DNA from: Desulfitobacteriaceae bacterium
Lineage (GTDB): Bacteria; Bacillota; Dehalobacteriia; Dehalobacteriales; Dehalobacteriaceae
Assembly (NCBI GenBank): GCA_028709045.1
Contig: JAQVXR010000009.1
Coordinates: 1-32,013 of the forward strand
Length of the DNA: 32,013 bases
Reading direction: 5' to 3'
The stretch's first letter is position 1; each line of letters starts with the position of its first letter. Shown piece by piece: positions 1 to 32,013 of the stretch. The notes beneath the pieces were generated by a model. That model was not told the origin of the DNA. It saw only the letters and a program-made list of their open reading frames with translations, and did not search any database. A program made the position numbers and the translations under genes.

Positions 1-1643
1 GAATATGCAATAGCCTCTGAATAATTCCGATCCTGGGAAATATCTCGTCCTAAAAATACCTGTTCTTGTCTTCGTCCAAAGGTAAGCGGACCTAACTCCT
101 CAGACATACCATACTGAGTGATCATTCTTCTGACAAGTTCTGTCGCCCGTTCCAAATCATTTTGTGCCCCGGTACTAATTTCTTTTAAAACCAGAGATTC
201 TGCCATTCGGCCGCCTAAAAGCATAACAATTTGATCCAGCATTTGGGACCGGGTAACATAGTTCCTGTCTTCTTTGGGCAGAAGCAAAGTATAGCCGCCT
301 GCCCTTCCCCGGGGTATAATAGAAACCTTATGCAAAGGATCTGTATTTGGCAAAAGATATGCAATCACAGCATGCCCGCCTTCGTGATAAGCCACCAACT
401 TTCGCTCGTAATCACTGATAACACGGGATTTTTTCTCCGGGCCGGCAATAACACGTTCCACTGCATCTTCCATTTCTTCCATGTTAATTTCCCTTTTGTT
501 GCGACGTGCTGCCAGAAGAGCCGCTTCATTCACTAAATTAGCCAAATCCGCACCGGTAAATCCTGGAGTACGACGTGCCAGCACCTCCACATCAACATCA
601 TTACTAAGAGGTTTACCCTTAATGTGTACTTTAAGAATTTCCTTACGCCCAAGAATATCCGGAACATTAACTGTTATTTGACGGTCAAACCGTCCCGGCC
701 GAAGCAGAGCCGGATCCAAAATATCAGGACGGTTAGTTGCTGCAACTACAATGATACCTTCATTAGTGGCAAACCCATCCATCTCCACAAGTAACTGGTT
801 TAAAGTCTGTTCCCTTTCGTCATGACCACCGCCGAGTCCGGCACCTCGCTGCCGACCTACAGCGTCAATTTCATCAATAAAAACAATACAGGGAGCGTTC
901 TTTTTTGCTTGTTCAAAAAGGTCTCTTACCCGTGAGGCACCTACTCCAACAAACATTTCCACAAAATCAGAACCACTGATACTGAAAAAAGGGACTCCCG
1001 CTTCACCGGCCACCGCTCTTGCTAAAAGAGTTTTCCCCGTTCCGGGCGGTCCAAAGAGCAGTACCCCCTTGGGAATTTTTGCCCCTAACTGGCTAAATTT
1101 TCGGGGCTGCTTTAAAAATTCTACAACTTCCTCCAGTTCTTCTTTTACTTCCTCCACACCGGCCACATCGGCAAAAGTAACTTTTTTCTTTTCATCAGTG
1201 TGCAGTTTTGCCTTGCTCTTACCGAACTGCATAACTCTGCTTCCCCCACCTTGGGTCTGTTGCATCATAAAAAAGAACAGCCCCACTATCAAAAGCACCG
1301 GAAGCAATGTGGAAAGAAGTCCTGCCCACCAAGGAGGACCTGGTTGTTCATCAAAGTCTACCGTCACATTCTTTTCTTCAAGGAAAGAAACTAAATCTGA
1401 ACTCGGGGGTATTTTTGCAGTATACTTTTCCCCGCTTTTAAGCTCCCCATCTACAAGATACCGAGTATCGGATGCGGAAATTGTCGCATTTTTTACTTGT
1501 CCGCTTTCTACCTGCTGAACAAACTCACTGTAGTTAAGTTCCTTTATCTGATCTTCCGTCGGAGCAGCAGTCCACTCATAAAGTGAAACTGCAATAAGTA
1601 CAATGAGTACGTAAATAGCAAGGTTTTTAAATATTCGGTTCAA
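1..1643 (-). CDS. ftsH: ATP-dependent zinc metalloprotease FtsH (3' end beyond window)
   Basis: Membrane-anchored AAA+ protease that extracts and degrades membrane and regulatory proteins; in Bacillus it is also needed for sporulation. The reading frame is open to the left edge, so the C-terminus is missing. The N-terminus has one membrane segment (about residues 7-24), an extracytoplasmic stretch, and a second membrane segment (about 107-127). The AAA+ module follows with Walker A GPPGTGKT (about residue 198), Walker B IVFIDEID and the second region of homology [17 protein letters not shown]. The protease motif HEGGH is near residue 420. The start is a TTG at 1643, preceded by GAGGGAG at a good distance; an upstream GTG is followed at once by a stop. 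It is transcribed from its own promoter just downstream of tilS. Identification is very secure. Confidence 0.97.
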
Positions 1644-1680
1644 CCGTTACACTCCCTCTCGAAAGCAATCACAAACTTTA

Positions 1681-1693
1681 ACCAATAATTGGT
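1681..1693. repeat. 13-bp palindrome in the ftsH leader
   Basis: ACCAATAATTGGT is a perfect inverted repeat (6-bp arms around one A) between the ftsH -10 element and its start codon. It could be a repressor operator or a small leader hairpin. No regulator can be named from the sequence. Confidence 0.35.
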
Positions 1694-1713
1694 GGTATAT
1701 CTGATATTTATCA

Positions 1714-1742
1714 ATTGTACCATAGTTAAATTCTATTTTCAA
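1714..1742 (-). promoter_or_regulatory. Sigma-A extended -10 promoter of ftsH
   Basis: On the minus strand TTGAAA (1742-1737) and TACAAT (1719-1714) are separated by exactly 17 bp. The -10 is preceded by TGG, giving the extended form TGGTACAAT. It lies just past the tilS stop codon, so ftsH can be transcribed independently of tilS. Confidence 0.8.
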
Positions 1743-1752
1743 ACACTACCCA

Positions 1753-3135
1753 TTATGCTCGGTCCATGTTTTTTACCTGAATAACAACTGCTTTTTTGTC
1801 ATTATCTTTTAATAAAAACTGCTGGGAAAGCCGATGACCAATCACCCAGACTATCTGCTCCCCTGAAACCAATAAAGGTACTCTGTCCCGCTCTCCGCGA
1901 GGTATTTTTTCATCAATGAAAAAGTCCTTCAGTTTTTTAGTCCCTTTACCCCCCCGCGGTTGAAATCTATCTCCTCTCCGGCGGGTCCGTATTAATAACG
2001 GCTCTTTCAAAATATCTGTATTAAATGCAGCTATATATTTTTTCCTGATAAATCTCTCGTCAGGCCATTTCCCAATTTCAGCCTGAACTACAACTCCAAT
2101 CTCAGGTATTTTTACTTGTCCCGGAAGCTTTAATTCTGTCGGTTCCACCTCTGTCATTCTACTGTCCGAAGGCAATAAGCCGAATATCAGTCTGTCATAA
2201 TTCCGTCGGACATATATCCCACCGGGAAGGCATAACTCTTTTCCTGTTGAAAGATTTAATACCCTTTCGGTATGATGATAATCTAGCCCTTCCTGTTTTC
2301 CGATCATTGCCTCAAAGGCCCTACGCACCACGCGGCGTTGAAGTGCCGGATGTAAAAGACTCAGTTTTCGAAAATCAATGCCTTTTTTCTCTCCAAACCC
2401 TAAATCTTTCAAATACTCACCTGTCAGACCATCCAGGAATTCATTTTCCACTCTGCAAATATCGGCCGTCCTGGCAAGAGCCTGAACCACCCTAGGATTA
2501 TACTCCTTCAATTCAGGAACAAGGCGAAGTCTGATTTTATTGCGCATATAATCGGTTTCTTGATTACTTTGATCTATTCTATATTCTAATTTATTGATCC
2601 GGCAGTAAGTTAAAATATCTTCTTTTGTTACTTCTAACAGAGGCCGGCACAAATCTTCTTCTTTAGGAGAAATTGCAGCCACACCTTCCAAGCCGCTGCC
2701 CCTGATAAGGTGAAGAAGAACCGTTTCCGCCTGATCATCTGCATGATGAGCTGTTAAAATGCCATTTGCTCCAATATCCTGAGCTAAACTTCGTAAAAAT
2801 CGATAGCGTACATTTCGTGCCGCTTCTTCAGGTGAATACCCGGTTTGACGAATATAGGCTGGCACATCATGTTTTTCTAAGGCACAGGGCAACCCCCAAG
2901 AGCCTGCCAGTTGTTGGACAAAATCTGCTTCTTCATCTGACTGCGCCCCCCGGAACATATGATTCAAGTGGGCAACATGAACGGCGACTCCCCAGCCTTT
3001 TGTCAGTTCTAGGATTACATGTAACATCGCTACCGAATCAGGCCCTCCGGAAACAGCCGCAACCATTTTCTTCCCTGGTGAAATCAATTTATACTTTGTA
3101 ATTGTTTTAAGGACCTGTTCTTTAAAATTTCTCAT
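1753..3135 (-). CDS. tilS: tRNA(Ile)-lysidine synthase TilS
   Basis: Cytoplasmic enzyme that converts C34 of the CAU-anticodon tRNA-Ile to lysidine with ATP and lysine, switching the tRNA from AUG to AUA decoding. The N-terminal PP-loop ATPase motif SGGPDS is at residues 29-34, followed by LTAHHADDQAETVLLHLIRG, the typical TilS segment. The C-terminal TilS domain contains RTRRRGDRFQPRGGKGTKKL and KIPRGERDRVPLL. At 460 residues it has the full two-domain length. The ATG at 3135 has only a weak ribosome-binding site. In many Firmicutes tilS is followed by hpt; here ftsH follows directly. Confidence 0.96.
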   Translation of the reverse strand: MRNFKEQVLKTITKYKLISPGKKMVAAVSGGPDSVAMLHVILELTKGWGVAVHVAHLNHMFRGAQSDEEADFVQQLAGSWGLPCALEKHDVPAYIRQTGYSPEEAARNVRYRFLRSLAQDIGANGILTAHHADDQAETVLLHLIRGSGLEGVAAISPKEEDLCRPLLEVTKEDILTYCRINKLEYRIDQSNQETDYMRNKIRLRLVPELKEYNPRVVQALARTADICRVENEFLDGLTGEYLKDLGFGEKKGIDFRKLSLLHPALQRRVVRRAFEAMIGKQEGLDYHHTERVLNLSTGKELCLPGGIYVRRNYDRLIFGLLPSDSRMTEVEPTELKLPGQVKIPEIGVVVQAEIGKWPDERFIRKKYIAAFNTDILKEPLLIRTRRRGDRFQPRGGKGTKKLKDFFIDEKIPRGERDRVPLLVSGEQIVWVIGHRLSQQFLLKDNDKKAVVIQVKNMDRA

Positions 3136-3201
3136 TTTTTACTATCCATCGGTAAAATAAATTTTTAAATCTTTTCCTCTGGAGAAACTATTATTTATAA
3201 T

Positions 3202-3229
3202 AAAAGCACGGTATTCATACCGTGCTTTT
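3202..3229 (-). terminator. Intrinsic terminator after spoIIE
   Basis: Perfect 12-bp stem AAAAGCACGGTA/TACCGTGCTTTT with a 4-nt loop, 42 bp past the spoIIE stop. The stem itself ends in T residues on the minus strand. The arms are symmetric, but all flanking genes read leftward, so it serves spoIIE and separates it from tilS. Confidence 0.85.
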
Positions 3230-3271
3230 CTTCATCATTCCTTTAATTTCCTCTTTTATTTTTACCCAAAA

Positions 3272-5722
3272 TTAATTTTTATAAACCTTTTGATCTTCAA
3301 CCAATGCTACCATGACAGTTATATCATCTCGGGGTTGTCCACCAGACAAGTGCACTGCACTTCTTAGCAAATACTCGGCTAGCTTCTGTGGATTGTTTTC
3401 AGTGCTTTCTTTTAAAGCAACAACTACCCAATCCTCATTACCTTCCTGTCCACAGCCATATTCCAGCAGTCCGTCTGTCGCCATGACAATGATATCTCCG
3501 GCATCCACCTGTTCCGGTATCGTTTCTACCTCCACATTATGTAAAATTCCCATAGGTAAACAGGATGCCCTTACTACAGAAACCCCATCAGCTTTTTTTA
3601 TATAACTGGGGGAAGCCCCGATTTTAACAAAATCCACTTGCCCATTATAAAGGTCAATAATACAAAGATCCAGAGTAGCAAAACTTTCTTCTTGGGAACG
3701 TAACATTAATACGGAATTAATGGTATTGATCGCCACTTGCTGATTAAAACCTGTTTCCAGTAACTGCTCCAACAAAGCAAGAGTAGTGCTGGATTCCATC
3801 GCTGCTTTACTCCCGGTTCCCATGCCGTCACTCAGCATAAGAATCTGTTTCCCATCCTGAAGAAGAATCGTTTCACTACAGTCCCCGCAAATATTTCCTT
3901 CTTCTTTGGCAATCTGCGCCCGGCCAATGGTTAATTTTTTCGCCCCATAAGCAAGCATCCTAAACCAGCATGTCTTAAAACCTGTCTCGACAGAACAATT
4001 AGACTGGTATACTCTAAAAGGCATTCCGGTCAGCCTGGACACGACAGGGGCGAGAATACGTTGGCAATCATCCACTCCCGGACATGATTGTAATTCCAGC
4101 GTCAGGTCAATACACTTTTCCGTCATCCCAGTAATATTGGCCCGGTTAACCGGAAAACCCCTCTTACTTAACTGTTTCACCAGATCGAACTCCAAAAGCT
4201 CTCTGGACCGGCTATAGTTTTTTATCTCATCCGCCAGCTTGTTCATAATTTGGGCAGACCCGTTAAGCTGGTTGGCAACTAAAGACCGGGTACTGACCAT
4301 CTGACGCTGCCAATAAGTATTCTTTTTGTACAACTCATAAAGACAGTTGACAGTAGCAAGCATTTCTTTGGAGTGAGAACATCTTTTGCGCAGTGACTGA
4401 GGCATATCCTTTAAAGAAGCGGTCCCATTTGTTTCAATAATTGCAAACAAAGACATGATAGAACGATAGGTTTGATAAAAATCTTTTTCCCAGCACATTT
4501 TTTGGAGGGTACAATCCAGACAGATCCGTCCTGAAATATGGTTTAATATTGAATGAATGTTCTGCTCTTCCGCAGCCTGTACTTCACCTGAAATCTGATC
4601 CAGCGTACATGCCAATTCGTCAAATACTTTCCCCATGTGATCCAACCGCTGCGTTGCCACACGCCCGACAAAATCGTCCCGCTTGCTTCGGGAAGGCTTC
4701 TCCAAATTAAAACTAAAAATTTTTCCTGCCTTCACCAACCAACGTTCGGGAACAACAAACAAAAGAACTGCTGCTCCGGCGGATGCTGTCAATGAAGCTA
4801 TAATTAAAGGTGTATTGAGAAGATATAAGGCAAGAAGCAAGTTCCCCAGGAAAAAACCCATCACCACTCCCATCCGACCAAACCCGTTAAAAGCTCCGGC
4901 AAGCAAGCCGGAAAAAGCGTACATACCAATAATTGAAGGTGACACCATCTCTGAGAGGCTTGGGACAATTCCCACAAGGGCGCCTACACCTGCCCCGGCC
5001 CCGCCGCCGCCCAAAAACGCAGCGCCCATAATTAAAAACCGACTTATGATACTCCGAAATTCAACATTTCCTATGCCACATAATCCTAATCCCATGATCA
5101 CTCCTAGTAACCCGACAAAAACACACACTGTCTCATCAGGTGTCAACCGATCTAATTTAAAAGAATCTGAAGAATTTTTGATAACCCCAAGAGCGACCAA
5201 GAAAACCAGGGAAAGGCCAGCTGCAAATAGGCTCTCGAATATGGTTACCATAATCAAGTAATCGGAAGCATGTCCAAATATCAGCGTTATTCCCTTCGCC
5301 ACTACCGTTGCAGTTAACACAAGTGCGGGGACAACAACCCACTGCCTGTCCGGATCAATGGAATAAAAGAAGAAAACTATCATAAGAATAGCTATTACCC
5401 CGGCATTGCACAAAAACTGCTGGCCGGAAACAATTGTGAGAAGTCCGGCAATCACTGGGAAGGCCTGAACCACTACCTGTTTTCTATTCAAGCACACCAG
5501 CGCGGCAAAATAAGCTGGGCCAAAAGGAAGCAGGCTTCCCAAAACTTCTGCCCGACTTAATAGAAATCCAATCATCGCGAAGAATAATGTCTCGCGGGAA
5601 AGAATGGGTATCCCGGCTAAGGAAATACACGGCAGTTTTATTTTTTTCTTTCTTTTTTGCGGCTCTGCTTTATTATCAGTTCCTCGCCGTTGAAAAACAT
5701 AATCCTGCGGATTTCCTGACAC
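3272..5722 (-). CDS. spoIIE: Stage II sporulation protein E (PP2C phosphatase)
   Basis: Membrane-bound serine phosphatase that dephosphorylates SpoIIAA to activate sigma-F in the forespore and also associates with the polar divisome. The first ~330 residues contain about ten hydrophobic segments. A central regulatory region has a cysteine-rich patch (CLDCTLQKMCW). The C-terminal PP2C domain shows the metal-site motifs SDGMGTG, ATDGLLEYG and RDDITVMVALV. The length of about 816 residues matches the family. Two GTG codons stand in tandem at 5725 and 5722; the ribosome-binding site AGGGGGTG fits 5722 better, though 5725 cannot be excluded. Its promoter has the Spo0A-type architecture described separately. 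In B. subtilis spoIIE follows yabR directly; here about 18 kb intervene. Confidence 0.97.
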   Translation of the reverse strand: MSGNPQDYVFQRRGTDNKAEPQKRKKKIKLPCISLAGIPILSRETLFFAMIGFLLSRAEVLGSLLPFGPAYFAALVCLNRKQVVVQAFPVIAGLLTIVSGQQFLCNAGVIAILMIVFFFYSIDPDRQWVVVPALVLTATVVAKGITLIFGHASDYLIMVTIFESLFAAGLSLVFLVALGVIKNSSDSFKLDRLTPDETVCVFVGLLGVIMGLGLCGIGNVEFRSIISRFLIMGAAFLGGGGAGAGVGALVGIVPSLSEMVSPSIIGMYAFSGLLAGAFNGFGRMGVVMGFFLGNLLLALYLLNTPLIIASLTASAGAAVLLFVVPERWLVKAGKIFSFNLEKPSRSKRDDFVGRVATQRLDHMGKVFDELACTLDQISGEVQAAEEQNIHSILNHISGRICLDCTLQKMCWEKDFYQTYRSIMSLFAIIETNGTASLKDMPQSLRKRCSHSKEMLATVNCLYELYKKNTYWQRQMVSTRSLVANQLNGSAQIMNKLADEIKNYSRSRELLEFDLVKQLSKRGFPVNRANITGMTEKCIDLTLELQSCPGVDDCQRILAPVVSRLTGMPFRVYQSNCSVETGFKTCWFRMLAYGAKKLTIGRAQIAKEEGNICGDCSETILLQDGKQILMLSDGMGTGSKAAMESSTTLALLEQLLETGFNQQVAINTINSVLMLRSQEESFATLDLCIIDLYNGQVDFVKIGASPSYIKKADGVSVVRASCLPMGILHNVEVETIPEQVDAGDIIVMATDGLLEYGCGQEGNEDWVVVALKESTENNPQKLAEYLLRSAVHLSGGQPRDDITVMVALVEDQKVYKN

Positions 5723-5748
5723 CACTACACCCCCTAATATTTTGTTTC

Positions 5749-5781
5749 ATTATAGCTCAGGGGCTTTCAGAAACATGTCAG
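5749..5781 (-). promoter_or_regulatory. spoIIE promoter with 21-bp spacer (Spo0A-activated type)
   Basis: On the minus strand CTGACA (5781-5776) and a perfect TATAAT (5754-5749) are separated by 21 bp. This matches the unusual spacing known for the B. subtilis spoIIE and spoIIG promoters, which use sigma-A but need phosphorylated Spo0A. The -10 is about 25 bp upstream of the start codon. Confidence 0.7.
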
Positions 5782-5806
5782 ATTCCACAAAAGCCTATTA
5801 TAAGTT

Positions 5807-5833
5807 TGCGACAAAAGCAAAAGGAAAGCGACA
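5807..5833 (-). promoter_or_regulatory. Candidate Spo0A (0A) boxes upstream of spoIIE
   Basis: Two minus-strand sites, TGTCGCA (5813-5807) and TGTCGCT (5833-5827), resemble the 0A box TGTCGAA with 6/7 and 5/7 matches. They are 20 bp apart start-to-start, about two helical turns, and lie upstream of the 21-bp-spacer promoter, as expected for Spo0A activation. Assignment is by consensus only. Confidence 0.5.
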
Positions 5834-6119
5834 GAAAGGCGGCGGCTGGACTAGATAATTTCATCACCCTTGAGAGCTAAAATCCTTAAATTAACATTGT
5901 CAATAATAAATTTGCTTCTCCAAGGGGTGGTTCTACAGCGCTAATTCCCTGCACCCTGTGCTGACTGATTCCTTTCCCCATTCTTTTTATCTTTGGCAGG
6001 TGATTTGGAATAAGCTCTAATTTTTGTTTGGCTTTTTATTTTTTCTTCATAGTTACGCCAGAATCAGCTTGTATTCAAATAATAGGGCAAATCTCCTAGA
6101 TTACTGACCAAAATAAAAA
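5834..6119. other. Intergenic stretch without a convincing gene
   Basis: Between the spoIIE regulatory region and the tRNA terminator I see no gene. One minus-strand frame, read from a stop at about 6069 toward 5944, stays open for about 40 hydrophilic, lysine-rich codons but has no start codon. A 31-codon ATG frame ending near 5894 lacks a ribosome-binding site. The stretch could hold a degraded gene tail. No repeat or RNA motif was recognised. Confidence 0.5.
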
Positions 6120-6150
6120 GAGACATAAACAATTTAGTAGTTTATGTCTC
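6120..6150 (-). terminator. Terminator of the tRNA operon
   Basis: Minus-strand stem GAGACATAAAC/GTTTATGTCTC (11 bp, 9-nt loop) followed by TTTTTATTTT. It lies 10 bp past the 3' end of tRNA-Glu. Confidence 0.88.
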
Positions 6151-6160
6151 AAATATCCTT

Positions 6161-6239
6161 TGGTGACCCGTAGGGGATTCGAACCCCTGAAACTGCCAGC
6201 GTGAAAGGCTGGTGAGTTAAGCCGCTTCTCCAACGGGCC
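6161..6239 (-). tRNA. tRNA-Glu (anticodon TTC), CCA encoded
   Basis: The acceptor arms GGCCCGT/ACGGGTC pair, followed by A and an encoded CCA. The anticodon stem CCAGC/GCTGG encloses the loop CTTTCAC, giving anticodon TTC (Glu, GAA/GAG). The T arm AGGGG-TTCGAAT-CCCCT is canonical. It closely resembles B. subtilis tRNA-Glu. It is the second gene of a two-tRNA operon, 5 bp after tRNA-Met. Confidence 0.97.
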
Positions 6240-6244
6240 AAGTA

Positions 6245-6320
6245 TGGTAGCGGTGACTGGATTTGAACCAGTGACACCCCGGGTATGAACCGAGTGCTCT
6301 GACCACTGAGCTACACCGCC
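6245..6320 (-). tRNA. tRNA-Met, elongator type (anticodon CAT), CCA encoded
   Basis: The acceptor stem GGCGGTG/CACCGCT has a G1-U72 pair. The anticodon loop is TTCATAC and the T arm is ACTGG-TTCAAAT-CCAGT, followed by A and an encoded CCA. The TTCATAC loop and GGCGGTG start match the elongator tRNA-Met of B. subtilis. The three G:C pairs next to the anticodon loop expected of an initiator are absent, as is the CTCATAA loop expected of the lysidine-modified tRNA-Ile. First gene of the tRNA pair. Confidence 0.96.
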
Positions 6321-6338
6321 ACGCACGTTTACTCTAAA

Positions 6339-6367
6339 ATTATGCAATAAACATCCCCAAAAGTCAA
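6339..6367 (-). promoter_or_regulatory. Sigma-A promoter of the tRNA operon
   Basis: On the minus strand TTGACT (6367-6362) and CATAAT (6344-6339) are separated by 17 bp, ending 18 bp upstream of tRNA-Met. The -35 begins 10 bp past the stop codon of the upstream transporter gene. Confidence 0.87.
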
Positions 6368-6377
6368 CATGAAATTA

Positions 6378-6821
6378 TTAGCGAATTAACATTAACCTGG
6401 CTCCCGCCACCAAAAGAATCATCCCTGCCGCTTTAATCCAAGTAAAAGACAATTTTTCCATGCCGAACAAACCGATGCAATCAATTATCATGGCAGTCGT
6501 TAACTGCCCAACAATAATCGCTGTGGTAGCATTCGCCACCCCAACCTTTGGAATACTGGCCACAACAAAATAGATAATCAAAACACTTATTATCCCGCCC
6601 AAATAACTGTACCAGGGAGCCTGAGACATTTTTGACAAATTCCCTTCTCCCAGCCGCAATCCAAAGAGAGCTATGCATACCACTACCACTCCAATGATAT
6701 GGACGATAAAAGTTGCTTCCAGGAGTCCGACGATTTTTGCTAAAATAGAGTTTAAGGTTCCCTGAAAGGCCATGGCAATTCCGGCTATTAAGGCAAATAA
6801 TAAGGGTAAGAAAAAATTCAT
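6378..6821 (-). CDS. DMT-superfamily transporter, YdcZ/DUF606 family
   Basis: Small integral membrane protein of 147 residues with five hydrophobic segments, the single-domain five-helix size typical of YdcZ (DUF606) proteins. The N-terminus MNFFLPLLFALIAGIAMAFQ and the repeated glycine-rich helices fit this family. The substrate is unknown. The ATG at 6821 follows AAAGGAGA at 7-8 nt, a strong start. It is divergent from the DUF421 gene and followed immediately by the tRNA promoter, so it is probably monocistronic. No link to sporulation is visible. Confidence 0.8.
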   Translation of the reverse strand: MNFFLPLLFALIAGIAMAFQGTLNSILAKIVGLLEATFIVHIIGVVVVCIALFGLRLGEGNLSKMSQAPWYSYLGGIISVLIIYFVVASIPKVGVANATTAIIVGQLTTAMIIDCIGLFGMEKLSFTWIKAAGMILLVAGARLMLIR

Positions 6822-6950
6822 TGCTGCGTCTCCTTTAGAAAATGTACTATCCTAATTTCCCCATATTTTTCCGAAAGTATTCTTCGTGGTCTCTCCCGCT
6901 AAATAATTTTAAATATGAAGTTTGGTCATACTAAAAGCGAGGTGGGCATT

Positions 6951-7610
6951 ATGGTCATATTTCTCCGTACAATCGGTCTGCTTTTATTTGCAATTCTCTG
7001 TTTCCGGCTGATGGGCTTTCGCTCTTTGGGAGGAGATGTAGAACCCATCGATTTTGTAATTGTCTTGGGAATTGCCGAGATCCTTGGAGCCCCTTTAGCG
7101 GATGAAAATCTTAAGGTGGTTAACGCCCTTATTGCCATCGGAACTTTAACAATACTCCAAATCATTCTCTCCTACCTTTCATTAAAAAACCAAACCTTTC
7201 TTAGAATAATAGAAGGTCAACCAATCACTGTTATTAAAGAAGGAAAAATACTGAAAAATAATATGCGCAAAGCTCGATTCAGCATGCAAGATTTAATGGA
7301 AGAACTGCGTATCCAAGGTTTGACCACCGTTCAGGATGTGGAACTTGCTAATTTAGAACCCAGTGGCCGCTTCAGCGTTATCCGGACAAAAGACGCCGAG
7401 CCGATCACCCCCCGTTACCTAGGACAAAGCACTTCTGTTACTCTTATTGAAAACGGACAATTAATTGGTGATAAATTGGAACAGGTAGGAATCAACCCAC
7501 GCCAGTTGGCTGAAATCTTATCCCAATTCGGCATTACCGCACTCGACCAGGTAGAAACAGCTGTCATTGTTCCCTCAGGGCATATTGCCGTAACAAAAAA
7601 AAACACCTAA
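6951..7610 (+). CDS. DUF421 membrane protein (YetF/YkjA family)
   Basis: One of only two plus-strand genes in the window. The N-terminal ~80 residues hold three hydrophobic segments. A soluble part follows with the family signature KARFSMQDLMEELRIQG and LEPSGRFSVI (DUF421). A second, related VPSGHIAV motif lies near the C-terminus. The biochemical role of the family is unknown; several members are made in Bacillus spores. I chose ATG 6951 because GAGGTGGG sits 5-12 nt upstream; an in-frame ATG at 6915 lacks such a site. The product is then 219 residues. Orientation and neighbours suggest a separate transcription unit. Confidence 0.85.
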   Translation: MVIFLRTIGLLLFAILCFRLMGFRSLGGDVEPIDFVIVLGIAEILGAPLADENLKVVNALIAIGTLTILQIILSYLSLKNQTFLRIIEGQPITVIKEGKILKNNMRKARFSMQDLMEELRIQGLTTVQDVELANLEPSGRFSVIRTKDAEPITPRYLGQSTSVTLIENGQLIGDKLEQVGINPRQLAEILSQFGITALDQVETAVIVPSGHIAVTKKNT

Positions 7611-7652
7611 AAGTCATTTTTGTTCAAGGTGTCAGTCATTTGGTTTAGGCAA

Positions 7653-7681
7653 AAAAAGCCATCGTCTTCTGATGACTTTTT
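7653..7681 (-). terminator. Terminator after the CotS/glycosyltransferase operon
   Basis: On the minus strand AAAAAGTCATC and GATGGCTTTTT pair with one G-U, with a 7-nt loop and a T-run. It ends the unit that finishes with the glycosyltransferase at 7702. On the plus strand the same hairpin has a C-A mismatch, so it may also slow transcripts from the DUF421 gene. Confidence 0.75.
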
Positions 7682-7701
7682 ATCAAACTTAATTAATTAT
7701 T

Positions 7702-8823
7702 TTAAAGAGCGGCCAGCATATTCTGGTAAACTGAAGCTGTTTCCTCTGCTACTTTTGACCAGGAGTACCTTTTTGCCCGGTTCAATGCCTTTTTGCTTAA
7801 GGACTGAGCCCATTCATCATCCGACAGTATTTTAAACATTTTTTCGGCAAGGTCCAGCGTATCATAAGGATTAAAAAGCACTGCCGACTTCCCGACTACT
7901 TCAGTCAGTGAAGAGGTATTGGCAACAATTGTCGGGGTTGCACAAGCCATTGCTTCCAGAGGAGGAAGCCCAAATCCCTCATAAAAAGACGGGTAAACAA
8001 AGAGACCGGCGCCTTGATAAAAATAAGGCAGATCTTGAACAGGAACAAATCCTGGAAAACATACCCGGTCCTGGAGGTTTAACACGTTAATCATCGCATC
8101 GATTTGGTCATACTCCCTGCTTCTTTTCCCCGGAAGCACCAGAAGGAATCTTTTCTCCAAATCTTTAATAACCTCTGCATAGGCCGTCAATAGTCCTTTA
8201 ACATTTTTTCGGGGACTAAACCCCCCTACATAAACAACAAACTCCTCTGAAATTCCGTATTTACTGGCGAGAAACTCCCTGCATTGCTCTTTGTCTCCAG
8301 GCCTGTATATAGGTTCAGGAGCCTCATAAATAACATCTATATTTTTTCCGGGGTAGCCAAAAATATTTTCAATATCCTTTTTAGAACATTTGGAAACCGT
8401 AATGATCCTGTCCGTTTCCTCCATGATACGCGGCATCTCTGTCATAAAAGTTTTTAAGTAACCTTTCCCCACCGTCTCCGGGTAAATATATGGTATCAAA
8501 TCATGGACAGTAACTATCTGCTTGCATATTTTCTTTCGGGGTAAACCAATTCCGTTTTGCGGAACGTGATAAATATTTATTTTTTCATAGGCCAATTGCT
8601 GAGGCAGATAATATTCTTCCCAGTAATTTTCACTGGTTTCAATTTTTTCGAACACGTCCCGGCAGCAGATATCCAGTCCTACATACTCCTCCCCCGGCCA
8701 AAACGGCCTGTAAATATTGCACTCCGAACGCTTTTTCAAATGGTAGAGCAGTTGGTACGTATAAGTGCCTATCCCTGTCCCCCGATACCAGATAGCGCCT
8801 CTAGCATCAATGCCGACCGGCAT
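7702..8823 (-). CDS. Family-4 glycosyltransferase, CotSA-like (GT-B)
   Basis: Retaining GT-B-fold glycosyltransferase, probably using a nucleotide sugar to build a spore-surface glycan. The N-terminus [19 protein letters not shown] carries the glycine-rich acceptor-side motif; GGFSPRKN starts the donor domain. The EX7E motif EGFGLPPLE is at about residues 282-290. I start at ATG 8823 because TTAGGAGGTGG lies directly upstream; the longer frame would overlap the preceding gene. It is 373 residues, last gene of a four-gene unit with two CotS-like kinases and a phosphoesterase. It is clearly paralogous to the glycosyltransferase at 16732-17850. In B. subtilis cotSA sits next to cotS, supporting a coat role. 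GDP-mannose as donor is my inference from the nearby manC. Confidence 0.9.
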   Translation of the reverse strand: MPVGIDARGAIWYRGTGIGTYTYQLLYHLKKRSECNIYRPFWPGEEYVGLDICCRDVFEKIETSENYWEEYYLPQQLAYEKINIYHVPQNGIGLPRKKICKQIVTVHDLIPYIYPETVGKGYLKTFMTEMPRIMEETDRIITVSKCSKKDIENIFGYPGKNIDVIYEAPEPIYRPGDKEQCREFLASKYGISEEFVVYVGGFSPRKNVKGLLTAYAEVIKDLEKRFLLVLPGKRSREYDQIDAMINVLNLQDRVCFPGFVPVQDLPYFYQGAGLFVYPSFYEGFGLPPLEAMACATPTIVANTSSLTEVVGKSAVLFNPYDTLDLAEKMFKILSDDEWAQSLSKKALNRAKRYSWSKVAEETASVYQNMLAAL

Positions 8824-8834
8824 TTTTCCACCTC

Positions 8835-9416
8835 CTAATTTTCTCCCCGCCCACAAGTGAAGACCTTTATTTCCACTCTCAGTGCCTGATCCTCTAAATG
8901 AATGTATCCCATTGAAGCAAGATGCCTGTTTCTTAATGGCATACCCGGGTTAAACACCAGGACGTTATGCTTGATTTTTTTTCCCGGCCGTCCCGGGGGA
9001 CGAAACTCTGCCCGGAAGGAATCTACAAAGGGCTTATGGCTATGTCCAAAAACAATACAGTCAACAGGCTCTCCAAAAAGAAAAGGCTGCACGACAATCT
9101 GAAAAATCAAATCTGCCTGCTCAGTTTTGTTCACATGCAGTTCATCCAGTTCATCACCATGGATCATCCCTATCCGGTAACCGGCCATCTCAATAACCTT
9201 TTTCCGCTCTAAGGCACTGCCAAAATAATCAATATCATGATTTCCGGCAACCGCTTCAACAGGTGCAAACTGGGAGATCTCCTCCAGCACGCGCGGTTCT
9301 ACAATATCTCCGCAGTGAAGAATTAAATCAGCTCCTTTTAGTCCCTCTTTTAACCGAATAGAAAGATTGTCAAATTTATGAGGAACATGGGTATCGGCAA
9401 TCACCGCTATCTTCAA
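8835..9416 (-). CDS. YfcE-like metallophosphoesterase
   Basis: Calcineurin-type metallophosphoesterase, 193 residues. All metal-site motifs are present: DTH (Asp8, His10), GD (Asp37), GNHD (59-61), HGD (His86) and GHSH (124-127). YfcE/MJ0936-type enzymes hydrolyse phosphodiesters, but the natural substrate is unknown. The start is TTG at 9416, with GGGGGGAG upstream. It sits 52 bp after one CotS-like kinase and 11 bp before a glycosyltransferase, in the same transcription unit, so it may trim a phosphorylated or phosphodiester-linked sugar intermediate. That role is inference from context only. The other kinase/glycosyltransferase unit has no counterpart. Confidence 0.88.
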   Translation of the reverse strand: MKIAVIADTHVPHKFDNLSIRLKEGLKGADLILHCGDIVEPRVLEEISQFAPVEAVAGNHDIDYFGSALERKKVIEMAGYRIGMIHGDELDELHVNKTEQADLIFQIVVQPFLFGEPVDCIVFGHSHKPFVDSFRAEFRPPGRPGKKIKHNVLVFNPGMPLRNRHLASMGYIHLEDQALRVEIKVFTCGRGEN

Positions 9417-9468
9417 ATCTCTCCCCCCTGTTCATAAATTTAAATATAATCCACTGCCCCGCTATTAT

Positions 9469-10473
9469 TTAGATTAAATTATTTTCAAAATCATTAATAA
9501 AAATATCTTTTTCCCTCCACTGGTTGCACAGTTCCTCTATTTTTTTTGTTAATGATCCTTCATTCCACCAATCTGAATTTTGTTTGTCATAATACTCCCT
9601 TGTTATGCGCCAGGCTCTTTCCGGGAACTCTATAAATGCCGCCAGCACCTTTAACTGATTTTTATCCAACACATAATATTTATTGTAGGCGGACAACAAA
9701 CTTTCTATTTTATTTAATTGCCAGCGGTTACGTCGCAAAAAACGACGAGACAGCTTCCAAAGATCTACTACATTTATCTCTATGGCAGCAGAGTCAAAAT
9801 CTATCAGTATTACCTGACCGTCTTCTATAATAAAGTTTCTCGTCGCCGGATCTCCGTGCACCAGGCATCCCCTTTCCCTTGCCTCTTGCACGAATTGAGG
9901 ATAATAGGAATTTTTTAGTTTCCAAATGCTCTTTCTAGCACGTTCCTCCAACCAGGGTGAAATTGAGATAAGTCTTTTTTCAAAAACTGTTGGGGAAGTA
10001 TTACTTTTGGCCAGGTCAATATATCTAAGGATATCCTGATAGTTTTCTTCTAATTTCCGAGGCCATTTACCTAAATTATTTTTTACCTTGCTCCTTTTGC
10101 CGGGAGTAAAACCAATTCCTGCCCGGTGGCATAAAGCCAGGGTCTCGACTGCCTTAACCATTTGTTCAACGTTACGGTAATCCGGTTCTATCCCGTCCAA
10201 CCACTCCTGGACAATATAATGTGTCCCCTGATATTCTCTTACCATACTTTTATCTAAAGCGGGCAGACACATAGCCATACGGTCGAAGCCATTGGCTTTT
10301 AAATAATGCATGGCCTCTATCATAAAAAGAACCTTTTCTTTTTTAGCATGCACAGCCTTTAAGCAGCGTTTTCCCGTCTGGGTAATTACTAAATAGGCGT
10401 CTCTTCTCTTTTCCAAACGGACAAGTTCTTCTCCCCATAAACCAATAATCTTTTGCGCATCCGAGATTTTCAC
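9469..10473 (-). CDS. CotS-family spore coat kinase-like protein (K6)
   Basis: 334-residue protein of the CotS/YsxE group within the aminoglycoside-phosphotransferase kinase fold. The N-lobe lysine is in RCLK (Lys39). The catalytic loop HGDPATRN (His206, Asp208, Asn213) and the metal motif IDFD (Asp225, Asp227) are intact, so phosphotransfer is possible. No substrate is known. The start is GTG at 10473, behind AGGAGGGGG. It lies 11 bp downstream of a second CotS-like gene and is followed by the phosphoesterase and glycosyltransferase. B. subtilis CotS is an inner-coat protein; localisation here is inferred from family. It has diverged strongly from the other five paralogs. Confidence 0.87.
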   Translation of the reverse strand: MKISDAQKIIGLWGEELVRLEKRRDAYLVITQTGKRCLKAVHAKKEKVLFMIEAMHYLKANGFDRMAMCLPALDKSMVREYQGTHYIVQEWLDGIEPDYRNVEQMVKAVETLALCHRAGIGFTPGKRSKVKNNLGKWPRKLEENYQDILRYIDLAKSNTSPTVFEKRLISISPWLEERARKSIWKLKNSYYPQFVQEARERGCLVHGDPATRNFIIEDGQVILIDFDSAAIEINVVDLWKLSRRFLRRNRWQLNKIESLLSAYNKYYVLDKNQLKVLAAFIEFPERAWRITREYYDKQNSDWWNEGSLTKKIEELCNQWREKDIFINDFENNLI

Positions 10474-10484
10474 GAAACCCCCTC

Positions 10485-11489
10485 CTACTGCCGGCAGTAC
10501 TCCAAAGTAAAGTGATTAATAAAATTTTCTTTTGGATCGGTGTTTTTTACCGCCTGCTTTAGTTTCTTGATATACCCTTCTTCTTGCCAGCGTTTTTTCT
10601 TTTTAAAATACCGGTTGCTAACTCTCCAGGCTTTTTGGGGGAACTGGAAAAAGGCCTTCATTACCATGTACTCATTAGCCCCAAGCGGTGCCATCTTGTT
10701 ATACTCATTGATTATGAAATCAGCCCTTTCCGGTTTCCAGGAAACATCCTTTAAGGTTCTTTCCACTAAGCGAACAACGTCTGTCAGACGCAAGTCATAC
10801 CTGCAGTAATCAAAGTCAATCATATAAGCTTGGCGATCCCGGGCAATAATAAAATTCCGATCAGCTACATCACGATGCGTAAAAGTTCCTTGTTTTTGAG
10901 CATCCTCAGCCAAATCCTTATACCGGGAGGCGGACAAATGGGCACATGCTCTTTCCGCCTGGTCAATTATTCTGTCTGAATAATGCAAGTATTTCTTTTC
11001 AAAATCAGTTTTTTTTACTTTTTCCTGAACCAGATTTTTAAACTGCTTTAAGTCTTCTGTCCTTTCCTGAAATATTTTTGGCCATCTTTGATACATTGCC
11101 CTGGCTTTTCCCCTAGGCAGTACGTTCGCTCCTTTTGCGACCAAATGTAATTCTCCCAGAGTTTGTACTGCCGCTTTTAAATGGTTGTTTCGATGAAAAT
11201 CACAAGGTACTCCGGATATCCATTTGGTGATAAAATATATTTCCCCATCCATTTTAACGAAAGGATCCCCCCTTTTCGTTGGAACAGGCGGTGAAATTTT
11301 TCTAAACCCGCTCTCCAGCAAATGTTTCAACACCGAATAAATAAATAGCACTTTCTCTTCATTCCTATCAGAATGCTTTAAACACATCGGCCCGACATCT
11401 GTGTCAATCTTGAAAACCCTGTCCTGAATCTGGACTGCATCTCTAATTTGAAAAGGATATTCTTGCAGCACCAGCGGGTCCAATTTCAT
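10485..11489 (-). CDS. CotS-family spore coat kinase-like protein (K5)
   Basis: First gene of the kinase-kinase-phosphoesterase-glycosyltransferase unit; 334 residues from the chosen start. The kinase-fold residues are complete: N-lobe MCLK (Lys38), catalytic loop HRDVADRN (about 205-212) and IDFDYC (about 224-229). The C-terminal region FFQFPQKAWRVSNRYF matches a segment conserved in its paralogs. I prefer ATG 11489 because AAGGAG is 9 nt upstream; a TTG at 11495 is only 3 nt from that site. Family knowledge suggests a spore coat location, produced in the mother cell. The substrate could be a protein or a sugar. Confidence 0.88.
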   Translation of the reverse strand: MKLDPLVLQEYPFQIRDAVQIQDRVFKIDTDVGPMCLKHSDRNEEKVLFIYSVLKHLLESGFRKISPPVPTKRGDPFVKMDGEIYFITKWISGVPCDFHRNNHLKAAVQTLGELHLVAKGANVLPRGKARAMYQRWPKIFQERTEDLKQFKNLVQEKVKKTDFEKKYLHYSDRIIDQAERACAHLSASRYKDLAEDAQKQGTFTHRDVADRNFIIARDRQAYMIDFDYCRYDLRLTDVVRLVERTLKDVSWKPERADFIINEYNKMAPLGANEYMVMKAFFQFPQKAWRVSNRYFKKKKRWQEEGYIKKLKQAVKNTDPKENFINHFTLEYCRQ

Positions 11490-11581
11490 ACCCAAAAACT
11501 CCTTTCATCCCGCCTTAGTAAACTTCATTATTATAGTTATGTAGATATGCTTATCCAAATTGATTTTTTCCAAAATAAAAG

Positions 11582-11603
11582 CCCCGGATATTTTTATCCG
11601 GGG
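11582..11603 (-). terminator. Terminator after the TIM-barrel gene
   Basis: Perfect 9-bp stem CCCCGGATA/TATCCGGGG with a 4-nt loop, followed on the minus strand by CTTTTATTTT. It ends the single-gene unit at 11623 and separates it from the K5 operon. Confidence 0.9.
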
Positions 11604-11622
11604 ATCATTACACAAAATAAAA

Positions 11623-12423
11623 TTAGACCAGCGTATTAAAAATTAAATTTTGACATCGCACTAATTCTAAAATAGGATCTGTTAAGTGACTTAAAGGTGT
11701 TTTCAGGGTGAAAATTCCTTCGTATCCCAGATGCTTAAGGCTGAAACCTGCTTCCACAAAATCAATGTTTCCCTTTCCCAATGCCGGTGATTTATGATAG
11801 CCGTTGTCATCTTCTTGCCTAGAGGTATAATCATTTACATAAATATTATCCGGTAAAATATCCGTTTCTTCACAGAACTTGCCTACGGTAAAGCCTGCTG
11901 CTGCTAAAAAACTCATGTCTAGAGATAAATAAATCAACTCTTGCCCAAACTCCTTAATAACTTTTTTAAAATAATCACTGCAACCATCAATATGCGCAGT
12001 CTCAATACTTAAACGAAAGTCCCGTGCCTCAGTCCAGGGCAGAAGATCATACAAAAGAGCTTTAAGTTTTTCTTCTGCTGCCCCTTTGGTGTCCAACCAG
12101 GGCGGATATATAATCCCCAGGTCACAATCTATTGCCAGGGAAGCATCTACCAACTCCTTAACCCGCTTTAGGCAGTAACTTTTAGGTTCATCAAACAACC
12201 CCTCCGGAAAATGGACTGAAGTAACAGGCATACCATATCGGATGATCGTCCTTTTAATCCGCCTAATATCTTGTTGGCGAGGAGTCCTTAAAAATGCTTC
12301 TATGCCGTCAAAACCAGCATCCCTGATAATGGGTATATAATATACTGTAATATCGGCCAGCTCTCCATCTGAAAAATATTTATTAACAAAGTTTAATACT
12401 GAGCAGGAAACCGGGTTTCTCAA
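11623..12423 (-). CDS. Sugar-isomerase/AP-endonuclease-2-like TIM barrel protein
   Basis: 266-residue protein resembling the xylose-isomerase-like TIM barrel (sugar phosphate isomerase/epimerase) family. Support comes from the strand order, DAGFDGIEAFL near the N-terminus, LSIETAHIDG mid-protein and LGKGNIDF followed by LGYEGIFTLKT at the end. Usual metal ligands look only partly kept: the IET glutamate and the SLDMS aspartate are present. The histidine of the usual D..H pair, the HxxD pair (here YVNDYT) and the last strand's glutamate (here TLKT) are not. It may therefore be non-catalytic or have altered chemistry. The start is TTG at 12423, behind GAGGGG. It is flanked by terminators on both sides, so it is monocistronic inside the coat island. 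Confidence 0.75.
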   Translation of the reverse strand: MRNPVSCSVLNFVNKYFSDGELADITVYYIPIIRDAGFDGIEAFLRTPRQQDIRRIKRTIIRYGMPVTSVHFPEGLFDEPKSYCLKRVKELVDASLAIDCDLGIIYPPWLDTKGAAEEKLKALLYDLLPWTEARDFRLSIETAHIDGCSDYFKKVIKEFGQELIYLSLDMSFLAAAGFTVGKFCEETDILPDNIYVNDYTSRQEDDNGYHKSPALGKGNIDFVEAGFSLKHLGYEGIFTLKTPLSHLTDPILELVRCQNLIFNTLV

Positions 12424-12488
12424 ACAGACCCCTCGCTTTTATTTTCTTTCGTTTTACAACTTATGTGCGAGGGGAAAAATCGGTGAAA

Positions 12489-12514
12489 AAAACCGGCCAT
12501 TTTTGACCGGTTTA
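12489..12514 (-). terminator. Terminator after the kinase/GH18-like fusion gene
   Basis: Minus-strand stem AAACCGGTC/GGCCGGTTT with one G-U pair and a 6-nt loop, followed by TTTT. It begins 4 bp after the stop codon. Confidence 0.85.
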
Positions 12515-12518
12515 AATA

Positions 12519-14504
12519 CTATTCCTCTTCCGTACTATCTTCTTCATCACTAAAAGATTCCGCAAATTCCATTTGCTCAGGGAAATCTTCTTCTATAAAA
12601 GAAGCGGGATCTGCCAGTCCTAATCTCCAAAACGCACAACCGGCAGCACCCTTCTCTCGTATCATTGACTCCTTTTCCTTGATTGAAACAGCATCTTCAG
12701 CCCAAACTTCACATTCATCATTCAACTTACCAAACAGGCACCCGGAAACAGGATCTCTCTCCAATTTGGTTTCAGCACTATCCGCCAGTCTGTTAACCTC
12801 ATCAAAACTTAACGGCTGTCTGATATTTTTCCCTGCCCACCACCGGTAGCCATAAACAGGTAACACCCCAACTATTTTACCTATTGGAATATAAGATGCA
12901 ATATATTCCAATGCCTCATTAACAAAACCTCGGGAAACAACTGGCCCGGGAAAACGCAGGTTTTCATCAAGCAGTTCCACTAAAACATAATCTGCGTAAC
13001 GTCCCAAAAAAAGATAGTCAAATACATCTTCCCCTTTCGGGGCGCTAACGTTAACCAGCAGTGACCTGCCTTCCGGCCTCAACTTCTCCGACAAAATTTC
13101 CACAAAGCAATTAAAATATCCGGTATTTTCCGGGTGTAATAAATCAATATTGATGTTTACCCCAGGATAGTTATTTTCTTTAAGTATAGCAGCAATATTA
13201 TTCGCTAGCTTTTCTCTTGTATCCTCCTCCGCCAGTGCCTGCATAACTTGCCCTTGGTTTTCGGAGAAACCGGCACTAAATATAACAGGGTAAAGGGGGA
13301 TCCCTCTTTCATTGGCTAACCTGCGAATTTCTTTATCTACTTCTCCCTTCAGGTTTCCCCGGGCATCCACATTATAACTGAGAGGAAGCAAACAGGAGAC
13401 AGCTCCCTTGGGGAAATCCGATGAAACATTGTGGCCAGGTAAACAGTACCACATTCTTGAGACAATATCTCCCTGATCTTGAGAAGATTTTACCCGTTTT
13501 AAATTGTGTATATCAAAAAACGCATCAAGAAATGCTTCCTTCTCTTTTTCCTTATCTAACATCTTCTGGATCTTACGGTAAAGCTTATTTTGGTCAACCC
13601 GTCCTTTCTCAAATTTCTTAATTAGTTTAAGAAAATCTTTCGGATAAATAAGAAGTGCTCCGAGAACAAAAAGTTCATCCCCCGTTAATTTTCGGATCGA
13701 ATTATAAGACTCCAAAATACCTTCCCCAATGGAATAATCCCAATTGTAGTGGGGCATTACCTTATCCATAAAATTAGCCAGATCGGCTACCTGAATTCCT
13801 AAGGCGCAGTGTTCCCAACGAATGGCTTCAGGATAATTTTCCATAATCAGGTTTGCGGGGATATACTCCCTGTGGCACAAGGTGCCTTCCCTCATAGACC
13901 ATTTCTTCAACGAATCATATTCTTTGTTTCCCAAAAGGTCCAACGCTTCTTGGGCAGAATCTTTGATATCAGCCCAAGCTTGGCTGAATTCCCTTGGAAG
14001 TCGGTCAAGGTTCTGCTCAATATAGTTTTTTTCAGCAGCCATCTTTTCGGAAAGTTCATTCCATCTTTCCCTGGAAGCTTTCTTAATCTTCGGTGCAAAG
14101 TTTTTCGCGGAAAAATGAATTTCCCCTAAAGACTCAGCCGCAGCATAAATATGATCGGGGTTTTTTATTTTAAAGCTTTTCCCGTCAACCCAATCTGTCA
14201 GGTAATAAACATGAAAATTATGCCTAACAAAAATATCGCCGTATTTTGTAGGAATCAACCTGGGAATACTATGCCGATAACCGTTATGCGCTATATGTTC
14301 GAGGGCCTGGTGCATAAAAATTACCCTGTCTTCAAATAAAGATTTTTTTAACATTTTGTAACCATGATTAGTTTTTATTTTATATCCGTACTTTGTATCT
14401 TTAATTTTACGTACCGGAAGATCCCATTCCTTAATTATCTCTACAAGATCCCAAGATTCCAGCGTCAACTTTTCCTTTTCCTTCCTGACCTTCTTTTTGC
14501 TCAT
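12519..14504 (-). CDS. Fusion of CotS-like pseudokinase and GH18/YaaH-like domain (K4)
   Basis: 661-residue two-domain protein. Residues ~15-335 are CotS-like, including the N-lobe lysine (Lys53) and the conserved C-terminal segment. The catalytic loop reads HREYIPAN (Asp to Glu), and the IDFD motif is replaced by IRWE, so kinase activity is doubtful. Residues ~350-635 resemble the GH18 domain of spore proteins such as YaaH/SleL: PGVNINID, then GPVVSRGFVNEALEYI, then VGVLPVYGYRWW. The GH18 catalytic signature DxxDxDxE is degenerate here; the acid position reads Asp in NINID and MTYD is replaced by VELLD. The tail is very acidic. Start ATG 14504 is preferred because GGAGGG lies 6 nt upstream; ATG 14510 abuts that site. 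It lies 21 bp after another degenerate CotS gene, forming a two-gene unit. A structural or carbohydrate-binding coat role is my inference. Confidence 0.8.
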   Translation of the reverse strand: MSKKKVRKEKEKLTLESWDLVEIIKEWDLPVRKIKDTKYGYKIKTNHGYKMLKKSLFEDRVIFMHQALEHIAHNGYRHSIPRLIPTKYGDIFVRHNFHVYYLTDWVDGKSFKIKNPDHIYAAAESLGEIHFSAKNFAPKIKKASRERWNELSEKMAAEKNYIEQNLDRLPREFSQAWADIKDSAQEALDLLGNKEYDSLKKWSMREGTLCHREYIPANLIMENYPEAIRWEHCALGIQVADLANFMDKVMPHYNWDYSIGEGILESYNSIRKLTGDELFVLGALLIYPKDFLKLIKKFEKGRVDQNKLYRKIQKMLDKEKEKEAFLDAFFDIHNLKRVKSSQDQGDIVSRMWYCLPGHNVSSDFPKGAVSCLLPLSYNVDARGNLKGEVDKEIRRLANERGIPLYPVIFSAGFSENQGQVMQALAEEDTREKLANNIAAILKENNYPGVNINIDLLHPENTGYFNCFVEILSEKLRPEGRSLLVNVSAPKGEDVFDYLFLGRYADYVLVELLDENLRFPGPVVSRGFVNEALEYIASYIPIGKIVGVLPVYGYRWWAGKNIRQPLSFDEVNRLADSAETKLERDPVSGCLFGKLNDECEVWAEDAVSIKEKESMIREKGAAGCAFWRLGLADPASFIEEDFPEQMEFAESFSDEEDSTEEE

Positions 14505-14525
14505 TCCCATCCCTCCAACAATACC

Positions 14526-15521
14526 CTAAAAACCAAGGTACATTAAACACTGTTCCTTTAGTTCTTCTTTTTCCCGGCATATTTCTAAAATACTAATTGT
14601 CTCATCCGTGGTTGCTTCCTGCCTAACCAGTTCTTTTAGCGCTTCCCAATAATTAAAAGGGAATCTCAAGTAAGCACTCACAATTTCCCATTCTGCTGGG
14701 TAAAGATGGTAACCCCGATCGTAACTCTCTATGATATTTTTAATTATGGTTGGTTTCCATTGGTTTTTACCTGCAACCAACAAGATGAGTTTAGCCAAGT
14801 CGGCTAGACGTATGTCTCGGGACCATTCGTCAAAACCGGCAACAAACACTTTTCCCCGATTCCCCATAATAATGTGGTGTTCATTAAAGGCACCGTGACA
14901 AAATCCTTTTTCCCGCCCAGCTTTTTCTTGAATTACCCGGTACCCTGAATCCTTTAATAAACGGCAAGAAATGAGCGCCCGTCCTGTCATATCACGGAAT
15001 AATCTTTTAACATGCTTATCCATGTTTATTTCCGAATTAATCTCCATCATTTTTTGAGCCATACACTGAAATCTCTGCTGCCAATTTATAAATGCATTCC
15101 TCTCTTCTCCGGTCACATTAAAGGCTTTTGAAGCAAGATGTAATTCGGCTAGTTTCTCCGCCACCAGAAAAACGTCTATCTGATTCTCCCAATCAGGAGG
15201 ACATCCGTCAAACCAATCAGAAATACCGTAAAATTTATCCGTCTCAATTTTGACATAAGGATTTCCAAACCTCGTCCGGATCAATCGGGGTACGCTTTTA
15301 AAACCCCGGCTAGATAGGTGCTCCAGGAGCAGAAAAAATTTGTGCATATCCGCATCTTTTTTCTGCAATACTTTTAGACATTTTGGTCCGGATTGCGTTT
15401 CAAGTAAAACTACTTTTCCCTTGGGATAAACCCCCAGCACATTCAAATCCCATTGCTCAATGACGCCTTTAGAGATATTTAGCAGTTCCAGATTATCCCA
15501 GAGCCTCCGCCTGACACCCAA
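14526..15521 (-). CDS. CotS-family protein with degenerate active site (K3)
   Basis: 331-residue CotS-like protein. The fold-typical segments are present: KCLK (Lys50), LAELHLASKAF, and YLRFPFNYWEALKEL. The catalytic loop reads HGAFNEHH, replacing the catalytic aspartate by Ala211 and the metal asparagine by His216. The DFD motif reads AGFDE. It is therefore probably a pseudokinase. The start is TTG at 15521 with AAGGAGG about 11 nt upstream. It is the first gene of the unit that continues into the kinase/GH18-like fusion, so both degenerate members of the six-gene family share one transcript. It may act as a scaffold or as a regulator of the active paralogs. Confidence 0.85.
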   Translation of the reverse strand: MGVRRRLWDNLELLNISKGVIEQWDLNVLGVYPKGKVVLLETQSGPKCLKVLQKKDADMHKFFLLLEHLSSRGFKSVPRLIRTRFGNPYVKIETDKFYGISDWFDGCPPDWENQIDVFLVAEKLAELHLASKAFNVTGEERNAFINWQQRFQCMAQKMMEINSEINMDKHVKRLFRDMTGRALISCRLLKDSGYRVIQEKAGREKGFCHGAFNEHHIIMGNRGKVFVAGFDEWSRDIRLADLAKLILLVAGKNQWKPTIIKNIIESYDRGYHLYPAEWEIVSAYLRFPFNYWEALKELVRQEATTDETISILEICREKEELKEQCLMYLGF

Positions 15522-15677
15522 TATCCCCCCTCCTTTTCCGGTTTTTATGGCAATACTTTTCTAAAACCTCATCATTTTGAAAACAGGGATTGCTAAAGCA
15601 AAAATCTTTTATTTCATCCCCTATTGGTACTCAAATCGTTTATTAATTAATATGATTACCACGAAAAAAAATGCTGA

Positions 15678-15704
15678 AAAAGCGCAGCCATCAGCCGCGC
15701 TTTT
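15678..15704 (-). terminator. Terminator after the SpoVID/SipL-like gene
   Basis: Minus-strand stem AAAAGCGCGGC/GCTGCGCTTTT (11 bp with one G-U, 5-nt loop), running into T residues, 9 bp after the stop codon. Confidence 0.85.
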
Positions 15705-15712
15705 AAAATTAT

Positions 15713-16576
15713 TTATTTCGGAATTGATAAGAGCATTCCTGTCTTTATCTCTTCCTCACTAATCCCGTTGACAGATTTAATTATCTCCTTAGAAACCTCT
15801 AATCTTTCGGCTATAGCATCTAAGTCCTCTCCCCACTGCACCCGGTAAAATTTCATTTGATAAAAACCCGAGCTAGGGAAAAATGCCCGCTGTTCTTCTC
15901 GATAACTGTGTTTGATTTCAGGAGGCTGCCAACTGTCCCTCTTTACTTCTGTCTCCTGACACATTGTTTCCGTTTGGCACCGGCAGCTCGTAACAGCATC
16001 CGGAACCGACTGATCTTCTATGGATTCCGCTAAAATATCTCCTCTCATTTCTTCAGAAGCTAATGGCAAGTCCTCTGCCGGAGCTTTTTCACTTTCTAAT
16101 TTTAAAACAGCCTCAAATTCTATTGCTCTGGGGCTAACCTGCATCCAGTTAACATTCTGGACAATCGGTTCTACTCTTAATACATCATCTTTGTCCATCA
16201 CTTCTTTGCCAACTGCCAATGTGAACGGAATTTCTAAATTTATCCTTTGGTACTCTTCACAAGAAACATCCTCCTCATTACGGAAGGACTCCTCCAAATT
16301 CCTGAGGCTTTCTTCATCTGAGACACCGCTATTTTCCTTGGCCTCATCTAACTCGTCCAAATCTATCTTCCGCCACATTGGACTGTCTTCAGCTGTAATC
16401 AGCGGTCGGTAAGAAAGCTCAATCTGCATGTCACCGCTAATTGTGATCTCGGTATCATTTGCATCCGCATTTCTGATCTTGGGGTCGACAGATATATTTC
16501 CAACCTCTTGAATATCAGGGTTGCCATCCGGAACAAACAGTGTTTTTATTATCGGTGCAACAAAATCACTTTTCAT
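15713..16576 (-). CDS. SpoVID/SipL-like spore coat morphogenetic protein with C-terminal LysM
   Basis: 287-residue protein with two recognisable parts. Residues ~15-165 are beta-rich and resemble the SPOCS/DUF3794-type domain of SpoVID and SipL (ISVDPKI, SGDMQIELSYRPL, EFEAVLKL). A Glu/Asp-rich linker follows. The last ~45 residues form a LysM module (FYRVQWGEDLDAIAERL, VNGI, KTGMLLSIPK). SpoVID and SipL tether the coat to the forespore surface through SpoIVA and SafA-type partners. ATG 16576 is chosen because GGGGAGGG is placed well; the longer TTG frame has no such site. It is a single-gene unit between two terminators with a sigma-E-like promoter. Exact equivalence to SpoVID versus SipL cannot be decided by eye. 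Confidence 0.75.
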   Translation of the reverse strand: MKSDFVAPIIKTLFVPDGNPDIQEVGNISVDPKIRNADANDTEITISGDMQIELSYRPLITAEDSPMWRKIDLDELDEAKENSGVSDEESLRNLEESFRNEEDVSCEEYQRINLEIPFTLAVGKEVMDKDDVLRVEPIVQNVNWMQVSPRAIEFEAVLKLESEKAPAEDLPLASEEMRGDILAESIEDQSVPDAVTSCRCQTETMCQETEVKRDSWQPPEIKHSYREEQRAFFPSSGFYQMKFYRVQWGEDLDAIAERLEVSKEIIKSVNGISEEEIKTGMLLSIPK

Positions 16577-16605
16577 CCTCTTCCCTCCCCGGTAAACTCT
16601 CAATA

Positions 16606-16635
16606 AACATATGCTGAATGGTACAAAGATATAAC
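16606..16635 (-). promoter_or_regulatory. Possible sigma-E promoter of the SpoVID/SipL-like gene
   Basis: On the minus strand GTTATATC (16635-16628) and CATATGTT (16613-16606) are separated by 14 bp. These match 6/8 and 5/8 positions of the sigma-E -35 and -10 consensus at the proper spacing. The site is 30 bp upstream of the start codon, as expected for a mother-cell coat gene. Weak but well placed. Confidence 0.4.
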
Positions 16636-16711
16636 CGTATTCCCCAAATAATACTGTTACTCAGTACACAAACCAGATCTCTCGGACCCGTCCAAAAATA
16701 AAGGCCAAAAA

Positions 16712-16731
16712 GCCGGGAAATCATCCCCGAC
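16712..16731 (-). terminator. Terminator abutting the glycosyltransferase stop codon
   Basis: Minus-strand stem GTCGGGGA/TTCCCGGC (two wobble pairs, 4-nt loop) followed by TTTTT. The stem starts at the base after the TAA stop. Confidence 0.8.
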
Positions 16732-17850
16732 TTATCTCAATACATCCTGGTACACTTTTATTGTTTGCCCGGCAGTTTTCGTCCAAGAGAATTCACTCGC
16801 TCTTTTCGGGCCCTTCTTTTTAAGTTCTTGAGCTAATTCCGGTTCGGTAAGCACCCGGTGCATAGCTGTTGCTAAAGCAAGAATGTCTCGGGGATTAATT
16901 AAAATAGCCGCACCATCCACTACTTCCGGAAGGGAGGAAACGTTAGAAGTAATAGTTGGGGTGCCGCAAGCCAAAGCTTCAATAGGCGGGAGGCCAAACC
17001 CTTCATAAAAAGACGGGTAGACAAATAGCTCCGCAGCATTATAAAAAAAGGGGAGGTCCTGTACGGGAATAAACCCGGGAAACAGCACCCGTTCTTGAAG
17101 ATCGAGCCTTTCCACCAGATCAACCAAGCCATGATAATCCCGGGAATGCTTACCCAAAATCACCAGCTTGCAATTCATCTTGATATCTTTATAAATCTTA
17201 TGATAAGCATTGATCAATCCGCGCAAATTCTTTCTTGGACTAAAACCTCCGATATAAAGTATAAAGTTCTCTCCAATACCGTATTTGTTTTTGATTCGAG
17301 CTTTAGCCACATCTCTTTTAATCGGTTTATAAGTGGATTCCGGCGCCTCGTAAATCACGGTGATTCTCTCTTCAGGAACATGCATAATTTCTTGCAAGTC
17401 CTTTTTGGAATGCTCGGATACCGTGATAATGTGGTCTGTTTCATCTAAAATGCGCGGCATCTCCCGCTGAAAAATTTTCAAATATCCCGGGCCCACCGTT
17501 TCTTCCAAAACATAGGGAATTAAGTCATGGACAGTAACCACGGTGGGACATGTCTTTTCCGGCGGCAGACCGATCCCGTTTTGGGGAACATGAAACACAT
17601 TCATTCCTTCTGGATTAATTGTTTCAGCGGCAATTACCGTTTCCCAGAATGCATCTTTAGATTGGGAAATGCTTTGAAATACACCGCTTGTCAGCGGGTC
17701 TGTCCCTTGAAAGCTCTCATGGGGAAGAAAAAAATGATACTCATTTTTTTTATCTATCAAGTAAATATTTCTAATTAGCTGGTAGGTATAGGTTCCCATT
17801 CCGGTTCCCCGGTACCAGATAGCCGCCCGACTATCAATGCCCACCTTCAT
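16732..17850 (-). CDS. Family-4 glycosyltransferase, CotSA-like (GT-A)
   Basis: 372-residue retaining GT-B-fold glycosyltransferase and close paralog of the gene at 7702-8823. It shares VGID[16 protein letters not shown], [23 protein letters not shown] and GGFSPRKN. The donor-site EX7E motif EGFGLPPIE is at about residues 283-291. ATG 17850 is preferred, with GGGGTG 9 nt upstream; a GTG at 17862 is crowded against the same site. Its ribosome-binding site overlaps the stop of the upstream kinase gene, so translation may be coupled. Third gene of a kinase-kinase-glycosyltransferase unit. A spore-coat role is inferred from the CotS/CotSA neighbourhood and the nearby GDP-mannose genes. Confidence 0.9.
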
Positions 17851-17866
17851 TATATCTTTCACCCCG

Positions 17867-18874
17867 TTACATCAGTTTCTTCAGCCGTTTAAGGCTGTTT
17901 TTCCTTGACTCTTTTTCCATCACCCATTGCTTTATTTTACGTTCAAGACGCTCTCGGGGTTGATTCTTTTCCACATAATATGCAAAAGCTACTTGCCAGA
18001 AATCCTGAGGAAACCTAAGGAGTGCGCTGATAACCCCTGCCTCACAAGATGAAACTCTCCTCACGCGGTCATAATATTTTAAAGCATACAACGCCTTCTT
18101 ATAATTCCATTTACTTCTTTTCATCACTCTTAACATCAAGCTGGCTACATCGTGACACCGAATGTCGCTGATACAGTAATCAAAATCAATGACATGGCCT
18201 TGGTACGATCTGTCAATGATTACATTATGGTTAGCATAATCATGATGACAAAAATAATGGTTTTCAGCTTCTTTCCTGTTAACCCTTTCATAATCTTCCT
18301 TTATCAAAGTTTCCAGCGCCCGCTTAGCTTCTTCCACGTAATAATCAACATGAGAAAGGAACACTTGGTCAAATAGGGTTTTTATATTCTTTTTGTTCAC
18401 CTGTTCTTTAAACTTTAACAGCTCTTCCATTTTATTCAGCATATTAGCCGGCCAACTGCCCCATTTTATCCTCCCCTCAAAATAGGGAGGGATAAAACCT
18501 TTTGAACTTTGGTGTAATTGAGCTAGCGTACGGGCAGCAATTTTTAAATCCTTTTTGTGATTATAATCGGCTTCTCTTCCCATAATCCAGCGGGACAGAA
18601 AATACCGCTTCCCGTTATATTCAACAAAGGGATAAGCGTTTTGGGTAATTATCATCCGGTTGATGCGATCAAAACCTTGCGCCGCCAGATGTTCCATGGC
18701 AGCATATATGTAGCGAAATTCATCCTCAGAGTATTTGATTTCTTTTAAAGCAAAAAAACCTTCATCTGCTTCAACTCGGTAAACCATTTTATACGGTTCA
18801 ACCTTCTTTGGGTTGATGGGAAAACACTTTAACAACTCACGAAACTGTTCTGGCAATCGATAAAGGTAGCCCAT
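17867..18874 (-). CDS. CotS-family spore coat kinase-like protein (K2)
   Basis: 335-residue CotS-like protein with an intact kinase-fold active site: N-lobe FALK (Lys44), catalytic loop HHDYANHN (His211, Asp212, Asn217) and VIDFDYC (Asp230, Asp232). The shared C-terminal segment ALLRFPQDFWQVAFAYY is present, followed by a highly basic tail. ATG 18874 has GAGGAG 8 nt upstream. It lies 12 bp after the upstream kinase gene K1 and 16 bp before the glycosyltransferase, so the three are co-transcribed. The substrate is unknown; phosphorylation of coat protein or sugar is possible from the fold. Confidence 0.88.
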   Translation of the reverse strand: MGYLYRLPEQFRELLKCFPINPKKVEPYKMVYRVEADEGFFALKEIKYSEDEFRYIYAAMEHLAAQGFDRINRMIITQNAYPFVEYNGKRYFLSRWIMGREADYNHKKDLKIAARTLAQLHQSSKGFIPPYFEGRIKWGSWPANMLNKMEELLKFKEQVNKKNIKTLFDQVFLSHVDYYVEEAKRALETLIKEDYERVNRKEAENHYFCHHDYANHNVIIDRSYQGHVIDFDYCISDIRCHDVASLMLRVMKRSKWNYKKALYALKYYDRVRRVSSCEAGVISALLRFPQDFWQVAFAYYVEKNQPRERLERKIKQWVMEKESRKNSLKRLKKLM

Positions 18875-18886
18875 ATTTTCAACTCC

Positions 18887-19875
18887 TCAGGGGTTAAATC
18901 TTTCTCTAATCCTCTTTAACACCTGGGTCTTTTGATCGCGACAGCTTAATTCTTGCTTTAGAAATTCCACCACTCCTTTTGTCCTTTTGGAGGAAAAATA
19001 CCACCGGTGTCCGGCACGCCATATGTCATGGGGAAATTTCAATACTGTCAGCAATAGCTTTTGTTCCGTTAAAGATAAAGGATAATATCGGTGATACCAA
19101 TAAACAATTTCTTCTGCCAAACCCTGATTCCAGTTATATTGTTTTCCGCAGGTCCTGACAAAACGGCTTAGGTCCGTGATGCGTGAATCCTGAACACAGT
19201 AGTCAAAATCAATCAGGTAAACATTAGGCTCTTGATAAATAATATTATGGTATACAAAATCTCTATGACAAAGCGGTCTTTTCTTTTGCAATTTTAAACA
19301 GTAGGATGGGTAATCGATCAATGAAAGTTCCTCTACTGCATCCCAAGCATCTTTAACAATTAAGGGATAGATCTTTTGGAAGTCCCGATCAAAGGAGGTC
19401 TCACCGTTTAGGGATAAAGCTGCCATCATTTCCAAATCCCTAATTCTCTGCCGCCACTTTTCCTCCCATTTTCCAATATTATTTCTGGGATAACAATTCT
19501 TTGGAGGAGAGAACCCTTCTCCTAAAAAATGCATTTCGGCCAGCATGCGTACACTCTTTCTTAGTTCAAATGGATCAAGGAAGTTAACATGCCTCCCTTC
19601 AATCCATTCTGTCAAGAACACTAATCCGTCAGTACATTCTACATACATCCCACCACGAGAATTTCTGATTAATCTGGACATATGATAAAACCCTTGATCC
19701 CAAAGAAATTCCATGACAGAGAGATTAAATAATAAGCGGCGGGAATTTGTTTCCACTTTTTTTAACGCAAAACTTCTGCTCCCTGCAGAAACTTTCCAAA
19801 CGGATCCCCGATTTGTAATATTTTCAGGACAAATATCATAACTTGCTAATGCAGGCAGTACCCAGTTATCCCCAT
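18887..19875 (-). CDS. CotS-family kinase-like gene with apparent start-codon frameshift (K1)
   Basis: First gene of the kinase-kinase-glycosyltransferase unit. The frame ending at 18887 has the full active site: LCHRDFVYHN, LIDFDYC and VLKFPHDIWRAGHRWYF. The first usual start codon in this frame is GTG 19756, without a ribosome-binding site, and it would remove the N-lobe lysine (FALKK). However, family-like sequence continues in frame up to 19870 (DNWVLPALASYDICPEN, then SVWKVS and SFALKKV). Just upstream an ATG (19875-19873) behind GGAGGTGAGGG is out of frame by one base. One extra G in its G-tract would give a protein of about 329 residues, matching the paralogs' 331-336. So this is a frameshifted gene, a sequencing error, or a slippage-controlled start. 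Confidence 0.8.
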
Positions 19876-19965
19876 TCCCTCACCTCCGGTACCATTGAAG
19901 AATCAGGATGAAATTTATCAAAGGTTTGCATAACCATTGTATTTTGATTGCCCGTACATTGTTCC

Positions 19966-20009
19966 AAAAAAGTTCCGGTCACTAACTCCTGCGAGTCAGT
20001 GACCGGAAC
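19966..20009 (-). terminator. Strong minus-strand hairpin terminator upstream of the kinase operon
   Basis: Arms GTTCCGGTCACTGACT and AGTTAGTGACCGGAAC pair over 16 bp with one G-U on the minus strand, loop CGCAGG, followed by TTTTTT. On the plus strand the pair becomes an A-C mismatch and there is no T-run. It is best read as the terminator of the leftward manC/phosphohexomutase transcripts, located beyond the oppositely oriented gene at 20070. It also insulates the kinase operon. Confidence 0.8.
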
Positions 20010-20069
20010 CAAAAAGGCACATACTTTTAAACTATCCTTGTATAAGACATGTAAAGAGGAGTGAAATTA

Positions 20070-20372
20070 ATGGCTGATTCCTCCAAATGGGCAGACAAAA
20101 AAGTTGAAGACTTAGTATGTATTCTTAAACCCCTATGTGAAAGCTACCGCCTGCTGGTAGATGCCGCAGAAGAGTTTAACCGGATCACACTTGCCCATAA
20201 AAAAGATGCGGTTGATGCCATTAACCGGGCGGATGATCTGGGCGACATCATTGACGATATCATTGATACACTTGACTGTATGATCGACAATTGGCTGGAT
20301 CAGCTTAAGAAATTCCCCTCAGATACTCCGTCGTCTCCAGAGGGAGGAGAAAATGCCATTACCTCAAAGTAA
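20070..20372 (+). CDS. Small acidic helical protein of unknown function
   Basis: 100-residue protein that I do not recognise. It is strongly acidic and predicted helical, with two cysteines in the first ~26 residues and a dense DDLGDIIDDIIDTLD segment around residue 55. The tail is flexible and Ser/Pro-rich. It has no signal peptide and no membrane segment. ATG 20070 follows AGAGGAG at about 8 nt; a GTG at 20061 overlaps this site. It is the only plus-strand gene between 7.6 kb and the right edge. Leftward transcripts from the phosphohexomutase gene would cross it before reaching the terminator at 19966-20009, so it may be exposed to antisense RNA. The clear ribosome-binding site and coherent composition make it a likely real gene. 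Confidence 0.75.
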   Translation: MADSSKWADKKVEDLVCILKPLCESYRLLVDAAEEFNRITLAHKKDAVDAINRADDLGDIIDDIIDTLDCMIDNWLDQLKKFPSDTPSSPEGGENAITSK

Positions 20373-20392
20373 TGAGAGCAAATTGGCTGTAC

Positions 20393-21799
20393 CTACTTGT
20401 TATCTGCCTGTGCAATCACTATTTCCTCTGCCTCTTTAATCATCTTGTGCACCAATTCTTTCGATTCCGCCTCGGCGTAAATCCTGATAACGGGTTCCGT
20501 CCCCGATGCCCTGAGAAGTAGCCAACGGGAAGGATTGTAAATCATCTTCAACCCATCCAGTTCTTCAATGCGGCAGTCATTTCCCTCTGCCAGTTCGCTG
20601 ACTAACGATTTTTTAATCTCTTTGATAATCTGATCAGATTTACTGTCCCCAAGTATCAAGTCTTTACGCCGATAGTAATGAGGGCCTATTTCTTCCCTGA
20701 TCTCTTGAATCATTTCCCCCAAAGTTTTTTCCCTGTAAGCCATAGCTTCCATTAAAAGAAGACTGTTTAAAACACCGTCCCGTTCCGGCAGATGCGCACT
20801 CCAGCCTATTCCGCCGCTTTCTTCCCCGCCCATAAAAATTTTATCCTGAATGAATAAAGGTATCAGATACTTAAAGCCAATAGGCGTTTCCCAGACGTCA
20901 ATCCGGTATTGGGCTGCCAGTTTTTCAATCATCCTGGTAGTGGAAAAGGTCTTACCCACCGCGTTATAACCCTTTCCCTGGCGCAACCGATGCCATAACA
21001 GGAGGGCAAAAATTTCTTGGGCATTAATAAAATCTCCTCCTGCATCCACTACTCCTAACCGGTCGGCATCCCCATCGGTAGCAAATCCGGCACAGTATTT
21101 TCCCTTTACGACCTCATCTTTCAATTCGGCTAAATTTCCTTCCACCGGTTCAGGGGGGACATTGCCAAAACCGGGATTAAAGAAACCATGGATTTCTCTG
21201 ATGTCAATCCTTAAATTTTCCAAAAAAGACCTTAGGTAGCCTGCACCTGCTCCGTACATGGGATCAACAATAATGCGCAGTCCGGAGTTTTGGATGGTAT
21301 GCCAATCAACAATCTTTTTAAGCTGCTCCATATAGTCCTTGTCTGCATCGAAAATACTTATTAAGGATGAGTCCGACCTGCGTTTAACAGGACTCTTATC
21401 GAGGAAAGCAGCAATCTCTTGTGTCATCTCAGGTGTCGCCGACCCTCCGTACCAGCCCTTGATTTTTATCCCATTATATAAAGCAGGGTTATGGCTTGCC
21501 GTAATCACCAGTCCCCCGGCTGATTCCAGCTTTTTTACACTATATGATACCGCTGGTGTAGCCGTTGCTTTAGCAGTCAAATAAACGGGAATATCATTTG
21601 CTGCCAGGACATGGGCTGCAGTATGAGCATACTCCCGGGAAAGAAACCGGGTATCATATCCAACTACAACACCCTTCTTCCCGGTTTCTTGATCAATTAG
21701 ATAATCGGCATATGCTTGAGCGATAGTTTCAACATTATCAAAGGTTACTTCCCTGCTGATAATACCCCGCCAGCCATCGGTTCCAAATGAAATTTTCAT
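20393..21799 (-). CDS. Phosphoglucomutase/phosphomannomutase (alpha-D-phosphohexomutase)
   Basis: Cytoplasmic mutase interconverting hexose 6- and 1-phosphates through a phosphoserine. All four family motifs are present: active-site TASHNP (Ser102), metal loop DGDADR (242-247), sugar-specificity loop GGEESGG (about 325) and phosphate-binding RASGTEP near the C-terminus. It is 468 residues, full length. ATG 21799 follows AAGGAGTG. It lies 58 bp after manC, so together they can turn mannose-6-phosphate into GDP-mannose. GEESGG is common to both glucose- and mannose-specific members, so the preferred sugar is inferred from manC. This would feed the neighbouring glycosyltransferases. Confidence 0.92.
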   Translation of the reverse strand: MKISFGTDGWRGIISREVTFDNVETIAQAYADYLIDQETGKKGVVVGYDTRFLSREYAHTAAHVLAANDIPVYLTAKATATPAVSYSVKKLESAGGLVITASHNPALYNGIKIKGWYGGSATPEMTQEIAAFLDKSPVKRRSDSSLISIFDADKDYMEQLKKIVDWHTIQNSGLRIIVDPMYGAGAGYLRSFLENLRIDIREIHGFFNPGFGNVPPEPVEGNLAELKDEVVKGKYCAGFATDGDADRLGVVDAGGDFINAQEIFALLLWHRLRQGKGYNAVGKTFSTTRMIEKLAAQYRIDVWETPIGFKYLIPLFIQDKIFMGGEESGGIGWSAHLPERDGVLNSLLLMEAMAYREKTLGEMIQEIREEIGPHYYRRKDLILGDSKSDQIIKEIKKSLVSELAEGNDCRIEELDGLKMIYNPSRWLLLRASGTEPVIRIYAEAESKELVHKMIKEAEEIVIAQADNK

Positions 21800-21857
21800 G
21801 CCCCACTCCTTTTATCCGATTTAATAGTTCGAGGCAAAAGAAATATGCTTGCTACCT

Positions 21858-22967
21858 TTACAAATAATCGTCCCAGCCGTTTTTCTTGATGTTATCCACC
21901 AGTTTTTTCACTTCTTGATCCCGGTCTTTACGACAAACAAGCATGACATCCTCAGACTGAATAATAATTAGGTCTTCCACTCCAATTGTGGCGATTAATT
22001 TAGCTTCACTGTCGATGATACAGTTTCGGGAATCAACTGAAATATGCTTTCCTCCGTTGAGAGTGTTATTTCGCTCATCTTTGGGCAGATACTTCTCCAA
22101 GGCAGACCAACTGCCTACGTCATCCCAAATAAAATCCCCGGGAACCGTGCCGATGTTTTTAGCCTTTTCCATCACTCCATAATCAATAGAAACCCGGGGC
22201 AGCTTCTCGTACTCTTTTTCGAACATCTCTGTATCCTCTGAACTTCCTAAAACAGGTTCCAACCTTTTCAGCCCTTTGTACAATTCCGGCAAGTGCAGGG
22301 AAATAGCTTTTAAAATTGAAGAAATCTTCCAGACAAATATACCGCTGTTCCAAAGATAATTGCCCTGCCTGATAAAATTAATGGCAGTTGCCTGATCCGG
22401 TTTTTCCGTAAACGCATCAACATGGTAAACAGGGGCAAAATCTTCTTCAGCCAAAAATTCACCACAGGCGATATAGCCGTATCCCGTTCTCGGAGCAAAA
22501 GGTTTTATCCCCAGAGTCATCAAGTAGTCATTCTGCTGGGCAAAATTAACAGCTCTTTCTAAAGTCTTAATGAATGTCTTTTCGTGGCCTATGTAGTGGT
22601 CAGATGGCATCACAACCATTATTCCCTCCGGATCGACCTTGGAGAGGGTAATTGCCGCCAGTCCCACACATGCGGCAGTATCACGATTAGCCGGTTCTAA
22701 AATAATGTTGGACGCAGGCACCTCAGGAATACTTTCTTGGACCTGTCCGCTATACTGTTTATGGGTCAGAACATAGCATCTTTGGGGTTCTACTAGCATT
22801 AAAGCACGCCGGACAGTATCACTAAGCAAGCTGGCTTTTCCCAAAAGTTTTAGAAACTGCTTAGGGTTTTTTAATCTGCTTTTAGGCCAAAACCTGGTCC
22901 CAGCGCCTCCGGCCATTATCACGGTAAATATTGTGGAGCAATTTTCTCCACTGCGGTGGTATTCCAC
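21858..22967 (-). CDS. manC: Mannose-1-phosphate guanylyltransferase (GDP-mannose pyrophosphorylase)
   Basis: Makes GDP-mannose from GTP and mannose-1-phosphate. The nucleotidyltransferase signature MAGGAGTRFWPKSR is at residues 18-31. Further family motifs are MPSDHYIG, TGYGYI, FTEKPD, NSGIFVW and DFIWDDVGSWSAL. At 369 residues it is the short form without the phosphomannose-isomerase domain. The start is GTG 22967, behind GGGGTGA at 6 nt; this initiator lies inside a small hairpin. A later GTG/ATG would cut into the first beta strand. It is followed by the phosphohexomutase gene. Its position at the head of the kinase/glycosyltransferase region suggests a role in supplying mannose for spore surface glycans. 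Confidence 0.93.
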   Translation of the reverse strand: MEYHRSGENCSTIFTVIMAGGAGTRFWPKSRLKNPKQFLKLLGKASLLSDTVRRALMLVEPQRCYVLTHKQYSGQVQESIPEVPASNIILEPANRDTAACVGLAAITLSKVDPEGIMVVMPSDHYIGHEKTFIKTLERAVNFAQQNDYLMTLGIKPFAPRTGYGYIACGEFLAEEDFAPVYHVDAFTEKPDQATAINFIRQGNYLWNSGIFVWKISSILKAISLHLPELYKGLKRLEPVLGSSEDTEMFEKEYEKLPRVSIDYGVMEKAKNIGTVPGDFIWDDVGSWSALEKYLPKDERNNTLNGGKHISVDSRNCIIDSEAKLIATIGVEDLIIIQSEDVMLVCRKDRDQEVKKLVDNIKKNGWDDYL

Positions 22968-22969
22968 CG
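22933..22969 (-). other. Two small hairpins over the manC start codon
   Basis: Minus-strand hairpins CGGTGG-AATA-CCACCG (22969-22954, holding the GTG initiator) and GTGGAG-AAAATTG-CTCCAC (22951-22933) stand side by side at the 5' end of manC. They could limit ribosome access. Coding constraint may explain part of this. Confidence 0.35.
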
Positions 22970-23085
22970 GCTGTCACCCCACATGAAATAATTATTATTA
23001 TTTCTATGCGCCAAATGAATGGAAGGTGAAAAAAACTCTAGGATGAGAACTCTATGGGCACTCTGGACCTCTTTTAAGCTCTATG

Positions 23086-23958
23086 TTACATACTGAGAAT
23101 TACCCCATCGAGAATTCCCGCATCACTGATAACAACCCGGTCGGCTCGCAAAAGTCGTAATACAGTGATAAGTATCTGCAGGCCGGGAGAAATAATATCT
23201 GCTCTTTTTGGCGGAAGACCCGCAACTTTCTTTCTCTCATCCGGGGACATATTGTCCAGCTCTCTCTTCATTTTTTCTAAATTGTTTAACGACAGTATCT
23301 TGCCCTGCACATTTTCCCGGGCATATTTTACCACGCCATAATATATAGCCGCAGCAGTTGTTGCCGTCCCTCCTACCCCAATAATAGAGATTTTTTCTTT
23401 TGTGCTAATTAGTTTTTGTACAGGTGGTAGAAGCAACTCTTCCAGATCCTGTTTTTTCAGTGGGTTTTCCTTCAGCCGTACTGCTCCTATGTTTACACTT
23501 GAACCGATAACACCTTGCTCTGTAGAAAAAATAATTTCTGTACTTCCCCCGCCAATATCGATCACTACCGGCATCCCCAAAATAAAAGGCAGTAAAGTAA
23601 CGGCGCCACGAAAAGCAAATGCTGCTTCTTCTTCACCGGTAAGAACCCGGACACCCCACCCTGTGGAACATTTTACCTTTTGGCAAAACTCATTTCTGTT
23701 AACTGCATCTCGAACCGCACTGGTGGCAATAACACAGGCATCGGTAACGCTGTACTTATCTGCCGTTTGTCTATACTCTTTAAGCACCTGAATCGTCCGT
23801 TCCATTGATTCCGGCAGAAGCCTTTTGCCGGCAATACCCGCACCCAACCTGGTCTCTTCAACCGTCTGGTTTACAACCTGCACTTTCCCCTCAGTGGGAA
23901 CTCCAATCAGCATCCGAATACTATTTGTCCCAATATCCACTGCCGCTTTATTATTCAT
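23086..23958 (-). CDS. ppx: Ppx/GppA-family exopolyphosphatase
   Basis: Sugar-kinase/actin-fold phosphatase of the Ppx/GppA family, acting on polyphosphate or guanosine pentaphosphate. Motifs in order: DIGTNS (8-13, phosphate 1), ATSAVRDA, TGEEEA, VIDIGGGSTEI (phosphate 2) and GVGGTATTAAAI (adenosine-type loop). At 290 residues it is the short two-domain form without the C-terminal HD-like domains of E. coli Ppx. ATG 23958 has AAAGGACGG upstream at a slightly long spacing. It lies downstream of the yabR terminator. Polyphosphate versus (p)ppGpp preference cannot be read from the sequence. Confidence 0.92.
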   Translation of the reverse strand: MNNKAAVDIGTNSIRMLIGVPTEGKVQVVNQTVEETRLGAGIAGKRLLPESMERTIQVLKEYRQTADKYSVTDACVIATSAVRDAVNRNEFCQKVKCSTGWGVRVLTGEEEAAFAFRGAVTLLPFILGMPVVIDIGGGSTEIIFSTEQGVIGSSVNIGAVRLKENPLKKQDLEELLLPPVQKLISTKEKISIIGVGGTATTAAAIYYGVVKYARENVQGKILSLNNLEKMKRELDNMSPDERKKVAGLPPKRADIISPGLQILITVLRLLRADRVVISDAGILDGVILSM

Positions 23959-24062
23959 TTGATTTACCGTCCTTTATCAAAGCTTCCCATAAATAGGTGA
24001 AAGCCTTAGTTGCACTTAGTATCGACCTCTATATAATTATATCTCTGGTAGCATGAAAAAAA

Positions 24063-24084
24063 AGCACTCCCTTTCGGGACTGCT
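24063..24084 (-). terminator. Terminator after yabR
   Basis: Minus-strand hairpin AGCAGTCCC-GAAA-GGGAGTGCT with one internal G-G mismatch and a GAAA tetraloop, followed by eight T. It starts 7 bp past the yabR stop. Confidence 0.85.
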
Positions 24085-24091
24085 CTTCCCA

Positions 24092-24460
24092 TCACCGCCC
24101 ACCTTTTTTCCCTTCACGGTGCCGCTTCAAAGCTGTCAATTTTTCGTTGCTGTCTTTCATATACCTAGCCAGTTTATCCTCAAAAGAAAACTCATTTTTG
24201 GCATTGCGTGGCTGTGCCGCGGGTTTAGGTTGGGCCTGTTTAATGGACAAACCTATCTTCCCTTTTTCATCAATATTGACTACTTTTACTTTTATTCGGT
24301 CAGATTCCTTAAGATAGTCCTTGACATCTTTGACATATGCATCAGCTACCTCAGAAATATGAACCAACCCCGTCACTCCACCAGGAAGCTCTACAAAAGC
24401 TCCAAACTTGGTGATGCCGGTCACAACCCCCTCAACAATGCTACCCACGGCAAGAACCAT
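24092..24460 (-). CDS. yabR: S1-domain RNA-binding protein YabR
   Basis: 122-residue protein with one S1 RNA-binding domain (residues 1-75: VGSIVEGVVTGITKFGAFVEL, GLVHISE and KIGLSIKQ). A Pro/Lys-rich linker and a basic helical tail follow. Its place after divIC matches B. subtilis yabR; that family includes general stress protein 13. Its function is unclear, probably ribosome or RNA binding. The upstream frame is longer, but it would include a perfect sigma-A promoter (24500-24529), so translation must start inside the transcript. ATG 24460 is behind GAGGAGG, with a longish ~12-nt spacing. Confidence 0.92.
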   Translation of the reverse strand: MVLAVGSIVEGVVTGITKFGAFVELPGGVTGLVHISEVADAYVKDVKDYLKESDRIKVKVVNIDEKGKIGLSIKQAQPKPAAQPRNAKNEFSFEDKLARYMKDSNEKLTALKRHREGKKGGR

Positions 24461-24499
24461 AAAAAAATAATTCCTCCTCAATATGTTACATCTAGCAAA

Positions 24500-24529
24500 A
24501 TTATATCTAAGATAAAAGACCGTTGTCAA
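24500..24529 (-). promoter_or_regulatory. Consensus sigma-A promoter of yabR
   Basis: On the minus strand TTGACA (24529-24524) and TATAAT (24505-24500), both perfect consensus, are separated by 18 bp. It drives yabR separately from the sporulation/division genes upstream. Confidence 0.9.
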
Positions 24530-24576
24530 TGGTCAAAGTACATACTCTTAAAAAAGAAGTGCTTTATCATCATCTT

Positions 24577-24912
24577 TTAGTGAATATTATCGGAAAGTGC
24601 GTCTAAAGATTTGGCTTCTCTAATATCACCTTCTTCACCAGGAACCAAAAGGGTTTCACCCGGCTTTATCAGTCCCAAATCCTCCCTAGCAATTCTTTCG
24701 ATATAAGATTTATTCTGCAAAAGACTAATTTCGTTCTCAAGCGTCTTTTGTTCTTGAGCCAGTGCCTTTTTTTCCTGAAGGTAGTCGTTAATTTCCTTGT
24801 CTATAGAATTAATTTTAGAAAACTGCTGGCCAAAACTAATAACCACATATCCTGCTACTAAAAAAAGCACAAAAAATCTTTTCTTTACCCGATACTTTCC
24901 ATTAGATCCCAT
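24577..24912 (-). CDS. divIC: Septum formation initiator DivIC/FtsB
   Basis: 111-residue bitopic division protein that forms a complex with FtsL and DivIB at the septum. One membrane segment (about residues 12-28) follows a basic cytoplasmic tail. A coiled coil runs over ~30-68 (INSIDKEINDYLQEKKALAQ), then the conserved YIERIAREDLGLIKPGE block. The start ATG 24912 lies inside the end of the upstream HTH gene (11-bp overlap), with GGAGG about 9 nt upstream. Translation of the two genes is probably coupled. The longer upstream frame duplicates the other gene's coding sequence and is not needed for the family length. Confidence 0.92.
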   Translation of the reverse strand: MGSNGKYRVKKRFFVLFLVAGYVVISFGQQFSKINSIDKEINDYLQEKKALAQEQKTLENEISLLQNKSYIERIAREDLGLIKPGETLLVPGEEGDIREAKSLDALSDNIH

Positions 24913-25141
24913 CTCCCATATCCTCCCCATCCGTGCCAAAAATCCCCAAGGCATCACCGGGTATCACAATTACTACTTCGTAGCCCTTTGTTTTAGCCCT
25001 ATTATAAAGAGTAGCCACTGAACTGGCGCTGATATTTAATCTTTTTGCAATCTCTTCGGTGGGTCGGCCCATTTCTTTTAGCGTAACGACCTGCCGTTCG
25101 CGAAAACTAAGCTTTTCCACGCCTCTAATCTCAATTTTCAT
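24902..25141 (-). CDS. Small helix-turn-helix protein (sigma-70 region 4/LuxR-like)
   Basis: 79-residue protein whose residues ~11-52 form a helix-turn-helix of the sigma region 4/GerE type (LSFRERQVVTLKEMG, then EEIAKRLNISASSVATLYNR). The last 27 residues are not recognised and end in an acidic Gly-rich stretch. No other domain is present, so it is a small DNA-binding protein with unknown target. ATG 25141 follows TTGAGG; the longer frame would read through a cluster of DnaA-box-like sites. It overlaps divIC by 11 bp. B. subtilis has no such gene between yabQ and divIC. It might regulate this operon or sporulation timing, but that is speculation. Confidence 0.82.
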   Translation of the reverse strand: MKIEIRGVEKLSFRERQVVTLKEMGRPTEEIAKRLNISASSVATLYNRAKTKGYEVVIVIPGDALGIFGTDGEDMGDGI

Positions 25142-25155
25142 CTTTGCCTCAAGGA

Positions 25156-25209
25156 TTGTCCAAACCCAATCCACAATTTATCCACAACTTATCCACATAT
25201 TGTGGACAA
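25156..25209. promoter_or_regulatory. Array of DnaA-box-like sites in front of the HTH-divIC operon
   Basis: Plus-strand nonamers TTGTCCAAA (25156), CAATCCACA (25167), TTATCCACA (25178) and TTATCCACA (25189) start exactly 11 bp apart. An inverted TGTGGACAA (25201-25209, i.e. TTGTCCACA on the minus strand) follows. Two are perfect matches to the DnaA box TTATNCACA; the others differ at one or two positions. An AT-rich stretch adjoins at 25210-25235. It is not at dnaA, so it is more likely regulatory or titrating than an origin. Confidence 0.7.
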
Positions 25210-25250
25210 ACTATTTACAAATTTTGTACAAATATTCTTCGAGGGAAAGG

Positions 25251-25766
25251 CTAATTCCTCCTATTCCGGGAAAAAAATTTTTTTATTAACTTCCATACAA
25301 AACGGGGAAGGACACGAAATATTCTACCTGTCCTTCGAAATACTTCCATAAATTTGAATAGACAGAAACTAAGAATGGCCAACGGCCACAAAATTATTTT
25401 TTTTATAATTAAAAACAACATCCAGACTGCCCTGGCAAAATATTTAATTATTTTTTCCAGAAAGTTAATGATCTTTTCTAAATAAGGAAAAAGGAAAGAA
25501 CGAAGTTTTTTTAAATATATAATAAACCCTATTACCTGGGCCAAAATAAGGTAAAATCTTATTTCTCCCCAAGTAACCTGCAGTAAAATGCAGAACACCA
25601 GTAATGTAATTATCCCCCACCAAACAAAATCCAATACTGGTACAACCCGCTTTGATGGCCTGATTTTTTTTACTAAAATGCGGTAAACATCAAAGGCCAC
25701 GCCTATAATACATCCGATTGTAATTGCAAGAAAAAATTCAATTAACTGGTATACCAATGATTCCAT
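25251..25766 (-). CDS. yabQ: Spore cortex biosynthesis protein YabQ
   Basis: 171-residue integral membrane protein of the YabQ family, needed for cortex peptidoglycan formation in B. subtilis and placed in the mother-cell membrane around the forespore. It has several hydrophobic segments in the first ~90 residues with the family pattern FDVYRIL, VLDFVWWGIITLLVF and IRFYLILAQVIGFIIYL. The C-terminal half is rich in Lys/Arg and aromatics. ATG 25766 follows GGGGTGA. It lies 18 bp after yabP, with which it forms the usual yabP-yabQ pair. Confidence 0.9.
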   Translation of the reverse strand: MESLVYQLIEFFLAITIGCIIGVAFDVYRILVKKIRPSKRVVPVLDFVWWGIITLLVFCILLQVTWGEIRFYLILAQVIGFIIYLKKLRSFLFPYLEKIINFLEKIIKYFARAVWMLFLIIKKIILWPLAILSFCLFKFMEVFRRTGRIFRVLPRFVWKLIKKFFSRNRRN

Positions 25767-25784
25767 AGATTCACCCCAGAGCCA

Positions 25785-26069
25785 TTACTTTAACAGCCTG
25801 TCTAAGATGTTTTTTCCTTTTCCTTTTGCCGCCTTCATTCCTTGCGCTTCCAAATACTGAATGGCTTTTACCTGACCAATAACAGATAAATCACCGGTTT
25901 CCAAATTCAACTGGTTGATATGCAGGTTTTCTCCCTTTATAGAAAGCGGACCCATATTGGTTTCAAGAATAATTACCTCATCATCAAATGTTTCTACTTT
26001 GGCAACTCCCTTCATCCTAAACTCTTCTCGGTTAACCAAGGAAATTTGGTGTAATTTTTTTTCGGGCAT
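25785..26069 (-). CDS. yabP: Sporulation protein YabP
   Basis: 94-residue member of the YabP/YqfC family, required at a middle stage of sporulation in B. subtilis. It is a compact all-beta protein with HQISLVNREEFRMKGVAKVE, DDEVIILETNMGPLSIKG and LHINQLNLETGDLSVIGQV, plus a basic tail. ATG 26069 lies 6 nt behind GAGGAGGG; the frame extends upstream but without a better site. A terminator and a structured RNA stretch separate it from the SpoIID-like gene, so yabP-yabQ may start their own transcript. I found no convincing sigma-E promoter. Confidence 0.93.
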   Translation of the reverse strand: MPEKKLHQISLVNREEFRMKGVAKVETFDDEVIILETNMGPLSIKGENLHINQLNLETGDLSVIGQVKAIQYLEAQGMKAAKGKGKNILDRLLK

Positions 26070-26141
26070 AATTACCCTCCTCACAATGGACTTCTTACCA
26101 ATCTTTATGAAACTAATAATAACAGTAGACCAAAAAATAAA

Positions 26142-26156
26142 GCCCCTTTGAGGGGC
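26142..26156 (-). terminator. Terminator between the SpoIID-like gene and yabP
   Basis: Minus-strand hairpin GCCCCT-CAA-AGGGGC followed by TTTATTTTTT. The right arm can alternatively pair with AAATAAAAGCCCCTT (26236-26222) about 75 nt upstream, right after the SpoIID-like stop codon. Confidence 0.75.
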
Positions 26157-26230
26157 GCTGTTTGTTGAAAAAGATGTATTCCCTTGGAAAGGGTATTAAG
26201 TCAACACAGTTGAGCCACTTTAAGGGGCTT

Positions 26231-27196
26231 TTATTTCCAAAGTTTTTTAATTTCTACATCCTTAAACCAGTACTTTACAATTTCCTCAGGGTTTTTTCCT
26301 TGATCCGCCAGTGCTTTAGCACCCCACTGGCTCATACCCACTCCATGTCCATATCCCTTCCCCTTGATAACTAAGCCCTTATCACTTACGCTAAATTCTT
26401 CAAGTAAAGTGGACCTCATCTTTTCGTTATCCAGAGCCAACCTAAGTGCCGGTGCACTTAATGATATATCATTAATTTTTACTATAGTGGCCCGGCCGGA
26501 AGGCCCCGTTTCCACTATCGATGCTTCTTGTAGATCTCCCGGATCATTTCCGATAGTATCCTTAACCGCTTCTCGTACTTGCTCTTTGGAAAAAACAGCC
26601 GTCCAGGATTTATTCTCCGGAACAGTAATTACAAATCCTGGGTCTTTCACACTATGAATATACGGAGTTTTTTCCTTTTTATAGGCTAAGCCTTCAACAG
26701 CTGAAGATGCAGTTGCCCCACCGCCGTCGGCATGAAACCAGCCGTTAATGTACTCATCCTGATAATGTAGTACTTCTCCTCTTGTTTTTTTGACCGCTTC
26801 CCGCACCTTATCATTTATTCTGTTTGGGTCATAGGCCTGGAACTCTTTTACATCAGTTGAGGCATCGGTATTGTGTGCTTTTACTCCGCCGTCTTTAATT
26901 TTCTTTAAGGTAAAAGTACGGGCCAGAATAGCCTGAGCAGCCAAGGCATTGTCCGGCCACTTTGGGTCCATCTCTGCGGCGACAACACCTTCTAAATATT
27001 TTTCGAGTTTTATTCGTTCTGTTTTATTTGTTTCATTAATAAAAAGAGATATTGTTGGTTCTTCTTTATAAACTTGCGTCCGTTGTTTTACATCCGGTTC
27101 CTGGGGTTTTTTCCCCTGGGCGGGGCAACCCGCAACTGTCAATGCCATTAAAAAAATAAGCATACCTATCAAAATTTTAAAAAGATTACTTTTCAC
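26231..27196 (-). CDS. SpoIID/LytB-domain lipoprotein
   Basis: 321-residue lipoprotein with a SpoIID domain. The signal peptide ends in the lipobox VAGC (Cys24). The domain begins around residue 60 with EKYLEGVVAAEM, whose glutamate (Glu74) corresponds to the catalytic acid of SpoIID lytic transglycosylase. It ends with GYGHGVGMSQWGAKAL, and DGGGATASS lies between. SpoIID is part of the engulfment peptidoglycan machinery (SpoIID/M/P). A lipid-anchored version inside the yab operon, rather than near the usual spoIID locus, suggests a paralog with a related wall-remodelling role. The start is GTG 27196, behind GGGAGGGA. B. subtilis has no counterpart between yabO and yabP. Confidence 0.88.
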   Translation of the reverse strand: MKSNLFKILIGMLIFLMALTVAGCPAQGKKPQEPDVKQRTQVYKEEPTISLFINETNKTERIKLEKYLEGVVAAEMDPKWPDNALAAQAILARTFTLKKIKDGGVKAHNTDASTDVKEFQAYDPNRINDKVREAVKKTRGEVLHYQDEYINGWFHADGGGATASSAVEGLAYKKEKTPYIHSVKDPGFVITVPENKSWTAVFSKEQVREAVKDTIGNDPGDLQEASIVETGPSGRATIVKINDISLSAPALRLALDNEKMRSTLLEEFSVSDKGLVIKGKGYGHGVGMSQWGAKALADQGKNPEEIVKYWFKDVEIKKLWK

Positions 27197-27272
27197 ATTT
27201 AGTCCCTCCCGGCATCCAAATTATCTTTACAGGTATTAGACTTTCCGGGATGGATTTGCATTATACCTTGAG

Positions 27273-27539
27273 TCAGCCGTCCAAATCTACCTTCACATCC
27301 TCTAAAACCCGATACATTTCCTTGGCTTTTTCAGCCCTAACCGATTCGAGTATTGCCGCTACTTCTACTTTTATATGTCTTGCGCCAAAGGAAATGGTGA
27401 TGATATTACCCTCCGCTACTTCACTTCCGGCTTTTGCTGTTTTCCCATTAATCAAAACCTTACCTCCATCACAAATTTCCTTTGCTACCGTTCTTCGTTT
27501 TACCAGTCTTGAAACTTTTAAAAATTTATCCAACCTCAT
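27273..27539 (-). CDS. rqcP: S4-domain ribosome quality-control protein RqcP (YabO)
   Basis: 88-residue Hsp15-like protein. The N-terminal S4 RNA-binding fold is clear: MRLDKFLKVSRLVKRRTVAK, then GGKVLINGKTAKAG, then I-FG-RHIKVEV. In B. subtilis RqcP (YabO) binds 50S-peptidyl-tRNA and helps RqcH add C-terminal alanine tails. The location next to yabP matches B. subtilis yabO. ATG 27539 follows GAGGGGAT. Confidence 0.95.
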   Translation of the reverse strand: MRLDKFLKVSRLVKRRTVAKEICDGGKVLINGKTAKAGSEVAEGNIITISFGARHIKVEVAAILESVRAEKAKEMYRVLEDVKVDLDG

Positions 27540-27622
27540 TGTTTATCCCCTCACTTCCAAAAAGCACATGCCATTATCCGCTCTGAAAATGGTATTAAGA
27601 AAAAGTCGCTAGTATAAAAAAA

Positions 27623-27647
27623 TCAGGCTCCCCACAGGAACCTGATC
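27623..27647 (-). terminator. Terminator after the HU gene
   Basis: Minus-strand stem ATCAGGTTCC/GGAGCCTGAT (10 bp with one G-U, 5-nt loop) followed by TTTTTT, 6 bp past the HU stop. Confidence 0.9.
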
Positions 27648-27653
27648 TTTGCA

Positions 27654-27932
27654 TTATTTCCCTGCAACCGCATCTTTTAATACTTTGCCGGCTTTAAAGC
27701 CAGGCACTTTTGCCGCAGAAATCTCTATTGTTTCACCCGTTTGTGGGTTACGACCTACCCGAGCAGCCCGTTCCTTAACTTCAAATGTGCCAAAGCCAAC
27801 TAATTGAACTTTGTCACCGGCTGCCAAAGCATCACTAATACTGGCAAAAACTGCGTTAACAGCTTTTTCAGCATCTTTCTTTGTTACTTCAGCCTTCTCC
27901 GCCACACTATTTACCAAATCGGCTTTATTCAA
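27654..27932 (-). CDS. hup: Nucleoid-associated protein HU
   Basis: 92-residue DNA-bending protein, dimeric, non-specific. It shows the full HU pattern: [20 protein letters not shown], the signature [13 protein letters not shown], the beta-arm tip GRNPQTGE and the end [14 protein letters not shown]. The start is TTG 27932, behind AGGAGGGA. It lies between mazG and rqcP and has its own terminator. HU is often found here in Clostridia but not in B. subtilis. Confidence 0.97.
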
Positions 27933-28031
27933 ACAAATCCCTCCTATATATTTGGTTGATGATGACTTTTTACAGATTCGCTATAATCCTTGATAATCCT
28001 TCCTTAATTCACTCTTTTTCACAATTTTTCC

Positions 28032-28808
28032 TCAAAATAAATTTATTTTGGCTTCGTTCCACAACTGATCCATTTCATTTAATGATAATTCTTTCAGGTC
28101 ACGATCCGCAGCCTTCGCATAATCTTCTATATAAGAAAATCGTTTGGTAAACTTGTCCACTGTTTCTCTCATTGCTTCCTCGGCATCAACATGCAAAAAG
28201 CGGGCAACATTAACTACTGCAAAAAGTAAATCTCCCAGTTCTTCCTTTTCACCTTTTCCTATGTTTATTGATTCCTGCAGTTCAGCCATTTCCTCCGTAA
28301 TTTTTTCCCAAGCCCCTTCTATATTGGGCCAGTCGAATCCAACTCGAGCCGCTTTCTCCTGGATTTTTTGCGCACGGTGCAAAGCTGGTAAGCCGAGAGG
28401 AACATCCAAGAGCCTTTTCGGTCTATCGTGTTCTTCAGCTTTAATTTCTTCCCACTTTTCCAAAACCTGCTCAGAATTTTCTGCATGCCCTTCGGCAAAA
28501 ACGTGAGGATGCCGCCGAATCATTTTTTCAACTACACCTTTAATCACATCATTGACGTTAAAAACCCCTTTTTCACTTGCCATCTGGGCATGAAAAACGA
28601 TTTGTAATAATAAGTCTCCCAACTCTTCACATAATTTATGCATATTTTTTTCGTCTATTGTTTCTATTACCTCGTATGTTTCTTCTACCAGATATTTTTT
28701 AATAGAATCATGGTTCTGCTCCCTATCCCAGGGACACCCCCCGTTCCCTCTTAAAGTTGCCATTACCTCTACTAAATCATCGAGAGGGTACTTACCTTTA
28801 CCGGTCAA
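28032..28808 (-). CDS. mazG: Nucleoside triphosphate pyrophosphohydrolase MazG
   Basis: All-alpha NTP pyrophosphohydrolase that hydrolyses (d)NTPs to NMP and pyrophosphate, a housecleaning enzyme. It has two MazG modules: the first with GGCPWDREQNH, EETYEVIE and EELGDLLLQIVFHA; the second with KITEEMAELQE and EELGDLLFAVVNVARF. At ~258 residues it is the two-module form without the N-terminal methylase-like domain of B. subtilis YabN. I place the start at TTG 28808 because AGGAAGTGAT is 8 nt upstream; a TTG at 28829 has no such site. It is preceded by its own promoter, directly after the spoVT terminator. Confidence 0.93.
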   Translation of the reverse strand: MTGKGKYPLDDLVEVMATLRGNGGCPWDREQNHDSIKKYLVEETYEVIETIDEKNMHKLCEELGDLLLQIVFHAQMASEKGVFNVNDVIKGVVEKMIRRHPHVFAEGHAENSEQVLEKWEEIKAEEHDRPKRLLDVPLGLPALHRAQKIQEKAARVGFDWPNIEGAWEKITEEMAELQESINIGKGEKEELGDLLFAVVNVARFLHVDAEEAMRETVDKFTKRFSYIEDYAKAADRDLKELSLNEMDQLWNEAKINLF

Positions 28809-28862
28809 AGCTATCACTTCCTGTCTCAAACTTGGCGTTAAAACCTGGTAACAACTGACAAT

Positions 28863-28891
28863 ATTTTAACAGCACCTTCAAAAATTAGCAA
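28863..28891 (-). promoter_or_regulatory. Sigma-A promoter of mazG
   Basis: On the minus strand TTGCTA (28891-28886) and TAAAAT (28868-28863) are separated by 17 bp, with an extended -10 (TGT before TAAAAT). It starts 8 bp after the spoVT terminator and about 55 bp upstream of the chosen mazG start. Confidence 0.72.
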
Positions 28892-28899
28892 CTTAAAAA

Positions 28900-28920
28900 A
28901 AAATCGCCAACGGCGATTTT
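28900..28920 (-). terminator. Terminator after spoVT
   Basis: Perfect stem AAAATCGCC-GTT-GGCGATTTT on the minus strand followed by further T residues, 32 bp past the spoVT stop. Confidence 0.9.
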
Positions 28921-28952
28921 AAGTATGTACACATTATGGTCTTAAAGTCTAG

Positions 28953-29525
28953 TTATTGTTCCATCTGTTTTGCCAAGAATCCTGCCGCAGTTTCTGCAAG
29001 TTTCAATTCCATGTCGCCCATGGTTATGTTTGGTTCTTTACTGCAGATTATCACCGCCCCAATCGGATCGCCCTGAGAAATAATGGGTGCAATAACTTGC
29101 GCGGAAAACTTACAACATTCTTCCTCGTTATCGCTGGCAATTATTGCGCAGTCTTCACAGCGAACATTTTCACCCGGGTTATTTAGCAGTATGGACCGCC
29201 TGTCTTCCATGACACGTTCAACTGCAGAACCAACCGACTTGTTTAAAAATTCTTTCTTGGGGGCGCCACTCACTGCAATAATCGCATCACGATCAGCAAT
29301 ACAGGCAATATGCCCAATAGCTTCACTGAGGGAATCAGCATATTCTTTTGCAAAATCGCCGAGTTCACCGATAGGTGAATATTTTTTGAGAATTACCTCT
29401 CCTTCCCGGTCAACAAATATCTCTAACGGGTCACCTTCACGGATCCTTAATGTTCTGCGTATCTCTTTGGGAATCACAACTCTCCCTAAGTCATCAATCC
29501 GGCGCACGATTCCTGTAGCTTTCAT
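28953..29525 (-). CDS. spoVT: Stage V sporulation regulator SpoVT
   Basis: 190-residue transcription factor controlling forespore sigma-G genes. The N-terminal AbrB-type swapped-hairpin DNA-binding domain (MKATGIVRRIDDLGRVVIPK, then EIRRTLRIREGDPLEIF) takes up residues 1-50. The C-terminal GAF-like domain (~55-185) includes AIGHIACIADRDAIIAVSG and a cysteine patch (CEDCAII, ECCKF). The length fits B. subtilis SpoVT with a few extra residues. ATG 29525 follows AGGAGGGAAA at a somewhat long spacing. A sigma-G-like promoter lies about 55 bp upstream, as in B. subtilis, where spoVT is sigma-G dependent. Confidence 0.96.
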   Translation of the reverse strand: MKATGIVRRIDDLGRVVIPKEIRRTLRIREGDPLEIFVDREGEVILKKYSPIGELGDFAKEYADSLSEAIGHIACIADRDAIIAVSGAPKKEFLNKSVGSAVERVMEDRRSILLNNPGENVRCEDCAIIASDNEEECCKFSAQVIAPIISQGDPIGAVIICSKEPNITMGDMELKLAETAAGFLAKQMEQ

Positions 29526-29580
29526 TAAACGGATTTCCCTCCTTTTTTGCTTATCGTACAGGGTCAGGTGGCTTTAGTGA

Positions 29581-29611
29581 TAGTATATAACTTTTTCCTG
29601 CTCGTTATTCA
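29581..29611 (-). promoter_or_regulatory. Sigma-G-like promoter of spoVT
   Basis: On the minus strand TGAATA (29611-29606) and TATACTA (29587-29581) are separated by 18 bp. They match the sigma-G -35 TGMATA and, with one change, the -10 CATACTA. Confidence 0.68.
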
Positions 29612-29673
29612 TTTTTTCCCATCAATCAAACTATTTAACATTATAACGACAAAACCCATCCTAAGAGAAGGAA

Positions 29674-29699
29674 AAATGCAACGGACATCCGCTGCATTT
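29674..29699 (-). terminator. Terminator after the PrsA-like gene
   Basis: Minus-strand stem AAATGCAGCGG/CCGTTGCATTT (11 bp, one G-U, loop ATGT) running into TT, 16 bp past the stop. It separates the mfd-prsA unit from spoVT. Confidence 0.82.
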
Positions 29700-29715
29700 C
29701 GTCATCTAATTTTTA

Positions 29716-30714
29716 TTAATTTTTCTCATTGTCCTTCTCATTTTTATCTTCAAAAAGATTGCTGGTTATCTGAGAATTTTCTCGGAAATTATCCATGAAA
29801 TCTTGAAAAACTGTATTTTTTTCTTCCTGAGCCAAGTACTTTTTCACGTCTTCCTTTACTTCTTCAAAAGAACTTTTTTTAGCATCCAGTTTAATAATAT
29901 GATATCCAATATCAGTCTGGACCGGCTCATGAGAGTATTCGCCCACTTTACTTAGTTCAAAAGCACCCGTGACAAATTCCGGCACTAGTTCCAGGCTCGA
30001 TGGGCTGAATTCCATATCTAAAAGCCCCCCCAGCTCCTTTGTGCCCGGATCGTCGGAATATTTTTGGGCTAATTTGGCAAAATCCGCTCCTTCATTAAGT
30101 TCTCCAATAATATTTTTTGCCTTATTCTTGGCATTGGTTAATTCTTCTTCAGATGCTTCACTTTTACGCGCCTCAACTAATATATGGGATACTTTTACTT
30201 TTTCCCAGCTCTCTTTATCCTGCTCAAATTGTTTCTGTGCAGTCTCATCGTCAATAGTGACGTGGGAAGTGACCTTTTCAAACAATCCCTGTCCGGTTAG
30301 CTGATACTTGATCATTCGTTCAAGATCCTCTTCCGTCATTTGCTGTTCCTTTAGCCAATCCTGATATTCCTCATCCTTTTGAAAAGATTTTTTAATTCTC
30401 TCCTCAAGAAAAGTTCCTACTTCGTCTTCACCGGCTGTCACACCTTCTTTTTCGCCTGACTGCATAACCAGGGTTTCATCAATCCACTGGTTCAGTACAT
30501 TCTGTTTTAATTGTTTTAAAAGTTCCTGCCCTTGTTCTCCTTCAAAGGAAACACCCATTTGACCTGAATAAACACGGGCTTGGTCCACCCGAATATCAAA
30601 TTCCTTTCTGGTTAGGGTTTCCCCGTTTACTTCAGCAATTGGCTTCTCCCCACACCCTGTCACTATCAAAGCAACCACCAGAACCACAAAAAATGTCACG
30701 ACCCAACGACGCAT
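29716..30714 (-). CDS. prsA: PrsA/SurA-type peptidyl-prolyl isomerase lipoprotein
   Basis: 332-residue extracytoplasmic foldase. The signal peptide ends in lipobox VTGC (Cys21). Residues ~25-165 form the helical SurA-like chaperone region (AEVNGETLTRKEFD). A parvulin domain spans ~172-265: KVSHILVEA, ADFAKLAQKYSDDPGTKELGG, GYHIIKL. The very acidic C-terminus follows. It helps fold secreted proteins at the membrane-wall interface. The ATG at 30714 is 18 bp after mfd, so the two are co-transcribed. Parvulin genes behind mfd are common in Clostridia. The symbol is used at family level. Confidence 0.9.
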   Translation of the reverse strand: MRRWVVTFFVVLVVALIVTGCGEKPIAEVNGETLTRKEFDIRVDQARVYSGQMGVSFEGEQGQELLKQLKQNVLNQWIDETLVMQSGEKEGVTAGEDEVGTFLEERIKKSFQKDEEYQDWLKEQQMTEEDLERMIKYQLTGQGLFEKVTSHVTIDDETAQKQFEQDKESWEKVKVSHILVEARKSEASEEELTNAKNKAKNIIGELNEGADFAKLAQKYSDDPGTKELGGLLDMEFSPSSLELVPEFVTGAFELSKVGEYSHEPVQTDIGYHIIKLDAKKSSFEEVKEDVKKYLAQEEKNTVFQDFMDNFRENSQITSNLFEDKNEKDNEKN

Positions 30715-30732
30715 TTCTTCACAACCTTCCAG

Positions 30733-32013
30733 TCAAGATAATTCCATTATATCACGAGATTCCTTATCAGTTAAATCAATTAACTTCTCCAACATCTTAA
30801 TTATGAGGTTCAAAATACGCTGAGGCTTCTCTCCGACAGCCTTTATTTTTATTTCTAAATCCACCGCCACGCCAAATGAAATTCTCCGGTTAAACTCATG
30901 GACTAACTCTGCCAAAACCATCCCGGAAATCTGTCGGCCGGAGACAAAGCGGATATGAACAAAACCCTTCTGCTGGGCGATAGATGATACACCCAGCTTT
31001 TGGGCAAGAACCTTAATCCGCCCCAATCGAAATAAATTGCGCACCGGTTCCGGAGCCACCCCGTACCTGTCCTCTGCTTCCAGTTCCAAATCTTTTACTT
31101 CACTGAAGTTATTTGCCGAAGCCAATCTTTTGTATAGTTCAATTTTTAATTCCGTATCGGAAACATAGGCATCCGGGATAAAAGCATCCAGGTCTAGTTC
31201 CAACTGAGGACTGATTTTTTCGGATGTAAATTCTTCTCCGTAACGTTGTTTATCAACTTCTTCTTGCACCAGCCGACAGTACATATCAAAACCAACGGCA
31301 AGAATATGTCCGTGTTGTTCCGGACCTAATATATTTCCTGCCCCTCGGATTTCTAAATCCCTCATGGCAATTTTAAATCCGGAACCCAATTCTGTAAAAT
31401 CTCGAATTGCTGTCAGCCGTTTTTTAGCAACATCACTCAGAATCTTTTCCTTTCTGTAAGTAAAATAAGCATATGCTTGTTTTTCAGACCGTCCAACCCG
31501 TCCTCTTAATTGATAAAGCTGAGAAAGGCCAAAGCGGTCTGCCTCATCAACAATTAAAGTATTAACATTTGATATATCAAGTCCGGACTCAATAATTGTT
31601 GTACAGGCCAGTACATTTCCCTTACCCTCAATAAAATCCAGCATGATCATCTCCAAATCATGTTCCCGCATCTGACCGTGAGCGACAAGCACTTTTGCTT
31701 CCGGGACCAGTTCCATGATATGATCTGCTACCAAGTCAATATTATTTACTCTATTATGGACAAAGTAAATTTGGCCTCCCCGTAAAAGCTCCCGCATAAT
31801 TGCCTCTTTAATTACCCGTTCCTGATATTCCATAACATATGTCTGCACAGGCTGCCTGTCTTCCGGTGGAGTCTCAATTACACTCATATCACGTACTCCC
31901 AGCAGTGACATATGCAGCGTACGGGGAATGGGTGTTGCCGACAATGTCAACACATCGACATTTTGTTTAAGACTTTTGATTTTCTCCTTATGGGCAACAC
32001 CAAATCTCTGTTC
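30733..32013 (-). CDS. mfd: Transcription-repair coupling factor Mfd (5' part beyond window)
   Basis: C-terminal ~426 residues of the Mfd translocase, which displaces RNA polymerase stalled at lesions and recruits UvrA. The frame is open to the right edge, beginning EQRFGVAHKEKIKSLK. RecG-like helicase motifs are present: TLSATPIPRTL (motif III and onward), YFVHNRVNNID, ACTTIIESGLDI (motif V) and QLYQLRGRVGRS (motif VI). The C-terminal TRCF domain includes AFIPDAYVSDTELKIELYKRL. Apparent internal starts should be ignored. It heads the conserved mfd-spoVT neighbourhood. Confidence 0.97.
   Translation of the reverse strand, partial: EQRFGVAHKEKIKSLKQNVDVLTLSATPIPRTLHMSLLGVRDMSVIETPPEDRQPVQTYVMEYQERVIKEAIMRELLRGGQIYFVHNRVNNIDLVADHIMELVPEAKVLVAHGQMREHDLEMIMLDFIEGKGNVLACTTIIESGLDISNVNTLIVDEADRFGLSQLYQLRGRVGRSEKQAYAYFTYRKEKILSDVAKKRLTAIRDFTELGSGFKIAMRDLEIRGAGNILGPEQHGHILAVGFDMYCRLVQEEVDKQRYGEEFTSEKISPQLELDLDAFIPDAYVSDTELKIELYKRLASANNFSEVKDLELEAEDRYGVAPEPVRNLFRLGRIKVLAQKLGVSSIAQQKGFVHIRFVSGRQISGMVLAELVHEFNRRISFGVAVDLEIKIKAVGEKPQRILNLIIKMLEKLIDLTDKESRDIMELS

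Follow-up and report, generated by a model that had tools for sequence, protein, structure and literature searches.

A CotS-type pseudokinase fused to a degenerate GH18 barrel, a predicted non-catalytic spore-coat protein of Dehalobacteriales

What could be the role of a protein composed of two enzyme folds, each with an altered active site, and is such a protein real? The question is raised by a gene of the window, i.e. the whole stretch of 32,013 nucleotides of contig JAQVXR010000009.1 that was analysed. The window genome, that of an uncultured anaerobe, is a fourth member of the Dehalobacteriales, which have been described as a three-member order (PMC10327494). An earlier note, made from the DNA letters, had proposed that one frame joins a CotS-type domain to a YaaH/SleL-like GH18 domain, that both active sites are altered, and that this reflects selection for binding, for instance to cortex or other glycans, rather than for catalysis.

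The fusion gene, its two domains and their predicted folds

The coding sequence of the fusion (12519..14504; coordinates written in this form refer throughout to minus-strand features of the window) is uninterrupted, with its stop at 12519-12521 and 663 codons counted from the first ATG, at 14510. The start at 14504, which yields about 661 amino acids and was also the one given in the earlier note, was preferred because GGAGG stands 7 nt upstream of this ATG versus only 1 nt upstream of the ATG at 14510, and because the orthologues begin at an equivalent Met (MSKRRK or MSRKSK, similar to MSKKKVRK of the window protein). Direct reading of the sequence places the Shine-Dalgarno-like GGAGGG at 14511..14516. 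Residue numbers are counted from the ATG at 14510, and 2 should be subtracted for the 14504 start. A terminator-like inverted repeat, AAACCGG...CCGGTTT plus a T run, was also read directly, just 3′ of the stop (12486..12513); it was absent from the output of a hairpin scan, its loop being probably longer than 8 nt.

Concerning the N-terminal half (13509..14441, residues 24-334), the NCBIfam model spore_CotS (TIGR02906) matched residues 33-331 with E 1.9e-51 and 174.9 bits, a narrow pass of the curated cut-off of 172.7, and phmmer matched YtaA (2q83) with E 1.5e-9. The C-terminal half (12597..13460, residues 351-638) was matched by Pfam GH18 (PF00704) over residues 408-631, with E 7.9e-11 and 42.6 bits versus a gathering cut-off of 29.6, and by SleL (4s3k) in phmmer, with E 8e-19. 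A linker (13461..13505, residues 336-350), 14% identical to that of the Formimonas orthologue, connects both halves, and an acidic C-terminal tail (12522..12572) is present in the four orthologues known, including barrel-less ones.

A structural model was obtained with AlphaFold2 from 18 aligned rows, in which proteins of the window were combined with those of related loci. Its mean pLDDT was 78.5, with values of about 93 for the CotS half, mostly 60-93 for the barrel, and low for the linker and the tail. In Foldseek comparisons with the PDB, the N-terminal half matched YtaA (2q83_B, E 1.4e-16, TMt 0.83) and 4pdy, while the C-terminal half matched Bacillus subtilis YdhD (3cz8_A, E 1.2e-17, TMt 0.79) and SleL (4s3k, E 4.8e-17). 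Each half matched the family to which it had been assigned, and the C-terminal one was indeed predicted as a GH18 barrel, the details of which are less sure than the fold, because the model was built from only two barrel sequences. The likeness to the spore GH18 proteins YaaH/SleL and YdhD (4s3k, 4s3j, 3cz8) extends to the insertion subdomain and to the VWxE and FWRLGxxDP motifs. The window barrel differs from them in the replacement of the catalytic D, E and Y, and in the fused CotS domain. Another difference is that the N-terminal LysM domains that are a feature of the YaaH/SleL cortex-lytic enzymes are absent from the fusion protein, in which a Pfam scan found no LysM.

As the window is part of a draft assembly of 305 contigs, an assembly or frame artefact could have joined two separate genes. 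The probability of this is practically nil, and the artefact is already refuted by the occurrence of the same full-length fusion, 41% identical over residues 3-662, in the complete chromosome of Ca. Formimonas warabiya DCMF (NZ_CP017634.1), where it has the corresponding place in the cluster. This second copy, the domain matches and the folds together confirm that a single frame fuses CotS and GH18.

The active sites of the two halves

The roles of the kinase residues and the YtaA numbering were taken from the study of bacterial spore kinases (BSK; PMC2860764), where the catalytic Asp (YtaA D239) and the metal-site Asp (D257) are confined to putatively active members, and where pseudokinases show repeated loss of the catalytic Asp with retention of the fold residues. 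In the CotS half, HRE replaces HRD (13866..13874, residues 213-215), with loss of the Asp equivalent to D239, and IRWEHC replaces the IDFD-type metal site (13806..13823, residues 230-235), with loss of the Asp equivalent to D257. By its sequence, this half thus belongs among the BSK pseudokinases, an accepted class, and matches the published pattern. It resembles CotS, CotI/YtaA, YsxE and YutH in family, predicted fold, clustering with glycosyltransferases and loss of the catalytic Asp with fold residues retained; it differs in its GH18 barrel and in the WEHC motif, no fused domain having been found when PMC2860764 was searched by term. The substitutions first noticed in the window protein turned out to be general, as both Asp residues are lost in the four orthologues: position 215 is E, Q, R or R, and position 231 is R, G, C or H. 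The fold residues H132, H213 and D243 (equivalent to H148, H237 and D269 of YtaA) are invariant in all four, and so is WEHC, within a common WEHCAxGxQV motif. The Lys of the ATP site (residue 55) is Met in the Formimonas orthologue.

In GH18 proteins, the active site is formed at the C-terminal ends of the barrel strands. In an alignment with 32 other GH18 domains, 60 columns are conserved in 85% or more of these; the two fused barrels keep 32 of them and both lose 17, including N412, D454, E456, Y514, H517 and D556, which according to model and alignment are located at, or just past, those ends. NINID replaces N-x-D-x-E in the window barrel (13143..13157, residues 452-456), so that the assisting Asp454 is Asn and the catalytic Glu is Asp; the D-x-E motif reads N-x-D there and Y-x-D in the Formimonas barrel. 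Likewise, LLDEN replaces the family motif x-Y-D-E-H (12960..12974, residues 513-517), and the catalytic Tyr514 is Leu in the window protein and Met in that of Formimonas. N412 is also replaced in both barrels, and the changes of H517 to Asn and D556 to Arg are identical in the two copies. Altered active sites in both halves of one polypeptide are therefore found in the two fused genomes, as the earlier note had described for the window.

N-x-D-x-E is retained in nearly all of the 34 other GH18 rows aligned, the one clear exception being a degenerate tandem copy next to an intact GH18 in a distant relative (L057 2458-3444). It reads GVNICFKF instead of GVNIDFEF, its Tyr motif is MTHDEH, and it represents a spore-type GH18 that degenerated independently.

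The earlier note had taken NINID as replacement of the catalytic acid, and had looked on another acidic residue at that position as a contrary sign. Comparison with the 34 GH18 domains upheld the loss of the assisting Asp, but an acidic residue, Asp456, does occupy the position of the catalytic Glu in both fused proteins, so the claim stood only in part. Because of this residue, weak or changed barrel activity could persist, and the barrel might still be a hydrolase or transglycosylase with Asp456 acting as the acid in an altered geometry. The invariance of Asp456 in both copies speaks for it. Against it speak the change of Asp454 to N or Y and of Tyr514 to L or M, and the replacement of N412, H517 and D556 in both barrels; the key residues of hevamine are D125, E127 and Y183 (PMC3662789). 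Catalysis by the barrel, with Asp456 conserved and its partners gone, appears unlikely on these sequence grounds, and the idea of a working enzyme very improbable.

Genomic setting, distribution and history

The fusion gene closes a short run that also contains a SpoVID/SipL-like gene and a CotS pseudokinase gene, and is followed by the terminator-like repeat. The SpoVID/SipL-like coat morphogenetic protein (15713..16603) has SPOCS-like and LysM domains (Pfam LysM, a weak SipL match, and TIGR02907 with E 1.6e-10, below the cut-off). Directly after its gene, and 15 bp upstream of the fusion gene, with which it is probably cotranscribed, lies the gene of a CotS-family protein (14526..15521; TIGR02906 E 6.9e-52; CHGA and AGFD motifs). 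It is a pseudokinase in the four genomes, with CHGA or CHSA for HRD (Asp to Ala), Asn to His and the metal Asp to Gly. The order resembles that of B. subtilis, where ysxE comes after spoVID. The run is flanked by intact-looking CotS-family kinases, two at 17867..19843 and two downstream at 9469..11495 (TIGR02906-type matches and motif alignment), and by GT4 glycosyltransferases, one of which (16732..17862) is conserved in loci L032, L066 and L067; GDP-mannose-type genes are also found in the cluster. This arrangement with the SpoVID-like gene is conserved in the four genomes.

Since SpoIVA was found in all four genomes, and SpoIIE, YabQ, SpoIID and SpoVT in the window, a capacity for coat building is encoded, although no mention of sporulation of Dehalobacteriales members was found in the literature checked, including PMC10327494. 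In B. subtilis, the encasement of YaaH depends on SafA and SpoVID (PMC6282716). As YaaH needs SpoVID, a fusion of CotS-type and YaaH-type modules encoded beside a SpoVID-like gene would fit known coat biology.

The junction just after the fusion gene is variable, because different genes occupy the spot across genomes: a xylose-isomerase-like TIM barrel in the window (11623-12423), to which a gene close to the G165 CotS cluster (L089 1-843) is likely related, other genes in Formimonas (L032 11051-13989), and glutamate dehydrogenase in the two remaining genomes.

Besides the window genome (G000) and Formimonas (G003), which hold the only two full-length copies known, the family includes the MAG DUPU01 (G001) and G002, a complete genome of 3.77 Mb, in both of which the CotS half occurs alone, with a similar acidic tail. 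An alignment-based contig search recovered Formimonas and DUPU01, while a single-protein contig search gave no relatives. The check for the same fusion elsewhere thus provided one further full-length copy and none beyond Dehalobacteriales, as no CotS-GH18 fusion outside its own family appeared in 43 genomes of the class, 399 of the phylum and 399 of relatives (overlapping sets), nor in further class searches of G130, G254 and G125, the last two run without a positive control; about 460 genomes were sampled in all. Long GH18 frames considered as further fusions, in G130 (peptidoglycan-binding-type repeats, intact NIDFE) and G118 (NIDFE), had no CotS half and were rejected. Viral contigs gave only remote matches to phage GH18 pieces, which were not used. 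The earlier note had named no described protein of this architecture, and none was found in the open-licence papers searched. BSK pseudokinases, SleL/YdhD GH18 coat proteins, the CotE peroxiredoxin-GH18 fusion and GH18 lectins are each already known. What looks new is the combination of a BSK pseudokinase with a pseudo-GH18 barrel, which is lineage-restricted and so far known from two genera.

The species order (G000,(G003,(G001,G002))) was obtained from several groups of CotS paralogues, with one small group differing weakly and another unresolved. The two fused barrels are monophyletic in the GH18 tree (100/100), which does not place them, given their very long stem (2.24), flagged for long branches. 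The G001 protein ends with GIAGCAFWQLGEEDPQIW plus the acidic tail, and 14 of these 18 residues match the final strand of the Formimonas barrel, a score reached in 0 of 2000 shuffles; no recognisable barrel remnant was found in the G002 orthologue. At the DUPU01 locus (L011 2476-2604), the barrel has been lost internally and in frame, with the pseudokinase now joined to the final strand and the acidic tail. The species order and the 18-residue remnant show that the fusion is ancestral and that the barrel was deleted later, the simplest history being one fusion before the split of the four genera and one internal deletion in the stem of G001 and G002. In the nearest outgroup CotS, that of G130, both HRD and DFD are intact and a barrel is lacking. 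A feature of its own is an unrelated C-terminal extension of about 85 residues (L037 and L088 3815-5119).

Constraint on the barrel and possible function

Between the window and Formimonas proteins, the CotS half is 41.7% identical over 321 residues and the barrel 43.2% over 287. Divergence of the barrel thus does not exceed that of the CotS half, and the barrel is maintained under constraint in both lineages. This bears on the possibility that it is decaying towards loss, as a relic devoid of any present role. Its deletion in the G001/G002 lineage, with the 18-residue scar in G001, agrees with such decay, and so does the relaxed conservation of the groove described below. On the other hand, two lineages that split before the deletion keep a complete, open barrel of 287 residues with strands 67% identical, and a neutral relic would be expected far below such identity. 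So, a mere relic seems improbable.

The distribution of identity within the barrel was compared with that of two active orthologous GH18 pairs from the same genomes. In the active pairs, the active-face loops (72.5 and 76.7%) were as conserved as the strands (67.5 and 75.0%), while in the fused pair identity was 66.7% for strands, 40.5% for active-face loops and 33.0% for helices. The fall in the loops suggests, at the level of sequence, that the substrate groove is no longer specially constrained. What is maintained in this barrel is, in our view, the fold and perhaps a portion of the upper face, whereas the constraint on the substrate groove in general has been lifted.

The suggestion of selection for binding rather than catalysis can be judged in this light: it fits a barrel that is maintained and not decaying, and its weaker part is the binding to cortex or glycan, with active-face loops at 40%. 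The glycan-binding form of the idea is that the pseudo-barrel, like a chi-lectin, binds a GlcNAc glycan (cortex peptidoglycan, or a coat polysaccharide made by the glycosyltransferases of the cluster) and so anchors the coat. Chi-lectins and pseudo-chitinases (TCLL, YKL-39, YKL-40) are also GH18 barrels with replaced catalytic residues, and relatives with the same losses of D, E and Y bind GlcNAc or chitin (PMC3662789); they differ in being plant or animal proteins with sugar binding shown, while the window protein is known from sequence and model. The groove-type aromatics Y555, W557 and W628 and the PGP loop, retained in both fused barrels, and the GT4 and GDP-mannose-type genes of the cluster agree with a lectin-like barrel. 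The low identity of the active-face loops, the differences between the two copies in several groove loops and the lack of LysM do not. Lectin-like anchoring can thus be regarded as a possible, less well supported explanation.

The interpretation favoured here is that of a mother-cell spore-coat protein derived from two former enzymes and acting, most likely, as a non-catalytic part of coat assembly; its coat location, lack of activity and scaffolding role are predicted. A scaffold is preferred over a classic glycan-binding groove because the fold is maintained while the constraint on the groove is relaxed, and the sequence data favour it, with glycan binding as an additional possibility. The pseudokinase half, a BSK fold that has lost its catalytic and metal-binding Asp, would dock onto coat partners; its coding region comes right after the genes of a SpoVID/SipL-like protein and of another pseudokinase. 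The SleL/YdhD-type barrel, without its catalytic triad, would supply a second contact surface for protein or glycan. That BSKs act in the coat mainly without catalysis is a long-standing suspicion (PMC2860764). The barrel is dispensable in G001 and G002, because it is absent from these two of the four genomes. A more elaborate proposal, rather doubtful at present, is a dedicated coat organiser of Dehalobacteriales, in which the dead kinase fold gathers coat kinases and the SpoVID-like hub while the dead cortex-lytic fold contacts glycan, tying coat to cortex, the barrel being dispensable where another link exists.

A single fusion in which both folds are kept and both catalytic sets discarded may be a pointer, of the Rosetta-stone type, to BSK and GH18 coat proteins working side by side. 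Binding assays on this one polypeptide could also put the scaffold idea to the test, with the natural barrel-less orthologues of the same order as a built-in control. The closest parallel is CotE of Clostridioides difficile (PMC7278498, PMC5853579), also a spore-coat protein that combines another enzyme domain with a C-terminal GH18 barrel; it differs in carrying a peroxiredoxin instead of a kinase fold, in being described as an active chitinase, and in that its structure was solved with a ChiA1-type search model.
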